Source: Xanthomarina sp. F1114 | GTDB lineage: Bacteria; Bacteroidota; Bacteroidia; Flavobacteriales; Flavobacteriaceae | NCBI RefSeq assembly: GCF_026410255.1 | Contig: NZ_JAPMLL010000010.1 | Span: forward strand, 1 to 64,000 | Reading direction: 5' to 3' | Length of the DNA: 64,000 nucleotides | Shown here: positions 1 through 64,000 of the stretch, piece after piece | Layout of the letters: each line of letters opens with the position of its first letter | Position numbering within the stretch: the stretch's first letter is position 1 | Translations under genes and position numbers: made by a program | Notes under the pieces: generated by a model | What the model saw: only the letters and a program-made list of their open reading frames with translations | What the model was told of the DNA's origin: nothing | The model's database searches: none

Positions 1-31
1 AAAAAAAAAGCCCGCTATTTCTAACGGACTG

Positions 32-61
32 CAAATGTATAGATTTATTTTCTTTTTCAAA
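32..61 (-). promoter_or_regulatory. Promoter candidate reading out of the left edge
   Basis: On the minus strand a TTTG (complement of 58-61) is followed after 18 nt by TACATTTG (complement of 32-39). This matches the Bacteroidota sigma-A consensus TTTG/TAnnTTTG. It fires leftward, away from hpf, so it would serve genes beyond the window. In many flavobacteria tRNA genes and tuf follow hpf; that identity is inference only. Confidence 0.5.
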
Positions 62-93
62 ACATTTTTTCTGAAAAATTTACTAATAATTTA

Positions 94-396
94 TTATATA
101 TGTGCTCTAAGTTTTTCTTTTCTTTTTTTAAGTTGTCTTTCTAAAGAAGCAATTGCCATATCTGTACCTTCTTCAAACGTTTTACATTGTTTCTTTACTA
201 TCAAGCTATCTCCCGGAACATTAACGCGAGCTTCAAAAATTTTATTTTCTTTATCGCTTGTGTTTTCTAATTTTAAATAAACATCTGAGCTGATTACTTT
301 GTCATAAAATAAATCTAACTTATCCATACGCTTTTGAACAAAGTCTATCAATTTCTGATCTGCATTAAAATTGACTGATTGCGTGTTTACTTTCAT
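94..396 (-). CDS. hpf: Ribosome hibernation-promoting factor, short form
   Basis: A 100-residue protein of the HPF/RaiA (sigma-54 modulation) family, which binds the 30S decoding region in stationary phase and dimerises or silences ribosomes. The N-terminus (MKVNTQSVNFNADQKLIDFV) and the middle (DVYLKLEN, then FEARVNVPGDSLIVKK) follow the beta-alpha-beta-beta-beta-alpha fold. The basic C-terminal helix RQLKKRKEKLRAH is typical. The long-form C-terminal dimerisation domain is absent. It lies 40 bp downstream of xerC on the same strand, an arrangement frequent in Flavobacteriaceae, so the two are probably cotranscribed. Confidence 0.93.
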   Translation of the reverse strand: MKVNTQSVNFNADQKLIDFVQKRMDKLDLFYDKVISSDVYLKLENTSDKENKIFEARVNVPGDSLIVKKQCKTFEEGTDMAIASLERQLKKRKEKLRAHI

Positions 397-436
397 ACTT
401 CTTTTATTTTTTGATTAGACAATAAATTAAACTGTT

Positions 437-1327
437 TTATTTTTTACTTCTGGGATGCGAATTTAGATACACTTTTTTTAATTCGGATATACTATTATGT
501 GTATATACCTGTGTAGCAGCTAAACTAGAATGCCCTAAAAGTTCTTTAACAGCATTTAAATCTGCACCCTGGTTTAGTAAATGAGTGGCAAACGAATGTC
601 TTAATATATGAGGACTCTTTTTTACCTTACTAGATGCTAAACTAAAATACTCATTAATTATGCGGTAAACAAGTGTTTCGTAAATTTTAACTCCTTTTTT
701 TGTTAAAAAGAGAGCTTTAGAATTTGTTATTACTTCAAGCTTATTCCTGTGTTCCAAATAGACTTTTACAGACTCTATAACTTTGGGCAACAAAGGCACA
801 AAACGTTCTTTATTTCTTTTCCCTAAAACTTTTAAGGTTTTATTGGAAAAGTCAATGTCTTTTAGTTTGAGTTCTATCAACTCAATTCTTCTAATTCCGG
901 TGGAATAGAAAAGTTCAATAATCAATTTGTTTCTTACACCTTCAAAATCGGATTCAAAATAAAGTTCGTCTAAAACAGTTGTGATTTCATTTTCGGAAAA
1001 CGGAACTTGAATTTTTTTACTGGTTTTTAATGCTTTATGTTTTGCTAAGGGGTTTGCCTGAATGCTTTCTGTTTTTAATAAGAATTTATAATAGGAGTTT
1101 AAAGCCGATACCTTTCTATTAATAGTTCTATTAGAAATACCTTTTTCAACCAAACTTACAATCCACGATCGAATTTGAGGATAATTAACGGTTTCAATTG
1201 ATGGGGTGTCAAATTCTAATTCTATAAAACTTAAAAATTCAGTTAAATCATTTTTATACGCTTGTATAGTAAGCTTAGAGTAATTCTTCTCAAGCAACAA
1301 ATAGTCTATAAAAGGTGTAAATGGCAT
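437..1327 (-). CDS. xerC: Tyrosine recombinase XerC/XerD type
   Basis: A 296-residue site-specific tyrosine recombinase. Residues 1-90 form the SAM-like core-binding domain and about 105-285 the catalytic domain. The full catalytic set is visible: R146 (STGIRRIE), K170, H240-x-x-R243 (HILRHSFATH), H266 (LGHSS) and nucleophile Y275 (QVYTH). Length and position next to hpf indicate the housekeeping Xer enzyme that resolves chromosome dimers at dif, not a phage integrase. Whether it is the XerC or XerD partner cannot be settled from this window. Start ATG gives the usual N-terminus. Confidence 0.9.
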   Translation of the reverse strand: MPFTPFIDYLLLEKNYSKLTIQAYKNDLTEFLSFIELEFDTPSIETVNYPQIRSWIVSLVEKGISNRTINRKVSALNSYYKFLLKTESIQANPLAKHKALKTSKKIQVPFSENEITTVLDELYFESDFEGVRNKLIIELFYSTGIRRIELIELKLKDIDFSNKTLKVLGKRNKERFVPLLPKVIESVKVYLEHRNKLEVITNSKALFLTKKGVKIYETLVYRIINEYFSLASSKVKKSPHILRHSFATHLLNQGADLNAVKELLGHSSLAATQVYTHNSISELKKVYLNSHPRSKK

Positions 1328-1384
1328 AGCATATATATATGATTAAGTAAATATATAGATTTAAAAAAGAAGACAACTACTTGT

Positions 1385-1432
1385 ACAAAAAAAATCCTGT
1401 CTAACCATTGCAAATGCTTTGGTTAAACAGGA
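1385..1432 (-). terminator. Intrinsic terminator of rpsU
   Basis: The arms TCCTGT-C-TAACCA (1395-1407) and TGGTTA-A-ACAGGA (1420-1432) form a 12-bp stem with one C/A mismatch and a 12-nt loop. Read on the minus strand it is followed by a run of T (complement of 1387-1394). It lies just downstream of the rpsU stop. Confidence 0.8.
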
Positions 1433-1463
1433 CTTTATGTGGATTTAACAAAAATTAATGAGA

Positions 1464-1658
1464 TTAGATATTCTCTTGATCTCTTAAATTCTGAATGTAT
1501 TGTGCTTTTGAATTCTGAGCTCTTTTAAGAACTGAAGGCTTATCAAACTGTTTACGAGTTTGTAGTGCACGCTTAGTTCCAGTTCTATCAAACTTTCTCT
1601 TATAACGCTTTAACGCTCTATCTATATTTTCTCCTTCTTTAATTGGTATTATTAACAT
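1464..1658 (-). CDS. rpsU: 30S ribosomal protein bS21
   Basis: A 64-residue basic protein beginning MLIIPIKEGENIDRALKRYKR, the canonical bS21 start, with the family core KRKFDRTGTKRALQTRKQF. bS21 sits by the 3' end of 16S rRNA; in Bacteroidota it is reported to help hide the anti-Shine-Dalgarno. The gene is monocistronic: it has its own promoter (1696-1726) and terminator (1385-1432). It has an unusually strong Shine-Dalgarno (see 1659-1674), unlike nearly all its neighbours. Confidence 0.97.
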   Translation of the reverse strand: MLIIPIKEGENIDRALKRYKRKFDRTGTKRALQTRKQFDKPSVLKRAQNSKAQYIQNLRDQENI

Positions 1659-1674
1659 AGTGTCTTAACCTCCT
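1659..1674 (-). promoter_or_regulatory. Strong Shine-Dalgarno of rpsU
   Basis: The minus strand reads AGGAGGT (complement of 1668-1674), then 9 nt, then the rpsU ATG. This fully complements the anti-SD core. Other starts in the window have A-rich leaders without such a motif. Published work on Flavobacterium johnsoniae describes a strong SD on rpsU as a feedback signal, because ribosomes lacking bS21 expose the anti-SD. The extension of that model to this gene is inference. Confidence 0.8.
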
Positions 1675-1695
1675 CTCTTTTAGATTTTCAAGGCG

Positions 1696-1726
1696 CAAAT
1701 ATAGAAACATTTTAATAATCAGCAAT
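1696..1726 (-). promoter_or_regulatory. rpsU promoter
   Basis: Minus strand: ATTG (complement of 1723-1726), 19 nt, TATATTTG (complement of 1696-1703), a full match to the Bacteroidota -7 box TAnnTTTG with a -33 TTG. The predicted start of transcription leaves a leader of roughly 30 nt that contains the Shine-Dalgarno. Confidence 0.7.
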
Positions 1727-1852
1727 CAAAAAATTAAAAATTATTATTTAGCACAAATTTCTGTTAAAACAATAAGCATATATAGACTCTAAAAACCTAT
1801 TAACCAGCCTAATAAAACTAAATTAAAAAATTGCTTCAAGACCAAATTACTT

Positions 1853-3277
1853 TTATTCCTTATATAATGATGAGCGTTTTGTTAAATCCTGAATAAGTTT
1901 TTCTTCTTCTTCACTTTCTAACAAGGTATTATAGTTTTTCCAAAACTCTTTATTATAAGGTCTGGACATAAAAATATCTGGATCCCAAGGTGCATCTAAA
2001 GCTTCCTTAATTTTTTCTTTATCAAGGATAATCTCTGTAAATAAAATTTCTTGAACAGTATAATAATATCTTTCTTCAGGATTGCTTTCTACTTCTTCTC
2101 CTTTTGTACTAGTTCCAACCTTTGAGCCAACATTTACAAGTTTTGGGGTTTCGTAATATATATAACTAGGATACATCTTATCTTGATATTCCATATAGTT
2201 AATAATTAATTTATGGTTTACCTGAGTTCCGAAGAGCGTTTTACTTCTGCTTTTTTGAGCACTAGAAGCTGCAACTAATTCGTATTCAATTTTCTTAATA
2301 GCATACGTATCCCAATAAATATAAATCCAACCATTGGCGTTATAACCGTCGTTGTATATACCTTTTGTTTCAAGGTTGATATACTCTTTCCCTTTATTAA
2401 TTTTAATCTTGTAAATTTTTCTGTCGTTATCCACCAAAACGGTGTCTAAAGAAAACAGATGTTGATCTAAGATATTTTCGTTAAATAAAGCTCTTGGATT
2501 ATTAGAGTTTCTAACTAGGTTTAATTTTCCTTGAAAAAAATTCTCCAAACCATTAATTCTAGTGTCATTCCATTTAATAGCCTTTACTAAGGAAGAGGTT
2601 TTTATTGTATCTCTTCTTAAATTTCTTGCTTTTAAATTTCTATTATTAGACTTATCTTTTAAGTATGCTGTATAAGTTAATAAACTATCTACATCTCTTA
2701 AGTCGTAACTTTTTCTAACCTCATCGACATTAATCTTAAGAAACTCCGAAGTTTTTGTTTGGTAACTAGAATCGTACAATGTAATAGCGCCTTCAACTAA
2801 CCATTTAAACTCCTTTTTATTACGTTCTTTATGCCTAACAAAACCTTTTTCTATATAAGCAGAGTCCGGTAAATTTTCGGACAACCTTTCAATGGCACGA
2901 AGCACAATATCGTTCCCTGTTTTTGGTCTCGAGTCTGCCACAAGAAGTATTTCGTCTAAAGAAGCCACATCTGGCTCTAAATAAACATCAAAAGAACTGT
3001 CGAATTCATTAACAGGAACTTTATAGCTTTTAAAACCAATGGATGACACCACCAAAGTATCGCTCTTATATTTTTCCGGAACGACTAAAACAAACTTCCC
3101 ATCGGCATTAGTAATAGTACCAATAGTTGTATTCTGAACATAAACACTAGCACTTTCCATAGGCTGAAAAGTTTCTGCATCCAAGACTGAGTTTTTAAGT
3201 TCAGTTTGAGAAAATGCTGAAATCCCACATAATAGGACAAGGGCTCCAAAAAGATGTTTGATATATTGAGGCTTCAT
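1853..3277 (-). CDS. Secreted protein with carboxypeptidase-like regulatory domain
   Basis: A 474-residue exported protein. Residues 1-23 are a signal peptide ending SAFSQ. Residues about 25-108 form a CarboxypepD_reg-like beta-sandwich (VLDAETFQPMESASVYVQNT...GTITNADGKFVLVVP). The rest is a beta-rich, charged region without a motif I recognise. Such proteins are common envelope proteins in Bacteroidota, and function is unknown. It is the last gene of a tight minus-strand run with the acyl-CoA dehydrogenase (19 bp upstream). The C-terminus is charged and shows no type IX sorting signal. Confidence 0.75.
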   Translation of the reverse strand: MKPQYIKHLFGALVLLCGISAFSQTELKNSVLDAETFQPMESASVYVQNTTIGTITNADGKFVLVVPEKYKSDTLVVSSIGFKSYKVPVNEFDSSFDVYLEPDVASLDEILLVADSRPKTGNDIVLRAIERLSENLPDSAYIEKGFVRHKERNKKEFKWLVEGAITLYDSSYQTKTSEFLKINVDEVRKSYDLRDVDSLLTYTAYLKDKSNNRNLKARNLRRDTIKTSSLVKAIKWNDTRINGLENFFQGKLNLVRNSNNPRALFNENILDQHLFSLDTVLVDNDRKIYKIKINKGKEYINLETKGIYNDGYNANGWIYIYWDTYAIKKIEYELVAASSAQKSRSKTLFGTQVNHKLIINYMEYQDKMYPSYIYYETPKLVNVGSKVGTSTKGEEVESNPEERYYYTVQEILFTEIILDKEKIKEALDAPWDPDIFMSRPYNKEFWKNYNTLLESEEEEKLIQDLTKRSSLYKE

Positions 3278-3296
3278 AGAACTATTTACTTAAAAT

Positions 3297-4463
3297 TTAG
3301 GTTGCAGGTTTATAGTTTTTATCGTCTAAAATCATTTTAGCTAAGATTTCACGAAGAATCTCTGAAGTTCCTCCTCCAATTGGTCCTAATCTACTATCGC
3401 GTAATAATCTTGCCATTGGGTATTCTTCCATATATCCATAACCTCCTAAAAACTGAAGGCAATCGTAAATAACTTCGTCTGCCATTTTAGTTGATTTCAA
3501 CTTAGACATAGTAGCTTGTTTTACTACATATTCACCTTTATCAAGTCTATAAGCTACAGAATAATTAAATTCTCTACAGATTTCCATATCTGCATATAAC
3601 TCTGCGAACCTATGTCTTAAGGCCTGGAATTTATCAATAGTTTTTCCAAAAGCTGTACGCTCACTCATATACTGCTTAGCATAATCCAATGCAAACTCTG
3701 CCCTGGCATGCGAGTTAACTCCCATAATTAATCTCTCTAAAGCAAAATGCTGCATAATATATGGGAAACCTTTTCCTTCTTCACCCATTAAATTACCAGC
3801 AGGAATAGTTACATTATCGAAAGCAATTTCTGCAGTATCACTAGCTCTCCAGCCTAATTTATCCAATTTAGTTGCTGAAATTCCTGGCGTATCTCTATCC
3901 ATAATAAAAATACTCATTCCTTTATGTCCAGCTTCCGGATCTGTTTTGGCTGCAACTACTAAATAATCGCTATAAACACCGTTAGTTATAAAGGTTTTAG
4001 AACCATTAATAACATAGTTATCGCCTTTTTTAACAGCTGTGGTTCTCATTCCCGCAACATCACTACCTCCAAAAGGCTCTGTAATGCACAAGCAACCAAT
4101 TTTATCTCCAGCAATACTTGGAGTTAGATATTTTTCTTTTATTTCGTGATTTCCTTCTTTATTAACATGGGTCATAGCTAAATAGGCATGTGCCCACATA
4201 TTTGCAGCAAATCCACCTGAATTTATTTTTTGAAGTTCTTCTAAAAATATGACGGTGTAAAATAAGTCGAGATTTAATCCGCCATATTCTTCAGGATAGG
4301 CCAAACCAAAAAATCCCATATCGCCAAACTTTTTCCATATAAAGCGCTCTACAGTTCCTTCTTTCTCCCATTTCTCAATATGTGGAACAACTTCCTTTTG
4401 TAAAAAATCTTTAAGACTTTCTCTAAACAATTGATGTTCTTCTGTGAAGTACATACTATTCAT
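3297..4463 (-). CDS. Acyl-CoA dehydrogenase, long-chain/isovaleryl type
   Basis: A 388-residue FAD-dependent acyl-CoA dehydrogenase of beta-oxidation. The flavin/substrate signature CITEPFGGSDVAG lies at 126-138, and the C-terminal signature GGYGYMEEYPMARLLRD at 340-356. The usual catalytic Glu of medium-chain enzymes is replaced (IGGGTSEIL, 362-370). A Glu is present at 243 (ALERLIMG), the place used by long-chain and isovaleryl enzymes, so activity is expected. Substrate is not decidable. The gene lies between the HhH protein and the carboxypeptidase-like protein in one short-spaced run. Confidence 0.9.
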   Translation of the reverse strand: MNSMYFTEEHQLFRESLKDFLQKEVVPHIEKWEKEGTVERFIWKKFGDMGFFGLAYPEEYGGLNLDLFYTVIFLEELQKINSGGFAANMWAHAYLAMTHVNKEGNHEIKEKYLTPSIAGDKIGCLCITEPFGGSDVAGMRTTAVKKGDNYVINGSKTFITNGVYSDYLVVAAKTDPEAGHKGMSIFIMDRDTPGISATKLDKLGWRASDTAEIAFDNVTIPAGNLMGEEGKGFPYIMQHFALERLIMGVNSHARAEFALDYAKQYMSERTAFGKTIDKFQALRHRFAELYADMEICREFNYSVAYRLDKGEYVVKQATMSKLKSTKMADEVIYDCLQFLGGYGYMEEYPMARLLRDSRLGPIGGGTSEILREILAKMILDDKNYKPAT

Positions 4464-4477
4464 ACCTTTTTTCTTTA

Positions 4478-5353
4478 TTAATTTAGCTTCAAATATAATT
4501 TAATTATATCGATTTTGTTTGATGGGAAGCTTTTAACTTTCAACAAATCGTCCAGAGATTGATATCCATCCCTTAAGGTTCGTTGCTCTATAATGTGGTG
4601 TGCTATCTCGTAATCAATATACTGAATAGTAACGAGTTCCTCTATAGTAGCGGAGTTCAAGCTTATTTTATCAACTTCTTTGGGCGTTTTTACTGTGAAT
4701 TGCTCTGTGAGTCTCTCAATAACTTCTGGCGACAAGCCATAAATCTCTTGCAATTGGACATCGGCAATAAAACCACCATACTTTTCTCTATATGCTACAA
4801 TTCGTTTTGAATATGCTTCGCCAATACCATTAACCTTTTGTAATTGTGTGGCTGAAGCTGTATTTAAATCTTGTTTTTGAGTATAGGTTTTTGGCTGATT
4901 ATTATTTTTATAGGCATATTCCTTTTTGGGTTTTGGGTTTGTAACCCATTCCGGAAACTTGAAGTACGGTGAAATTTTTGACAGGAAAGAATCTGACACC
5001 TGAGTGACATCCTGAAACTCTTTAGCAGAATTAACCCATTTATCTTGTTTTCTGAAAGCTAATAATCTGTCAATTTCTTCATTAGTCATTCCCAAAGTAT
5101 AACCCTTGTAATCGGTTATATAGTTAGGATTAAACGGATAGATTTTTGGTTTTCTCTTTTCAATTTCTACCAAACGTAAAGAATCTATCTCTTTTTGGAA
5201 GGCTTGCAATTCGTCTTGATTTACTTGAACATCTTCTGAAGAAAAACTAACAAAAAAATAAACAGCTTGCAATCCAACTATAATTAAAACCAATAAAAAA
5301 ATCCCATTCCGTTGTTTTTTTGAAAACGTAAAATGGGATTTAAAATTTTCCAT
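4478..5353 (-). CDS. Membrane-anchored helix-hairpin-helix protein (ComEA-like)
   Basis: A 291-residue protein with one N-terminal transmembrane segment (about 17-37, NGIFLLVLIIVGLQAVYFFV). Two or three HhH modules follow: LNTASATQLQKVNGIGEAYSKRI (positions 164-186, key GIG turn) and LNSATIEELVTIQYID near 232. A degenerate module precedes them. HhH proteins of this type bind DNA without sequence preference; ComEA uses it in DNA uptake. No competence genes adjoin it, so that role is uncertain. It starts 6 bp after the symporter stop. Confidence 0.78.
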   Translation of the reverse strand: MENFKSHFTFSKKQRNGIFLLVLIIVGLQAVYFFVSFSSEDVQVNQDELQAFQKEIDSLRLVEIEKRKPKIYPFNPNYITDYKGYTLGMTNEEIDRLLAFRKQDKWVNSAKEFQDVTQVSDSFLSKISPYFKFPEWVTNPKPKKEYAYKNNNQPKTYTQKQDLNTASATQLQKVNGIGEAYSKRIVAYREKYGGFIADVQLQEIYGLSPEVIERLTEQFTVKTPKEVDKISLNSATIEELVTIQYIDYEIAHHIIEQRTLRDGYQSLDDLLKVKSFPSNKIDIIKLYLKLN

Positions 5354-5359
5354 GATTGG

Positions 5360-7435
5360 TTATTTTTTAGTCTCTATCTGTTTTCGAAACAGCAGATTTG
5401 CTTTTAATTTTTTAGTATAGGCATCTAAATCGAATTTAACCTCCTTAGACATAATATACAGTCCTATAATATTTGGAAAGGACATAGCAAGAATCATCAT
5501 ATCTGAGAAGTCTAAAACAGCTCCTAAACTTACCGATGCTCCAATAACTACAAATACTAAGAACAACATTTTATAAATAAACTCAATTTTTTTACTCTTT
5601 CCAAATAAGTATGTCCAAGCTCTCATTCCATAATAAGACCAAGAAATCATAGTTGAAAAAGCAAATAAGAAAACTGCTAATGCTAAAACGTAAGGGAACC
5701 AAGAGATTTGACTTCCAAAAGCATCAGAAGTTAATTGAGCCCCAGCCATTCCTTCTACCTCATGCATTCCAGTAAAGATAAGAACTAATGCTGTTAAAGT
5801 ACACACAACTACTGTATCTATAAACGGTTCTAATAAAGCTACAAAACCTTCAGAAGGCGGGTGATTCGTTTTAGCTGTACTATGTGCAATAGCTGCCGAA
5901 CCTACACCTGCTTCGTTTGAAAAAGCTGCACGTTGAAATCCTACGACTAATACTCCAATAATCCCTCCTTTTAATGCAGACGGACTAAAAGCACCGTCGA
6001 CAATTGCAGAAAATGCAGGTCCTATATTTTGAATGTTCATGATAATAACAGCTAAAGCAGCAACCACATATATAGAAGCCATAATTGGCACCACACGACC
6101 TGTTACCTTTGCAATACTATTAATACCTCCAATAATTACTACACCTACTAAAATAGCAGTTATAATACCGAAATAAAATCCATTTCCTTCTAACATTGGA
6201 AACTGTCCTGCTAATTGCTCGAAAGACTGATTGGCTTGGAACATATTTCCACCACCAAAAGAAGCTCCTACGGCAAGAACAGCAAACATTCCAGCTAGGA
6301 CTTTCCCTAAACCTTTCATATTTCGTTTTTCCAGTCCGTGACGTAAATAGTTCATTGGGCCACCAAAAACACGGCCATCAGGTAAGATATCTCTGTATTT
6401 TACACCTAAGGTACATTCTACAAATTTGGTAGACATCCCTAATAATCCACAAACAATCATCCAAAAAGTTGCTCCTGCTCCCCCTAAGGAAACAGCTACG
6501 GCTACTCCAGCAATATTACCAAGACCAACGGTTCCGGAAACAGCTGTTGCCAAAGCCTGAAAATGTGTTACTTGTCCTGGTGCGTCCGGATCGTCATATT
6601 TTCCTCTTGCCAAATCGATAGCATGCTTAAATCCGCGAATATTAATGAAACCCATTCTTATAGTAAAAAACAAAGCTCCAAATACCAACCAGATAACAAT
6701 AAAAGAAATAGGTTTAGTAAGTGGATCTCCATTTGGGTGCGTTAAAACAATAGGCTTATCGTATGCTATTTCTGCAAAAATATGCGCTCCTTGCTCTATA
6801 ACGTGTTTTTTATTTTCAGAATTATAAATGGTTTGACCTGGTTGGGTAAAATGCTTTAATGTTCCGTTTGCCAAAGAGTTTACGGTAATTTCTTTTTCGC
6901 TTTTATCTGTAATAACAGCTATAGCTTCTCCTTTGGACACATGAGCTCCATCTTGAACTAACCAGTCTTTTAGTACATACTTATTATCTACTTCGTTTGT
7001 CCAATTAGGAATTCCTACTTGTTTAGAATCTGCGTAAACTACAGGGTCGTAAATTCCAACAGCTGCAAATGGATCCCAAAATAATATGGAACCTAATGCA
7101 CTAACTGCAGGTGTCATTGCGCCGTTAAAAACCTCTGTAATGGCTTCAGTTTTTACAGTAAAGACAGCTGTTTTTGTATCTCCAACAGCATCTGTAACAA
7201 CAACTGTATATGGGATACCTTCGGTTAATCCAGTGGATCTATTAGAGGTTAAAGCTGTATTTTGATTACTCCATCTGTAAGTATATGGTTCTACACCTCC
7301 AGTTACTTTTAAGGTTACAACACCATCGTTAATAGACTTTGATGGATTAGATACAAGTCCCTCAACATTAAAGTCTTGAGCAAAAGCTATTATAGGTAAT
7401 ATTAATGTGAAAATTAAAAGAAGAACTTTCTTCAT
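5360..7435 (-). CDS. AGCS-family alanine/sodium symporter with extracytoplasmic N-terminal domains
   Basis: A 691-residue protein. About residues 241-680 are the AGCS (alanine or glycine:cation) symporter, with signature [15 protein letters not shown] at 301-315 and about 10 hydrophobic helices. The N-terminus is unusual: a signal peptide (1-19, IIAFAQ), a PKD/SprB-like Ig domain (about 37-95, [11 protein letters not shown]), then a segment at about 152-225 resembling a biotinyl/lipoyl hybrid-motif fold ([13 protein letters not shown]), without an obvious modified lysine. Typical AGCS proteins are 450-500 residues. The extra domains probably face the periplasm. It heads a run with the HhH protein. 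Confidence 0.85.
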
Positions 7436-7546
7436 AAAAATTTATTATTAGTTAGTTTTGAGTTTTTAAGGACAGCAAGATGCTAAAAAAAAATGGTTTA
7501 TTAAAGTTTCAACTTTAATTTAACGCTATAAGAAATAATTTAAATA

Positions 7547-8566
7547 TTATAAATTATATAATGAATTTAATTTTTGAATTTGTTCTGGCCTACCTAAAAC
7601 AATGATTTTAGACTTAGAAGTTAGTTTTAATTCTGCTTCGGGATTAATAATATATTCTCCTTTTTCGTCTTTAAAACCAATAATACTACAGCCTGTTTTA
7701 TTTCTTAAATCTAAATCTCTTATAGTTTGAACTTCTGAAGTGTTATAAAGTTGCTCCACAGCTATTTCTTCTATATTGACATTCGCTTTTCCAACTATAG
7801 ACAAATTATCTATAAACTCCAACAAGCCAGGTACTACTACTAAAGAAGCCATGTGATCTCCTCCTATTTTATCTGGAAGAATAACATTATCAGCTCCGGC
7901 AAGCTTTAGTTTTTTGTAGGAGGCTTCTTGAGAAGCACGACTAATTATATTTAATTTGCTATTTAATTGCCTGGAAGAAAGAACAACAAATAAATTATCC
8001 GCATCGTTTGGCAAAGCTGATATTAATGTAACTGCATGCTCTATTCCAGCGTGCAAAAGTGTTTCATCTTCGTTAGCATTTCCAATTATAAAAGGAACTT
8101 CTTCACTTTGATGCTTTTCTGCCAGCTCTTTATTTCTTTCTATAATTACAAACTCTTTATTGTACGCTAACAGTTTCTTTGCTGCTTGTTTTCCGTTTCG
8201 CCCATAACCACAAATAATAATATGATTTTTTAGACTGTCTATTTTCTTTTGCATCTTTCGTTGTTTTAAACCTTCAAAATTGTTTCTGCTTAAAATATAT
8301 TCGGTAATTACACTAATGGCATAACCAACAATTACAACACTAGTTAGAATTAAGAAAACTGTAAAAACTTTAGAACTTTCGTCCAAAGGTTGCACCTCTC
8401 CAAATCCAACCGTAGTAATAGTAATAACTGTCATGTATAAAGCGTCAATCCAACTTAGTTGAGATAGAATTCTAAAACCAATAACCCCAGCGCTCAATAG
8501 CAGTATTAACAGTGCTATTGCTGTATAAATTTTAGATCTTAGAAGCTTTATTAATGGGTTATGCAT
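7547..8566 (-). CDS. Potassium channel with RCK (TrkA-N/TrkA-C) domains
   Basis: A 339-residue protein. Two transmembrane helices (about 14-34 and 66-90) flank a pore loop with the selectivity filter TTVGFGE (51-57). A cytoplasmic Rossmann RCK domain begins at IIICGYGRNGKQAAKKLL and ends with a TrkA-C domain (about 255-339). This is the layout of MthK/Kch-type ligand-gated K+ channels. It is downstream of the PspC-domain gene by 6 bp, so the two are likely cotranscribed. Confidence 0.9.
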   Translation of the reverse strand: MHNPLIKLLRSKIYTAIALLILLLSAGVIGFRILSQLSWIDALYMTVITITTVGFGEVQPLDESSKVFTVFLILTSVVIVGYAISVITEYILSRNNFEGLKQRKMQKKIDSLKNHIIICGYGRNGKQAAKKLLAYNKEFVIIERNKELAEKHQSEEVPFIIGNANEDETLLHAGIEHAVTLISALPNDADNLFVVLSSRQLNSKLNIISRASQEASYKKLKLAGADNVILPDKIGGDHMASLVVVPGLLEFIDNLSIVGKANVNIEEIAVEQLYNTSEVQTIRDLDLRNKTGCSIIGFKDEKGEYIINPEAELKLTSKSKIIVLGRPEQIQKLNSLYNL

Positions 8567-8572
8567 GATGTT

Positions 8573-8800
8573 TTATAAATCGAAAACCGAAGATCGCTTG
8601 GTGTATAACAAATCTTTAATATGCATCCAGAACGCAATAAAAAGATAAAGAGCGAAGCCAAATCCAAGAGTTACAAAGGTTAAATACATAAAAGATGTTC
8701 TAACAACTTTGGCTCTAATCCCTATTCTATCAGCAATTCTCTGACAAACATAATAGCCGTGTTTTTGAAAAAAAAGGAGGATTTTATAAAAAATGTTCAT
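8573..8800 (-). CDS. Small PspC-domain membrane protein
   Basis: A 75-residue protein with the PspC core (CQRIADRIGIRAKVVRTSFMY) followed by a hydrophobic helix (LTFVTLGFGFALYLFIAFW). PspC in proteobacteria is a membrane sensor of envelope stress. Here it is a stand-alone short version with no other psp genes nearby. It sits between DUF2851 (75 bp upstream) and the K+ channel gene. Confidence 0.75.
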   Translation of the reverse strand: MNIFYKILLFFQKHGYYVCQRIADRIGIRAKVVRTSFMYLTFVTLGFGFALYLFIAFWMHIKDLLYTKRSSVFDL

Positions 8801-8875
8801 GTTGCAATGTACTTATAAAAATTAATAAAATTAAATCCAAAAAATTAAAGAAGCCAAATAATATTGTATGTCAGT

Positions 8876-10147
8876 TTATGAAACAATTAAAGTATTACCG
8901 ATAGCACATTCTAGACATTTATTTTTATCACAATATTCGGTTTTTAACTGAATTAAAGCCTGAGATTCCAACGCAGAATGCGACACCTTTTTCAAATTAT
9001 TAAAAGCCGAAACAATGCTGTTCTTCTCTGAAGGAATTTGTTTGACTAACTCCAACAAGCCGTCATTCTCATCCTTACCTTGAAATCTTGCATAGGCAAA
9101 TTTAATAGGGATGATTGTATTTATTAAAAGTAAATCGACAAATGACTTTGCGATGCTTTTTGACGATACTTTAGATTCTTTTCCAAAGGTGAAATGAGAT
9201 TTCCAAAAAGAAGACGTGTTTACGTGAAAGAGCTCGTAAAATTCTTTTCTAGAATTAAATTCTATAACTTTTGAAAATAAATTATGCTGTAAATGATAAA
9301 GAGTTGCTAGTTGTGATAAACGGATAGTTGGAAAGTTCTGTGGTCTCAATCTAAAGAATTGAATGGACATGACATCGTTATTAGTTAATTTAAATTTTTG
9401 TTTTAAAAAACCATACTCTTTCTTAAGTTCTAAAAAATAAGACTCTTGTATATCTTCTTCCAATAAGCCAGATTGTCCAAAAAACAAGGCTTCCAAAGCT
9501 GTTTGATTAGTTTGTAGTTTTCTAATTATGGTATAATCAATTGTTTTTGCCATGCTAAAAAAAGCATCTCCATTTACTTTCAGTCCAAAATTTTTAGCAA
9601 GCATTCTAAATAAAACGGCTTCCCAATTATTTTTGGAATATTTTAATAAGTTCTCGACAACTTCAGATTTTCTTTCAAGACGCTCAAAATACAAGCGTTC
9701 CAACCAATTTTCTATGACAAAATTATCAACCTCTGCAAAATCTGATTCACAATTAATCCATTTGTTTTGAGAAGACATTAATCTGATATAGTTTTTAAAG
9801 AGCTCTTTATCTACAACATGTTTTAATTCCAAAGTTGGAATTATAGAATTATCCTTTCTAAATATTTCGGTATCGTGTTCCCAAACTACATGTAAAATCA
9901 CATTGTCATATGCCTGATCTGTTTCATGATGGTGCACAAACCAATCGCTAGAATTAATATGAATTTCAACATTTCCAGCCCAAAGTTGACCAGCTATTTT
10001 TAGCTGAGCATTAAAAAAGTCTGGTCCCGAATTGGTATTATGTTGTCCAACCGAAACTATTTCTAAGGCTTCAAACTGAGTTGTTTTTAAATTAACAACA
10101 GCCATTTTTTTATATTGCCAGATATAATGTAAAAATGATTCTTGCAT
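8876..10147 (-). CDS. DUF2851 family protein
   Basis: A 423-residue soluble protein matching the Bacteroidota family DUF2851: N-terminus MQESFLHYIWQYKKM, and the conserved block NTNSGPDFFNAQLKI...WAGNVEIHINSSDW at 37-69. Near the C-terminus is a cysteine cluster CDKNKCLECA (CxxxxCxxC), which could bind metal. Function is unknown. It is the first gene of a minus-strand run with pspC and the channel. Confidence 0.85.
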   Translation of the reverse strand: MQESFLHYIWQYKKMAVVNLKTTQFEALEIVSVGQHNTNSGPDFFNAQLKIAGQLWAGNVEIHINSSDWFVHHHETDQAYDNVILHVVWEHDTEIFRKDNSIIPTLELKHVVDKELFKNYIRLMSSQNKWINCESDFAEVDNFVIENWLERLYFERLERKSEVVENLLKYSKNNWEAVLFRMLAKNFGLKVNGDAFFSMAKTIDYTIIRKLQTNQTALEALFFGQSGLLEEDIQESYFLELKKEYGFLKQKFKLTNNDVMSIQFFRLRPQNFPTIRLSQLATLYHLQHNLFSKVIEFNSRKEFYELFHVNTSSFWKSHFTFGKESKVSSKSIAKSFVDLLLINTIIPIKFAYARFQGKDENDGLLELVKQIPSEKNSIVSAFNNLKKVSHSALESQALIQLKTEYCDKNKCLECAIGNTLIVS

Positions 10148-10341
10148 AATCTAAAAATACTAAATTATCTTGTATATTTAACTAATTACTAAGGGATTGT
10201 TATTATAAATACACGTAAAAATTAGCAGCCTCCATTTTGAAAGTAAAGTCTTTAAAATTAAAGCATTTTATTATATAGGTATTGTTAAAGTTATCTTACT
10301 CTATATCTAGTTTTCGTAAAACCTTTTTATATTTAAAGTAT

Positions 10342-11490
10342 ATGGAAATATTAATACAATTATATACATCTACAAGGAATAAAACCCAAGATCTCTGTAA
10401 GCCCTTAAAAAAAGAAGATTATACACCGCAATCTGCCGAGTTTGCAAGTCCTCCAAAATGGCATTTAGCACATACATCTTGGTTTTTTGAAGAAATGATT
10501 CTAAAAGCTTACTCTAATGCTTATCAGGTTTTTGATGCTTCTTACAGCTTCCTATTTAACAGTTATTACAATAGTGTTGGAGAAAGAATTGAAAGAAAAA
10601 ACCGAGGATTAATAACAAGACCTTCTATTGATAAGGTTTATGAATATCGTGCTTATGTAGACAAACATATGACAGCGCTTCTACAATCAAATCCATCTAA
10701 AAAAATTGAAGAACTAACCGTTTTGGGGGTCAATCATGAGCAGCAACATCAAGAACTATTAATAACCGATTTAAAACACACATTTTCCTGTAATCCTATT
10801 TACCCAAGATATTCCGAAACAAATTATATGGATGCCCAAAACAAAAGCAACGGCTGGGTAGAAATACCAGAAGGGGTTTATAATATAGGTCATGACGGAA
10901 CCAATTTTTGTTATGATAATGAGCTTGGAAAACATCGGGTATTTTTAGAACCCTTTAAAATGTCTAAAGCTTTAGTTACAAATGCCGATTATATAAAGTT
11001 TATAAACGACAATGGATATGAACAAGTAAAATATTGGCTGGACGATGCCTGGCATTGGATAAAAGAAAACAAAATTAAAAGTCCCTTATATTGGAAATTA
11101 ATTGATAATGTTTGGCACCAATACACCTTATCTGGCTTACAGCCTGTAAATCCTGAGGCTATTTTAACACATATTTCTTATTACGAAGCAGCTGCTTATG
11201 CGTTTTGGGCAGGATATAGATTACCAACAGAATTTGAATGGGAAATAGCTTCCAAACAATTAGATTGGGGATCAGTCTGGGAGTGGACCAATTCGGCTTA
11301 CCTACCATACCCAAATTTTGAAATTGCAAAAGGAGCCGTTGGGGAATATAACGGGAAATTTATGGTCAATCTCATGGTACTTCGAGGCGCATCTTTAGCA
11401 ACGGCCAAAAACCACAGTAGAAATACCTATAGGAATTTCTTTTCCCCTAGTACACAATGGCAATTTTCCGGAATACGATTAGCTAAATAA
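10342..11490 (+). CDS. egtB: Ergothioneine sulfoxide synthase EgtB
   Basis: A non-heme iron enzyme that joins hercynine to a thiol (gamma-glutamylcysteine or cysteine) with O2. The ATG at 10342 gives 382 residues and a family-like start (MEILIQLYTSTRNKTQDLCKPL). An upstream in-frame TTG at 10282 would add 20 unlikely residues. A DinB-like helical domain carries the likely iron ligands H44 (HLAHTSWFFEE), H132 and H136 (NHEQQHQE). An FGE-sulfatase fold follows (from about 187, NGWVEIPEG) and ends with GASLATAKNHSRNTYRNFF. It is 5 bp upstream of egtD. No egtA, egtC or egtE is seen nearby. Confidence 0.92.
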   Translation: MEILIQLYTSTRNKTQDLCKPLKKEDYTPQSAEFASPPKWHLAHTSWFFEEMILKAYSNAYQVFDASYSFLFNSYYNSVGERIERKNRGLITRPSIDKVYEYRAYVDKHMTALLQSNPSKKIEELTVLGVNHEQQHQELLITDLKHTFSCNPIYPRYSETNYMDAQNKSNGWVEIPEGVYNIGHDGTNFCYDNELGKHRVFLEPFKMSKALVTNADYIKFINDNGYEQVKYWLDDAWHWIKENKIKSPLYWKLIDNVWHQYTLSGLQPVNPEAILTHISYYEAAAYAFWAGYRLPTEFEWEIASKQLDWGSVWEWTNSAYLPYPNFEIAKGAVGEYNGKFMVNLMVLRGASLATAKNHSRNTYRNFFSPSTQWQFSGIRLAK

Positions 11491-11495
11491 TCTCT

Positions 11496-12443
11496 ATGAA
11501 CAAAAAATTTAAAAATGATATAAATGAAGGTCTTAGCAAGTTATCAAAAACCTTACCTTCAAAATATTTCTACGACAAAATTGGAGACGCCTTATTTGTA
11601 AAAATAATGAATCTCCCAGAATACTATTTAACAAAAGCTGAATTTGATATTTTTAAGAATCAAACTAAAAACATCATTTCATCTTTAGATATAAAACCCA
11701 ACACCTATTTTGAGTTAATAGAATTAGGTGCTGGAGATGGCACAAAAACCAAAGAACTTCTTAAAGTCTTATTATTAGAAAATTTTCAGTTTGAATATCT
11801 TCCTGTAGATATTTCACAAAACGCTCTCGACAACCTAGAAGCTAATTTAAACAAAGAATTGCCAAAACTGAAAGTAACAAAAAAACAAGGCGATTATTTT
11901 AGTGTTCTAGACAGTTTAAAAACATCTAAACATCCCAAAGTTGTTTTGTTTTTAGGTTCCAATATAGGGAATATGGAAGACGAAAAAGCCAGTAGATTTA
12001 TTACAAACCTAAGTAATAGCTTAAACACTAAGGGCAAAATACTTTTAGGAGTCGATTTAATAAAAGCCCAAGACATAGTTTTACCTGCATACAACGATAA
12101 AGCAGGAGTAACTAAAGCATTCAATTTAAATTTATTACATAGAATTAATAGAGAGTTGGATGCGAATTTCAGTATAAAAGATTTCTCGCATCAACCTGAA
12201 TACTCAGAAAAAGAGGGCATTGCAAGAAGTTATATTGTAAGCAATATAGACCAAGATGTATCCATTGGCGCTTTAAACAAGGTTTTTCATTTTAAGAAAG
12301 ATGAAAAAATCTATACGGAAATCTCCAGAAAATATAACGATCTTGTTTTGAATGAGATTTTAAAAAACAGTGAACTTAAAATTGTGACAAAACTATTGGA
12401 TGCTAAAGGGTATTTTGCAGATTATATTCTTATAAAAACATAA
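11496..12443 (+). CDS. egtD: L-histidine N(alpha)-methyltransferase EgtD
   Basis: A 315-residue SAM-dependent enzyme that trimethylates histidine to hercynine, the first step of ergothioneine synthesis. The family start is clear (LPSKYFYDKIGDALFVKIMNLPEYYLTKAE, positions 20-49 by its key residues). The SAM loop is ELGAGDGTKTKELL (76-89), and a second motif LFLGSNIGNM follows. Length matches mycobacterial EgtD (about 320). It is translationally close to both neighbours (5 and 4 bp gaps), so egtB-egtD-racemase-like form one operon. Confidence 0.93.
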   Translation: MNKKFKNDINEGLSKLSKTLPSKYFYDKIGDALFVKIMNLPEYYLTKAEFDIFKNQTKNIISSLDIKPNTYFELIELGAGDGTKTKELLKVLLLENFQFEYLPVDISQNALDNLEANLNKELPKLKVTKKQGDYFSVLDSLKTSKHPKVVLFLGSNIGNMEDEKASRFITNLSNSLNTKGKILLGVDLIKAQDIVLPAYNDKAGVTKAFNLNLLHRINRELDANFSIKDFSHQPEYSEKEGIARSYIVSNIDQDVSIGALNKVFHFKKDEKIYTEISRKYNDLVLNEILKNSELKIVTKLLDAKGYFADYILIKT

Positions 12444-12447
12444 AATC

Positions 12448-13116
12448 ATGCTCAAAACCCAAAATATTTTAGGAATTCTAGGCTTGGGCAACAGAAGTAC
12501 CTTGTTTTATATAGATACATTAAATACTGCGTATAACAATGAAGAGAAAGCATATAGCACCTTCCCTTTTTTACTTTACAACACAGATTTTAATGAAATA
12601 AATCCGTATTTACCTGATAATTTTAAAAAACTACTTCCAACACTTTCAGAATGTTTTAATCAATTAGAAAGACTTCCTATAAGTCATCTTTTAGTTCCAA
12701 ATATCACGTTGCATGAAGCTATTGACAAACTTAAAACACCTTTTCCTATTCTTCATCCATTAGCTTTAAGCCTTAATTATTTAAAGGAAAACAAAAAAGA
12801 GCAAGTAGTGATTTTTGGATCAAAATATACAATGACTTCCAGATATATTTCAAATTACTTAGCTAAGGAAGACATTGAAGCAACTTCGCCTTCAAAAAAA
12901 GATATGGAATTTATTGATAATTTAAGAACCAAAATCTATTCAAATTCTGAAACTCCTTCAGAAATAGAAGCCTATAATATGTTGGTAAAGAAATATAGTC
13001 GAAATGCTCTTGTTATGATTGCTTGTACAGAGCTATCCATTTTAAAAAGCTCTATAGACGTTTTAGACTTGACATGCCTTCAAGTTGAAAAAGCTTTAAA
13101 ACTCCATAAAAATTGA
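12448..13116 (+). CDS. Aspartate/glutamate racemase-fold protein lacking one catalytic Cys
   Basis: A 222-residue protein with the Asp/Glu racemase fold (ILGILGLGNRSTLFYIDTLN; C-terminal MIACTELSILK). The second catalytic Cys is present at 193. The first is not: the usual PCNTxH motif reads PNITLH at 84-89, with Asn at the Cys position. A two-base racemase mechanism is therefore unlikely, while a one-Cys isomerase, lyase or non-enzymatic role remains possible. It is 4 bp behind egtD, so a role tied to ergothioneine or its sulfur donor is suggested but unproven. Confidence 0.72.
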   Translation: MLKTQNILGILGLGNRSTLFYIDTLNTAYNNEEKAYSTFPFLLYNTDFNEINPYLPDNFKKLLPTLSECFNQLERLPISHLLVPNITLHEAIDKLKTPFPILHPLALSLNYLKENKKEQVVIFGSKYTMTSRYISNYLAKEDIEATSPSKKDMEFIDNLRTKIYSNSETPSEIEAYNMLVKKYSRNALVMIACTELSILKSSIDVLDLTCLQVEKALKLHKN

Positions 13117-13310
13117 AACTCTTCTCATAGAATTAAATTATTTCAAACTTACTATTTAATGTTTAATAAATATGACAGAGAGCTAAGAGTAAAAAATAGT
13201 AATCATTGGTTCATATGGAAGAAGTTTATAATTTTATATATTCGCATCTTTACATAATCAGCCATTATTTAACTAGAATTAAATTATAATGGCGTATAAA
13301 CCTTAAATCT

Positions 13311-13724
13311 ATGAAGACATATTTAGCAGTTTTATTATTCGGTGTATTTTTATTTTCCGGATGCGAACAATCTAATTCTAAGAAATCAGACACTAATACA
13401 GATCAGACTGTTACTAAAGAAGAGCAGGTAAATAATGCTCCTGAAAGTAGTTCTGATAATGGTTCTGATACTCCAAAGCCTGCCAAGGCAGCTACAGGTT
13501 TGAATCCAGCTCATGGTCAGCCTGGTCACGATTGTGCTATTCCTGTTGGAGCGCCATTGAACAGTAAGAACAATTCATCGCCTATGGTAAACCCTGGAAG
13601 CTCATCTCCTATGGTAAATCCAGGAAGCTCATCGCCTCTTAAGGCTGCCCAAGGCACGAATCCTGCTCATGGACAACCAGGTCACGATTGCGCAATTCCA
13701 GTTGGTGCCCCATTAAATAAATAG
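13311..13724 (+). CDS. Lipoprotein with duplicated NPAHGQPGHDCAIPVGAPLN motif
   Basis: A 137-residue lipoprotein: lipobox LFSG-C18, then an acidic Ser/Asn/Asp-rich linker. Two near-identical 20-residue repeats (about 64-84 and 116-136; NPAHGQPGHDCAIPVGAPLN) are separated by SSPMVNPG-type short repeats (89-109). Each repeat holds two His and one Cys (HxxxGHxC), which could bind metal or heme-like ligands. Short proteins with this motif occur in flavobacteria (from memory) without known function. It has its own hairpin terminator downstream and no operon partner. Confidence 0.7.
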   Translation: MKTYLAVLLFGVFLFSGCEQSNSKKSDTNTDQTVTKEEQVNNAPESSSDNGSDTPKPAKAATGLNPAHGQPGHDCAIPVGAPLNSKNNSSPMVNPGSSSPMVNPGSSSPLKAAQGTNPAHGQPGHDCAIPVGAPLNK

Positions 13725-13771
13725 TTTTCTGACTTAATTATTTACAGTCAAAAAACTAATAAGAATTAATA

Positions 13772-13802
13772 AAAAAACCTGAGCATTTGGATCAGGTTTT
13801 TT
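13772..13802. terminator. Bidirectional terminator between convergent genes
   Basis: AAAAAACCTGA (13772-13782) and TCAGGTTTTTT (13792-13802) form an 11-bp stem with a 9-nt loop. T-runs on both strands let it serve the lipoprotein gene on plus and the PLP enzyme gene on minus. Confidence 0.85.
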
Positions 13803-13838
13803 ATTATGTATTGTTTTTCTGTCCTACTAAAAGTTATA

Positions 13839-14819
13839 TTATTCAATATACCCCATTTTCTTCATCCAGTCGTTGTTAAACATTTTACCCACATATCTAC
13901 TACCATGATCGTGAAATAAAACCACCACCACATCATCTTTTGTAAAATGTTCTTTTAATTGCAACAAACCTTTAATAGCAGCTCCGGCAGAGTTCCCAAG
14001 AAACATACCTTCTTCTTTAGCTAATTTTTGAGTATATACTGCTGCATCTTTATCGGTTACTTTAGTAAACCCATCAATAATATCGAAGTCTACATTTTTT
14101 GGTAAAATATCTTCTCCAATTCCTTCGGTTACATAAGGATAGATTTCATTTTCATCGAAGATTCCTGTTTCATGATATTTTTTAAACACAGAACCATAGG
14201 TATCAATTCCCCAAACTTTCACATCCGGGTTTTGTTCTTTCAAATATCTACCAACTCCAGAAATGGTTCCCCCTGTTCCAACTCCAACAACAAAATGAGT
14301 GATTTTTCCATCAGTTTGTTTCCAAATTTCTGGTCCCGTGCTTTGGTAGTGAGCTTTTGTATTACTTAAATTATCATACTGATTTACGTACCACGAATTT
14401 GGTGTTTCTTCACCTAAACGTTTAGAAACAGAATAATAAGATCTTGGATCGTCTGGTTCTACATCTGTTGGACAAACAACCACCTCTGCTCCTACAGCCC
14501 TCAACATATCAATCTTTTCCTTGCTTTGCTTGTCGGCCATTACAAAAACACATTTGTAGCCTTTTACAATTGCCGCTAATGCCAAGCCCATTCCTGTGTT
14601 TCCGGACGTTCCTTCAATAATAGTTCCTCCTGGTTTTAAACGTCCATCTGCTTCAGCATCTTCAATCATGGTTAATGCCATTCTATCTTTTACAGAGTTT
14701 CCTGGGTTAAAAGTTTCGTATTTTGCCAATACCAAACAAGGTAAATCTTCTGTAAGTTTATTCATTTTAACCAAAGGCGTATTCCCAATAGTTTCTAAGA
14801 TGTTATTTACGTAATCCAT
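13839..14819 (-). CDS. Cystathionine beta-synthase / cysteine synthase family PLP enzyme
   Basis: A fold-type II PLP enzyme. The start at 14819 (MDYVNNILETIGNTPLVKMN) gives 326 residues; an upstream in-frame ATG at 14870 would add 17 atypical residues. Lys in NPGNSVKDR binds PLP, EGTSGNTGMGLA is the substrate/phosphate loop, and GVGTGGTISGVG binds the PLP phosphate. The block NQYDNLSNTKAHYQSTGPEI resembles cystathionine beta-synthases more than bacterial CysK. There is no C-terminal CBS-pair domain. Cysteine synthase activity cannot be excluded. Confidence 0.88.
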   Translation of the reverse strand: MDYVNNILETIGNTPLVKMNKLTEDLPCLVLAKYETFNPGNSVKDRMALTMIEDAEADGRLKPGGTIIEGTSGNTGMGLALAAIVKGYKCVFVMADKQSKEKIDMLRAVGAEVVVCPTDVEPDDPRSYYSVSKRLGEETPNSWYVNQYDNLSNTKAHYQSTGPEIWKQTDGKITHFVVGVGTGGTISGVGRYLKEQNPDVKVWGIDTYGSVFKKYHETGIFDENEIYPYVTEGIGEDILPKNVDFDIIDGFTKVTDKDAAVYTQKLAKEEGMFLGNSAGAAIKGLLQLKEHFTKDDVVVVLFHDHGSRYVGKMFNNDWMKKMGYIE

Positions 14820-14883
14820 ATATTTGAAAACCCCATTAATAATGGGAAAGTATCTTTTATAATTAATCAAAAAATTTCAAGTG

Positions 14884-14891
14884 CAAATGTA
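14884..14891 (-). promoter_or_regulatory. -7 promoter box of the PLP enzyme gene
   Basis: The minus strand reads TACATTTG, an exact TAnnTTTG box 65 bp upstream of the chosen start. No clear -33 TTG is found at the usual distance. Confidence 0.4.
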
Positions 14892-14963
14892 AGATTTTGC
14901 TATGAATTCACGAATTGTTTTAAGAAGGAATTATATTAGAGCGTCTAAATTGACTTAGGAATA

Positions 14964-16199
14964 TTACTCAAATCGGATAGCTTTTACCGGCGAAATTTTT
15001 GTAATAATATAAGATGGCAGTAACAACATAACCAAGCACAGTACAAAAGTTCCAATATTTAATGCCAAAATATAACCTAAACTAATATAAACTGGAGCTT
15101 CAGTTACATAGTACACATCTGGGTTTAACGGAAATAATTTTAAATACTTTTGAGCAAATAATAGACCAAGTCCAATTACATTTCCCCAAATTAAACCTAA
15201 GCTAATTAAATAGGAGGCGTTGTATAAAAATATTTTTCTAATGGCCCAATTGTTAGACCCAAGCGCTTTTAGAATCCCAATCATTTGCGTGCGCTCCAAA
15301 ACTAAAACAAGTAAAGCGGTTATCATATTAATACCCGCAACTAAGATCATAATGCCAATAATGCCATAAATATTTTTGATAAAAATTTTAATCCATTCAA
15401 AAATAGAACCGAACTTTTGTTCAACTGTTACTACATTTAATAAGGATGGCGTATTTTGATACACTTGATTAAAGGTCTCATTTAACTTAGCATAATCTTT
15501 AACAAAAACTTCAAAGTGACCAGCTTGGTCGCTTTCCCATCGGTTTAGACGTTGTAAATGTCGTAAATCTCCAAGTACGTAGGTCTCGTCAAAATCTTTA
15601 AAACCCGAACTATAAATACCAACAATATGATATGTAATCATACTTGGTGGCTTATTAGGATCTTCTTTTCTAAATAACGTTGTAAAACTATCTCCTAATT
15701 TAAATTGCATTCTATTTGCTAAATATTTAGAAATAAGCACATCTTCGTTTCTACCTTCACTATAATCCGGAAGCCTTCCTTCTATTAAAAAATCTTGAAA
15801 ATAAGACCATTTAAAATCGGCCCCAACGCCTTTCAAAATAATAGCCTCAAAATCTGTTTCCGTTCTAATAATTCCAAATTTAGTAGCTACAGCTTGAATA
15901 TGCTCAACCTCATCTACCGATTTGAATTCTGGATAGAAATCCTGATTCATGGAAATGGGCTTTCCACTTTCTTGTGAATTATTACTATCGAAATTTGAAA
16001 TAATAATATCGCCATTAAAGGCCACTACTTTTTCTCGAATCTTTTGCTGAAGCCCTATTCCTGTAGCAATAGCAATCATCATAACTACAATTCCTATAGC
16101 AATAGCGGCAATACCAATTTTTATTATTGGTGCCGAAACACTACTTTTATACGCTTTACTATCAATTATGCGTTTTGCTATAAAATATTCGAATTTCAA
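14964..16199 (-). CDS. LolC/LolE-like ABC transporter permease
   Basis: A permease of the FtsX/MacB superfamily, about 411 residues from the TTG at 16199 (then KFEYFIAKRII, the usual family start); an in-frame TTG at 16208 would add three residues. One N-terminal transmembrane helix (about 25-48, IIKIGIAAIAIGIVVMMIAI) precedes a large periplasmic domain, and three helices follow near 275-405. The C-terminus ISPVKAIRFE is typical. Likely role: lipoprotein release from the inner membrane. Its start directly abuts the divergent muramidase gene. Confidence 0.85.
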   Translation of the reverse strand: MKFEYFIAKRIIDSKAYKSSVSAPIIKIGIAAIAIGIVVMMIAIATGIGLQQKIREKVVAFNGDIIISNFDSNNSQESGKPISMNQDFYPEFKSVDEVEHIQAVATKFGIIRTETDFEAIILKGVGADFKWSYFQDFLIEGRLPDYSEGRNEDVLISKYLANRMQFKLGDSFTTLFRKEDPNKPPSMITYHIVGIYSSGFKDFDETYVLGDLRHLQRLNRWESDQAGHFEVFVKDYAKLNETFNQVYQNTPSLLNVVTVEQKFGSIFEWIKIFIKNIYGIIGIMILVAGINMITALLVLVLERTQMIGILKALGSNNWAIRKIFLYNASYLISLGLIWGNVIGLGLLFAQKYLKLFPLNPDVYYVTEAPVYISLGYILALNIGTFVLCLVMLLLPSYIITKISPVKAIRFE

Positions 16200-17468
16200 A
16201 TGATGCAATTAAAATTTATACATGTCAAAAATACAGTTTTATTATTTGTTTTAATAGGCATTTCATGTGGAAACTTTTCTAAAAACAAAAGCGAAAACCG
16301 AGTTCAATCTTCTACTCATGTAATTGCTAAACCTCAAAATCCGCACAAGGATAAAAATATAATTGTTGCTGCCAATCAGACCGAAAAATATCTTCCTTTA
16401 TTAAAAGGAAAACGGGTTGGAATTGTTGCCAACCAAACCAGTGTTATCTTTAAAAACGCAGATCACACTAAAAACACACATTTGGTAGATTCTCTAATGA
16501 CTTTGAATGTAGCGATTAAAAAAGTGTATTCTCCAGAACATGGTTTTCGGGGAAAAGCTGATGCTGGTGAATTAGTAGCTCATGGAAAAGACACAAAAAC
16601 AGGCTTATCTATAATTTCGCTTTATGGAAAAAATAAAAAGCCGTCTCTGGAAGCTGTTAAAGATATTGATATCATGATTTTCGATATTCAAGATGTTGGG
16701 GTCCGGTTTTACACCTATATCTCAACATTACATTATATGATGGAAACTTGCGCAGAGGCCAATATTCCTTTACTGATTTTAGACAGACCCAACCCCAACG
16801 GACACTATATTGATGGGCCAACCCTAGAAATTGAAAACAAAAGTTTTTTAGGAATGCATCCCATTCCTTTGGTACATGGATTGACAATTGGCGAATTTGC
16901 GCAGATGTTAAATGGTGAAAAGTGGTTAGAAAATAAAGCACAATGTAATATTACGGTTATTCCTGTTAAGAATTATACCCATGACACTTTTTATAGTGTT
17001 CCAATAAGACCTTCTCCAAACTTACCTAACGACCAGTCTATAAAATTATATCCAAGTCTTGGACTTTTTGAAGGCACAGATATTAATGCCGGTCGTGGAA
17101 CTGAATATCAGTTTCAACGTTACGGCGCCCCATTTTTAAATAAGAATGTTTTCTCGTTTAGTTATACACCCAAAGAAAATTTTGGTGCTAAAAACCCAAA
17201 ACATAAAGATGTGCTTTGCTATGGGGAAGATTTACAAAACAGCGATTTGAAAAATGAAGTATCTCTGCAATGGTTAATAAAAGCCTATAACAACGCTACA
17301 GACAAATCTAAAGTTTTTAATACAGCTAATTTTACCAAACATGCTGGCACGGCCAAACTACAACAACAAATTGAAGCAGGTATAAGTGAAAAAGACATTA
17401 AAGCCAGTTGGCAAAAAGATTTAGAAAACTATAGAAAAATGCGTGCTAAATATTTAATTTACAAATAA
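16200..17468 (+). CDS. DUF1343 / NamZ-like exo-beta-N-acetylmuramidase lipoprotein
   Basis: Start ATG at 16200 (or 16203) places a lipobox (VLIGISC) near the N-terminus; earlier in-frame codons lie inside the opposite gene. The 422-residue protein matches DUF1343, now the GH171 family of exo-muramidases that cut terminal MurNAc from peptidoglycan fragments. Family blocks: GKRVGIVANQTSV, VYSPEHGFRGKADAGE, IDIMIFDIQDVGVRFYTYISTL, LDRPNPNG, PSPNLPN and FEGTDINAGRGTE. Likely in murein turnover or scavenging at the cell surface or periplasm. Confidence 0.85.
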   Translation: MMQLKFIHVKNTVLLFVLIGISCGNFSKNKSENRVQSSTHVIAKPQNPHKDKNIIVAANQTEKYLPLLKGKRVGIVANQTSVIFKNADHTKNTHLVDSLMTLNVAIKKVYSPEHGFRGKADAGELVAHGKDTKTGLSIISLYGKNKKPSLEAVKDIDIMIFDIQDVGVRFYTYISTLHYMMETCAEANIPLLILDRPNPNGHYIDGPTLEIENKSFLGMHPIPLVHGLTIGEFAQMLNGEKWLENKAQCNITVIPVKNYTHDTFYSVPIRPSPNLPNDQSIKLYPSLGLFEGTDINAGRGTEYQFQRYGAPFLNKNVFSFSYTPKENFGAKNPKHKDVLCYGEDLQNSDLKNEVSLQWLIKAYNNATDKSKVFNTANFTKHAGTAKLQQQIEAGISEKDIKASWQKDLENYRKMRAKYLIYK

Positions 17469-17472
17469 ACAA

Positions 17473-18261
17473 TTAATCGTAAGGCTTCCCGTTTGGCCTT
17501 AAATTATTTCTTCTGTAATCTGCTCTAGATTGAATATTATCTCTTCCAGAGCGTATATCTGTAAGATTATAAGCTTTAGAATATGAAGGTTTATTGTTTC
17601 GTTCCAGAATATTATCAATTTTTCTAGTTCGCAAATGCTTAGCGTCTAAAGTCTCTTTTTCTTCTAAAGAAGCTAAGGTTTCAGGGGTTACAGCACTAGT
17701 TGAAACCTCGATACTATTAGCATCTAAGTTTATATGGTTATTAGCTGTATTTTCGGCTAACTCAGTAGACCTTGGAAAGTCTTTTATAATTTTGTTTTCT
17801 TCAAGATCTAAAATTGGAATATTACTATCCGCTAAATTTATCGAAGATGGCAAGGGTTTCATTCCCTTATAGGAATTCATATCTATTGGAAGTAATCTGG
17901 AAATTTTAAAAACAATACTCTTTGTGTAAATATAAGTATCATCGCGACCTTCAGTTTGCACAACTGCAAAAGTATAATCGCCAATATCTAAAGCGTTTAA
18001 AGGAACTTTAATTGTTTTTGTAATATTATTAATTGGGTAAATTTCTAAACCATCATCACCAATAATTTCAATTCTATTAAGGTCGAATTTACTCTCTAGA
18101 TATAAAGTATCACCAGAAGCGTTTAGTTGGTGCTTTAAATTTTCGGCTGTTTTGTTTACGTTTTTAAAAAGTGAGGAATATACAACATCTTGACTGTAGG
18201 ATGTATTTACAACAATCATAACGATAAACATAAACATTTTGAAATTAGGGGTCTTCTTCAT
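17473..18261 (-). CDS. Secreted protein of unknown function
   Basis: A 262-residue exported protein: signal peptide 1-23 (VNTSYSQ). A compact beta domain follows to about residue 125 (NASGDTLYLESKFDLNRIEI...LNALDIGDYTFAVVQ), then a low-complexity charged tail. The domain is clearly related to the downstream-coordinate neighbour at 18493-18852 (shared N-SxGDTLxLxSK and DxxDxGxxxF patterns). No enzyme motif is seen. It converges on the muramidase gene with only 4 bp between stops. Confidence 0.6.
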   Translation of the reverse strand: MKKTPNFKMFMFIVMIVVNTSYSQDVVYSSLFKNVNKTAENLKHQLNASGDTLYLESKFDLNRIEIIGDDGLEIYPINNITKTIKVPLNALDIGDYTFAVVQTEGRDDTYIYTKSIVFKISRLLPIDMNSYKGMKPLPSSINLADSNIPILDLEENKIIKDFPRSTELAENTANNHINLDANSIEVSTSAVTPETLASLEEKETLDAKHLRTRKIDNILERNNKPSYSKAYNLTDIRSGRDNIQSRADYRRNNLRPNGKPYD

Positions 18262-18492
18262 AATGTGTATAATTTTGTTCTACAAATAACTTAATGTAAT
18301 AAGTAATTCTTTGTGTAACAATTCAAAAATAAGATAATATGAGAAGCAAAAGCAAAATCGATTTAGATATTCGACAAGTCCATGTGTATAATAGACAAAG
18401 TGTTTTTTAAAATACTTAACAACTACATTTTAAGCATTTAAACGGATGGTACCAAGAGGTTTAATTGGAAAAATAATTTTAGAAAACTAGCT

Positions 18493-18852
18493 TTAATCGT
18501 CTGTTGCCAGTAAAGACGTATAACCTAAAACACGAATAACAAAGAGGATTTTTTTCGGGGTTTGATCCACAATAAACACATGCTTTCCTGGAGATAAATC
18601 AACAAGAGAAATTTTTGTACTGGTTGTATTTAAGTACACATCTATTTCTTTTTCATTCTCTGCATTTAAAGAATAAACATGTGAAATTTCATTTTTACTC
18701 TGTAATAATAAGGTGTCTTTTGTTGAATTTAGTTCATGAAATAAACTACTAGCCAAAAGGTTTTTATTTTTTTCGAGCTTAGCAAAAGCTGCTTGAGAAA
18801 AAACAGAACTAGTAAAAACGACCAAGCTAAAAGTTAATAAAAGTGATTTCAA
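18493..18852 (-). CDS. Small secreted protein, paralogue of its neighbour
   Basis: A 119-residue exported protein: signal peptide ending VFSQ, then a single beta domain (LNSTKDTLLLQSKNEISHVYSLNAENEKEIDVY...LVDLSPGKHVFIVDQ). The domain parallels residues 35-105 of the 262-residue protein next to it, so the pair looks like an old duplication in which this copy lacks the charged tail. Function is unknown. The 231 bp between the two genes hold no other feature I can support. Confidence 0.6.
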   Translation of the reverse strand: MKSLLLTFSLVVFTSSVFSQAAFAKLEKNKNLLASSLFHELNSTKDTLLLQSKNEISHVYSLNAENEKEIDVYLNTTSTKISLVDLSPGKHVFIVDQTPKKILFVIRVLGYTSLLATDD

Positions 18853-18918
18853 AAAAGGTTTCTTAGAATTATTAGATGTGCAAAATACGTTATAATAAAC
18901 TTCAAAATTCGTTTGTTG

Positions 18919-19773
18919 TTATATTTTTTTAAGAATTTCTTTTTCCGGAATAACAGTAGATTCTTCGTAGTTTGTAAATGGCTGCTTTAATAGTTCCTTT
19001 ATTTGACCATTTTTAACTTCATCTGGAAACACATCCACGCCATAAACTAATTTCTCTCTATCAAACTCCATATAAGTTCCAAAAATCCGGTCCCAGATAG
19101 AAAAGATATTTCCATAATTAGAATCCGTATATGGCAACACGTAATGATGATGAATTTTATGCATGTCTGGAGACACAAAGAAGTAACTCATTAATTTATC
19201 CAGTTTTTTAGGCATTTTTATATTGGCATGTGTTAGTTGCGTAAAAACTACAGATAAAGATTGGTACATAAACACAACGGCAATTGGAGTTCCAACAATA
19301 AACACACCCAATAAAGTAAAAGCGAAACGAATAACACTTTCTAAAGGATGATGTCTATTTCCGGTAGTTGTATCCACATAATGATCTGTATGGTGAACAA
19401 TATGAATCATCCATAAAGGTTTTACTTTATGTTCGACATAATGTGCTAAATATGCTCCAAAAAAATCTAATAATAAAACACCTAAACCAGCATAAAGCCA
19501 TAGAGGCATTTCTGGTAACCAGTTTATAATTCCGAAGTTATTTGCTTTAACCCAATCTGCTGAGAATAACAACAAAAATGCCAGACCAAAATTAATTATT
19601 ATGGTTGTGGCTGTAAAAAAGAAGTTAGGCCAAGCGTGTTTCCATTTTTTATATGAAAATTTAAACAATGGTAAAGCCCCTTCCATAATCCAAAATAAGG
19701 TAATTCCTCCAGCTAGAAGTAATGCTCTATGAAGTGTTGGAATGGTCTCGAAATAATTAAAAATAGTTTCCAA
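18919..19773 (-). CDS. Sterol desaturase / fatty acid hydroxylase family protein
   Basis: A 284-residue di-iron membrane enzyme with four or five hydrophobic segments. The histidine boxes are HYVEH, HIVHH, HH (TGNRHHPLE) and HKIHHHY, matching the FA_hydroxylase superfamily. In Bacteroidota such enzymes may hydroxylate lipid acyl chains or carotenoids; the substrate is not visible here. The gene stands alone on the minus strand. Confidence 0.88.
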   Translation of the reverse strand: METIFNYFETIPTLHRALLLAGGITLFWIMEGALPLFKFSYKKWKHAWPNFFFTATTIIINFGLAFLLLFSADWVKANNFGIINWLPEMPLWLYAGLGVLLLDFFGAYLAHYVEHKVKPLWMIHIVHHTDHYVDTTTGNRHHPLESVIRFAFTLLGVFIVGTPIAVVFMYQSLSVVFTQLTHANIKMPKKLDKLMSYFFVSPDMHKIHHHYVLPYTDSNYGNIFSIWDRIFGTYMEFDREKLVYGVDVFPDEVKNGQIKELLKQPFTNYEESTVIPEKEILKKI

Positions 19774-19840
19774 GAGTAATAATTTTGACTAAATATACTA
19801 AAATTATTAAAATTTCAATTTTACAATTAAAGAATTCAAG

Positions 19841-20335
19841 TTACAGTTTAATTCGTTTTTTCATTTCTTCAACAATATTATAAGCCGCCGGACAAATGGC
19901 GACGTTTTTAAGAGTTAAATTGGATATTTGCTGAAACTTTTTCCGGTCGGTATGGGGAAATTCGCTACAAGCTTTGGGTCTTACATCGTAAATAGAACAA
20001 TAATTATCTGCTCCCAGAAAAGGACATGGCACAGCTTGTAAAACATAATCGTTGTCCTCATCAATACGTAAATAAGCATCTATAAATTGCTGTTGTTTCA
20101 TTTTAAAATGCTTAGAAATACGCACTATATCTTTATCTGTAAACAGAGGACCAGTAGTTTTACAGCAGTTGGCGCAGTTTAAACAATCGGTTCGTTCAAA
20201 CTCCTCTTCGTGCAATTCCTGCATGATATAATCCAATTGTTTTGGAGGCTTCTTTTTAAGCTTAGCAAAGAAGGTTTTATTTTCCTTATGCTTATCTTTG
20301 GCGAGTTTAGGAAGTATTTTAATAAATTCTTGCAT
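19841..20335 (-). CDS. YkgJ family cysteine-cluster protein
   Basis: A 164-residue soluble protein of the YkgJ (CxxCxxCC) family. Cysteine clusters: CLNCANCC at about 56-63, then CPFLGADNYCSIYDVRPKACSEFP and CPAAYN near the C-terminus, likely a zinc or iron-sulfur site. Function of the family is unsettled. A -7-like box TACTTTTG lies just upstream (complement of 20340-20347). Confidence 0.85.
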   Translation of the reverse strand: MQEFIKILPKLAKDKHKENKTFFAKLKKKPPKQLDYIMQELHEEEFERTDCLNCANCCKTTGPLFTDKDIVRISKHFKMKQQQFIDAYLRIDEDNDYVLQAVPCPFLGADNYCSIYDVRPKACSEFPHTDRKKFQQISNLTLKNVAICPAAYNIVEEMKKRIKL

Positions 20336-20354
20336 AAAACAAAAGTAATGAAAC

Positions 20355-20422
20355 TTGTTATTTAGAGCGAAGCGAAGAATCTAAAATTTAAAAAAGATGT
20401 TTCGACTGTGTTCAACATAACA
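20355..20422. repeat. Intergenic segment resembling dispersed flavobacterial repeats
   Basis: Two phrases, GAGCGAAGCGAAGAATCT (20365-20382) and TTTCGACTGTGTTCAACAT (20400-20418), resemble short repeats scattered between genes in many flavobacterial genomes (recalled, not searched). No second copy lies in this window. Confidence 0.35.
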
Positions 20423-20435
20423 CAAACAAAATACC

Positions 20436-21131
20436 TTGAAAGACCTATTTGGAAAAGCCTTATTAGATTATCAAAATGATAATTACACAGAAGATATAAT
20501 AACTTCTACCAATATTTCGGACGAAGACGAACTAGCGCTCCCCTATCTTTTTAGGGACTTTAAAGAAATGCCCAAACTAGAGCAAAAAGCTTTAAAACTG
20601 TCTAAAGGAAAGGTGTTGGACGTTGGTTGCGGTGCTGGAAGTCACAGTTTGTATTTACAAGAAAAAGGGCTTGATGTAAAAGCTATTGATATCTCTAAAG
20701 GCGCCATTGAAGTTGCTAGAAAACGGGGTGTTTTAAAGGTGGAACTAAAAGATATTTTAGATGAAACTGAAACTTTCGATATTATTTTATTACTTATGAA
20801 TGGTACAGGCATTTTTCAAGAACTTTCTGAAGTTGCCAGATATTTAAAACATTTAAAATCGCTTTTAAATCCGAAAGGACAGATTCTGATAGATTCTTCA
20901 GATATTAAATATATGTACGAAGATGAAGATGGCGGACTTTGGATTGATACCAATGCGAATTATTACGGCGAATTAGATTATTTTTTAAGCTATAAAAATG
21001 AAGATGAAGCGCCAATGAAATGGTTGTATTTAGATTTTGAAAGCTTAGAATTTGCTTGCGAAAGTGTGGGATTGAAATGCGAAAAAGTGATGGACGGCGA
21101 CCATTTTGATTATTTGGCGAGACTAAGTTAA
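20436..21131 (+). CDS. Class I SAM-dependent methyltransferase
   Basis: A 231-residue methyltransferase with motif I VLDVGCGAGSHSLYLQEKG and motif II/III VKAIDISKGAIEVAR...FDIILLLMNGTGIFQEL. The start is a TTG at 20436 followed by KDLFGKALLDY; the next in-frame ATG (MPKLEQK) would cut into the domain's lead helix, so TTG is preferred. Substrate unknown. It stands alone between minus-strand genes. Confidence 0.8.
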   Translation: MKDLFGKALLDYQNDNYTEDIITSTNISDEDELALPYLFRDFKEMPKLEQKALKLSKGKVLDVGCGAGSHSLYLQEKGLDVKAIDISKGAIEVARKRGVLKVELKDILDETETFDIILLLMNGTGIFQELSEVARYLKHLKSLLNPKGQILIDSSDIKYMYEDEDGGLWIDTNANYYGELDYFLSYKNEDEAPMKWLYLDFESLEFACESVGLKCEKVMDGDHFDYLARLS

Positions 21132-21154
21132 TTTCTCACTAAAGCTTTATAATT

Positions 21155-21182
21155 TTTCTCGCAAAGATGCAAAGGCGCTAAG
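21155..21182. repeat. Possible dispersed repeat fragment
   Basis: CTCGCAAAGATGCAAAGGCGC (21158-21178 in part) resembles the CGCAAAGACGCAAAGGCGC phrase found between genes in many bacteria (recalled). The whole stretch 21132-21420 between the methyltransferase and the amidohydrolase shows no credible gene. It ends in a small GCAACAA tandem near 21403. Confidence 0.3.
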
Positions 21183-21420
21183 TTTACCAACATGTCGTAC
21201 TCAAAGACACGATGTTTAAGCTGTAACTAAAAAATATTCAACCAATAAAGTCTACCTAAAGGCACAAACTATATCACTTATTTATAATATTATCTACAAT
21301 ACGTTGTTCAGTGGGAAATCTCATAATCGAGTTTTTATATCTATTTCCGTTAACGCTTTTGACTTTTAACAAAAGTATCTTTAAAAGCTAAACCAATCTA
21401 TTCAGCAACAAGCAACAAGC

Positions 21421-23043
21421 CTATTGCTTTACACCACCTATATACGTTTGTTCCACTTTAGTACTTGGAATGTTTTTTAAATCTGTGGTCATTAAATCAT
21501 GATCTAAAATGATAAAATCCGCAAACTTTCCAACTTCAATACTTCCTTTTTCATTATCTTCAAAATTGGCATAAGCGGCCCAAATAGTCATGCCTTTCAA
21601 GGTTTCTTCCCTAGATAAACCATCTTCTATATTAAAACCACCTTCAGGATATCCGTCTACATCTTGTCTGGAAACCGATGCGTAAAAAGTTAACAACGGA
21701 CTGACATGTTCTATTGGAAAATCGGTTCCAAGAGCCACTTTCCCACTTGCATTTAGTAGAGTTTTAAAGGCATAAGCTCCTTTTATACGTTCGGCTCCTA
21801 ACCTATCTTCAGCCCAATACATATCGCTTGTAGCGTGAGTAGGTTGCACTGATGGAATGATATTTTCGTTTTTAAAGATTTCAAAATCGTTGTCTGTAAT
21901 TATTTGTGCATGTTCTACGCGCCAACGTCTATCTCTTTTTGCTTGTAAAATTTTATCATAAGTTTTTAGAACAAAACTATTGGCAGAATCTCCAATAGCA
22001 TGCGTATTCATTTGAAAACTGGCAGCTTCAAGTCTTTTTGCTAGACTTTCTAACTCGTCAAGTCCGATAACCATGGCGCCAAAATGATTCTCCTTATCTG
22101 AATAAGGAGCTTTTAAAGCCGCACCACGAGACCCTAAAGCCCCATCGGCATATACTTTTACTGATTGTACATTTAGTCTGTCTGTTTTAATTTTTCCTTT
22201 TGGAAGAAAGTAATCCAAATTATCTTTAGAGTTTTCTACCATGGCATATACACGCATTTGTAAATCGCCTGTTTGCTGTAAACTATCAATTAACTCGATA
22301 ACATTTCTATCTAATCCAGCATCTGAAACCGTTGTTAAACCCAATTCTGTACAGATGTCTTGTGCATCTAAAAGGGCGTTGATTTGAAATTCTCTATCAG
22401 GTTTTGGAAAAACGTCATAGACCAATCCCATAGGGTTATCGACTAAAACCCCTGTTAACTCACCATTTTCAAGAACTATTTCTCCGCCTTCAATTTTTGT
22501 TTTCTTGGTTATTTTCGCCAAATCTAAAGCCGCTTGATTACACAACAATGCATGACCATCAATTCTGGTTAAAGCCACTGGTGTATCAGGAAACAAGGCA
22601 TCTAATAATTTCTTATTAGGGAAGTTTTTATCTTCCCAATCGTTTTGATCCCAACCACGTCCTATAATGAAATCTGTTTGTTTATCGTTTTGGTAATCCA
22701 ACACGCGTTTCATGACCTCATCAAAACTCGTTGTTCCTCTTAAATCTACTTTTTGAAGATTTGTTCCTAAGCCATAAAAATGACAATGTGCATCTATAAA
22801 TCCTGGAAAAACGGTCTGTCCTTTAGCATCAATAATGGTATCTGCTTCAAAAGTCTCTTGAAGTTCTTTAGATGTTCCTATTTTATAAAACTTACCGTTT
22901 TTTATAGCGAAGGCTTCAGCTTTATCAAAACTTGAATTAACCGTATAAGCATTGGCATTGATAACAATAGAATCTACGTGTTCCTTGTCTTTACTACAAG
23001 AAAGAATGGAGATTAAAACGAAAATAGAAAGGAGTTTTTTCAT
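21421..23043 (-). CDS. Amidohydrolase family 3 lipoprotein (YtcJ-like)
   Basis: A 540-residue lipoprotein (lipobox ILS-C16 followed by SKDKE). A metal-dependent hydrolase fold with PGFIDAHCHFYGLG (HxH motif) near 75-90, WRVEHAQI, LGTDFPIEH and the C-terminal GSIEVGKFADFIILDHD that closes the small beta domain. The family acts on amide or imide bonds of varied substrates. A second member, about as long, lies at 61407-63122. A palindrome sits 7 bp upstream of the start. Confidence 0.85.
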   Translation of the reverse strand: MKKLLSIFVLISILSCSKDKEHVDSIVINANAYTVNSSFDKAEAFAIKNGKFYKIGTSKELQETFEADTIIDAKGQTVFPGFIDAHCHFYGLGTNLQKVDLRGTTSFDEVMKRVLDYQNDKQTDFIIGRGWDQNDWEDKNFPNKKLLDALFPDTPVALTRIDGHALLCNQAALDLAKITKKTKIEGGEIVLENGELTGVLVDNPMGLVYDVFPKPDREFQINALLDAQDICTELGLTTVSDAGLDRNVIELIDSLQQTGDLQMRVYAMVENSKDNLDYFLPKGKIKTDRLNVQSVKVYADGALGSRGAALKAPYSDKENHFGAMVIGLDELESLAKRLEAASFQMNTHAIGDSANSFVLKTYDKILQAKRDRRWRVEHAQIITDNDFEIFKNENIIPSVQPTHATSDMYWAEDRLGAERIKGAYAFKTLLNASGKVALGTDFPIEHVSPLLTFYASVSRQDVDGYPEGGFNIEDGLSREETLKGMTIWAAYANFEDNEKGSIEVGKFADFIILDHDLMTTDLKNIPSTKVEQTYIGGVKQ

Positions 23044-23049
23044 AGGTAT

Positions 23050-23067
23050 TTCCCATGTACATGGGAA
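23050..23067. repeat. Perfect 18-bp palindrome TTCCCATGTACATGGGAA
   Basis: A self-complementary sequence right in front of the amidohydrolase start. It shares the TTCCCA/TGGGAA arms with the elements at 23238-23257 and 56170-56188, and is probably a member of the same short palindromic family. In RNA it would form a hairpin next to the start codon. Confidence 0.6.
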
Positions 23068-23183
23068 TCTTTTAGATGAATATCAGAAAATTTGTGTAAA
23101 TATAAAAAAACACCTTTAATAAGCAAGATTCGCGAAATTCAATGAAAGAATGCTTTCATCTCAATAATCCTCAAGGGGACAAA

Positions 23184-23210
23184 AAAAGCGTTCAAATTTT
23201 GAACGCTTTT
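23184..23210 (-). terminator. Hairpin terminator after the barrel protein gene
   Basis: AAAAGCGTTCAA (23184-23195) and TTGAACGCTTTT (23199-23210) form a 12-bp perfect stem with a 3-nt loop and T/A runs on both sides. It lies 47 bp past the stop of the barrel gene on the minus strand. Confidence 0.75.
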
Positions 23211-23237
23211 ATTAATGATTTAGAATTTTTTGATGAG

Positions 23238-23257
23238 ATTCCCACTTTCGTGGGAAT
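23238..23257. repeat. Palindromic repeat at the stop of the barrel gene
   Basis: ATTCCCAC-TTTC-GTGGGAAT, an 8-bp stem with a 4-nt loop, overlaps the last base of the stop codon (minus strand). An identical 19-base copy is at 56170-56188 in front of trpG. Confidence 0.7.
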
Positions 23258-24990
23258 TAGAAATCAAACTTATAAGTAGCTCCTCCAATAATTTGAATGC
23301 TTTGTACTGGGTAATTTAACCAACGTTGATAATTCTGGTTTGCTAGGTTATTCCCTTTTACAAATACCGAAAGTCTATCGTTTATATGATACCCCACATG
23401 AGCATTGGCATCAAAATAGCCATCTAAAGTCTTGGAGGTAAAAGTTACTGGCGCCACCATGCTATCATACACTTGATCTTTGCGCTCGCCAGTATAAAAC
23501 AAGCTGGCTCCTGCAAACCAATTCTTATCAATCTGGTAATCCATAAATAAAGAACTGGTTATATTTGGTAAGTTCCAAGCTTCACTTTCATTATCTGTGC
23601 TATATGCAAAGAAATCTGCTTTAAGGCCTAATTTAAAATTTCGGTTCACATCAATACTTAGCTCACCTCCGATATTGAAAGTTGACACATCATCATAAAC
23701 CACAGAGAAAGAATTCCCATACTGGTAGGTTTTTTCTGGGTTGATAAAAACTATGTCGTTGTGTCTATAAAGCGCTTTGTTCTTTTCGGAGAAATAAGCT
23801 CCTTTAATATCATAACTCACACTATTAGATACTTTTCCTCTTAAACCAACATACCCATGATATTGTTGATTGGTTGGGGTAATTAATAAAGTAGGTGATA
23901 CAAACTTATTTTCTTCCGTAAAATTCTCGTAGGTGTTTTGAATTAAACCTCCTTTTATTCCTCCATACGCAATCAATACTTCGGCTGCCAAACGGTAGGA
24001 AGCTGCAATATTAGGATAGATATAAAACTTACTTTCTTTAGCCTGAGTATCGTTTAAATAAAATAGAGATACTCCTAAATCTAAAGTCAAGTCGTCTTGA
24101 GTATATCTATAAGTTGGAGCCAAACCAATACTAAAATTGCCATACTTGTTTTCAGAATCTATATTATAATATCTATCGAAAGATCCTCCAAGGAATTCCA
24201 ACATCACTTTGGCCGAAATATCCAAGTCTGAAATAGGAAGATCTGCTAAGAAATCTGCTGAAAATCTATTTTCTCCCGAGTCGTAATTATCGCCAAAATG
24301 TCTAAACATAACATTGGCTTTTCTAAAATAGGAGTCTTGAAATGAAATATCTCCTCCAATATTTGCTCCGTAATAAGTATGACTAACACCATATTGAGAT
24401 TCTGGAGAGGTTACATCGTAATAAGGTTGTGGCAAACCATACCAGTTAAACACTTGATGTTTAAAACCACCTTCCACATTCCAGTTTAAATCTCTTTCCT
24501 TTCTGGAGAATTTTACATTTAAATTGGTATCATAAAAATAATCGTCTAATAACACATCGTCAATACCTCCTTGTGAAGAGTGATGACTTAAGTAACCGCC
24601 AATATTATCTGTGGAGCTCAACTCATGATTTAAATAAACTTCGCCTAAAATGGTTGTATAACTTCCTAAACCAAGGGAGGCATAATTATCGTAAAATATA
24701 GCAGGTTTCTCCTTATCTATAACAGCTGCTTTTCCTTTTGCAGGTTTAAAGGTTGAAGCTACGGGAAAAGAAAAAATATTGTACTCTATTTCTTTTTTGG
24801 CTGTAGTTTCATCGTCGTCTAAAGTTGGTATTTCCTTCACCTTAAACGCATCTGAGATGGTTGGCGTATATGGTTTTACTACTTGAATAACATCGGTTTT
24901 AATGGTATCGTTACCTCTTTCTTGAGCCGAAGTTATACTTACTTGGAAAACAAGAATTAAAAGAATGATTTTATGAATGTGCTTTCGCAT
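23257..24990 (-). CDS. Outer-membrane beta-barrel protein (TonB-receptor-like, no plug)
   Basis: A 577-residue exported protein: signal peptide 1-22 (SITSAQ), about 60 residues of acidic linker (DVIQVVKPYTPTISDAFKVKEIP), then alternating beta strands to the C-terminal aromatic signature (GATYKFDF). The C-terminal barrel resembles TonB-dependent receptors (VFVKGNNLANQNYQRWLNYP) but the plug domain is missing and the size is about two thirds. The TPR gene lies 101 bp upstream on the same strand; together they may form an envelope module. Ligand unknown. Confidence 0.75.
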   Translation of the reverse strand: MRKHIHKIILLILVFQVSITSAQERGNDTIKTDVIQVVKPYTPTISDAFKVKEIPTLDDDETTAKKEIEYNIFSFPVASTFKPAKGKAAVIDKEKPAIFYDNYASLGLGSYTTILGEVYLNHELSSTDNIGGYLSHHSSQGGIDDVLLDDYFYDTNLNVKFSRKERDLNWNVEGGFKHQVFNWYGLPQPYYDVTSPESQYGVSHTYYGANIGGDISFQDSYFRKANVMFRHFGDNYDSGENRFSADFLADLPISDLDISAKVMLEFLGGSFDRYYNIDSENKYGNFSIGLAPTYRYTQDDLTLDLGVSLFYLNDTQAKESKFYIYPNIAASYRLAAEVLIAYGGIKGGLIQNTYENFTEENKFVSPTLLITPTNQQYHGYVGLRGKVSNSVSYDIKGAYFSEKNKALYRHNDIVFINPEKTYQYGNSFSVVYDDVSTFNIGGELSIDVNRNFKLGLKADFFAYSTDNESEAWNLPNITSSLFMDYQIDKNWFAGASLFYTGERKDQVYDSMVAPVTFTSKTLDGYFDANAHVGYHINDRLSVFVKGNNLANQNYQRWLNYPVQSIQIIGGATYKFDF

Positions 24991-25091
24991 AGATTTAAAT
25001 TTTATGGACGAATTATGATTTACAAATTACTACTAACCGAGACTGTCTGACCGCCTGAGATTGTAATATAGACGGACGACTGATAACTAAA

Positions 25092-28000
25092 TCAATCTTC
25101 ATCGTCTTCTGGTAAAATTGAGGCATTGGTTTTGGCTTGTTCCGTTTTAATTTTACTTAACTCTTCTTGAGCTTGAGTAACTACTTCGCTAAATTCTTTG
25201 AAATTTTCTATTACACTTTCTAGGATATAAGTGGCTTGAAAAGCATCGTCTAATTGGTAAAAGTTCTTAGCCATTAGCACCAAGCCTTTTGCACTAAAAT
25301 ATTTATAACTGGAAAAGTCCTTAGCTAAACGTTGAACCACTTCGTTGGAAGCTTCATAACTTCCAGCTCTATTTTTAAAATAGGCATTATAGTACAAGGC
25401 CTCGGCAGCAGCTTCTCCTGTGGCCGTTTTTTCAACTTCGGCATAAGCTGTTTTTGCTCGTTCTTCGTTTTTGGTTTTTATAGCAGATCTGGCAATAATT
25501 AAATGAGCATCGCTTTTAATTTTTGTATCCACAACCCCTTGATTCAATACTTTTTCAGCATAAGAAACAGCTTCAGTATATTTATTTAACTGATAGTTGG
25601 CTTTCATTAAATTAGATTGTGCAAAAATAACGTTCTGTGGAAAACTCGCTTCTTGCTCCAATCGCTTTAATACTGGAATAGACTGAATCCAATCTTTCTT
25701 CTCTAAATATATTTGTGATACTTTGGATAATGACTCTTCAGTAAATTCACTTGGAGAGGCATCTGCTACATATTGGTAATGTGGGGCAGCATTCTCTTTT
25801 AAACCCTTTTTATAATACAATTGAGCTAAATAAAAATGAGCTTTCAAGCTGTTTAAACCTTTTGGAAACTGATTTAAATAGCTGTTAAATTGCTTGATAG
25901 CATCGTCTGTTTTATTATCTATATACTTCTTTTCGGCAGATTCGTACGTGGTATTATCTAAATCTGCATCTGTTACTTCCATATAATCCAAGGTTCTTAC
26001 CCAAGTAGCATAATCGTTAACACGACCTAAATCTATATAAATTAATCGGGCTGTAGCTACTGCTTGATTAGCTTCTGGTGTTCCTGGATAATCTTTGGCA
26101 ACTGTTTTAAAAGTATTTAACGCTTGTTCGTTATCACTTTTATTATAGTGAATTAAACCTTGCCGCAACATAGACCTTGGTACAAAGGTGCTCATTTTGT
26201 AATCTGCCTGAAGTTTGGAATATATTTTTAAGGCTTTTACATCTTCATTTGCTTTTACGTATGAATTCCCCAAATCGAACATAGCATCATCGCGCAAGTT
26301 AGAATTTGGATATTTTTGAAGGAAATTTTCTAATTCTGATATTTTTTTAGCCGATTTACCTTCGTAACCATAACTTATAGCTTGTTGGAAGAATGCATAA
26401 TCCGCATCAATTTTATTTATTTTTATAGCTTCGTCATAAGCTTTAATGGCATTACCATACTGACTTGAAACAAAATGTGCATCTCCTAACCTTAAGTATG
26501 CATCGTTTAATCGAATAGCATCATTTTTTACGTTTGAAATATACTGTTTGTAATGTGAAATAGCTTGAGTATAATTTTTCTGCTTAAAATATGTGTAGGC
26601 CAGATTGTAATTAATGTTTTTATTTTCTGGTGTTTCAGAAGCATTTGCTTGTTGCTGGAATTGTTTAAAACCAATTAATGCATCTTCGTAATTAGTTAAA
26701 ACATAATTTGTTTCTGCTTTCCAAAAAGTGGCCCTTGTGGTAAATCTGGCATCCCTAGGTTCCTTTAAGGAGCTGGAAAACATTTCTAAAGCTTCCTGAT
26801 ATTTTGCGTCATCATAAAGTTCCAAGCCTCTATAGAATGTTACTTTTTGATAAGCCACTTTATTCTCGAAGCTATTTTTTCCTTTAAGTAACTGTAAAGC
26901 TTCCTGGTAATTTTTAGAAGTGATATAAGAATCTATTAAAAGTGTTTCTACTTCTTCTTTATAAGCTGTATTTGGATATTTAGTTAAATAACTGGTTAAA
27001 ACCTGAGGAGCTGATTGGTATGGATTTCCAATCTCATAACTAATTTTAGCATAATTTAACCAGGCGTCTTCCTGAATTTTTAAATCGAAATCCATTTGCG
27101 AAGCATTTCTAAACGCGTTTAATGCTTCTTGCTTTTTTTCTAACTCCACATAGCTTTCCCCTAGATGATAATAAGCATTTTGAGCTACAGAATTGTTTCC
27201 ATCAATTATTTTATTGAATTCCGAAATGGCTTTTTCGTAATTATTTTGTTTGTAATAGGCATAGCCTAATTGATAATAATCGGTATTATTCCATTTACCT
27301 TTTCTGCCTCTGTATTCGGTTAAATAAGGAATGGCTTCGGCATATTTTTCAAGGTTAAAATAACTTTCACCTATAATTTTATTCAACTCAGAAACTTCAT
27401 ACCTATCGCTGTTAGGCAATTGTTCTTTAGCCAGCTTAATTGCTTCTTCAAATTTCCCTAATTTAAAGTTTAAATCGGCTTGATAATAAGACAGCTTTTC
27501 TCTGTATTTATCATTGTCGCTAACCTGATCAAAATACTGATTTGCCTGGTTATAATCGTCACTTTCATATGCCATAAACCCAATATAATATTTAGCTTGC
27601 GATCCGTATTTCTGAGAGTTTTCTACACGCGTAAGGTATTTTCTGGCGTCTTTAAAGTTTTTTGTTGTAAAAGCGACATAACCATTATTAAAATTAAACT
27701 TTTCACGTTCATTTCTGGCTAAAGAATTTTCATCTACCTTATCGTACCATTTTTTGGCATGAGCATATTTTCCATTTTTAAAGTAATATTCAGCCACATC
27801 TACATAGGCTGTATTTCTTTTGGTACTGGTTGGATAATCTTTTACAAAACGCTCCATTAATTGGTCTGCATTTCTCTGGTTTAAACGTATAGCACTATTG
27901 GCTATATAGAAAGCACAGTCCGATTGTAAAACCTCGGTTTCTGCTGTTTTTTGAATTTCTGTGAATAAAGCTTGAGCAGCAGCATATTGCTGATTGTCGT

Positions 28001-28121
28001 ACAATTTTAAAGCTTTCTGATAGTCTGCCAAATGATTGGTGTAGATTGCAGATTCCTGACTAAAAGCATTTAAATTAAAGCTAAAAGCAATAACAAAAAT
28101 TAGAATTCTAGGGATACTCAT
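25092..28121 (-). CDS. Large secreted tetratricopeptide-repeat protein
   Basis: A 1009-residue exported protein: signal peptide ending NAFSQ, then almost continuous TPR units (for example AQALFTEIQKTAETEVL, YYQLGYAYYKQNNYEKAISEFNKII, AYYHLGESYVELEKKQEALNAFRNA). At least 20 helical hairpins, with an acidic C-terminus (LPEDDED). This is a protein-protein scaffold, probably periplasmic or peripheral to the outer membrane. It precedes the barrel gene on the same strand. A TATCTTTG -7 box lies at 28145-28152 (minus strand). Confidence 0.85.
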   Translation of the reverse strand: MSIPRILIFVIAFSFNLNAFSQESAIYTNHLADYQKALKLYDNQQYAAAQALFTEIQKTAETEVLQSDCAFYIANSAIRLNQRNADQLMERFVKDYPTSTKRNTAYVDVAEYYFKNGKYAHAKKWYDKVDENSLARNEREKFNFNNGYVAFTTKNFKDARKYLTRVENSQKYGSQAKYYIGFMAYESDDYNQANQYFDQVSDNDKYREKLSYYQADLNFKLGKFEEAIKLAKEQLPNSDRYEVSELNKIIGESYFNLEKYAEAIPYLTEYRGRKGKWNNTDYYQLGYAYYKQNNYEKAISEFNKIIDGNNSVAQNAYYHLGESYVELEKKQEALNAFRNASQMDFDLKIQEDAWLNYAKISYEIGNPYQSAPQVLTSYLTKYPNTAYKEEVETLLIDSYITSKNYQEALQLLKGKNSFENKVAYQKVTFYRGLELYDDAKYQEALEMFSSSLKEPRDARFTTRATFWKAETNYVLTNYEDALIGFKQFQQQANASETPENKNINYNLAYTYFKQKNYTQAISHYKQYISNVKNDAIRLNDAYLRLGDAHFVSSQYGNAIKAYDEAIKINKIDADYAFFQQAISYGYEGKSAKKISELENFLQKYPNSNLRDDAMFDLGNSYVKANEDVKALKIYSKLQADYKMSTFVPRSMLRQGLIHYNKSDNEQALNTFKTVAKDYPGTPEANQAVATARLIYIDLGRVNDYATWVRTLDYMEVTDADLDNTTYESAEKKYIDNKTDDAIKQFNSYLNQFPKGLNSLKAHFYLAQLYYKKGLKENAAPHYQYVADASPSEFTEESLSKVSQIYLEKKDWIQSIPVLKRLEQEASFPQNVIFAQSNLMKANYQLNKYTEAVSYAEKVLNQGVVDTKIKSDAHLIIARSAIKTKNEERAKTAYAEVEKTATGEAAAEALYYNAYFKNRAGSYEASNEVVQRLAKDFSSYKYFSAKGLVLMAKNFYQLDDAFQATYILESVIENFKEFSEVVTQAQEELSKIKTEQAKTNASILPEDDED

Positions 28122-28144
28122 AGAGGCGTTTTTACAATTAAAAT

Positions 28145-28152
28145 CAAAGATA
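28145..28152 (-). promoter_or_regulatory. -7 box upstream of the TPR gene
   Basis: The minus strand reads TATCTTTG, an exact TAnnTTTG match, 24 bp upstream of the TPR protein start. No -33 TTG is found at 18-20 nt. Confidence 0.4.
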
Positions 28153-28341
28153 ATTCAATCTTAATTTTATAACGTTAGAATTATGTTATAATTATAAACA
28201 GACTTGTTATTATTGTATTTTGGCTTCAGAATTAGTTCGTTTTAAAGTTTGGTTCTATTTTTATAAATTGAGAAATATTTCATTAGTATTAAATCTTAAC
28301 TCGTTACTTTTACAAATCTTAAGAAAGGTAGAATCTATTGT

Positions 28342-29070
28342 ATGCAAAAAACCTGTGTAATTATTCCTTGTTATAATGAAGAGTTTAGATTTCAAACTGA
28401 AGATTTTAATACCTTTTTAAAAAATCATCACGAAATAGACTTATGCTTTGTCAACGATGGCAGCTCTGATAATACCGTCTCTTTATTAACCAATTTACAA
28501 TCAAAGTTTGATAATGTTTCGGTGTTTAATCTTGAAGAAAATGTAGGAAAGGCTGAAGCTATTAGATATGCTGTATTAAACTTAGATGCCGAGAAATATC
28601 AATACCTGGCTTATTTAGATGCTGACCTATCTACTTCTTTAGATGAAATACTACGCTTAACTACATTTACCTCCAATACAGCAAAATTTATAATTGGATC
28701 TCGCATAAAAAAACTAAACTCATCTATAGAAAGAAGTCAAATACGACATATTTCAGGAAGGTTTTTGGCTACAGTGGTACACACATTTATATTAAAAATG
28801 CCTATTTACGATACCCAATGTGGTGCTAAAGTAATTGAAACAAAATTAGCTAAAGAGATTTTTGAAGAAGCTTTTGTTAGTAAGTGGTTATTTGACGTAG
28901 AACTCCTGCTAAGAACTAGCAAATTAAAGGGAAACGATTTTTGCAAGGAAGCCATTCTTGAAGTGCCTCTGAAAAAATGGCATGATAAAGGAAATTCAAA
29001 AATCACCTTTTTCGATTTATTAAAAGTTCCTACAGATTTAATTAAAATTTATTTTCAATATCGGAAATAA
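28342..29070 (+). CDS. Family 2 glycosyltransferase (dolichol-phosphate mannosyltransferase-like)
   Basis: A 242-residue GT-A enzyme: CVIIPCYNEE at 5-14, FVNDGSSDNT nucleotide-sugar loop, and the metal-binding AYLDADLSTSLDEI. The KWLFDVELLLR and VPLKKWHDKGNSK blocks match polyprenyl-phosphate sugar synthases. No transmembrane tail. It lies 1 bp before the GT-C-like gene, which fits a pair that makes and uses a lipid-linked sugar donor. Confidence 0.85.
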   Translation: MQKTCVIIPCYNEEFRFQTEDFNTFLKNHHEIDLCFVNDGSSDNTVSLLTNLQSKFDNVSVFNLEENVGKAEAIRYAVLNLDAEKYQYLAYLDADLSTSLDEILRLTTFTSNTAKFIIGSRIKKLNSSIERSQIRHISGRFLATVVHTFILKMPIYDTQCGAKVIETKLAKEIFEEAFVSKWLFDVELLLRTSKLKGNDFCKEAILEVPLKKWHDKGNSKITFFDLLKVPTDLIKIYFQYRK

Positions 29071-29071
29071 C

Positions 29072-30418
29072 ATGTTTAAAAAATTAAATACATATATTAA
29101 TAAATATCCCTTAGCTATTTTGCTTAGTTATGGCATTATTATAAGGTTATTGGTGTTTATTTTTTACCAGGGTGTTACCATTTACCCAGATTCTGAAGAC
29201 TATCTCAATCTAGCAAATTATCTATTAAATTTTAGTTTAGAAAACTATTCTGGAGAACGCACTCCTGGCCTGCCTTTATTAATAGCTTTAGTTGGCGGAA
29301 ATATATACCTCACAGTCTTTATCCAAAACTTACTCGGTCTTTTAAGTCTTTATCTTATTTTCGATTTCAGCAAAACAAAAACCGGAAGCACAAAAACAGC
29401 CTTTTGGATAGCTTTTATTACAACATCATTTTTACATTTCGTTTTTTACGAGTTTGCTATTCTAACAGAAACACTCGCCCTGTTTTTTCTGTTTTTATCC
29501 TTTTGGTATCTTCAAAAATTTAAAGTTTTAAAATCTGAAACCTCGCTAAAACATTATATAATATTATCAATTATATTGAGCTTTCTGTACCTGATAAGGC
29601 CAATGTTTATATATGTTCCTATTGGTTTTTCGCTGTTCTATTTAGTAAAAAACTTCAACTTCGGAATAAGACAAGTTCTTTTAAAAGCAGTTATATTAAG
29701 CTTTTTACCACTACTTACATTTTATGGTTGGTGTTCTTTAAACGAAAGAAATATTGGACAGTTTACTAGCTCGTATTATTTTGGAATGAATTTAGCCCAA
29801 ATGACTACCTCCTTTTTTGAAAAAGCGCCCGATGAAGATGCCTTAATAAGAGATGTTTTTGTGAAAAACAGAGATTATATTGAAGAAAACCTACCCTATT
29901 ACAAATACCCTATGACAGCTTGGTATGCCTACGATGAATTGTTAGAGGAAACAAATTTAACAAAACATGAGCTAGTGCTGGAGTTTGGTAGAATTTCTAA
30001 AGCGTTAATAAAAAACAATCCAGATTTATATGCAAAACAAGTATTGGTTTCCTTTAGAGACTTTTGGTTTACCACAACACTTTTATGGAATGTAGAAAAA
30101 TTTGAAAATTTCTATATTAGAAAAGGACTTATTGGCTTATGGATATATTTACAGAATTATTTACTCATTCTTTTAAATATATTGTTCTTAATTTTTTCTA
30201 TAAAAAAACTCTTCCATTTTTTTAAATCTAAATGTCAGATTTTCGACCTCGACTTATTAATTGTTGCCATTGTTCTTTCCGGATCTTTGGCGCAAGCCTT
30301 AGTAGCTTATGGTTCAAATTCTAGATTTTCCTTTCCCTATTTCCCTTTAATTGTTTACTTTGTGGTGGTAAATATAATGACCCTAAAAAACAACTATGCA
30401 AAACGTACTTTATCTTAA
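29072..30418 (+). CDS. Multi-pass GT-C-like glycosyltransferase (family 39-like)
   Basis: A 448-residue integral membrane protein with about 10 hydrophobic helices. The first periplasmic loop carries YPDSEDYLNLA and ERTPGLP, the arrangement of acidic residues found in GT-C enzymes that use polyprenyl-phosphate sugars. Product unknown. It overlaps ftsE by 23 bp. A similar protein is at 40012-41295. Confidence 0.72.
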   Translation: MFKKLNTYINKYPLAILLSYGIIIRLLVFIFYQGVTIYPDSEDYLNLANYLLNFSLENYSGERTPGLPLLIALVGGNIYLTVFIQNLLGLLSLYLIFDFSKTKTGSTKTAFWIAFITTSFLHFVFYEFAILTETLALFFLFLSFWYLQKFKVLKSETSLKHYIILSIILSFLYLIRPMFIYVPIGFSLFYLVKNFNFGIRQVLLKAVILSFLPLLTFYGWCSLNERNIGQFTSSYYFGMNLAQMTTSFFEKAPDEDALIRDVFVKNRDYIEENLPYYKYPMTAWYAYDELLEETNLTKHELVLEFGRISKALIKNNPDLYAKQVLVSFRDFWFTTTLLWNVEKFENFYIRKGLIGLWIYLQNYLLILLNILFLIFSIKKLFHFFKSKCQIFDLDLLIVAIVLSGSLAQALVAYGSNSRFSFPYFPLIVYFVVVNIMTLKNNYAKRTLS

Positions 30419-31085
30419 AGATGCTTCTATATTTCAAGGTGAAAACCTTGTACTTTCCAATATTAATATTGAAATAAACAAAGGTGAGTTTGTTTATTTA
30501 ATAGGAAAAACTGGAACTGGAAAAAGTAGTTTTATGAAAACTCTTTACGCCGATTTACCCTTAAATAAAGGAGAAGGAAGTATTGTAGATTTTAATTTAA
30601 GAACTTTAAAAGAAAAAGATATTCCGTTTTTAAGACGAAAATTAGGGGTTGTTTTTCAAGATTTTAAATTGCTAACAGATAGAACTATAAACGACAATCT
30701 GTTATTTGTTTTAAAAGCTACTGGATGGAAAAACAAAAACGATATGAATACTCGTGTAGATGAAGTTTTGAAAAAAGTTGATATGAAAACCAAAGGTTTT
30801 AAATATCCTCACGAACTTTCTGGTGGCGAGCAGCAACGGGTAGCTATAGCCAGAGCTTTACTTAACGATCCGGAGTTAATTCTAGCAGATGAGCCTACAG
30901 GAAATCTAGACCCTCAAACGAGTATTGAGGTTATGGAAGTTTTACAGGAGATTAATAAGAATGGAAATACTATTTTAATGGCAACTCACGATTATGCTTT
31001 GCTTTTAAAATACCCGAGTAAAACTCTTAAATGCGACGAGAACCAAGTGTTTGAAGTGGTACAACGTAGCAAACCTACTACGTAA
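30396..31085 (+). CDS. ftsE: ABC ATPase FtsE
   Basis: A 229-residue ATPase: Walker [10 protein letters not shown] (37-45), signature [15 protein letters not shown], Walker [14 protein letters not shown]-loop ATHDYA. Sequence and length match FtsE, which with FtsX controls septal murein hydrolases. ftsX is not in the window. The ATG at 30396 lies inside the end of the preceding membrane glycosyltransferase gene, so translation may be coupled. Confidence 0.85.
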
Positions 31086-31211
31086 TTTTAGTCTTAGAAA
31101 GTGATACCAAAACATGATTTCTTATATATCGGACTATGATTCTTACAGGTAATTAGTAGTGACTTAACACATATATAGCATTTCAACAAAAAACCATCAA
31201 ATCTCTACTCT

Positions 31212-31742
31212 ATGATTCTTGAAAATATAATTCCTATTTTAATAGTCTCAATCCTAATGGCTTATCTTTACAGTGCTTCAAAGAAAGCACCGAAAAGAAA
31301 TAAAGATAACGATATCATTCTTCAATTACCAAAGCTGTATTTATGGGTTGGAATTATAGTTTTAATAGCTGGTATGGGTTTATTTATTTTCGCTTCCTTT
31401 TTTGCTAATGGAACTGACAAAACTCTAGCATCTATTTCTGGTATAATAGCAATAATTACCGGGTTAATTCTGTTTTCTAAAGCATATATAGCCCATATTA
31501 AAATAACAGATACCGGAATTGTAGAAACAACTATGTTTGGAAAAGTGAACGAAATGAAATGGAAAGAAATAAAAGACTTCTCTTTTGGAAAAGTTAGTTC
31601 CGAATTAAAAATTATCAGTTCAGACAATACCATTAAAGCCCATATGCATTTAGTTGGATTCCAGGACCTAGTTTCCATATTAGAAGAGAAAACCGGAAAA
31701 TCCAGACTTGATAAAGGCATACCAGATGGAGTAAAAAAATAA
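31212..31742 (+). CDS. Membrane protein with PH-like C-terminal domain
   Basis: A 176-residue protein with three hydrophobic segments (about 5-22, 45-68, 76-95) and a cytoplasmic tail that looks like a small bacterial PH/YdbT-type domain (IKITDTGIVETTMFGKVNEMKWKEIKDFSF). Function unknown. It is 126 bp behind ftsE. The opposite-strand reading frame over the same bases has no such structure and is a shadow. Confidence 0.6.
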   Translation: MILENIIPILIVSILMAYLYSASKKAPKRNKDNDIILQLPKLYLWVGIIVLIAGMGLFIFASFFANGTDKTLASISGIIAIITGLILFSKAYIAHIKITDTGIVETTMFGKVNEMKWKEIKDFSFGKVSSELKIISSDNTIKAHMHLVGFQDLVSILEEKTGKSRLDKGIPDGVKK

Positions 31743-31835
31743 TTACATAAAACTTCCAAATGGTTTTTTAGTTTGAACTATTGAACTTACAAAAAGTGTT
31801 CATCATATTAATTTTGAAATATTATTAAAGCGCAG

Positions 31836-32729
31836 ATGCTGTCTATATTAATTCCCACATACAATTATAATATTACTACTCTTGTTGCTAAAATACATGA
31901 GCAAATTACCCAGCTCAATATCCCGTTTGAAATTTGCTGTTATGATGATGGTTCTACCAATCAAACCATTATAAGTTCCAATAAAAGCATTAATAAATTA
32001 ACCAACACTTCTTATCATATTTTAAGTAAAAACATGGGGAGAAGCGCTGTTAGAAATCTATTAGCCAAGGATGCCAAATATAAATGGTTGCTGTTTTTAG
32101 ATGCCGATGTTATTCCAAAAAGCACCAATTTTATTTCCAGATATTTAGATGCTATTACAGAAACTTCACAAGTTATTTATGGCGGCATTTTATATAAAGA
32201 AGAAAGACCACACCAAAATAATTTACTGCGTTGGGTGTATGGAAATGAACGAGAAGCCCTTAATGCAATAGAACGAAATAAGAATAAATACTTAACATTC
32301 TTAACTCTAAATTTTCTAATTAAAAAAAGTGTTTTTTCTAAAGTTTCTTTTAATGAAGATATTCCTAATTTAAGACATGAAGACACACTCTTTTCTTACA
32401 ATTTAAAAGTTGAAAATATAAAAGTAGAGCATATTGAGAACCCAGCTTACCACATGGGCTTAGAAGAAAGCGATCATTTTTTTAAGAAGTCTTTGGAATC
32501 TGTTGATGCTTTATATTTATTCTTAAATCAAGGACTTATTCCAAAAGATTACACCAAAATTACACGCGTATTTTTTAAACTAAAAAAATTCGGACTCCAT
32601 TATATTTTAGCTCTAGTTTATAAAGTTTTTAAAGGCTATTTTAAAAGAAATTTGCTTTCCAAAAAACCTTCGCTATTCATTTTCGATTTATGTAGATTAA
32701 GTTACCTTTGTAGTCTATACACGCGATAA
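31836..32729 (+). CDS. Family 2 glycosyltransferase
   Basis: A 297-residue GT-A transferase: MLSILIPTYNYN start, CCYDDGSTNQT, and LLFLDADVIPKSTNF as the DxD region. The later block NLRHEDTLFSYNLK carries the likely catalytic base (ED). It is contiguous with the next transferase (stop and start adjacent), so the two are one unit. Confidence 0.85.
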   Translation: MLSILIPTYNYNITTLVAKIHEQITQLNIPFEICCYDDGSTNQTIISSNKSINKLTNTSYHILSKNMGRSAVRNLLAKDAKYKWLLFLDADVIPKSTNFISRYLDAITETSQVIYGGILYKEERPHQNNLLRWVYGNEREALNAIERNKNKYLTFLTLNFLIKKSVFSKVSFNEDIPNLRHEDTLFSYNLKVENIKVEHIENPAYHMGLEESDHFFKKSLESVDALYLFLNQGLIPKDYTKITRVFFKLKKFGLHYILALVYKVFKGYFKRNLLSKKPSLFIFDLCRLSYLCSLYTR

Positions 32730-33668
32730 ATGCCATTATTTTCCATAATCATTCCATTGTACAATAAAGAAAATTTTATTGTAAAAACCGTTCAGAGTGC
32801 TTTAGACCAAACCTGTCCGGACTTTGAAATAATTATAATCAACGATGGCTCTACAGATTCAAGTTTAAAACAGGTTAAAAATTTAACAGATTCTAGAATT
32901 AGAATTTTTAATATTGAAAACCAGGGGGTTTCTCATGCTAGAAATTTTGGTATTACAAAAGCGTCTGCCGAGTATATAGCGTTTTTAGATGCAGACGACT
33001 TATGGTTACCCAATCATTTAGAAGCATTAAAAAATTTGATTGATACCTATCCTGATTGCGGACTTTACGCCAGTGCTTACGAAAAGAAAATAGGACATAT
33101 ATCTATAGCATCAAATTACCTAAACATTCCACAAAATTGGACAGGAATTGTAGACGACTTTTTTAAATCTAGTTTAGTGAGTTGTATTGCCTGGACTTCG
33201 GCAGTAGTTGTACCAAAAACTGTTTTAAAAAACCTAGGTGGTTTTGATGAAAAAATTACACTTGGCGCTGGAGAAGACACCGATTTATGGATACGAATAG
33301 CACTCCAATACCAAGTTGCTTTCAATAACCATGTTACGGCAATTTATAATCTACACGCAGAAAACAGGATTTCTAATTCCAACACTAATCTACGTCAGTT
33401 TTTAGATTTAGATGTTTATGAAGAAGCTGCTAAAAAGAATCCTTCGCTTAAAAAGTATTTAGATGTAAATCGGTTTTCTATTGCACTCCAATATAAGCTA
33501 GTTAATAATAAAAAGCAGCAAGCATATTATATAAATAATTTAGACAGAGGAAATTTAAATTACAAGCAACGGTTTTTATTAAATTGCCATAAAAATACGC
33601 TGGTTTTACTTTTAAAAACCCAACATATTTTACGCCAATTACATATAGATTTAAGTCCGTTTAAATAG
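32730..33668 (+). CDS. Family 2 glycosyltransferase
   Basis: A 312-residue GT-A transferase: FSIIIPLYNKENFI, IINDGSTDSS, AFLDADDLWLPNHLEAL and GEDTDLWIRIAL. Sugar specificity is not visible. Its 3' end overlaps the convergent isomerase gene by 18 bp, so no terminator separates them. Confidence 0.87.
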   Translation: MPLFSIIIPLYNKENFIVKTVQSALDQTCPDFEIIIINDGSTDSSLKQVKNLTDSRIRIFNIENQGVSHARNFGITKASAEYIAFLDADDLWLPNHLEALKNLIDTYPDCGLYASAYEKKIGHISIASNYLNIPQNWTGIVDDFFKSSLVSCIAWTSAVVVPKTVLKNLGGFDEKITLGAGEDTDLWIRIALQYQVAFNNHVTAIYNLHAENRISNSNTNLRQFLDLDVYEEAAKKNPSLKKYLDVNRFSIALQYKLVNNKKQQAYYINNLDRGNLNYKQRFLLNCHKNTLVLLLKTQHILRQLHIDLSPFK

Positions 33669-34061
33669 CTTAAAATCTTCGTAATCACGAATATAATCAG
33701 ACTCATCATACTCTTCAGACGCCAATACTAAACATACTGATCCTGAAGAGAAATTACCAATCTCTCTCCATATACCAGGTACAATTAACAGACCTTTATC
33801 CGGTTTATTAAGTGTGATTTTTGTTTCATTTTCACCATCTTTTAAATGCACTTCGAAGCTTCCACTTAAAGCGACCAAAACTTGATATAATTTTTTATGA
33901 GCATGACCTCCACGATGGGCAGAACTTGGTACATCATACAAATAATATACACGATTAATATGAAAAGGGATTATATCTTTTTCTATAAAAGCCAGATTCC
34001 CTCGTGGATCCTGAACTTTTGGGATGTCTATTATTTCTAAATTTTTTATGCTGGTAATCAT
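33651..34061 (-). CDS. WxcM/FdtA-like dTDP-sugar 3,4-ketoisomerase
   Basis: A cupin of the WxcM-like (FdtA/QdtA) family that converts dTDP-4-keto-6-deoxyglucose to the 3-keto form for 3-amino-3,6-dideoxyhexose synthesis. The start at 34061 (MITSIKNLEIIDIPKVQDPRGNLAFIE) gives 136 residues and an ATGA overlap with the upstream glycosyltransferase stop. The catalytic His pair is in RGGHAHKKLYQVL. Key block IVPGIWREIGNFS is present. Partner aminotransferase lies at 37721-38821. Confidence 0.85.
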   Translation of the reverse strand: MITSIKNLEIIDIPKVQDPRGNLAFIEKDIIPFHINRVYYLYDVPSSAHRGGHAHKKLYQVLVALSGSFEVHLKDGENETKITLNKPDKGLLIVPGIWREIGNFSSGSVCLVLASEEYDESDYIRDYEDFKLFKRT

Positions 34062-35161
34062 ACTGTGTTTTTTAATAAATCTTCCCATTGTAGTGCTATA
34101 TGCTCCATAGAAAACGGCAAGACACTTTTTCTAGCATTTTCTTTACATGTAAGATATAAAGCGTCATCAAAGATAAAACTATTCATGGCTTCTGCGAATG
34201 CATTCACATTAAAATTTGCAACCAATAAACCATTAAATCCATGTTTTATTATTTCGTTAGGACCCGATTTACAATCTACAGAAATAACGGGTGTTTCTAA
34301 ACAGAGAGATTCGGGTATAACAAGAGGAAATCCTTCATACCTACTGGTAAGAACAGTATATAAAGCTTTTTTGACATAAGGAAACGGATTTTTTATCTGA
34401 GGCTTAAATACAACGTCATTGCTTAATTGCAAGTCTTCTGCATATTGAATAAGATGCTGTTGGTCCGGACCATTTCCTAAAAGCAATAGTTTTATATTAT
34501 TGGAACTAAGTTTAGATGCTTTATATGCTTCTAAAAGAAGTTCTATATTTTTTGAAGAATTATCCAAGCGTCCATAAAACAAAATAAAACCTTCGTTTAA
34601 AAGTTTGTCTGTAACTGGCTCTTCTGCGCGTTTTTGAATCTCTTCAAAAAGAAAAGAATTATAAATAGTTTGAATCTTGGTTAGCTGATATTCATTTTTA
34701 TAAAAGTCTGTAATTGCTTTAGAAACGCCTACCATAATTTCGTTTTTGTATAAATACGTATTTAAAGCAGGGTACTTGGTAAACATAATCGAGGTTTCAA
34801 ACGAATGAATAACATAAATAGTCGGACTTTTATAAATGAATTTGGTAATAATAAATTCACGATATGCCTGAACCCGAGATCGATGATCTATAATAATATC
34901 AAAATTCTGTTCTTTTAAATAGTGTTTAAATTTTAAAAGCCTTGACATTCTATTCCAAACAGAATTCTTCTCACTCTTATAAAGTCCCAAATTAAACAAA
35001 GTCCCAGAATACGCGTAAAACACTTCAGGAAAAACAGTTACAATATGAACCTGATATCCTAGCTTAGCAAGCATTTGAGATTGAATGGCAGCCGAATGCT
35101 GCGCACCTCCTTTTCCTAAAGAAGATACAACCAAACAAATCTTTTTATTGTTACTTTGCAC
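34058..35161 (-). CDS. Family 4 glycosyltransferase
   Basis: A 367-residue GT-B enzyme with VVSSLGKGGAQHSAA at the N-terminus, and the retaining GT4 C-terminal block LTSRYEGFPLVIPESLCLETPVISVDCKSGPNEII including the EGFP and E-x7-E pattern. It is translationally coupled (ATGA) to the isomerase gene downstream. Confidence 0.88.
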   Translation of the reverse strand: MQSNNKKICLVVSSLGKGGAQHSAAIQSQMLAKLGYQVHIVTVFPEVFYAYSGTLFNLGLYKSEKNSVWNRMSRLLKFKHYLKEQNFDIIIDHRSRVQAYREFIITKFIYKSPTIYVIHSFETSIMFTKYPALNTYLYKNEIMVGVSKAITDFYKNEYQLTKIQTIYNSFLFEEIQKRAEEPVTDKLLNEGFILFYGRLDNSSKNIELLLEAYKASKLSSNNIKLLLLGNGPDQQHLIQYAEDLQLSNDVVFKPQIKNPFPYVKKALYTVLTSRYEGFPLVIPESLCLETPVISVDCKSGPNEIIKHGFNGLLVANFNVNAFAEAMNSFIFDDALYLTCKENARKSVLPFSMEHIALQWEDLLKNTV

Positions 35162-35264
35162 AGATGAGATTTAAAAAATCAAATATAATAAATGAAATAG
35201 CGCTTAGTCTAAATAAAGTCTTTTAAATTGCTTTTTCAAATTAGGCACTAAACTAATAATTAAA

Positions 35265-36413
35265 ATGAAAATCTTACTTCTTGGTGAATATAGCAGATTA
35301 CACAACTCTCTTAAAGAAGGACTGCAAGAATTGGGTCATGAAGTAGTAATTGCCGGAACCTCTGATGGTTTTAAAAAATACCCTGTTGATATCTGTTTTA
35401 AAGAGAATTACAAAACAGGAGCATCCTTACTTTCCAAAAAGGTAATTAATAAGTTAACAAAAACGGATTTGACGTCAATAGACCTTCAAAACCAGTTTAA
35501 GAAACATCAAAATAACTTAAAAGGATATGATGTTGTTCAATTAATAAACGAAAACAGTTTTTATACAGTTCCAAAAATTGAAAAAAAGCTACTGGATTTT
35601 ATATTTTCAAATAACAAAAATGTTTTTCTTTTATCCTGTGGTGCCGATGTTCCAAGCGTAGAATATGCCTTTCAGAAAAAATTTAAATACTCTATTTTAG
35701 ATCCCTATTTTGAAGGCAAATTATCAAAAAGAGATTATTGGTCTGTCCTTAAGTATTTAACAAAACCATATCAAGACCTTCATAAATATATTTACAAACA
35801 TATACAAGGTGTTATAGCTTCAGATTTAGATTATCATATTCCATTAAAGGACCATAAGCAGTATCTGGGATTAATCCCTAACCCTATTAACACTAAAAAA
35901 CTTGTGTATTCTCCATTAGATCTTTCAGATAAAATTGTAATTTTTCATGGAGTGAATTCTGAAAATTATATTAAAAAAGGAGGTCCCTTTTTCGATTCAG
36001 CTTTAAAAATTATAGCTGATAAATATCCGGATAAAGTTGAAATAATTAGAACAGAAGACCTTCCATATAATCTATATCTGGAAAAGTATAATCGCGCACA
36101 TATTATACTGGATCAAGTTTTAGCCTACGATCAAGGTTTTAATGCCTTAGAGGCTATGTCTAGAGGGAAAGTGGTATTTACTGGGGCCGAGCATGAATGG
36201 CTAGATTATTATAATCTAAAAGAAAATACGGTGGCAATAAACGCTTTGCCTCAAGTTTCTAATTTAGTAAAACACTTAGAATGGTTAATAGACCAACCCG
36301 AAAACCTTTTAGAAATCTCCAAAAACGCGCGTGCATTTGTTGAGAAAGAGCACGACTATATAAACATAGCTCGAACTTATTTAGATACCTGGAAAAATCA
36401 CTCTAAGGTTTAA
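35265..36413 (+). CDS. GT-B fold glycosyltransferase
   Basis: A 382-residue protein: MKILLLGEYSRLHNSLKEGLQELGHEVVIAG start, GLIPNPINTKKL, IFHGVNSENYIKKGGPFF and the donor-binding region HIILDQVLAYDQGFNALEAMSRGKVVFTGAEHEW. This fits a GT4-like transferase with a weakly conserved donor site. It is divergent from the GT4 gene and its stop codon shares TTAA with the convergent flippase gene. Confidence 0.72.
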   Translation: MKILLLGEYSRLHNSLKEGLQELGHEVVIAGTSDGFKKYPVDICFKENYKTGASLLSKKVINKLTKTDLTSIDLQNQFKKHQNNLKGYDVVQLINENSFYTVPKIEKKLLDFIFSNNKNVFLLSCGADVPSVEYAFQKKFKYSILDPYFEGKLSKRDYWSVLKYLTKPYQDLHKYIYKHIQGVIASDLDYHIPLKDHKQYLGLIPNPINTKKLVYSPLDLSDKIVIFHGVNSENYIKKGGPFFDSALKIIADKYPDKVEIIRTEDLPYNLYLEKYNRAHIILDQVLAYDQGFNALEAMSRGKVVFTGAEHEWLDYYNLKENTVAINALPQVSNLVKHLEWLIDQPENLLEISKNARAFVEKEHDYINIARTYLDTWKNHSKV

Positions 36414-37720
36414 GAATTATAATCATTTTTTTCTGGAATAACTCCAAAAAGTGAAGAGCTAAAAATTAAAAGTATCACGCCATAATACAATACGTAAGTT
36501 ACAAAATGTGCAATATTTGCACCTTTAACTCCATACATATCTATAAACAAGACACTAGAAAGATATAGAACTATTACAGAAAAAGCTTCAGTAATCATAT
36601 AGTGCCAAAACATTTTTTTTGCTAGAAATTGATAAGCAATTACAATAGACAACACCTTTACAAAGTCTCCTAAAAGCTGCCATATAAACAGTTCTTCCAT
36701 AGGCTTAAACTCACTGGAAAAAACAATAGTAATAATATAAGTTCTAAGCAAATAGATAAGAAACAACCCAAATGCAAAAATTGGTATTATGGTTTTGTAA
36801 AAATTAAACACTTCATTTCTAAATTCTTTAGCATTGTCAATTTCGGATAATCTAGGTAAAATGTATAGTGTTAATAAAGAACTTACAAACATTAAATAAT
36901 AATTAGAAATCCGGTTCATCCCTTCCCAAAAACCTGCTTCTTTAAAGCCCACATTATCTATAATATAAGACCTTATAGCAATAGCTACAAAGGGTAAAAC
37001 TATAGCAGAAAACAAAGCCATTATAGAAAATGAGCTTAGTTTTTTAATGGTTGTAAACCTAACATTACTAACTTTTATAAGAGGCATTAAACTACGTTGA
37101 TTAATAATACCTACAAGCGTAATTAAAAAGATTAAAGATTCTGAAATAGCTACCGAAATTAATGCGCCATCTATACGGTTTTTATAGATTAAAAGTAGAG
37201 TCACCGAAACACCTAAGATTTGTCCGATAATGTTGATTATAATCAAAATTTTAAACTTTGAAAAACCATTCATTATAGAAAAAGTAAACAGGTTTAAGGT
37301 ATAAAAGGGAAGAGCTATAGCAAGAACTCTTATTACATAGGCGTAATCGTTATACTCGGGAAAAATTATATTGTTAATCGCTTCTGCATTAAAATAACAT
37401 GCAAATGACACGATTACTGTTGAAATAAAACCTAGGTAAAATGCAGATGAAATTGTTTTACTTAACTCAAAAGTATTGCTTTTAAATTCGGCAACATATT
37501 TCACTACTCCGTTGTATAAACCTAAAGTAGAAATGGACTGAATGGAATATAGGAAGTTTCTTAAATTTCCAATTAGTGCCATCCCTTCCGGCCCAATAAA
37601 ATGGGCTATGGCATTAGAAGTTAAAAGTCCTCCAACAATTCGAGTAATTAAAGACACCGAATTTAACGAAGCTACCTTAATTAACACATTATTATTTATA
37701 TACTTTACAAAGCGTTTCAA
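36410..37720 (-). CDS. Wzx-type polysaccharide flippase (O-antigen translocase)
   Basis: A 436-residue MOP-superfamily exporter with about 12 hydrophobic helices. It starts with LTSNAIAHFIGPEGMALIGNLRNFLYSIQSI, close to O-antigen translocases of the WzxE kind. It flips lipid-linked oligosaccharide across the inner membrane. It follows the aminotransferase gene directly. No wzy polymerase is obvious in the window. Confidence 0.85.
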   Translation of the reverse strand: MKRFVKYINNNVLIKVASLNSVSLITRIVGGLLTSNAIAHFIGPEGMALIGNLRNFLYSIQSISTLGLYNGVVKYVAEFKSNTFELSKTISSAFYLGFISTVIVSFACYFNAEAINNIIFPEYNDYAYVIRVLAIALPFYTLNLFTFSIMNGFSKFKILIIINIIGQILGVSVTLLLIYKNRIDGALISVAISESLIFLITLVGIINQRSLMPLIKVSNVRFTTIKKLSSFSIMALFSAIVLPFVAIAIRSYIIDNVGFKEAGFWEGMNRISNYYLMFVSSLLTLYILPRLSEIDNAKEFRNEVFNFYKTIIPIFAFGLFLIYLLRTYIITIVFSSEFKPMEELFIWQLLGDFVKVLSIVIAYQFLAKKMFWHYMITEAFSVIVLYLSSVLFIDMYGVKGANIAHFVTYVLYYGVILLIFSSSLFGVIPEKNDYNS

Positions 37721-38821
37721 CTAATAAGAGTTTATTATTTTTACAACCTGAGCTATCTCTTGGTTAGACATAACTGGACTTATTGGTAAACTAACAACTG
37801 TTTTATGAATCTGTTCAGTAATAGGCAAATTTAAATGACTAAAATTAATTAAAGCCTTCTGTTTATGAGGGGGAATTGGATAATGAATTAAAGTTTCAAT
37901 ATCATGATTTTTTAAATAGGACACAAATTTATCTCTATTTTTTACCCTAACAACAAATAGATGAAATACATGGTTTTTAGAACCATCGTAAAAAGGAAGT
38001 TCCACTTTTTTAGATGAAATTTCACTAAGATATCGGTTTGCTATTTCCTGACGTTTCAAGTTATCAGAATCTAAATGCGCCAATTTCATATTTAAAAAAA
38101 CAGCTTGAATTTCGTCCAATCTATGGTTATAACCTATTAAGTCAAATTCGTATTTTCTTTCTGTTCCATAATTATGCATTTTTTTTAACACTTCAGCCAA
38201 AGCCGCATTGTTTGTTGTAATGGCTCCACCATCTCCCAAGGCACCTAAATTTTTACTTGGATAGAAACTAAAAGCAGCAGCATGACTCAAGTTGCCAGCT
38301 TTTATTCTTGTCTCAGTTTCTGCGCCGTGAGCTTGTGCTGCATCTTCTATTACTAGCAAATTATGTTTTTCTGCAATGGTATTAATTGCCCCTATATTAG
38401 CTAATTGTCCATACAAATGCACAGCCATAATAGCTTTTACTTTAGGGTTTATATGCTTCTCAATTTCTTGAATGGATATATTAAATGTTTCTTCTTCTGG
38501 TTCTATAAAAACAGGTACCAATCCGGAATTTACTACAGATAAAACACTGGCAAAAAACGTGTTAGCAGGTATTAAAACATGGTCTCCAGGCTTTAAATTG
38601 CCCAAGCATAAATAAGCTTTAAATATTAAGGTTAAAGCATCTAAGCCATTGCTGGTTCCTATACAGTACTTAGTTCCACAATAAGCTGCAAAATTTGTTT
38701 CAAAAGCTTTAACCTCTTTTCCTAAAACATAATGACCAGAATCTAAAAACTGCTGAAATTTCTTTTGAAATTCAGGTTCAAACCTTTTATTGATTTTATA
38801 TAAATCAAGAAACTTTATCAT
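37721..38821 (-). CDS. DegT/DnrJ/EryC1 aminotransferase (FdtB/QdtB-like)
   Basis: A 366-residue PLP sugar aminotransferase: DAAQAHGAE and SFYPSKNLGALGDGGA with the Schiff-base Lys, plus NHRLDEIQAVFLNMKL. These features match FdtB/QdtB, which transaminate the 3-keto sugar made by the WxcM-like isomerase. It overlaps the FemAB-like gene by 4 bp (38818-38821) and precedes the flippase gene with no gap. Confidence 0.9.
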   Translation of the reverse strand: MIKFLDLYKINKRFEPEFQKKFQQFLDSGHYVLGKEVKAFETNFAAYCGTKYCIGTSNGLDALTLIFKAYLCLGNLKPGDHVLIPANTFFASVLSVVNSGLVPVFIEPEEETFNISIQEIEKHINPKVKAIMAVHLYGQLANIGAINTIAEKHNLLVIEDAAQAHGAETETRIKAGNLSHAAAFSFYPSKNLGALGDGGAITTNNAALAEVLKKMHNYGTERKYEFDLIGYNHRLDEIQAVFLNMKLAHLDSDNLKRQEIANRYLSEISSKKVELPFYDGSKNHVFHLFVVRVKNRDKFVSYLKNHDIETLIHYPIPPHKQKALINFSHLNLPITEQIHKTVVSLPISPVMSNQEIAQVVKIINSY

Positions 38822-39798
38822 AATAAAACATCGTTTAAAAAATGATGGTTTTTTGTAAAAACACTATAAAAATCATGAGAAATACTACTAGCTCCAAAAG
38901 ATTCTTTCCAAGCTTGTAAACCAGAATTTATTTGTTGTCCATTTTTTTCGCTACATACTCCAAAATCAAAATAAGGTTTCGATTTATATTCCTCATGAAT
39001 TAAATGATGAAACAAAAAGTCCAAACTTCCATACTCTTGTTTAGTATGGTTTGCAGAAATATATTGTGCATGAACAACCTTCTCGGTCTCAAAAACAGTT
39101 GTTCCTGCAATTATACTATTGTCTTTATACACATTAAACTGCCTGATGTTTTTAGGAAACTTAGATTTTAAATAACGTATTTCTTCTAGAGTATGAACAG
39201 GCTCTACCCCGTGTTTTTCTTCTAAATTTGGAATTAATATCTGATTCCAGAACCCTTCGAAGTCTTGCTCTTCTTTAACAAAAACCTCGTTTTTTTGAGC
39301 TCTTTTCAAACCTCTCTTTCTGTTTGACGAACTTACTTTAATAGGCTGTGTTGTATCTATAGCCAAAGACAAATCCCTTCTTAATAGTTGAGCTTTAAGC
39401 TTAAATAATAAATAATCCACCTCATCACTTGGTTGTACATGATACATTCTTGGGGTTGGCTTAATTATCAATTCTTCAACTCCTATCTCTTCTAAAGTTT
39501 CTAGCAAAGCTTTAAAAGCTTGTAAAGTAGTTTTAAAGGTTGAGTTCTTTGCAACTATTAAACCGCCATAAGTAAGACCTTGATGCGAGTATATAATATG
39601 GTTTTTAATATTGGCAGGGAAAACCGCTACGAGTTTCTTATTTTTAAAAATTAAAAAGGACTGATCTTGGAATCTATCTTTATGATATTCCATAAAATCG
39701 CGATGACATAAAAAAGTTCCATTTTTTGAATTTTGAACAAATTGGTTCCAAAGTTGGAAGTTTTTATCGGAATATGTTACAACTTTAAAGTCGCTCAT
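38818..39798 (-). CDS. FemAB-like / GNAT-fold N-acyltransferase
   Basis: A 326-residue protein with tandem acyltransferase folds: an N-terminal part (LWNQFVQNSKNGTFLCHRDFMEYHKDRFQD) and a C-terminal part (GTTVFETEKVVHAQYISANHTKQEYGSLDFLFHHLI...FDFGVCSEKNGQQINSGLQAWKESFG) typical of FemAB/BioF2-like enzymes. In operon with the sugar aminotransferase it most likely acylates the 3-amino group, the place taken by the hexapeptide-repeat FdtC elsewhere. This is inference from position. Confidence 0.75.
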   Translation of the reverse strand: MSDFKVVTYSDKNFQLWNQFVQNSKNGTFLCHRDFMEYHKDRFQDQSFLIFKNKKLVAVFPANIKNHIIYSHQGLTYGGLIVAKNSTFKTTLQAFKALLETLEEIGVEELIIKPTPRMYHVQPSDEVDYLLFKLKAQLLRRDLSLAIDTTQPIKVSSSNRKRGLKRAQKNEVFVKEEQDFEGFWNQILIPNLEEKHGVEPVHTLEEIRYLKSKFPKNIRQFNVYKDNSIIAGTTVFETEKVVHAQYISANHTKQEYGSLDFLFHHLIHEEYKSKPYFDFGVCSEKNGQQINSGLQAWKESFGASSISHDFYSVFTKNHHFLNDVLL

Positions 39799-40011
39799 GA
39801 GTAGGGATGTGAAAATCTAAATTTAAAGTTCTTTTCTTTCAAAAAAAATTTATGACTGTATTTTTATAAAATAAATCGTTCACAATGTAAGGGAATCCTA
39901 TTTCTAAAACACGACATTTTCTTAGAATTTTGATTCTAGAGACTATAATTTATGGCAATAACATTTTTAGTTAAATGGATTACTTATATTTAATCGCTAA
40001 ACGAATTTTCA

Positions 40012-41295
40012 TTGAATTTCTCAAAATACATAAACAAACAATCTGGGTTTCTAGCTGTCTATATTATAACCTTTATGATCTTAATTTTTCATGAAGCTAT
40101 TCATACTCCAGACACTTTCAGCTATTTACATGCTAATATTTACAGATCTCCTGGCTATGTGATTTTTGTCAAACTATTTCAAGTTGTTTTTAAAGATTAT
40201 TTCGATTTTTTTACGGTAGGTTTTCAGCTTCTCTTCGGACTTTTCGCTACACACCTTGTATTGACAAAAGTTTCAAAAGCACTCAACTTGCATATTATAA
40301 GTGAATTCATTTTCCTGGCCATTTTAATTTTTCCTTTTTTTGCTCCCCTATATATTGCAAATAATATTTGTTCTGAAGGTTTGAGTTATCCGCTTTATCT
40401 TTTATTTATTGCATTTACCGCAGATTTCTTTACAGATTATAATCAAAACTCATTTCGATTACTATCGGCTACCTTCATCTTATTGGCTTTAACTCGCGGA
40501 CAATTTATAGTGCTACCAATTATAATAGCCGTTATTTATATAATTAAAATTAAAAAATTAGCTCTTAGAAGATACCATCTTAAAAATATTGGTTTGCTGT
40601 TTTTAATTCCTGTTCTTATTATTTTAATGGATAAAAGCTATCACAAATTAAAAGACGGGCTTTTTGTTTCAACTCCTTTTACTAATATATGTTTATCTGG
40701 AGCTGCATTTTATGTAAGTGATGCTTCAGATATAGAATCTATAGAAAATAAAGACGATAAGATTATTTTTAAAGACTGTTATGGTTTTTTAGAGGAAAAC
40801 AACTGGTTATTATCAAGTAAAAAAAGAGATTCTTATACAGAATATTATAAGCATTTTCACAACAACTTAGGTAATATATGCAACTATACAGTACACGATC
40901 GAGGTACTGAATATTATCTAAATCAAGGTTTTGATATAAGAGAAGCCAGAGTAGGAATTGAAAATAGTAGTGGAGATATTGTAAAGGTTTTAATAAAGAA
41001 TAATTTCAGTAAATGGATAAAACTATATTACAGCAATCTAGTTCATGGATTTAAATCGGAATTACTCATGTTTTTTATACTACTTGTTTTTATTTTTAGT
41101 GGCATAAAATTCTTGTTTTCAAGGAATAATTATATGCTCTATTTATTTTTATTTTCATCTTTAATACTATCTAACGCCTTGATTGTTGCTTTGGCAGGTC
41201 ATTCCATTATGAGGTATTTATTCTATAATTATTCTTTGTTTTTCTTAATACTAATCATTCTTTTAAAATTACTCAAGCATGAAAAAAAAGCCTGA
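40012..41295 (+). CDS. Multi-pass GT-C-like membrane protein
   Basis: A 427-residue membrane protein with about 10 hydrophobic helices. The first loop has HTPDTFSYLHANIYRSPGY, matching the PDS-Y...RTPG pattern of the protein at 29072. The start is a TTG (MNFSKYINK); the next ATG would remove the first helix, so TTG is preferred. It overlaps the following glycosyltransferase by 17 bp. Likely a lipid-linked sugar transferase; substrate unknown. Confidence 0.65.
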   Translation: MNFSKYINKQSGFLAVYIITFMILIFHEAIHTPDTFSYLHANIYRSPGYVIFVKLFQVVFKDYFDFFTVGFQLLFGLFATHLVLTKVSKALNLHIISEFIFLAILIFPFFAPLYIANNICSEGLSYPLYLLFIAFTADFFTDYNQNSFRLLSATFILLALTRGQFIVLPIIIAVIYIIKIKKLALRRYHLKNIGLLFLIPVLIILMDKSYHKLKDGLFVSTPFTNICLSGAAFYVSDASDIESIENKDDKIIFKDCYGFLEENNWLLSSKKRDSYTEYYKHFHNNLGNICNYTVHDRGTEYYLNQGFDIREARVGIENSSGDIVKVLIKNNFSKWIKLYYSNLVHGFKSELLMFFILLVFIFSGIKFLFSRNNYMLYLFLFSSLILSNALIVALAGHSIMRYLFYNYSLFFLILIILLKLLKHEKKA

Positions 41296-42439
41296 ATTAT
41301 CAATCGTTATGCCTTGCTTAAATGAAGCTGAGACTCTAGAAGTTTGCATTTCTAAAGCAAAACGTTTTTTAGTTAAGAATCAGGTTAATGGTGAAATTAT
41401 TATTGCTGACAATGGTAGCACCGATGGCTCTCAACAGATAGCGGAAGCATTAGGAGCTAAAGTTATTCCTGTAAAAGAAAAGGGTTATGGAAGTGCTTTA
41501 CGAGGAGGAATTGAAGCTGCATCGGGAACTTATATAATTATGGCAGATGCTGACGATAGTTATAACTTTGAAGCGCTCTCTCCTTTTTTAAAAGAACTTA
41601 GAGCCGGAAACGACTTAGTTATGGGAAACAGGTTTAAAGGAGGTGTAGAAAAAGGTGCTATGCCGCTCTTACACAAATACTTAGGTAATCCTGTTTTATC
41701 TTTTTTAGGGCGTTTGTTCTATAGAATAGATATTGGCGATTTTCATTGTGGCTTAAGAGGTTTTAGCAAAGAAGCCTATTACAAAATGGATTTAAAAACA
41801 ACCGGAATGGAGTTTGCTTCAGAGATGATTGTAAAATCTAAATTGAATAATCTAAAAATAGTTGAAGTTCCAACAACCCTAAAACCAGATGGAAGAACTA
41901 GAGCTCCACATCTTAATACATGGAGAGATGGCTGGAGACATTTAAGATTCTTACTTTTATACAGTCCGCAATGGCTATTCTTAATTCCAGGTATATTTTT
42001 AATCTTAGTTGGATTTATTTCTTCTGTACTCATTATAAGTCATCCAATTAGTTTTAATACAATTCAATTAGACGTCCATACCTTACTTTACACCTCAAGT
42101 GCTGTACTTATTGGTTTTCAGTTTATCGTATTTTATGCGTTGACTAAAATTTATGCCGTAGAAAATAATTTACTACCTAAAAGTACGCGTTACAATAAGC
42201 TATTTAAGTATTTAAACCTTGAAACAGGTTTAGTTATTGGAGCTCTTTTTCTAATTCTTGGATTAGTACTAAGTTATTTCGGACTCGATATTTGGAGGCA
42301 TTCGAATTTTGGTGAACTAAACCCTTCTGAAACCTTAAGAATTATTATCCCTGCAGTATTTACCATACTTCTAGGAATGCAAATAATTTTCTTTAGTTTG
42401 TTTTTTAGTATTCTTGGATTAAAGAACACAAATAAATAA
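41279..42439 (+). CDS. Family 2 glycosyltransferase with membrane tail
   Basis: A 386-residue protein: GT-A domain about 1-235 (LSIVMPCLNEAETLE, IADNGSTDGS, IIMADADDSYNF as DxD, IGDFHCGLRGFSKEAYYKM). About four hydrophobic helices follow (232-255, 265-290, 318-345, 355-382). This layout is shared with polyprenyl-phosphate glucose or GlcNAc synthases. It overlaps the GT-C gene before it, again a donor-maker and donor-user pair. Confidence 0.85.
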   Translation: MKKKPELSIVMPCLNEAETLEVCISKAKRFLVKNQVNGEIIIADNGSTDGSQQIAEALGAKVIPVKEKGYGSALRGGIEAASGTYIIMADADDSYNFEALSPFLKELRAGNDLVMGNRFKGGVEKGAMPLLHKYLGNPVLSFLGRLFYRIDIGDFHCGLRGFSKEAYYKMDLKTTGMEFASEMIVKSKLNNLKIVEVPTTLKPDGRTRAPHLNTWRDGWRHLRFLLLYSPQWLFLIPGIFLILVGFISSVLIISHPISFNTIQLDVHTLLYTSSAVLIGFQFIVFYALTKIYAVENNLLPKSTRYNKLFKYLNLETGLVIGALFLILGLVLSYFGLDIWRHSNFGELNPSETLRIIIPAVFTILLGMQIIFFSLFFSILGLKNTNK

Positions 42440-42442
42440 CCA

Positions 42443-42673
42443 TTAATTCTTTTTAAGAACTAAATAATAAAGATTAATTAGCGCTATAGCACCATTAGAG
42501 ATAATAATTGGCCAAGAAGTTTGCAACATAAAACCATAAATTACAAAAAGAATACATCCAATGGTATTAATAATTCTTAGTTTTCTTACATCCTTCATAG
42601 TGAAGGAGATTAATAATCCTGCCATGGCTGCATACCCAACCCATTCTGTTAGAGGAATTCCAAAAAAATCCAT
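42443..42673 (-). CDS. Small YgjV-like membrane protein
   Basis: A 76-residue protein with three hydrophobic segments, MDFFGIPLTEWVGYAAMAGLLISF...KLRIINTIGCILFVIYGF, fitting the YgjV family (sometimes mislabelled uroporphyrinogen decarboxylase). Role unknown. It converges on the preceding glycosyltransferase gene with 3 bp between stops. Confidence 0.7.
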   Translation of the reverse strand: MDFFGIPLTEWVGYAAMAGLLISFTMKDVRKLRIINTIGCILFVIYGFMLQTSWPIIISNGAIALINLYYLVLKKN

Positions 42674-42696
42674 ATAATAACTGTTTATTTAAGTCG

Positions 42697-42732
42697 AAAA
42701 AAGAGGAATCCGTTTATAGGATTCCTCTTTTT
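42697..42732 (-). terminator. Terminator of typA
   Basis: AAAAAGAGGAATCC (42698-42711) and GGATTCCTCTTTTT (42719-42732): a 14-bp perfect stem, 7-nt loop and flanking A/T runs, 24 bp past the typA stop. Confidence 0.88.
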
Positions 42733-42756
42733 AATATATTAATTGAACTATTTAAA

Positions 42757-44556
42757 TTAAATAGTTTTATTTCTTTTACGTTCTACTTCTGTCAATAAAA
42801 TTTTACGTAAACGTATGTGATTTGGTGTTACTTCAACATACTCATCTTTTTGAATATATTCTAAAGCCTCTTCCAACGAGAACTTAATAGCTGGTACAAT
42901 TTTAGCTTTATCGTCTGCACCAGAACTACGTACGTTACTCATCTTTTTAGTTTTAGTAACGTTTACAGTCATATCATCTCCACGAGAGTTTTCACCAATT
43001 ACTTGACCTTCATAGATGTCTTCACCTGGATCTACAAAAAACTTACCTCTATCTTGTAATTTATCAATAGAATAAGGAATAGCTTGCCCCTTTTCCATAG
43101 AAACTAAAGATCCATTCTGACGTTCTGGAATACCTCCTTTTAAAGGTTGGTACTCTTTAAATCTATGTGCCATAATAGCTTCTCCGGCAGTAGCTGTTAA
43201 CAGTTGATTACGCAAACCAATAATCCCTCTAGATGGAACTAAAAATTCACAAACCATTCTGTCTCCTTTAGCCTCCATGCTTAGCATTTCACCTTTACGC
43301 ATAGTCACCATTTCAATTGCTTTTCCAGAAACTTCTTCTGGTAAATCGATGGTCATCTCTTCCACTGGTTCACATTTAACTCCGTCAATTTCTTTAATAA
43401 TTACTTGTGGTTGACCAATTTGTAATTCGTAACCTTCACGACGCATAGTTTCAATTAAAACCGATAAGTGTAATACACCACGACCAAAAACCATAAACTT
43501 ATCAGCACTATCGGTTTCATTAACACGTAAGGCTAAATTCTTTTCTAGTTCTTTGTTTAAACGGTCTTTTATATGTCTAGAAGTTACAAACTTTCCGTCT
43601 TTTCCAAAGAAGGGCGAATCGTTAATAGTAAACAACATACTCATTGTAGGCTCATCTATTGCTATAGTTTTTAAACCTTCAGGATTTTCAAAATCGGCAA
43701 CGGTATCACCAATTTCAAAACCTTCCAATCCAACAATAGCACATATATCTCCAGGTTGAACTTCTTCAACCTTCTTACGTCCTACTCCTTCAAAAACATG
43801 AAGTTCTTTAATCCTATTTTTTACAATACTTCCATCTCTTTTTACCAAAGAAATGTTTTGTCCTACTTTTAATTCGCCACGAGTTAACCTACCAATAGCA
43901 ATACGTCCTGTAAAAGAAGAAAAGTCTAAAGATGTAATTAACATTTGCGTATTTCCTTCTGGAATTTTTGGAGAAGGAATATGTTCGATAACCATATCTA
44001 ATAATGGTTCGATATTTTCAGTTTGATTTTTCCAATCATCACTCATCCAGTTGTTCTTAGCAGAACCATATACCGCTGGAAAGTCTAATTGCCATTCTTC
44101 AGCACCAAGTTCAAACATTAAGTCAAATACAGCCTCGTGTACATCGTCTGGCGTACAGTTTTCTTTATCAACTTTATTAATAACCACACATGGCTTTAAA
44201 CCTAAATCAATAGCTTTTTGTAATACAAAACGTGTTTGAGGCATAGGACCTTCAAAAGCGTCAACTATCAATAAAACACCGTCGGCCATATTCAATACAC
44301 GTTCAACTTCACCTCCAAAATCGGCGTGACCAGGTGTATCAATTATATTTATTTTAGTGTCTTTATAAATTACAGACACGTTCTTAGAGGTAATTGTTAT
44401 TCCTCTTTCTCGTTCTAAATCGTTGTTATCTAGAATTAAATCGCCAGTATTCTCGTTTTCACGGAATAATTGACAATGGTACATGATTTTATCAACCATA
44501 GTAGTTTTACCGTGATCGACGTGGGCAATAATTGCAATGTTTTTAATGTTAGCCAT
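42757..44556 (-). CDS. typA: Ribosome-associated GTPase TypA/BipA
   Basis: A 599-residue translational GTPase. G1 IAHVDHGKTTMVDKI, switch I region RERGITITSKN, G3 DTPGHADF, G4 NKVDKE. The EF-G-like domains III and V and the TypA-specific C-terminal domain (from about 480) are present. It assists 50S assembly and stress growth at low temperature. It has its own promoter and terminator, so is monocistronic. Confidence 0.97.
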   Translation of the reverse strand: MANIKNIAIIAHVDHGKTTMVDKIMYHCQLFRENENTGDLILDNNDLERERGITITSKNVSVIYKDTKINIIDTPGHADFGGEVERVLNMADGVLLIVDAFEGPMPQTRFVLQKAIDLGLKPCVVINKVDKENCTPDDVHEAVFDLMFELGAEEWQLDFPAVYGSAKNNWMSDDWKNQTENIEPLLDMVIEHIPSPKIPEGNTQMLITSLDFSSFTGRIAIGRLTRGELKVGQNISLVKRDGSIVKNRIKELHVFEGVGRKKVEEVQPGDICAIVGLEGFEIGDTVADFENPEGLKTIAIDEPTMSMLFTINDSPFFGKDGKFVTSRHIKDRLNKELEKNLALRVNETDSADKFMVFGRGVLHLSVLIETMRREGYELQIGQPQVIIKEIDGVKCEPVEEMTIDLPEEVSGKAIEMVTMRKGEMLSMEAKGDRMVCEFLVPSRGIIGLRNQLLTATAGEAIMAHRFKEYQPLKGGIPERQNGSLVSMEKGQAIPYSIDKLQDRGKFFVDPGEDIYEGQVIGENSRGDDMTVNVTKTKKMSNVRSSGADDKAKIVPAIKFSLEEALEYIQKDEYVEVTPNHIRLRKILLTEVERKRNKTI

Positions 44557-44579
44557 ATAGGTGCTTTATTTTGAGCGTG

Positions 44580-44608
44580 CAAAGTTACGTTTTATTTTTT
44601 TAGCACAA
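44580..44608 (-). promoter_or_regulatory. typA promoter
   Basis: Minus strand: TTG (complement of 44606-44608), 18 nt, then TAACTTTG (complement of 44580-44587). This is a full match to TTG-N18-TAnnTTTG, 23 bp upstream of the typA ATG. Confidence 0.7.
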
Positions 44609-44786
44609 CTGTTTTATTCTTATTAATAGTTAATTAAATGTTATAGTTCCCTATGTATAAAGTATCAGTTTGTACCTTTCGTTTATAATGTTATTAATTT
44701 TTAGCAAAAGGCATTGCTCAGCAAATTACCAAACTTAATAGCATTAATTACCTTGGTTTGATTTAGATAATAAAATCGCTTATAAC

Positions 44787-45149
44787 ATGAAACTCCTGAT
44801 TAACAAATATACAAAATTCATTCCTTACCTATATTTTATAGCTGCTGTAGCATATTGGTTTTCAAGCGTTAACAAAATAGAAGGAGTAACTGCCTACCCG
44901 ATTCTATTATTTGGGATCCCATTTGTTTGGCAACTAATAAAACCCAGCAAACAATTAAACTTTTCTTTGGGGATTATTTTTGTTTGCTTATCTTCTTATA
45001 TGATTCTAGCGTATTTAATGAACTCCCTTAATATCATTTCTTTTTCCGAAACCATCCAAGACTTCCTTATTCTTAGTGGCGTATTTGTTTTTGGCAACTT
45101 TTTAATGTCGCTTTGGATGATAAGAAATAGTATGAAAAAAGCATTCTAA
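44787..45149 (+). CDS. Small hydrophobic membrane protein
   Basis: A 120-residue protein with four predicted helices (about 11-27, 37-50, 57-78, 86-115). No family recognised. Start ATG with A-rich leader. It is 33 bp before the kdsA ATG, but the -7 box of kdsA begins 6 bp after its stop, so kdsA may be transcribed separately. Confidence 0.5.
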   Translation: MKLLINKYTKFIPYLYFIAAVAYWFSSVNKIEGVTAYPILLFGIPFVWQLIKPSKQLNFSLGIIFVCLSSYMILAYLMNSLNIISFSETIQDFLILSGVFVFGNFLMSLWMIRNSMKKAF

Positions 45150-45154
45150 ATATG

Positions 45155-45162
45155 TATCTTTG
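45155..45162 (+). promoter_or_regulatory. -7 promoter box of kdsA
   Basis: TATCTTTG matches TAnnTTTG exactly, 20 bp before the kdsA ATG. No -33 TTG at the usual distance, so strength is uncertain. Confidence 0.45.
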
Positions 45163-45182
45163 CAGTCTAAATTTAAGTAGAT

Positions 45183-46001
45183 ATGACTCTCAACGAAGTA
45201 CCTAAAATAAAGTTTACTAATTCCAATAATTTTTTTCTACTTGCCGGACCATGTGCCATTGAAGGAGAAGATATGGCTATGCGTATAGCCGAAAAAATTA
45301 TAACTATTACTGATAAACTCGAAATTCCGTTTATTTTTAAAGGTAGTTTTAAAAAAGCAAACAGAAGCAGAATTGATAGTTTTACGGGTATTGGAGATGA
45401 AAAAGCGCTTAAAATTCTTCAAAAAGTTTCTAATACATTTAGCGTACCAACGGTAACAGATATTCATGAGGTTTCTGATGCTGCAATGGCTGCCCAATAT
45501 GTAGATGTTCTACAAATTCCCGCTTTTTTAGTGCGCCAGACAGATTTAGTTGTTGCTGCTGCAAAAACAGGGAAAGTTGTCAACCTGAAAAAAGGACAAT
45601 TTATGAGTCCCGAATCCATGAAACATGCAGCGCAAAAAGTATTGGATGCTGGAAATAATAAAGTTTGGATTACAGATAGAGGCACCATGTTTGGCTATCA
45701 AGATATGATTGTCGATTTCCGTGGTATTCCTACCATGCGCCAATATGCACCCACTATATTAGACGTAACCCATTCTTTACAACAACCTAATCAAAGTGCT
45801 GGAGTTACAGGTGGTAGACCAGATATGATTGAAACCATTGCTAGAGCTGGAATTGTAAACAATGTTGATGGTCTTTTTATTGAAACACATTTCGATCCGG
45901 CACATGCTAAAAGCGACGGTGCTAATATGTTACACCTAGATAATTTAGAGAAGCTATTATCTAATTTAGTGGCTATTAGAAAAACCGTTCAAAGCTTATA
46001 A
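45183..46001 (+). CDS. kdsA: 3-deoxy-8-phosphooctulonate synthase
   Basis: A 272-residue enzyme that joins phosphoenolpyruvate and arabinose-5-phosphate to make Kdo-8-phosphate for lipopolysaccharide. Signature blocks: FLLAGPCAIEGEDMA, FKGSFKKANRSR, TDIHE, ILQIPAFLVRQTDL, KKGQFMSPE, DRGTMFGYQDMIVD and GVTGGRPDMI. Length matches the family. It lies near, but outside, the polysaccharide gene region. Confidence 0.96.
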   Translation: MTLNEVPKIKFTNSNNFFLLAGPCAIEGEDMAMRIAEKIITITDKLEIPFIFKGSFKKANRSRIDSFTGIGDEKALKILQKVSNTFSVPTVTDIHEVSDAAMAAQYVDVLQIPAFLVRQTDLVVAAAKTGKVVNLKKGQFMSPESMKHAAQKVLDAGNNKVWITDRGTMFGYQDMIVDFRGIPTMRQYAPTILDVTHSLQQPNQSAGVTGGRPDMIETIARAGIVNNVDGLFIETHFDPAHAKSDGANMLHLDNLEKLLSNLVAIRKTVQSL

Positions 46002-46085
46002 TAAATATAGCTGTAATAGTCATGTCTTATTACCTTCTTATAGGATAATTATCCCTATTTTTGCAAACCGAAAAAAGAACTAGCT

Positions 46086-46149
46086 GCAGTTTTTCTGTTA
46101 TACGTATTTTCTCTAAAAACAAATAACAGCAAAACTGTTGCTTTTTTTT
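46086..46149 (+). terminator. Likely terminator of kdsA
   Basis: GCAGTTTT (46086-46093) and CTGTTAT (46095-46101) pair with ATAACAG (46123-46129) and AAAACTG (46131-46137), with one mismatch between, a 21-nt loop, and 8 T at 46142-46149. It lies 85 bp after kdsA. Confidence 0.6.
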
Positions 46150-46154
46150 GCTCG

Positions 46155-46183
46155 GATGTTAAGGAACCGACAACCTTGACGTC
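46155..46183 (+). promoter_or_regulatory. Hairpin in the leader of the outer-membrane protein gene
   Basis: GATGTTAAGG (46155-46164) and CCTTGACGTC (46174-46183) pair over 10 positions, two as G-U, with a 9-nt loop. No T-run follows, so it is not a terminator. Its role is unknown. Confidence 0.35.
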
Positions 46184-46216
46184 TAACACTAGAACTAAAT
46201 ATAAAGTAACTAACTA

Positions 46217-47077
46217 ATGACAGTAAACTTGTCTAAAACGTTAATGATATTACTCTTTAACGTTTTAAGCTGGAGCGTCTTTGCCCAAAAAGATTCCACA
46301 TCGCTTTACACTTCGCATAATAAAGGTAAATTATTCTTAAGCTGGGGAGGTAATAGAGAAGCTTTTACAAAATCTGATATCACATTTAAAGGTGATAACT
46401 ACAAATTTACATTACAGAATGTTAAAGCCCACGACAAAGGAAAAGGTTGGCATATAGATTATATAAACCCTAAACGCCTAACCATTCCACAAACCAATTT
46501 TAAAGTAGGCTATTTTATTACAGACAATTATTATTTAGCTTTTGGTCTTGATCATATGAAATATGTTATGACCAAAAACCAATATGTAAATATAAATGGA
46601 TATATCGATTTACCAAGTGACGAACCTGGTTCTATATATAATGGTGTTTATCAAAATGAAGAAATTCAAATGACAGAAGATTTCCTGATGTTTGAACACA
46701 CAGATGGGCTAAACTATCTGTATTTAGAGTTTGGTAGATTTGATGACATATCATCAATTTTTGGAATTACTAATACAGATAAGTTTCAAGTAAATATTAC
46801 TGAAGGAATTGGCTTTGGAGCTCTATACCCAAAAACAAACACTACCCTAATGCACAAAGATCGTTACGACGAATTTCATTTGGCTGGCTATGGTATGTCT
46901 TTAAACGTAGGACTAAACCTTACTTTTTTCAAGCATTTTTATATTCAAGGAGATGTAACAGGTGGATATATTAATATGCCGGATATTAGAACAACAAGAA
47001 ATCCTAACGACAGAGCTTCTCAGCACTTTATGTTTATTGAATCTGTTATTTCATTCGGAGCCATTTTTAAAGTTTAA
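46217..47077 (+). CDS. Putative outer-membrane beta-barrel protein
   Basis: A 286-residue exported protein: signal peptide 1-23 (WSVFAQ), then beta strands with aromatic girdle patterns (KLFLSWGGNREAF, FKVGYFITDNYYLAFGLDHMKYVM, GYGMSLNVGLNLTFFKHFYIQGDVTGGY) and a terminal strand ending FGAIFKV. Size suggests 8-12 strands. Function unknown. A leader hairpin is present upstream. Confidence 0.72.
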   Translation: MTVNLSKTLMILLFNVLSWSVFAQKDSTSLYTSHNKGKLFLSWGGNREAFTKSDITFKGDNYKFTLQNVKAHDKGKGWHIDYINPKRLTIPQTNFKVGYFITDNYYLAFGLDHMKYVMTKNQYVNINGYIDLPSDEPGSIYNGVYQNEEIQMTEDFLMFEHTDGLNYLYLEFGRFDDISSIFGITNTDKFQVNITEGIGFGALYPKTNTTLMHKDRYDEFHLAGYGMSLNVGLNLTFFKHFYIQGDVTGGYINMPDIRTTRNPNDRASQHFMFIESVISFGAIFKV

Positions 47078-47101
47078 TTGGTTATAACTTGACGCTTGGC
47101 T

Positions 47102-47461
47102 TTAGTCATAAAACCTCCTGTCGCGAATACTATAAGCTCCGTTTACAAGATCTTTAAGAATACTTTCATCAATTTCCTCTAGACTTTTATAACGCAAAGA
47201 TTTCATCTTTTTTCGTCCCGCTAAAGTTAAATGTTCGGTATGAACGGTTAATTTTCTACCATTCCAAAAAACGACATCGACATAATCTTTACTATGGTTT
47301 AAATAGCAAAGTGGTCGTGTTCCCACATAAAAAAATGGCAAACGCCATTTGTAAAGTAAATTAGCATCAGATACTTCCTGCTGAATAACACGTTGTAAAT
47401 AAATTAACATGGACTGGAATGGCTCTGGCTGATTTAATATGTATTCTTCGGCTGGTTTCAT
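47102..47461 (-). CDS. DUF1801 domain protein (YdhG-like)
   Basis: A 119-residue protein, MKPAEEYILNQPEPFQSMLIYLQRVIQQ, then YKWRLPFFYVGTRPLCYLNHSKDYVDVVFWNGRKL, which matches the DUF1801 fold. Biological role is unknown. It is 11 bp downstream of the SDR gene and probably in its operon. Confidence 0.82.
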   Translation of the reverse strand: MKPAEEYILNQPEPFQSMLIYLQRVIQQEVSDANLLYKWRLPFFYVGTRPLCYLNHSKDYVDVVFWNGRKLTVHTEHLTLAGRKKMKSLRYKSLEEIDESILKDLVNGAYSIRDRRFYD

Positions 47462-47472
47462 TAAATGCTATC

Positions 47473-48255
47473 TTAGTCCTCTCTATTCTTCTCCTGGATC
47501 TTTTTAACAATAGTTGCTGCAGTATTTCTAGGCATTATACGAGGCAAAGTAGCTAATAGCTTGTTAAACCTTCCTGGAATAGCATATACTTTCCCCTTAT
47601 TCATAGCTTTATAACCATAGGCAGCAACATCTTTAGAGCTAGCCATATTGAAAGTTATTTTATTATTAGATGAACTACTGGAAACCACTTGCTGAAAGGA
47701 TGTTTTTGTAGGTCCAGGACATAAGGCTGTAACTGTAACTCCCGTGTCTTTTAATTCGCACGCAATGGCTTCCGAAAAAGATAAAATATACCCCTTAGTC
47801 GCGTAGTATAAAGACATTAGTGGCCCTGGCTGAAAAGCTGCCAAAGAAGATAAATTCAAAATCTTTCCGGAATCTCTAGCAATCATACCTTTAAGCACTA
47901 GTTTTGTTAGTTGAGTCGTGGTCATAACATGTAAATTGAGCATCTGCTCCTCACGTTTCCAATCGGTTTCCAGAAAGGTACCGAATAAACCAAAACCAGC
48001 ATTATTAACTAACACATCTATTTCTAAACCATTTAATTCGGCCATAATTTTCTCAGAAATATTGACTTGACTTAAATCCTTAGTTAAAATTTGAACGCCA
48101 ACCGAGTAATCAGATTCAATTTGTTGTTTCGCTTCCTTAAGTTTTTCTGCTTCAATATCTATTAAAACTAGATTATGAGCATCTTTAGCCAGTAAAAGTG
48201 CTAACTCAAGACCTAAACCAGAAGCTCCCCCTGTAACCAATGCGGTTTTACTCAT
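47473..48255 (-). CDS. Short-chain dehydrogenase/reductase
   Basis: A 260-residue classical SDR: cofactor loop TGGASGLGLE (8-17), NNAG, catalytic Ser in LSSLAA, and Tyr/Lys in YYATK. Asp at the end of the second strand (LIDIEAEKLKEA) suggests NAD(H) preference. The substrate is not visible. It is 17 bp downstream of the saccharopine-dehydrogenase-like gene. Confidence 0.88.
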   Translation of the reverse strand: MSKTALVTGGASGLGLELALLLAKDAHNLVLIDIEAEKLKEAKQQIESDYSVGVQILTKDLSQVNISEKIMAELNGLEIDVLVNNAGFGLFGTFLETDWKREEQMLNLHVMTTTQLTKLVLKGMIARDSGKILNLSSLAAFQPGPLMSLYYATKGYILSFSEAIACELKDTGVTVTALCPGPTKTSFQQVVSSSSSNNKITFNMASSKDVAAYGYKAMNKGKVYAIPGRFNKLLATLPRIMPRNTAATIVKKIQEKNRED

Positions 48256-48272
48256 CCAAATTATTTTGAGAT

Positions 48273-49484
48273 TTACTTTCCATCTACATAATCTTGTAAA
48301 TAAGAGAACCTATCTGTAAGTATTCCGTTTTCCGTAGTAATTCTTGCTCTTTTTAAAATTCCACGTTCATCTCCATTAAAGAAAGCAGGAATTACGTGCT
48401 CTAAAAACATTTCTCCAAAACCTTCACTAGCATCCTTAGGTAATTCGCATGGTAAATTATCTACTGCCATTACTGTTATGGAACCTTTAGTATTAAATGG
48501 CACTTCACTTTCCGCTTTTGCATCATAGCCATAAAATGGATCAGCTATAGTGGAAGCTCTTAAGGTAGAAGCTACAGGCCCATCGACATCACAACTAATA
48601 TCTGCTACCAAATTAATTCTAAAATCAGCGTGTTTAGCATCTTCCCTGGTAAACAAATAAGGTGCATTATTGCCATAAAAATGACCAGCAATAAAATAAT
48701 CTGTCACCTTAGCATAAGGCATAAAATTACTTTTATATCCAGTTGGATCTTTATAAAACTCTTGTTTTCTTCCCACCTTACCGTCTATACGTACGTTATA
48801 TTCCATAACATCTGCCATACAGTATACTGGCTCAGAGAATTTAGAAGTTAAATACAAGGCGTCGCTCACCTCCTTTATTTTTAAATGGTCTAGAATTTCT
48901 TTAGCTCCTTGAGCAACTTTTCCTGTTCCTGTTAGAACTATTTTAATATTTGGAATTGTAATTTTATCTAACTCTGCCTTTACTTCATTTAAGTCTGCCA
49001 AAGTTTCCACTTTAGGTAAGTTAAACAAACCATCTCTTAAACCTAAAGCTCTAAACCCATTGTAAGCCCCTACCAAACCAGCATAACGACCAAAGCCTAT
49101 TAATCGTGAATTACTTTTTTTAACAATACTCTCGTGATCGTACATTTCAATCTTTTTGTCAAGCATGGCTTGAAGCAATTTCCTATTATAAGGTTGCTTT
49201 TTGATAGTATGTGAGAAGTAAAAATACTTTTTATTTGAAATTAAATTGTCAATAGGAACTTCTTTTACCCCAAGCATTACGTCGCAATCACTAACATCGT
49301 CTGTCACTTCAAAACCCAAAGCCTTATAGGCCGAATCAGGAAAAACACGAATATCGCTGGCTTCTACTTTAAAGCTTGCCTCCGGGAATTGACTTCTTAC
49401 TTCTGCAAGTTTTTCTGGTGAAAAAACCACACGTCTATCTGGTGGATTTTTGCGTTCTTTTATAAGGGCAAATTTAATGTTCAT
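48273..49484 (-). CDS. Saccharopine dehydrogenase-like NAD(P) oxidoreductase
   Basis: A 403-residue enzyme of the alanine dehydrogenase/saccharopine dehydrogenase (lysine-forming) superfamily. N-terminal domain: ALIKERKNPPDRRVVFSPEKL. Rossmann segment: KIVLTGTGKVAQGAKEIL. Later blocks: NLVADISCDVDGPVASTLRAST and ITVMAVDNLPCELPKDAS. These fit LYS1-type proteins found in Bacteroidota. Precise reaction unproven. First gene of the run with SDR and DUF1801. Confidence 0.82.
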   Translation of the reverse strand: MNIKFALIKERKNPPDRRVVFSPEKLAEVRSQFPEASFKVEASDIRVFPDSAYKALGFEVTDDVSDCDVMLGVKEVPIDNLISNKKYFYFSHTIKKQPYNRKLLQAMLDKKIEMYDHESIVKKSNSRLIGFGRYAGLVGAYNGFRALGLRDGLFNLPKVETLADLNEVKAELDKITIPNIKIVLTGTGKVAQGAKEILDHLKIKEVSDALYLTSKFSEPVYCMADVMEYNVRIDGKVGRKQEFYKDPTGYKSNFMPYAKVTDYFIAGHFYGNNAPYLFTREDAKHADFRINLVADISCDVDGPVASTLRASTIADPFYGYDAKAESEVPFNTKGSITVMAVDNLPCELPKDASEGFGEMFLEHVIPAFFNGDERGILKRARITTENGILTDRFSYLQDYVDGK

Positions 49485-49766
49485 TGATAAAAAAAATTTA
49501 AATTGATACTATATTGTTTCCTTGGGAAATATCTCGAGGAGACAATAGATTTTGGTATAGAATTTGCACGAAAATACATGGATTTATGAAGTTGCACAAC
49601 TTTTTTTTTGTAACTTCGCTTTCCTTTTAAAAAAGTTCTTTATAATAAAGAAAATTAGATAGAAGGTACTTACAAAACTTTCTAAGTATTGGAACGGGAT
49701 AAGCTTATAATAAGAGAACTTATTTTTTTATTTAATTAACAAAATCCCTGTTGTAATAAAAATATT

Positions 49767-50158
49767 GGGGTCGACTGGTTTTGACAGCGAGATTAATTAG
49801 ATAGTAAGCACGTCGTGTAATGACTTTGAGACACGTAAAAGGCTAGGTCACACTTTTAAACGGCGAGAATAACTACGCTTTAGCTGCCTAATCTGAATTA
49901 TAGTAAGATTGGCCTAGGTACACAAGGTGTACAAGCTAAATGTCTCCTGAAAGCCTTGATTAACGGCGTTCGAATAGAGGCATCGTAAATGTTAATATAG
50001 AAAGTAGAACGCTTCGGTTTACTTTTGAAACTAAAGAAGATAAGTTGCAAGTGGGTTGTCTTTAACCAGCTTGTAATCGAAAAACCAAGAAAAGAATAAA
50101 CGTGTAGAAAGCTCTTTGATTACTTGTTTGGACGAGAGTTCGATTCTCTCCGACTCCA
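49767..50158 (+). ncRNA. ssrA: Transfer-messenger RNA
   Basis: The 5' end GGGGTCG (49767-49773) pairs with CGACTCC (50151-50157) as the acceptor stem, with discriminator A at 50158 and CCA not fully encoded. The T-arm GAGAGTTCGATTCTCTC (50134-50150) lies before it. The tag frame GGC GAG AAT AAC TAC GCT TTA GCT GCC TAA (49862-49891) encodes GENNYALAA and stop. tmRNA frees stalled ribosomes and marks proteins for proteolysis. One-piece form, about 392 nt. Confidence 0.96.
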
Positions 50159-50163
50159 CATTT

Positions 50164-50201
50164 AACCCTTGTATGCACCAGCATACAAGGGTTTGTTTTT
50201 T
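50164..50201 (+). terminator. Terminator of tmRNA
   Basis: AACCCTTGTATGC (50164-50176), loop ACCA, GCATACAAGGGTT (50181-50193), then a T-run (50195-50201). A perfect 13-bp stem. Confidence 0.92.
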
Positions 50202-50290
50202 TAGGTAACAAATTAGGTGTCAGTTTTATAAATCTTACTTCATTAGTCTAAACCTTTAACTATTGAATAAGTACTTAAGTATGCTATAAC

Positions 50291-50329
50291 AAAAAGCCTC
50301 TAAAACAGAATATGTTTTAGAGGCTTTTT
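50291..50329 (-). terminator. Terminator after the 87-residue protein gene
   Basis: AAAAAGCCTCTAAAACA (50291-50307) and TGTTTTAGAGGCTTTTT (50313-50329): a 17-bp perfect stem with a 5-nt loop, T/A runs on both sides. Works in either direction. Confidence 0.88.
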
Positions 50330-50348
50330 GTTTAAGATTTGTAAAACT

Positions 50349-50612
50349 CTAATTAGCTTGTATTTGCTTTGAGTTTTTTAGTTCAAGAAGCTCTTGTTGT
50401 ATTTCTTTACTTCGTTCAATAAATCTATCAAGTTTTTGACGTCGCTTTTCGGAGCGCTCTTTTCGACGAGCATTATAAGCCATTTCTAAATGACGTTTTT
50501 TCTCCCAAATTTCTTTTCGCTTTTTGTCCTCTAAAATTACAGTTCGATAAGAATACGCGTAAATAGCGAGAAACATAAGGCCAATAATTGCTAAAATAAG
50601 ATAACCGTTCAT
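50349..50612 (-). CDS. Small membrane-anchored coiled-coil protein
   Basis: An 87-residue protein: N-terminal helix (about 3-21, GYLILAIIGLMFLAIYAYS), then a highly charged helix rich in Lys/Arg/Glu (LEDKKRKEIWEKKRHLEM...RRKERSEKRRQKLDRF). It has a strong terminator downstream, which supports it as real. No family recognised. Confidence 0.6.
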   Translation of the reverse strand: MNGYLILAIIGLMFLAIYAYSYRTVILEDKKRKEIWEKKRHLEMAYNARRKERSEKRRQKLDRFIERSKEIQQELLELKNSKQIQAN

Positions 50613-50828
50613 AATGATAATAAGTTTTAGTTAATAAATGATACTACCTACGCTTTATGAATGAAAATTTGGGGCCTTATTCTTTAAATACGTAATTACT
50701 TAAACATACAACAAATTATCAACGAACTACAAAAGAACGGACTAAGGTCAAGTTTATTAGACGAACGTACATTATTAACACATAAAATATTAAAAAACAA
50801 ACAAATATTTAAAAATTAACATAATATC

Positions 50829-51065
50829 TTAGACTTTTATCAGCCGCCTTATTATTATTATTTCTTTTTCGGTTAAAGGTTTATTCTTTAAGGAACGAAA
50901 CAATTTTGAGAGCTTCCTACTACTTTCCAAAGAGACCACCTCTGCACTAAAATCTATTTGCTTGAGAAGTTCCCGTAAATTAAAAAGAGCCTCCAATAAG
51001 TCTTTATTTTTTTCAGGTTTCTGAATTAATTCTTGCTCTAAAAACAATAATTTGGCTTGAATCAT
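50829..51065 (-). CDS. Small helical protein of unknown function
   Basis: A 78-residue protein, all-helical in character (AKLLFLEQELIQKPEKNKDLLEALFNLRELLKQIDF), ending in a basic segment. No family recognised. It follows the 75-residue gene by 18 bp, so the two are likely cotranscribed away from the HTH regulator. Confidence 0.5.
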   Translation of the reverse strand: MIQAKLLFLEQELIQKPEKNKDLLEALFNLRELLKQIDFSAEVVSLESSRKLSKLFRSLKNKPLTEKEIIIIRRLIKV

Positions 51066-51083
51066 AACTATTTACACCTTAGT

Positions 51084-51311
51084 TTAATTGAAGGAGTTTG
51101 GATTTTTATTATCAAAACGCTTCTTAATGATTTTATTTTCATCCATAATCCTATTCAACTCATTAAGACAACTTATAACAGCATCTATAGTCGCCAAACT
51201 ACTAATACTTTCCTCGAAGGCTTGAGCTACAATTAATTTATTTTCTTCCCGCCTTATATGTTCAAGATTAAACAGCTTATCATCGTCTCCTTCACTTGTA
51301 GTTTTTACCAT
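51084..51311 (-). CDS. Small helical protein of unknown function
   Basis: A 75-residue acidic helical protein (KLIVAQAFEESISSLATIDAVISCLNELNRIMDENK). No family recognised. It is divergent from the HTH gene with a 17-bp inverted repeat between them, and has a TACATTTG -7 box at 51337-51344 (minus strand). Confidence 0.5.
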   Translation of the reverse strand: MVKTTSEGDDDKLFNLEHIRREENKLIVAQAFEESISSLATIDAVISCLNELNRIMDENKIIKKRFDNKNPNSFN

Positions 51312-51366
51312 TTTATAGTTTTACAGTTTATTGAAGCAAATGTAAAACCTAAGCAGTTTCTATGGT

Positions 51367-51383
51367 ATGACATATCATGTCAT
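51367..51383. promoter_or_regulatory. Operator candidate in the divergent HTH / small-protein region
   Basis: ATGACA-TATCA-TGTCAT, a perfect 6-5-6 inverted repeat. It lies between a minus-strand -7 box TACATTTG (51337-51344) and a plus-strand near-box TATTTTTA (51399-51406), in the -33 zone of both. This is a natural site for the adjacent HTH protein. Confidence 0.55.
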
Positions 51384-51428
51384 TAAATTAAAAAAACCTA
51401 TTTTTACATAGATAAAGAAAAAAGTTCT

Positions 51429-52316
51429 ATGAAAAAATACACATCTTTAGGTGCTTTATTTATAGATTTTAGAAGCTATAAAAATATGTCTCAGGCCGAA
51501 TTGGCTGGTAAATTTGATGTGGATATTAGAACCATAATTAGATGGGAAAAGAATGAAACCCTACTAAAACCAGATAAGGAAGAGGCTATGGTAGATATAA
51601 CTTTTATTCCGTATCAGGTAATTAGAAATCTAAATGCCCCTGTATCTATTCCTACTTTTTACGATTTTAATGTAAGAAGATACTCTTTAAGCACAATGTC
51701 TAAAGAACTACCGGATCCAAATTGGATTTTAGACCTAAAAACCTCAACCAATAGATTACGAACAATAAAATATGATTCAGATTTAAATGAAATTATTCGC
51801 TCTACTTTAATACAAGCGCATATTTTAAAACCTATTTCTAAAGAATTAATTCTGAAGGCCACACAATTGCTCCCTGAATTAAATAAGATTATTTTTGATA
51901 GCTCTGGATTCTATTCGGGACATACCGTATTTCTACCAATTTCTAAGAGATTTTATAATAAAATTAAAAAAAGAGAGCTAAGCGAAGAAGATATTACAAT
52001 AAACGATTTAGTTGATTATAAGAAACAGAAGACCCCCGTTTTTTATGCTTATGATATTAACACGGATTGTAATGAGAATTTTATGCTGTTAACTGCAGAG
52101 ATATTTAATTTCTTTAAAAGAATAAATAGAGACTATTTATATGCTTCTTATGCATCCAGAAATGACAGTTTCGACTTAAATTCGATTATAGGTGTTCGAA
52201 TAATTTGGGAAGATAAAGAGCTGCAAAAAGAACTTAAGAGCTTAGCTCCGCCTAGACTTTATGAAAGCGATTACGAAACGATTAAAACATTTATCGATAA
52301 ACACTTTTTTCACTAG
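51429..52316 (+). CDS. XRE-type HTH regulator with long C-terminal domain
   Basis: A 295-residue protein. Residues 5-45 are an XRE helix-turn-helix (LGALFIDFRSYKNMSQAELAGKFDVDIRTIIRWEKNE). The remaining 240 residues form a mixed alpha/beta domain (SGFYSGHTVFLPISKRFYNKI; YASYASRNDSFDLNSIIGVRIIWEDKEL) that faintly recalls GNAT folds. I do not assign it to a family. Divergent from two small genes, with the palindrome 51367-51383 between. Its TAG stop overlaps the convergent rhodanese stop in CTAG. Confidence 0.7.
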   Translation: MKKYTSLGALFIDFRSYKNMSQAELAGKFDVDIRTIIRWEKNETLLKPDKEEAMVDITFIPYQVIRNLNAPVSIPTFYDFNVRRYSLSTMSKELPDPNWILDLKTSTNRLRTIKYDSDLNEIIRSTLIQAHILKPISKELILKATQLLPELNKIIFDSSGFYSGHTVFLPISKRFYNKIKKRELSEEDITINDLVDYKKQKTPVFYAYDINTDCNENFMLLTAEIFNFFKRINRDYLYASYASRNDSFDLNSIIGVRIIWEDKELQKELKSLAPPRLYESDYETIKTFIDKHFFH

Positions 52317-52699
52317 TTATTAGTTTCCAATCCTTGATGTTTCCATTGAGTTATTCCTCCTTTTAAATCGTAAACTTTAACAAAACCAGCTTCTACTAAT
52401 TTTTCAGAACAAGCAGCACTTCGTCTACCTGATTTACAATATAAAATAACAGGCTTGGATTTATCTAATTTTAAAATATCTTCTTCAAAAGTATCGGAGT
52501 AAAAATTGATGTTTTGAGCATTTGTTATATGACCATCATTAAACTCTTCAGGCGTTCTTACATCTATTAATTGAACCTCTTCTAAATCTAATATATCTTG
52601 CATTTCTTCTGCTGTAACAACTTTTATTTGCTCGCTTCTAGTTTCTTTACAACTAAAAAATGTAATTAAAAATAAAGAGAATATTAAGACGTGTTTCAT
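52313..52699 (-). CDS. Rhodanese-domain lipoprotein
   Basis: A 128-residue lipoprotein (lipobox ITFFS-C) with a single rhodanese domain: LIDVRTPEEFNDGHITNAQNI and the active-site loop CKSGRRSAAC with Cys nucleophile. Likely a sulfurtransferase or sulfide-handling protein in the periplasm. It is 45 bp downstream of a second rhodanese gene. Confidence 0.88.
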   Translation of the reverse strand: MKHVLIFSLFLITFFSCKETRSEQIKVVTAEEMQDILDLEEVQLIDVRTPEEFNDGHITNAQNINFYSDTFEEDILKLDKSKPVILYCKSGRRSAACSEKLVEAGFVKVYDLKGGITQWKHQGLETNN

Positions 52700-52744
52700 T
52701 ATATAAATTTTTTAAAATTGAAAGCTTAAGAACATCATGCAAGT

Positions 52745-53104
52745 TTATTCACAGGTTGTTTCACCTTCCCATTCACTAATTCCACCTAACAGGTTATAAG
52801 TGTTTTTAAAACCTAATTGTCCCATAATAGCACAAGCTTGAGCACTTCTTCCTCCAGAACGGCAATAGATGTAATAGTTCTTACTTTTATCTAAACACTC
52901 TACCTTGTCAATAAATTCTTGTCCAAGATAGATATCTATACAGATGGAATTTGGAATTTTTCCTTCCTCTAATTCTTCTTCTGTTCTAACATCTAAAATT
53001 TGAGCGTTTTGATCTTTAGATAACTGCTCTTGCCATTTGTCTTGCGTTAAATCTGCCATAAAACTTGTATTATTTTTTTTGCAAAAATACCAATTCTTAT
53101 TCAA
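52745..53104 (-). CDS. Cytoplasmic rhodanese-domain protein
   Basis: A 119-residue single-domain rhodanese: ILDVRTEEELEEGKIPNSICIDI and active loop CRSGGRSAQAC. No signal peptide, so it is the cytoplasmic counterpart of the lipoprotein next to it. A possible later start is M16 (MADLTQDKW), since the first 15 residues look untypical. Confidence 0.85.
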   Translation of the reverse strand: MNKNWYFCKKNNTSFMADLTQDKWQEQLSKDQNAQILDVRTEEELEEGKIPNSICIDIYLGQEFIDKVECLDKSKNYYIYCRSGGRSAQACAIMGQLGFKNTYNLLGGISEWEGETTCE

Positions 53105-53153
53105 TTAAAACCAATAAAACCCTTTAGAATTGCTGTTCAATATATAGATAGAA

Positions 53154-53753
53154 TTATATTTTTATAGTACAGCCTACAGCCCTGGTATGCGTCTCTTTTA
53201 TAGGCTGATCTTCCAATAAAGCATCTACAGCATTTTCAACATATTTCTGATTTACAGAGTCTGGATGTTGGTAGTTATCATCAATGGCACCAATATATTT
53301 TACTTGGTTTCCCTTTTTCGCTTTTTGTAAGACATAGACATGTGGCGTTTTGGCTGCTCCGTATTTTGGGTAAATATGCTGGCCTTTATCCATTAAATAA
53401 GGAAACGTAAATCCTTTTGCTTTAGCCCTAGCCTGCATAGCTTCCATAGAATCACCTGGACTAGCTGCTGGATTATTTGTCATAATAGCTATTACAGGAT
53501 AACCTTTAGAGACATACTTTTTATTTAGAGCATTAATCCTATCTTCATATGCCACAGAAAAAGGGCAAGTATTACAGGTAAATACAATTATAAACCCCTT
53601 GGACTGACTGTAATCTGATAATGAAACCATTTTTCCATCAACATTTTCTAGACTAAAATCTGTTGCAATATCCCCTACTTTATAACCACTTTGAGCCATG
53701 GAAATAACTGACATGAATAATGCAATAACCGTAAATATCTTTAATTTATACAT
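53154..53753 (-). CDS. Secreted thioredoxin-like/redoxin family protein
   Basis: A 199-residue exported protein: signal peptide ending ISMAQ, then an AhpC/TSA/redoxin fold (VGDIATDFSLENVDGKMVSLSDYSQ). A CNTCPFS redox motif (CxxC) lies near residue 55, and a C-terminal GCTIKI supplies another Cys. Probably a periplasmic thiol oxidoreductase. It starts 5 bp after the TlpA-like gene. Confidence 0.85.
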   Translation of the reverse strand: MYKLKIFTVIALFMSVISMAQSGYKVGDIATDFSLENVDGKMVSLSDYSQSKGFIIVFTCNTCPFSVAYEDRINALNKKYVSKGYPVIAIMTNNPAASPGDSMEAMQARAKAKGFTFPYLMDKGQHIYPKYGAAKTPHVYVLQKAKKGNQVKYIGAIDDNYQHPDSVNQKYVENAVDALLEDQPIKETHTRAVGCTIKI

Positions 53754-53758
53754 AATAA

Positions 53759-54277
53759 TTATTTTAAAAATTGATTAATTTCGTGTTCTAATTCGGCGTA
53801 AGTAAAAGCCTTCTCAAAAAACACACGTTCTTCTTTATTAAAAATTAAAGTGGCAGGAATAGCACCAGACCAACTTTTATCTACTTTTGGAATCCAGGTA
53901 TTAGAATCCATATCGTTTAATACTACAACTTTAGATTCTAAATTATTCTCCGCTATAAATGGCTTTAATTTAGTTTCATATACATGTGGAAAATCTAAAC
54001 TCACCAAGATAACTTCTACGTTCTTATCGGAATATTTTTTATTTAAAGTTTCAAAGTAAGGCAGTTCCTTAATACAGGGCGCACACCAGGTAGCCCAAAA
54101 ATTAACAATATAAGTCTTATCTGTGTTAGTACTTAAGTATTTTTCCAAACCCTTAAAATCCACAATCTCTAAGTCCGATTTTTGCACCTCTGTACTCGCA
54201 GACTCATGTGCTTTTACTTCTCTTTCATTTTTACATGAAATCAACGAAAACACCAATAAAATCAATAAATACCTCAT
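53759..54277 (-). CDS. TlpA-family thioredoxin-like lipoprotein
   Basis: A 172-residue lipoprotein (VFSLISC) with a thioredoxin fold and active site WATWCAPC (CxxC) near residue 65, followed by the cis-Pro loop GAIPATLIFNKE. TlpA/ResA-type reductases keep exported Cys reduced, for example in cytochrome c maturation. First gene of a four-gene redox run. Confidence 0.9.
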   Translation of the reverse strand: MRYLLILLVFSLISCKNEREVKAHESASTEVQKSDLEIVDFKGLEKYLSTNTDKTYIVNFWATWCAPCIKELPYFETLNKKYSDKNVEVILVSLDFPHVYETKLKPFIAENNLESKVVVLNDMDSNTWIPKVDKSWSGAIPATLIFNKEERVFFEKAFTYAELEHEINQFLK

Positions 54278-54411
54278 GGCATAAAATTAGGAATCACTTT
54301 TCAAGAAAATCTAACTTTAACAAAATATTAAACAGATTTCCACTAAAATAAGAAAAATTATAGGCATCGGTTCCTTTCATTTCAATTTAAATAAAAATTA
54401 TTAAATTTTTA

Positions 54412-54442
54412 TTTGATAAGCTCATTATCATTTCTATCTTTG
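54412..54442 (+). promoter_or_regulatory. trp operon promoter
   Basis: TTTG (54412-54415), 19 nt, TATCTTTG (54435-54442): full match to the Bacteroidota consensus. Transcription should start near 54448-54450, giving a leader of about 210 nt before trpE. Confidence 0.82.
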
Positions 54443-54461
54443 ACTTCTTAGAAAATTACAA

Positions 54462-54524
54462 ATGAATCTATTTTTAAATAATACTTGGTGGTGGAACTTT
54501 CGAAACGCAAACTTCGTGAAGTAA
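54462..54524 (+). CDS. trpL: trp operon leader peptide
   Basis: A 20-codon ORF, MNLFLNNTWWWNFRNANFVK, with three consecutive TGG codons (54486-54494) at positions 9-11. It lies 20 bp after the promoter -7 box and 30 nt before a T-tailed hairpin, with trpE next. This is the geometry of a ribosome-mediated Trp attenuator. TGGA at 54492-54495 can pair with TCCA at 54526-54529, and ACTT/AAGT (54511-54522) form a small hairpin. If a ribosome stalls on the Trp codons, TCCATTG is freed to pair with CAAGG at 54554-54558, blocking the terminator. Confidence 0.9.
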   Translation: MNLFLNNTWWWNFRNANFVK

Positions 54525-54554
54525 CTCCATTGTATATTTTAAACTCAAAATAAC

Positions 54555-54586
54555 AAGGCTTGTCATTCACGACAAGCCTTTTTTTT
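54555..54586 (+). terminator. Attenuator terminator of the trp operon
   Basis: AAGGCTTGTC (54555-54564), loop ATTCAC, GACAAGCCTT (54571-54580), T-run to 54586: a 10-bp perfect stem. It precedes trpE by 73 bp and belongs to the leader, so it is a regulated terminator. Confidence 0.9.
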
Positions 54587-54659
54587 GTTTAAATTAATTA
54601 GAAATTTTCACTTAATGCTTGTCAGATAGCAAGTGCAGAAAAAAACAATAACAATTAGT

Positions 54660-56063
54660 ATGAAGACATTTAGTTTATACACACATTATAAAAAAATACT
54701 TGCAGATACCATGACGCCTGTCAGCATTTATCTTAAAATACGGGATAAATTCCCCAATAGTATTCTATTAGAAAGTAGCGATTACCGTGTAAACCACAAC
54801 AGCTTTTCGTATATCTGTTGCAATCCAATTGCCTCTATAGAAGTAAAAGACGAAGTAATTACTCAAACCTTTCCTGATGGGAGTATTTTTAAAAGCAAAA
54901 TAGATAAAAACACACATGTTCCAGATCTGCTCCATAAATTTACAAAACGTTTTAAAATACAATCTGACAAGAATTTCAAATTTATAAATAATGGCATTTT
55001 CGGATATATAGCTTACGATGCCGTTCGATATTTTGAAGATATTAGTATTTCAAAAAAGGAAAACAACCTTCGCATTCCAGACATTTATTATACTGTTTAT
55101 CAAAACATTATTGCCATAGATCATTTTAAAAATGAAGCCTATATATTTGCTCATTGTTTTAATGCTGAAAATAATATAGACACCTTACTTCAACTTATAA
55201 AGTCTAAAAACTTTGCCGCTTTCAGTTTTTCAGCACAAGGTAAAACCAAATCAAACCTTAGCGATAATGAATACAAAGAGCAAGTTGATCTTGCAAAAAA
55301 ACACTGTGCTCGTGGCGATGTATTTCAATTAGTGCTTTCAAAAAAATTCTCTCAAGACTTTAAGGGCGACGACTTTAATGTGTATCGGGCGCTACGCAGT
55401 ATCAATCCCTCACCTTATCTCTTTTATTTCGATTATGGGAATTTCAAAATCTTTGGAAGCTCTCCAGAAGCACAATTGGTTATTAATAAGAATAAAGCTG
55501 AAATTCACCCAATTGCAGGAACTTTTAAACGCACTGGAAACGATGAAAAAGATGCTGAATTAGCAAAAAAACTAGCATCGGATAATAAGGAAAATGCCGA
55601 ACACGTCATGTTGGTCGATTTAGCGAGAAACGATTTAAGTAGAAACGGAAGTGAGGTGGAAGTACAGAAATACAGAGAAGTTCAATTTTTTTCGCACGTC
55701 ATACATTTAGTGAGTAAAGTAGTTGGTACTGTACATAAAAACACAAAAACCATGCAAGTTGTAGCAGACACATTTCCAGCGGGGACTTTAAGTGGTGCTC
55801 CCAAATATAAAGCGATGCAGCTTATTGAAAAATACGAAAAAACCAATAGAGGCTTTTATGGTGGAGCCATTGGTTTTATGGATTTTGAAGGAAATTTTAA
55901 TCACGCCATAATGATTAGAACCTTTTTAAGCAAAGATCATCAATTACATTGGCAGGCTGGAGCTGGTTTGGTGTCAAAATCAAATCCTGAAGACGAACTA
56001 CAGGAAGTTTATAATAAATTAGGAGCCTTAACAAAAGCTATTGAAATTGCGGAGGAGATATAA
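54660..56063 (+). CDS. trpE: Anthranilate synthase component I
   Basis: A 467-residue chorismate-utilising enzyme. ATG at 54660 is chosen over an in-frame GTG at 54633. The N-terminal Trp-feedback motif LLES-x10-S is intact at 36-50. The C-terminal core carries FQLVLSKKFSQ, SSPEAQLV, PIAGTFKRTG, LVDLARNDLSRNG and PAGTLSGAPKYKAM. It uses ammonia from TrpG to make anthranilate. First gene of the trp operon, 125 bp before trpG. Confidence 0.97.
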   Translation: MKTFSLYTHYKKILADTMTPVSIYLKIRDKFPNSILLESSDYRVNHNSFSYICCNPIASIEVKDEVITQTFPDGSIFKSKIDKNTHVPDLLHKFTKRFKIQSDKNFKFINNGIFGYIAYDAVRYFEDISISKKENNLRIPDIYYTVYQNIIAIDHFKNEAYIFAHCFNAENNIDTLLQLIKSKNFAAFSFSAQGKTKSNLSDNEYKEQVDLAKKHCARGDVFQLVLSKKFSQDFKGDDFNVYRALRSINPSPYLFYFDYGNFKIFGSSPEAQLVINKNKAEIHPIAGTFKRTGNDEKDAELAKKLASDNKENAEHVMLVDLARNDLSRNGSEVEVQKYREVQFFSHVIHLVSKVVGTVHKNTKTMQVVADTFPAGTLSGAPKYKAMQLIEKYEKTNRGFYGGAIGFMDFEGNFNHAIMIRTFLSKDHQLHWQAGAGLVSKSNPEDELQEVYNKLGALTKAIEIAEEI

Positions 56064-56082
56064 ATTCCTGCGAAGGCAGGAA
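56064..56082. repeat. Palindromic repeat after trpE
   Basis: ATTCCTGC-GAAG-GCAGGAA begins at the first base after the trpE stop. Related arms occur at 56756-56775 and, degenerate, at 56817-56830. Confidence 0.6.
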
Positions 56083-56169
56083 CCTCGTGAATGATAACTA
56101 TTTTAAATTTGAAAATTAACAAATCTCAAATCTTAGCTTATTATTCAAAAAATAAATATTAACAAAAAG

Positions 56170-56188
56170 ATTCCCACTTTCGTGGGAA
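56170..56188. repeat. Palindromic repeat in front of trpG
   Basis: ATTCCCAC-TTTC-GTGGGAA ends directly at the ATG at 56189. It is identical to 19 bases of the element at 23238-23257. Confidence 0.7.
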
Positions 56189-56782
56189 ATGACTATGAAA
56201 AACATATTAGTTATTGATAATTACGACAGTTTTACCTACAACCTGGTTCACTACTTAGAAGATTTAGCGTGTAAAGTAACCGTAAAAAGAAACAACCAAC
56301 TTCATTTAGATGATGTTGAAGCATTTGACAAAATTATACTATCTCCAGGTCCAGGGATTCCAGACGAAGCTGGTCTGCTAAAACCAATTATTAAAAAGTA
56401 TGCTGCCACAAAAAGTATTTTAGGTGTTTGCCTAGGACAGCAAGCTATAGCCGAGGTATTTGGTGGCAAACTAATCAATTTAGAAACAGTATTTCATGGC
56501 GTAGCAACAAAAGTTACAACATGTGTTACAGATGAAGTTTTATTTAATGGCTTGGACAAATCATTTCAAGTTGGAAGATATCACTCGTGGGTAGTAGACA
56601 CCAATCTCCCAAAAGAATTAGAAGCAACCTCTTTTGATGACAATGGACAAATTATGTCTTTAAGACATAAGTTTTACGATGTAAAAGGCGTTCAATATCA
56701 CCCAGAGTCCGTTTTAACACCACATGGAAAACAAATATTAGCAAATTGGTTACAAATTCCTGAAAAAGCAGGAATCCTATAA
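56189..56782 (+). CDS. trpG: Anthranilate synthase component II (glutamine amidotransferase)
   Basis: A 197-residue class I glutamine amidotransferase. Catalytic Cys81 (GVCLGQQAI), His171 and Glu173 (QYHPES). The N-terminus IDNYDSFTYNLVHYL and LSPGPGIP are typical. The start could be 56189 or the ATG two codons later (56195); the first abuts a palindrome. The last eight residues (IPEKAGIL) are encoded within a palindromic repeat and look like an add-on. Confidence 0.95.
   Translation: MTMKNILVIDNYDSFTYNLVHYLEDLACKVTVKRNNQLHLDDVEAFDKIILSPGPGIPDEAGLLKPIIKKYAATKSILGVCLGQQAIAEVFGGKLINLETVFHGVATKVTTCVTDEVLFNGLDKSFQVGRYHSWVVDTNLPKELEATSFDDNGQIMSLRHKFYDVKGVQYHPESVLTPHGKQILANWLQIPEKAGIL
56756..56775. 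repeat. Palindromic repeat inside the 3' end of trpG
   Basis: ATTCCTG-AAAAAG-CAGGAAT (7-bp arms, 6-nt loop) spans the codons for the final IPEKAG residues of TrpG and ends before its stop. It has probably extended the reading frame. Confidence 0.6.
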
Positions 56783-56836
56783 ACAAAAACAATCATTTAA
56801 CACCAATTAAAAAACGTCTGCTATGGCAGGATTAAT

Positions 56837-57835
56837 ATGAAACAAATTTTAAACAGCCTCCAAAATCAAGAGCGTATTTCTAGGGAAGACGCTAAACAAG
56901 TTTTGGTAAATATCTCTAAAGGGAACTATAACCAAAGCCAAATGGCATCTTTTCTAACTGTTTTTATGATGAGAAGTATTACTATTGAAGAACTTTCTGG
57001 GTTTAGAGACGCCCTTTTAGAATTGTGTATTCCAGTAGATCTAGAGGCATACAACACAATCGATTTATGTGGTACTGGCGGGGATGGCAAAGACACGTTT
57101 AATATTTCAACCTTGGCCTCGTTTGTAACAGCTGGAACGGGTATAAACGTAACCAAACACGGAAATTATGGCGTATCATCGACCTGTGGGTCTTCCAATA
57201 TTTTAGAGTATTTAGGTGTAAAGTTTACAACAAACACAGATATTCTAAAACGCTGTTTAGACAAAGCTGGCTTTTGTATTTTACATGCACCGTTATTTCA
57301 CCCAGCCATGAAAAATGTGGCTCCAATTAGACGAGAACTTGGAATGAAAACATTCTTTAATATGCTCGGGCCTATGGTAAACCCTTCGTTTCCTAAACAT
57401 CAACTGGTTGGTGTTTTCAATTTAGAATTACTGCGTATGTACGGTTATTTATATCAAAATACAGATACAAATTACACCATTCTCCACGCTTTAGATGGAT
57501 ATGACGAAATTTCTCTAACAGGACCAACAAAAGTTATTCAAAACAATTCCGAATTTATAATAAGTCCTGAAGATTTTGATGTAGAACCGTTAGAACAAGA
57601 AGCAATTCATGGCGGAAATTCTGTAGCAACTTCAGCAAAAATATTTACTCATATATTAAACGGTCAAGGTACAGAAGCCCAAAACAATGTAGTCTGTGCC
57701 AATGCTGCTATGGCAATTGCAACAGTTACAAAAAAGCCTCTAGCAGACAGTTTTAATTTAGCAAAAGAGTCTTTGGAAAGCGGGAAAGCTCTAAATAGTT
57801 TTAAACAATTAGTAGATATAAGCAATAAAACATGA
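56837..57835 (+). CDS. trpD: Anthranilate phosphoribosyltransferase
   Basis: A 332-residue enzyme that adds phosphoribose from PRPP to anthranilate. The signature DLCGTGGDGKDTFNIST binds PRPP; KHGNYGVSSTCGSSNILEYLG and NVAPIRRELGMKTFFNMLGPMVNP complete the family motifs. It overlaps trpC by four bases (ATGA at 57832-57835), a sign of translational coupling. Confidence 0.97.
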   Translation: MKQILNSLQNQERISREDAKQVLVNISKGNYNQSQMASFLTVFMMRSITIEELSGFRDALLELCIPVDLEAYNTIDLCGTGGDGKDTFNISTLASFVTAGTGINVTKHGNYGVSSTCGSSNILEYLGVKFTTNTDILKRCLDKAGFCILHAPLFHPAMKNVAPIRRELGMKTFFNMLGPMVNPSFPKHQLVGVFNLELLRMYGYLYQNTDTNYTILHALDGYDEISLTGPTKVIQNNSEFIISPEDFDVEPLEQEAIHGGNSVATSAKIFTHILNGQGTEAQNNVVCANAAMAIATVTKKPLADSFNLAKESLESGKALNSFKQLVDISNKT

Positions 57836-58617
57836 ACATTTTAGACAAAATAATAACAGACAAACGTCAAGAACTCATCTTAAAAAAAGAGATCTTCACT
57901 GTAAAAATGCTTGAACAGATTCCTTTTTTTGAGAGAAACACCTTTTCCTTAACCCGGAAATTACAAAATAGCCATTCTGGAATTATTGCCGAATTTAAAA
58001 GGTGCTCCCCTTCAAAGTCCATGATAAATAATACGGCCTTAGTAGAAGATATAGCCATTGGTTATGAAAATGCAGGGGTTTGTGGTATCTCCGTTTTAAC
58101 CGATGAAATATATTTTGGAGGCACATTAGACGATTTAATAACTGCCAGACAAAATTGCAATTTACCCATTCTTAGAAAAGAATTTATAATAGACGAACTT
58201 CAAATTATTGAAGCCAAAGCCTTTGGTGCAGACGTCATTTTATTAATTGCCGCCATCCTGACAAAAGCTGAAATAAAAAGATTTTCAGAATTAGCAAAAA
58301 GCCTGAATTTAGAAGTGCTTTTGGAAGTTCATAACGAAGAAGAACTACATAAATCTCTTATGCCTAGCCTTGATATGATTGGTATTAATAACAGAGATTT
58401 AAAGACCTTTGAAGTGAGTCTTGAAACCAGCAAAACCTTAAGCAAACTTATACCAAACAATTTTCTAAAAGTATCAGAAAGTGGCATTAGTTCTGTTGAA
58501 GCTATTACAGACTTGCAGGCTTATGGCTATCAAGGTTTTTTAATAGGTGAGAATTTTATGAAGACTGAGAATCCTGGAAAAAGTGCCAAAGAATTCATAA
58601 AAAACATAGACAGATGA
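57832..58617 (+). CDS. trpC: Indole-3-glycerol-phosphate synthase
   Basis: A 261-residue TIM barrel. IAEFKRCSPSKS carries catalytic Lys; LTDEIYFGG, LRKEFIIDELQIIEA, LEVHNEEEL, IGINNRDLKTFEV and SESGISS follow in order. Overlaps trpD and trpF by four bases each. Confidence 0.97.
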   Translation: MNILDKIITDKRQELILKKEIFTVKMLEQIPFFERNTFSLTRKLQNSHSGIIAEFKRCSPSKSMINNTALVEDIAIGYENAGVCGISVLTDEIYFGGTLDDLITARQNCNLPILRKEFIIDELQIIEAKAFGADVILLIAAILTKAEIKRFSELAKSLNLEVLLEVHNEEELHKSLMPSLDMIGINNRDLKTFEVSLETSKTLSKLIPNNFLKVSESGISSVEAITDLQAYGYQGFLIGENFMKTENPGKSAKEFIKNIDR

Positions 58618-59246
58618 AGCTAAAAGTTTGCGGTATGAAATACCCTAAAAACATCCAAGAGGTTGCAAGTTTAGAGCCTGATTATCTAGGTTTTATTTTC
58701 TATGAAAAATCGTCACGGTTTTTTGAAAACGAACACTCTATAATACCAAAACAAATAAAGAAAGTTGGTGTTTTTGTAAATGCCGAAGTTTTTGATATTG
58801 TAGAAAAAGTAATAAGACACAAATTAAATATTATTCAACTACATGGCAAGGAAGACGAACTTTATGTATTGCGTTTAAATATGGCTTTAAGGCTATTGTC
58901 TCCAAATGTACTTGTTTGGAAAGTATTTGCTATGGAAGATCATTTCGACTTCAACAAGCTAAAACCTTTTGAAAATAAGGTCGATAAATTCCTTTTCGAT
59001 ACTAAAGGGAATAATCCAGGAGGAAATGGATATACTTTTAATTGGAAAACTTTAAATATTTACCCTTTTACAAAACCATTTATTTTAAGTGGAGGCATAG
59101 GCTTAAACGAATTGGAAAACTTAAAGACATTTTTTAAAAAACCAGTTTCCAAGTATTGCTATGCCATTGATGTTAATAGTAAATTTGAAACATCTCCAGG
59201 ACTAAAAGACATTGAAAAGTTAAAAACATTTATAACGCAATTATGA
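58614..59246 (+). CDS. trpF: Phosphoribosylanthranilate isomerase
   Basis: A 210-residue TIM barrel: [12 protein letters not shown] with the catalytic Cys, [27 protein letters not shown] with catalytic Asp, and LSGGIGL. The family is usually about 200 residues. Overlaps trpC and trpB by four bases each. Confidence 0.95.
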
Positions 59247-60424
59247 GCTACAATATAAACACAAAAGGTTATTATGGAGATTTTGGAGGTGCTTATATTC
59301 CAGAAATGCTCTATCCAAATGTAGAAGAATTAAGGCAGAATTATTTAAAAATTATGTCGGATTCAGAATTCCAAAAAGAATTCCATCAGCTATTAAAGGA
59401 TTATGTTGGCCGGCCATCTCCCCTCTATTTTGCCAAACGCCTTTCCGAAAAATATGAGACGAACATCTATTTAAAACGCGAAGACCTAAACCACACAGGA
59501 GCTCATAAAATTAATAATACCATAGGTCAAATTCTTATGGCAAAACGCTTAGGAAAACATCGTATTATCGCCGAAACCGGAGCAGGACAACATGGGGTAG
59601 CCACAGCTACTGTTTGTGCTTTAATGGGTTTAGAATGTATTATTTATATGGGAGAAATTGATATTGCTAGACAAGCTCCAAATGTAGCACGAATGAAAAT
59701 GCTTGGTGCAACAGTAATTCCGGCAAAATCAGGAAGTAAAACTCTAAAAGACGCAACTAACGAGGCTATAAGAGACTGGATTAACAATCCAATAAACACA
59801 CATTATATTATAGGTTCTGTGGTTGGGCCTCATCCCTATCCAGACATGGTTGCTAGGTTTCAAGCTATAGTTTCAGAAGAAATTCAATGGCAATTAAAAG
59901 AACAAACGGGGAAAACAAAACCAGACTACATAATAGCTTGTGTTGGCGGTGGTAGTAATGCGGCCGGAGCTTACTACCATTTTTTAGACAATACAGATGT
60001 TAAATTAATTGCCGTAGAAGCTGCTGGAAAAGGCATTCATTCTGGAGAAAGTGCTGCTACCTCTGTATTAGGAAAAGAAGGCATTATCCATGGTAGTAAA
60101 ACACTTTTAATGCAAACAACCGATGGACAAATTACGGAGCCCTACTCCATTTCGGCAGGACTTGATTATCCCGGAGTTGGACCTATGCATGCACATTTGT
60201 ATAAGTCAGGTCGTGCAGAATTTCTATCAATTACAGATAATGAAGCTATGAACGCAGGATTAGAGCTTTGTCAATTAGAAGGAATTATTCCCGCTATAGA
60301 AAGCTCTCATGCCTTAGCCACCTTTAAAAAGAAACAATTTAAACCAAACAATGTTGTTGTGCTAAGTCTATCTGGCCGTGGCGATAAAGATTTAGAAACC
60401 TATATCAATCATTTTAAATTATAG
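59243..60424 (+). CDS. trpB: Tryptophan synthase beta subunit
   Basis: A 393-residue PLP enzyme: [14 protein letters not shown] start, [16 protein letters not shown] with Schiff-base Lys, [23 protein letters not shown] phosphate loop and LSGRGDKD near the end. Converts indole plus serine to tryptophan. It overlaps trpF by four bases but is separated from trpA by 162 bp containing a repeat. Confidence 0.98.
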
Positions 60425-60430
60425 CATCAT

Positions 60431-60506
60431 GGCGTTACCACAAGGGTCAGGCTTTCGGCAGTCGCTCTTTGCAAGGAGCTCCAACAACTGCCTCAATCCT
60501 TAACGC
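60431..60506. repeat. 76-bp inverted-repeat element between trpB and trpA
   Basis: The outer ends GCGTTA (60432-60437) and TAACGC (60501-60506) are inverted, and an inner GGCAGT/ACTGCC pair gives a cruciform-like fold. The phrases GGGTCAGGCTTTCGGC, AAGGAGCTCCAACA and CAATCCTTAACGC recall a dispersed repeat of flavobacterial genomes (recalled, not searched). It breaks the otherwise tight trpD-C-F-B spacing. Confidence 0.6.
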
Positions 60507-60586
60507 AGAAGAAAATCTAGGAAGTTGTTTTTTTACTTCAGACTTGATAATTAAGAAATAAAAGACACGCATTTAAGCAATAAAAA

Positions 60587-61351
60587 ATGAATAGAATTAA
60601 TAAAAAACTACTGGAAAACAAAAAACTACTTTCTATATATTTCACAGCAGGTTACCCCAGTCTAGATAATACAGTTTCTATTATAGAAGGTTTAGAAAAA
60701 AACGGTGTAGATATATTAGAAATTGGACTACCATTTAGCGATCCACTTGCCGATGGCCCAACCATTCAAGCGAGCTCCACTCAAGCTCTAAACAACGGAA
60801 TGACGACCAAAGTTCTTTTTACCCAACTTAAAGACATTAGAAAAACTGTTTCTATTCCTCTAATTATCATGGGATATTTTAATCCAATCTTACAGTATGG
60901 CGTAGAAGCCTTTTGTAAAAAATGTCAGGAAGTTGGCATCGACGGACTTATTATTCCAGATTTACCTGTCGATGTTTATCACGATGAGTATCAAGAGATT
61001 TTTGAAAAACACAAACTCATCAATATATTTTTAATCACACCTCAAACAAGTGAAAAACGCATAAGATATATCGATTCTATTTCCAACGGGTTTATCTATA
61101 TGGTAAGTAGCTCTAGTGTTACTGGAAGTCAATCAGGTTTTGGCGAAGCACAAACTCAATACTTTAAACGCATTGCTAATTTAAAGCTTAAAAATCCTCA
61201 AATAGTTGGTTTTGGAATTTCAGATAAAACAACTTTTAACCAAGCCACACAATTTGCAAAAGGTGCCATTATTGGAAGTGCATTTATTAAATATGTATCA
61301 GAATTTGGTGTAAATAATCTCAAAAGGTTTATAAACACTATAAAAGATTAG
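60587..61351 (+). CDS. trpA: Tryptophan synthase alpha subunit
   Basis: A 254-residue TIM barrel: YFTAGYPSLDNT, catalytic Glu45 and Asp56 in LEIGLPFSDPLADGPTIQ, IIMGYFNPI, GLIIPDLPVD, and VSSSSVTGSQSGF. Last gene of the trp operon, 56 bp before the following amidohydrolase. Confidence 0.97.
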   Translation: MNRINKKLLENKKLLSIYFTAGYPSLDNTVSIIEGLEKNGVDILEIGLPFSDPLADGPTIQASSTQALNNGMTTKVLFTQLKDIRKTVSIPLIIMGYFNPILQYGVEAFCKKCQEVGIDGLIIPDLPVDVYHDEYQEIFEKHKLINIFLITPQTSEKRIRYIDSISNGFIYMVSSSSVTGSQSGFGEAQTQYFKRIANLKLKNPQIVGFGISDKTTFNQATQFAKGAIIGSAFIKYVSEFGVNNLKRFINTIKD

Positions 61352-61406
61352 CCAAAACAAAGACAATTTTAATATCTTTATGGTTTCTAATCAACCTTAA
61401 ACCCTA

Positions 61407-63122
61407 ATGAAAAAGTTCACATCAATCCTATTATTAGCTCTTGTTTTCTTTACATCTTGTAAAGAAAAAAGCAAACAAGAAAACACTACTAATATAAGCA
61501 AAGCTACTGTGTATTACGGAGGCGATATTTTAACCATGGAAGGTGAAAAACCTGAATATGCGGAAGCTTTAGTTGTTCGAGACGGTAAAATAGAATTTGT
61601 TGGCGATTCTAATAAAGCTATGGAAATTGCTGGTGCAGGTCACAAAATGATTGACTTGCAAGGAAAAACACTTTTACCAGGATTAATAGATGGACACACA
61701 CACTTTTCTATGTTTTCCACCCAAGCAATTGGAGCTCAAATTCTACCTCCACCAGATGCTGAGGCCAAAGACATTCCTACACTTATCAATATTTTAAAAG
61801 AGTGGAATACACCTGAAAACAGAGAACTGACAGGATGGATTTTTGGAATGGGGTTTGACGACTCGGTTCTTGAGGAAAAACGATTTCCTACCAAACACGA
61901 TCTAGATCAGGTTTCAACTGAATTTCCAATTATAATTGTTCATATTTCTGGACATTTTGCAGTTGTTAATTCAAAGGGCTTGGAAATGCTTAACATCACT
62001 TCTGAAACTAAAGACCCTGAAGGCGGTTTAATTAGACGCGAAAAAAACAACGAGCCTAATGGTGTTTTAGAAGAATTGGCAGCCATCCCATATATGATGA
62101 AAACTTTAATTCCAACAAATAAAGAAGCTGCGGATAAGTTTTTTGAAGCTGGACAAAAAATGGCTGTTTCTTATGGTTATACAACAGCTCAAGATGGTAG
62201 AGTAATGCAAAACCACGAAGATTTAGTCTCATTAGCAAAAGCAGATAAATTAAAAATAGATGTTGTTAGCTATATAGACTATCTATTTGTAGATGAATTT
62301 ATGGATTCTGAATGGAATAGTAAATCTTATATAAACCATTATAGAATTGGCGGAATGAAGGTAACCTTAGATGGGTCGCCACAAGGTAGAACAGCCTGGA
62401 GAACACAACCCTATTTAATTCCACCAGATGGAGCAAAAAAAGATTATTTAGGCTATCCTGCTATTCCAGAAGACAGTGTATTATCTAATATTTACGAAAA
62501 AGCTTTTAAAAATAATTGGCAAATTTTAACCCATGCTAATGGAGATGCTGCAATGGATCAAATGATTCGAACCATGAAGCCTCTTACAGAAAAATATGGT
62601 AATAAAGATAGACGTAACGTCTTAATACATGGGCAATATGTACGAGATGACCAATTAGATTCCTATAAAGAAATGGACGTTATTGCCTCACTTTATCCCC
62701 TGCACACATTTTATTGGGGAGATTGGCACAAAAAAATTATTGGAGATAGTTTAGGTAATAAAATTAGCCCTACAAGAACAGCTCTAAACAAAGGTTTAAA
62801 ACTTACCATACATACAGATGCTCCTGTAGCTTTACCCAATCTTATGCGCGTTGTTTGGATTGCTGTTGAAAGGACTTCTCGTTCCGGAGTAATTATTGGA
62901 GAAGAAGAAAGATTAACTCCTTACGAAGCTTTAAAAGCTATTACCATTTGGTCTGCTTATCAGCATTTTGAAGAAGACACAAAAGGCTCTTTAAAAGCTG
63001 GCAAACTTGCAGATTTAGTTATTCTAGACAAAAACCCTCTAAAAGTGACTCCTTCAGAGATAAAAGATATTGTTGTTTTAGAAACAATTAAAGAAGGAAA
63101 TACAGTGTACAATTCTAATTAA
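61407..63122 (+). CDS. Amidohydrolase family 3 lipoprotein
   Basis: A 571-residue lipoprotein (FFTS-C18 KEK). Metal-site HxH in PGLIDGHTHFSMF, then THANGDAAMDQM, LIHGQYV, IHTDAP, and the C-terminal GSLKAGKLADLVILDKNP. Same family and size class as the protein at 21421-23043. Substrate unknown. It may be cotranscribed from trpA (56 bp gap) but shows no link to Trp synthesis. Confidence 0.85.
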   Translation: MKKFTSILLLALVFFTSCKEKSKQENTTNISKATVYYGGDILTMEGEKPEYAEALVVRDGKIEFVGDSNKAMEIAGAGHKMIDLQGKTLLPGLIDGHTHFSMFSTQAIGAQILPPPDAEAKDIPTLINILKEWNTPENRELTGWIFGMGFDDSVLEEKRFPTKHDLDQVSTEFPIIIVHISGHFAVVNSKGLEMLNITSETKDPEGGLIRREKNNEPNGVLEELAAIPYMMKTLIPTNKEAADKFFEAGQKMAVSYGYTTAQDGRVMQNHEDLVSLAKADKLKIDVVSYIDYLFVDEFMDSEWNSKSYINHYRIGGMKVTLDGSPQGRTAWRTQPYLIPPDGAKKDYLGYPAIPEDSVLSNIYEKAFKNNWQILTHANGDAAMDQMIRTMKPLTEKYGNKDRRNVLIHGQYVRDDQLDSYKEMDVIASLYPLHTFYWGDWHKKIIGDSLGNKISPTRTALNKGLKLTIHTDAPVALPNLMRVVWIAVERTSRSGVIIGEEERLTPYEALKAITIWSAYQHFEEDTKGSLKAGKLADLVILDKNPLKVTPSEIKDIVVLETIKEGNTVYNSN

Positions 63123-63134
63123 AATTAAATATTA

Positions 63135-64000
63135 ATGTCTTTAAGTTTTACTAACCCAACCAAACTAACCTTATTATTATTTTTATTTTTCAGTAGTTTT
63201 TCTTGGTCTCAAAACGACACGCTTGTTTTAAAAAATAAGGACAAAATTATTGGAGAAATAAAATCTATGGACAGAGGTGTTTTAACATTAAAAACAAGTT
63301 ATAGCGATTCTGATTTTAAAATTACATGGCTTGATATTATTAGCATTAGAAGTGAGCAAACTTATATGTTAACCTTATCTGATGGAACCCGAGTAAACAG
63401 CACGCTGTACACAAAAACTGGAAACGAAGGAAAAGTAACCCTAAACCATACCGAAGAACTTACTACAGATATTAAAAATATAGTCTATATAAAACCTGTA
63501 GAAAACGATTTTTTATCTCGTTTAACAGCCTCCGTATCTTTAGGTTTTAATATTACAAAAAGTAATAATTTAAAACAATTCTCTGTAAGTAGTAATCTAA
63601 GCTATACAGCATACAAATGGTTACTATCTGGTAGTTATAACTCGGTTAGAAGTAATCAAGACGATATTGAAGAAACGCATAGAACAGATGCCAATGTTAT
63701 GATTAATTACTTTATGAAAAACGACTGGTTTTATTCTATGTCGGCCGATTTCCTATCGAACGATGAACAAAAATTAAAATTACGGTCCACTATAAAGGGA
63801 GGTCTAGGTAAATATATGGTTCATACAAATAGAATGTATTTTGGTGGAGGTTTTGGTTTGGCTTTTAACAATGAAAAATATACAGACGAATTAAATACAA
63901 ATAGAAACTCCCTGGAAGCCTATGGAGGTTTACAGTTCAACATTTTCGACTTAAATGACATTAGCTTAAACACGGATATAACATTTTTCCCGAGTTTAAC
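63135..64000 (+). CDS. DUF481 outer-membrane protein, truncated by window end
   Basis: An ORF starting ATG at 63135 and open to the edge (288 codons seen). Signal peptide ends about FSWSQ (MSLSFTNPTKLTLL...). A beta-rich region follows, beginning LVLKNKDKIIGEIKSMDRGVLTLK, and then a barrel-like repeat region (RLTASVSLGFNITKSNNL...). This fits the DUF481/YdiY family, whose function is unknown. It is 12 bp behind the amidohydrolase stop, so they may be one operon. Confidence 0.8.
   Translation, partial: MSLSFTNPTKLTLLLFLFFSSFSWSQNDTLVLKNKDKIIGEIKSMDRGVLTLKTSYSDSDFKITWLDIISIRSEQTYMLTLSDGTRVNSTLYTKTGNEGKVTLNHTEELTTDIKNIVYIKPVENDFLSRLTASVSLGFNITKSNNLKQFSVSSNLSYTAYKWLLSGSYNSVRSNQDDIEETHRTDANVMINYFMKNDWFYSMSADFLSNDEQKLKLRSTIKGGLGKYMVHTNRMYFGGGFGLAFNNEKYTDELNTNRNSLEAYGGLQFNIFDLNDISLNTDITFFPSL

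Follow-up and report, generated by a model that had tools for sequence, protein, structure and literature searches.

At trpL of E. coli, the position of the ribosome decides the outcome, and the antiterminator takes up the 5′ strand of the terminator. The locus described here shares with trpL a short ORF, adjacent Trp codons, a protector helix and a terminator before trpE; unlike trpL, its predicted antiterminator takes up the loop of the terminator together with the upper end of the 3′ strand. It also differs from trpL in its predicted 5′ UTR, in the start context of the leaders of relatives and in that no TrpR match was found in the genome (see below). The Bacteroid-trp motif was published in 2010 by Weinberg et al. 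and entered Rfam, according to PMC2864571, including its Table 1; PMC6414381 mentions Bacteroid-trp for F. psychrophilum, and PMC9723704 speaks of 'strong clues' for leader-peptide attenuation 5′ of amino-acid operons in that species. An earlier note on the present DNA had called flavobacterial attenuation less well documented, a view that these three sources contradict. A text search of PMC2965389 found no mention of Bacteroid-, trpE or tryptophan. In the open literature, we found no antiterminator for Bacteroid-trp, of which an earlier drawing may exist in subscription papers or supplements, and no direct experiment on this attenuator.

We analysed a stretch of 64,000 nucleotides (the window) of Xanthomarina sp. 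F1114 (Flavobacteriaceae), the genome of which comprises 3.25 Mb in 56 contigs. Among the best 80 of 589 trpE loci, the TrpE of the window is closest to that of Bizionia arctica, now Xanthomarina arctica, with 88 % identity.

Methods

Out of 589 trpE loci, the best 80 form the named set, and the remaining loci come from the matches to the Rfam model RF01692 themselves (for f1 and f12, the best 30 of a search); leaders missed by this model fall outside the sample. Code f1 stands for Flavobacteriaceae, and f2, f3, f11 and f12 are unnamed family codes. After repair, 229 of 233 loci had a placed Trp run and terminator (L018, L135, L174 and L188 dropped out), corresponding to 220 unique sequences, 205 of which were placed for pairing: 131 from Flavobacteriaceae (window included), 15 from f2, 27 from f11, 27 from f12 and five from f3. 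The 15 unplaced sequences belong to f3 (seven), f2 (five), f12 (two) and f1 (one). Loci L139-L141 and L143-L145 duplicate places already sampled (L143 that of L231) and were left out of the counts. The 3′ edge of the ribosome was assumed, in line with toeprints, to lie 13 nt downstream of where the A-site codon begins.

Results

The leader, the terminator and the operon

The window holds the following features at this locus.

54412..54442, + strand: promoter of the flavobacterial type, with TTTG at 54412-54415, N19 and TATCTTTG at 54435-54442
54462..54524, + strand: leader peptide ORF of 20 codons, MNLFLNNTWWWNFRNANFVK, with ATG at 54462 and stop TAA at 54522-54524
54486..54494, + strand: three Trp codons (TGG), read directly from the sequence, the putative sensor
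54555..54586, + strand: intrinsic terminator, AAGGCTTGTC-ATTCAC-GACAAGCCTT at 54555-54580 (perfect, 10 bp) with a T run to 54586
54660..56063, + strand: trpE, the first gene of the operon, with ATG at 54660 (NCBIfam, solved TrpE relatives)
56189..61351, + strand: trpG, trpD, trpC, trpF, trpB and trpA, in that order (NCBIfam matches)

The earlier note had read the promoter, the 20-codon leader with three TGG codons and the hairpin with its T run from the sequence, and all of these coordinates hold. From the position of the promoter box, the RNA is predicted to start at about 54447, which would give the leader a 5′ UTR of about 15 nt; according to PMC9723704, the flavobacterial promoter box lies at −12 to −5, and flavobacteria are without Shine-Dalgarno sequences. 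Of 124 Flavobacteriaceae leaders, 121 have TANNTTTG at most 110 nt 5′ of their ATG, as compared with 11.9 expected from a mononucleotide shuffle. The window has one copy of TGGTGGTGG on its + strand and two on its − strand. A sigma-70 consensus scan of 701 bases gave six sites where 3.4 were expected and holds no information on this promoter. In 20 of the 124 Flavobacteriaceae leaders, the distance from the end of the TANNTTTG box to the leader ATG is 4-5 nt (predicted 5′ UTR of 0-1 nt), and in 9 of 14 f2 leaders it is 5-6 nt, examples of short-UTR leaders being L039-L042, L049, L052, L071, L072, L077, L080 and others. Such leaders are possibly leaderless leader-peptide mRNAs, and a few of the ATGs or boxes may be mis-chosen.

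In relatives, the leaders have 13-31 codons, counting from the nearest ATG, and an A-rich start context. Three Trp codons were present in 130 of the 131 placed Flavobacteriaceae sequences and two in the remaining one. Among the best 80 of 589 trpE loci, a Trp-codon run lies 5′ of a terminator in 79 (three codons in 78), the one exception being L018, where the end of the contig cuts the leader off. Relatives thus share the trp attenuator with a Trp leader peptide that had previously been claimed for this DNA.

The order of the genes 3′ of the leader is trpEGDCFBA. The matches of trpG (TIGR00566), trpD, trpC, trpB and trpA were above the cut-offs of their NCBIfam models, the best match of trpE (TIGR00564, 444.9 bits) was under that model's own cut-off of 517.7, and all 12 matches of trpF were below the model cut-off. 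TrpE carries LLES-x10-S as ILLESSDYRVNHNSFS, which we take to be the Trp-binding motif; its presence had already been pointed out, and the LLES aligned with the LLES of the solved TrpE chains 7bvd and 5cwa. Among ORFs of at least 80 aa, the one adjoining the leader on the other side (53759-54277) lies on the minus strand and points away, so the leader hairpin is not the 3′ end of a neighbour, and its most plausible role is to terminate trp transcription prematurely. A search of the genome gave no matches to TrpR (Trp_repressor, PF01371) and none to the T-box (RF00230), the E. coli and B. subtilis controls, respectively, being detected. The window also holds a tmRNA gene at 49767-50161 (RF00023, 141.3 bits).

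As in an attenuator, an intrinsic terminator is located between the leader and the first gene. A scan of the 701 bases with a terminator consensus gave three sites where 0.1 were expected, two of them being this hairpin on either strand. The leader RNA from 54449 to 54590 folds at −33.3 kcal/mol (z −4.57), and the same RNA cut before the terminator 3′ arm is complete has an unremarkable fold (z −0.53). Of 132 unique Flavobacteriaceae sequences, 125 retain the stem GGCTTGTC, as do 9 of 20 f2 sequences; GGCTTGTC/GACAAGCC, at 54557-54564 and 54571-54578 of the window, is near-invariant across Flavobacteriaceae. Compensated changes in the stem were found in L078 and L079, both Kordia, and in L077.

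Membership of the Bacteroid-trp family

RF01692 (Bacteroid-trp) matched positions 54442-54564 over the whole model (1-131) with 50.2 bits, the cut-off being 49. With a score above the cut-off, trp genes downstream and a leader ORF with Trp codons, the element is a member of this known family, and the system itself is not new. The model matched in 208 of 299 Flavobacteriaceae genomes (184 over the cut-off), in 42 of 395 genomes drawn from the phylum, and in 21 of 100 genomes of f2, another family of the same order. In three families belonging to the same class, the matches amount to 54 of 98 genomes (f12), 29 of 101 (f11) and 12 of 101 (f3). The model stops with the terminator 5′ arm, its position 131 being the end of GGCUUGUC, and covers the R2 stretch described below, not R4, so that it cannot hold the pairing between the two. 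Weak Rfam matches to the window (RprA, suhB and others) were below their cut-offs and were rejected as chance.

The protector helix

54472..54494, + strand: 5′ strand of the protector helix, including the Trp codons (duplex energies against shuffles; RF01692 helix region)
54525..54544, + strand: 3′ strand of the protector helix, approximately CTCCATTGTATATTTTAAA (folding, duplex energies)

The protector helix pairs ATAC..TGG with CC..GTAT. In the 131 Flavobacteriaceae, the duplex had −10.7 kcal/mol as compared with −6.8 after shuffling (mean z −2.0), and it beat the shuffled mean in 120 of 131 sequences of this family, 15 of 15 of f2, 23 of 27 of f11, 27 of 27 of f12 and all five of f3. It corresponds to the helix of the RF01692 model, to which the window aligns with many non-standard pairs.

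The earlier note had drawn a switch from a 1:2 pairing, TGGA with TCCA, and a 2:3 pairing, TCC-A-TTG with CAAGG. Both are possible at their coordinates; the 1:2 pairing as drawn is a fragment of the longer protector helix, and the 2:3 pairing had a mean z of 0.03 against shuffles over the 131 Flavobacteriaceae. An exact complement of TGGN between the motif and the terminator was present in 6 of these 131 sequences and TCCATTG in one. We rejected the 1:2 and 2:3 switch as drawn for this set, window included.

Pairing of R2 with R4

54514..54520, + strand: R2, the 5′ strand of the predicted antiterminator clamp, TCGTGAA (pairing, covariation in 205 of 220 unique sequences, folds)
54566..54572, + strand: R4, the 3′ strand of the clamp, TTCACGA (five loop bases and the first two of the terminator 3′ arm)

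In the window and 79 named relatives, TCGTGA was found 3′ of the Trp codons in 78 of 80 sequences (absent from L025 and L071), and the loop and 3′ arm of the terminator contained TCACGA in 77 of 80 (absent from L033, L047 and L054). Among the 205 placed of 220 unique sequences, 88.7 % of the R2:R4 cells were standard pairs, as compared with 21-50 % in slid registers, the percentage being somewhat favoured by construction as R2 and R4 were placed by patterns written after the sequences had been seen. MAFFT with RNAalifold recovered the clamp in f12 and f2; for the antiterminator region of Flavobacteriaceae and f11 it gave apical terminator pairs only, missing the clamp because the AT-rich middle misaligns, and register-based counting was therefore used instead.

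The 60 distinct motif pairs had 36 cells changed on both sides, while shuffles, which use the same placed motifs, gave 12.6 (SD 3.0) and reached this number in 0 of 1000 cases. Further pair types were also in excess (17 against 12.0, reached in 0 of 1000 shuffles and in 1 of 1000 when partners were dealt out whole); positions with a double change were not unusually numerous (5 against 3.6, reached in 136 of 1000 shuffles). In the 205 placed sequences, p4 was TA in 156, TG in 39, GC in seven, AT in one, GT in one and unpaired in one, and p5 was GC in 138, AT in 45, TA in nine, GT in six and unpaired in seven; p0 and p7 were often unpaired. In the clamp, Flavobacteriaceae pair GTCGTGA with TCACGAC, families f12 and f11 pair GTCGTAAG with CTTGCGGC or CTTACGAC, and f2 pairs GTTGGTTC with GAACCGAC, one f2 genus having GTTGATTC with GAATCGAC (L227) and a G-U intermediate (L230). 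From one family to another, the two strands have thus been rewritten together, with double compensatory changes. Within Flavobacteriaceae, a sign test on the TrpE tree (median p 1) gave no independent support for a register exchange at p0/p7, and for this family alone the comparison shows that the clamp is conserved, without independent compensation.

When paired with the loop and 3′ arm, the R2 region of 126 unique Flavobacteriaceae sequences scored 17.1, as compared with 10.9 (SD 2.1) for shuffled sequences; with the terminator 5′ arm it scored no better than shuffled (10.1 against 11.1). The duplexes of the window behaved in the same way, that with the loop and 3′ arm having −8.9 kcal/mol, equalled in 1 of 200 shuffles, and that with the 5′ arm −3.2 against a shuffled mean of −5.1, with 170 of 200 shuffles as good. 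An antiterminator of the E. coli type, which takes the terminator 5′ arm, was found neither in Flavobacteriaceae nor in the window. Family f3 does not keep the clamp (five placed of 12, 62.5 % paired), and the 5′ arm is favoured there on average (13.5 against 11.3 shuffled, SD 2.4). In f2, L226, L229, L231, L232 and L236 have a TCAAAGTCTT stretch that, by eye, pairs with ten bases of the terminator 5′ arm, and four of the five unplaced f2 sequences share TCAAAGTCTT pairing, again by eye, with the 5′ arm AAGACTTTGA, which suggests a rewired antiterminator in these leaders.

Ribosome spacing and folding

In all 131 Flavobacteriaceae, the R2 core begins 20-25 nt downstream of the first base of the last Trp codon, and a ribosome stalled on that codon leaves R2 free in 205 of 205 sequences from all families. 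A ribosome at the leader stop overlaps R2 in 198 of 205 and covers it wholly in 196; in the seven exceptions, all from f11 or f12, the stop follows the first base of the core by 28-37 nt. Sequence, spacing and folding predict an antiterminator, mutually exclusive with the terminator, that stalling exposes and a ribosome at the stop masks; the masking fails in these 7 of 205. In Flavobacteriaceae, the core contains the stop (TCG TGA, starting 3 nt before it) in 85 of 131 sequences, is located 8 nt before the stop in 29 and 6 nt after it in 11, with six others. The frame of the R2 motif with respect to the leader varies (100/30/1 in this family), and the motif is therefore kept as RNA, not as peptide. 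The seven exceptions, L159, L165, L171, L177, L182, L186 and L200, have leaders that run through the clamp motif in another frame.

In minimum-energy folds from the edge of the stalled ribosome to the end of R4, the R2:R4 helix (at least 6 bp) was present in 125 of 131 Flavobacteriaceae, 13 of 15 f2, 25 of 27 f11, 25 of 27 f12 and none of five f3 sequences. For the window with a stalled ribosome, R2:R4 was best as long as the exposed 3′ end lay at 54569-54577, and the terminator from 54578. RNA polymerase hides roughly the last 10-14 nt of the RNA, so that a polymerase at the T run (about 54586) would have its exposed end approximately where the antiterminator remains the best fold. For the full-length RNA with a stalled ribosome, the terminator had −19.8 kcal/mol against −13.6 for the forced antiterminator, and the switch must therefore be kinetic.

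The his and phe leaders of the same genome

Outside the window, a his leader (L240, G000:C2 near 145168) with four His codons (MTFIQLHHHFHSGIQAS) and a terminator precedes hisG, and a phe leader (L241, G000:C22 near 92004) with a Phe run (MKATLNFAYYNWNYFFFNRRNETSYM) and a terminator precedes a PDT-domain gene. Both resemble the trp leader in having a terminator and a leader peptide, rich in His or Phe. The 5′ arm duplex of the phe leader had −9.5 kcal/mol against −3.7 shuffled (equalled in 1 of 200 shuffles). The his leader, when the ribosome sits on its third His codon, paired its 5′ arm with loop at −10.6 against −5.7 shuffled (4 of 200), and with a ribosome on the fourth there was no 5′ arm preference (−4.4 against −6.0 for the loop and 3′ arm). 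Unlike the trp leader, the phe leader, and the his leader in one ribosome position, thus seem to pair the 5′ arm, as judged from duplex energies in this one genome.

Discussion

We propose, with a probability of about 0.7, that the element is a ribosome-mediated trp attenuator of the Bacteroid-trp family that is switched by R2:R4. The leader, the terminator, the protector helix, the R2:R4 helix and its spacing are established by the comparison of sequences, and we infer Trp sensing, ribosome stalling, timing and the untranslated state. The RNA would start near 54447. When little charged tRNA-Trp is present, the ribosome would stall on the Trp codons, open the protector helix and free R2 (54514-54520), which would then pair with R4 (54566-54572) as the loop and the top of the 3′ arm emerge from RNA polymerase; the terminator could then not nucleate, and trpEGDCFBA would be transcribed. 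When there is enough tRNA-Trp, the ribosome would reach the stop at 54522 and sit over R2, and the terminator would form. If the leader is not translated, the protector helix would stay and the terminator would likewise form. The earlier note was right on the attenuator and missed the conserved antiterminator R2:R4, so its interpretation is partly supported.

A classical attenuator with 1:2, 2:3 and 3:4 pairings, in which the antiterminator takes the 5′ arm (TCC-A-TTG with CAAGG) and R2:R4 is incidental, is favoured by the phe leader, and by the his leader with a ribosome on the third His codon, which by duplex energy pair their own 5′ arms in the same genome. The 5′ arm pairing is also an inner helix within the antiterminator fold of the window, and pairing of R2b with the 5′ arm modestly beats shuffles in f11 (mean z −0.76), f12 (−0.78) and the five f3 sequences (−1.38). 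We nevertheless consider it unlikely, since the 5′ arm helix is at shuffle level in Flavobacteriaceae (57 of 131 beat the shuffled mean) and f2 (z 0.17), and since the window itself has a 5′ arm duplex worse than the shuffled mean and a far stronger one with the loop and 3′ arm.

Five of the seven R4 bases of the window lie in the terminator loop, and a contact confined to the loop could coexist with the stem, so that R2:R4 might be a loop-loop contact (pseudoknot) that stabilizes or times the terminator and does not prevent it. In f11 and f12, however, R4 takes several bases of the 3′ arm, which excludes apical stem pairs, and a ribosome at the stop would mask R2, the wrong sign for helping termination at high Trp; we regard a pseudoknot as quite improbable. 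By our comparison, the terminator stem GGCTTGTC is conserved beyond what the R2:R4 clamp needs or explains. It would be preserved if the terminated leader RNA (about 140 nt) acted in trans, attenuation being its second role, and a trans-acting trp leader RNA is reportedly known in Sinorhizobium. The compensated stem changes of Kordia and L077 nevertheless speak against a role in trans, to which we give very little credence.

For the switch through R2:R4, we lean, at slightly better than even odds, towards a wider reading in which four of the five sampled Bacteroidota families (f1, f11, f12 and part of f2) use an 'apex clamp': a leader strand that mimics the top of the 5′ arm would capture the loop and 3′ arm and block nucleation, having been rewritten several times with compensation, and the target would have moved to the 5′ arm in f3 and part of f2. 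The clamp is the new part here, a claim drawn from comparison; the family has been catalogued since 2010, and its model ends before any antiterminator. If the reading is true, an antiterminator on the terminator loop and 3′ side exists beside his and phe attenuators that are apparently on the 5′ side. The clamp would be a short, exact and testable switch in bacteria described in PMC9723704 as being without Shine-Dalgarno sequences, and ribosome-polymerase coupling could be addressed there with one reporter.

Some relatives have a small ORF between the attenuator and trpE, namely L072 (1140-1436) and L040 (1170-1454), of 285-297 nt with the stop, and in L076 a small ORF lies 5′ of trpE with only its C-terminal part in view. 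Judged by eye from the motif, all three are putatively of the GIY-YIG type; ORFs of this type located between attenuator and trpE would fall under the control of Trp.
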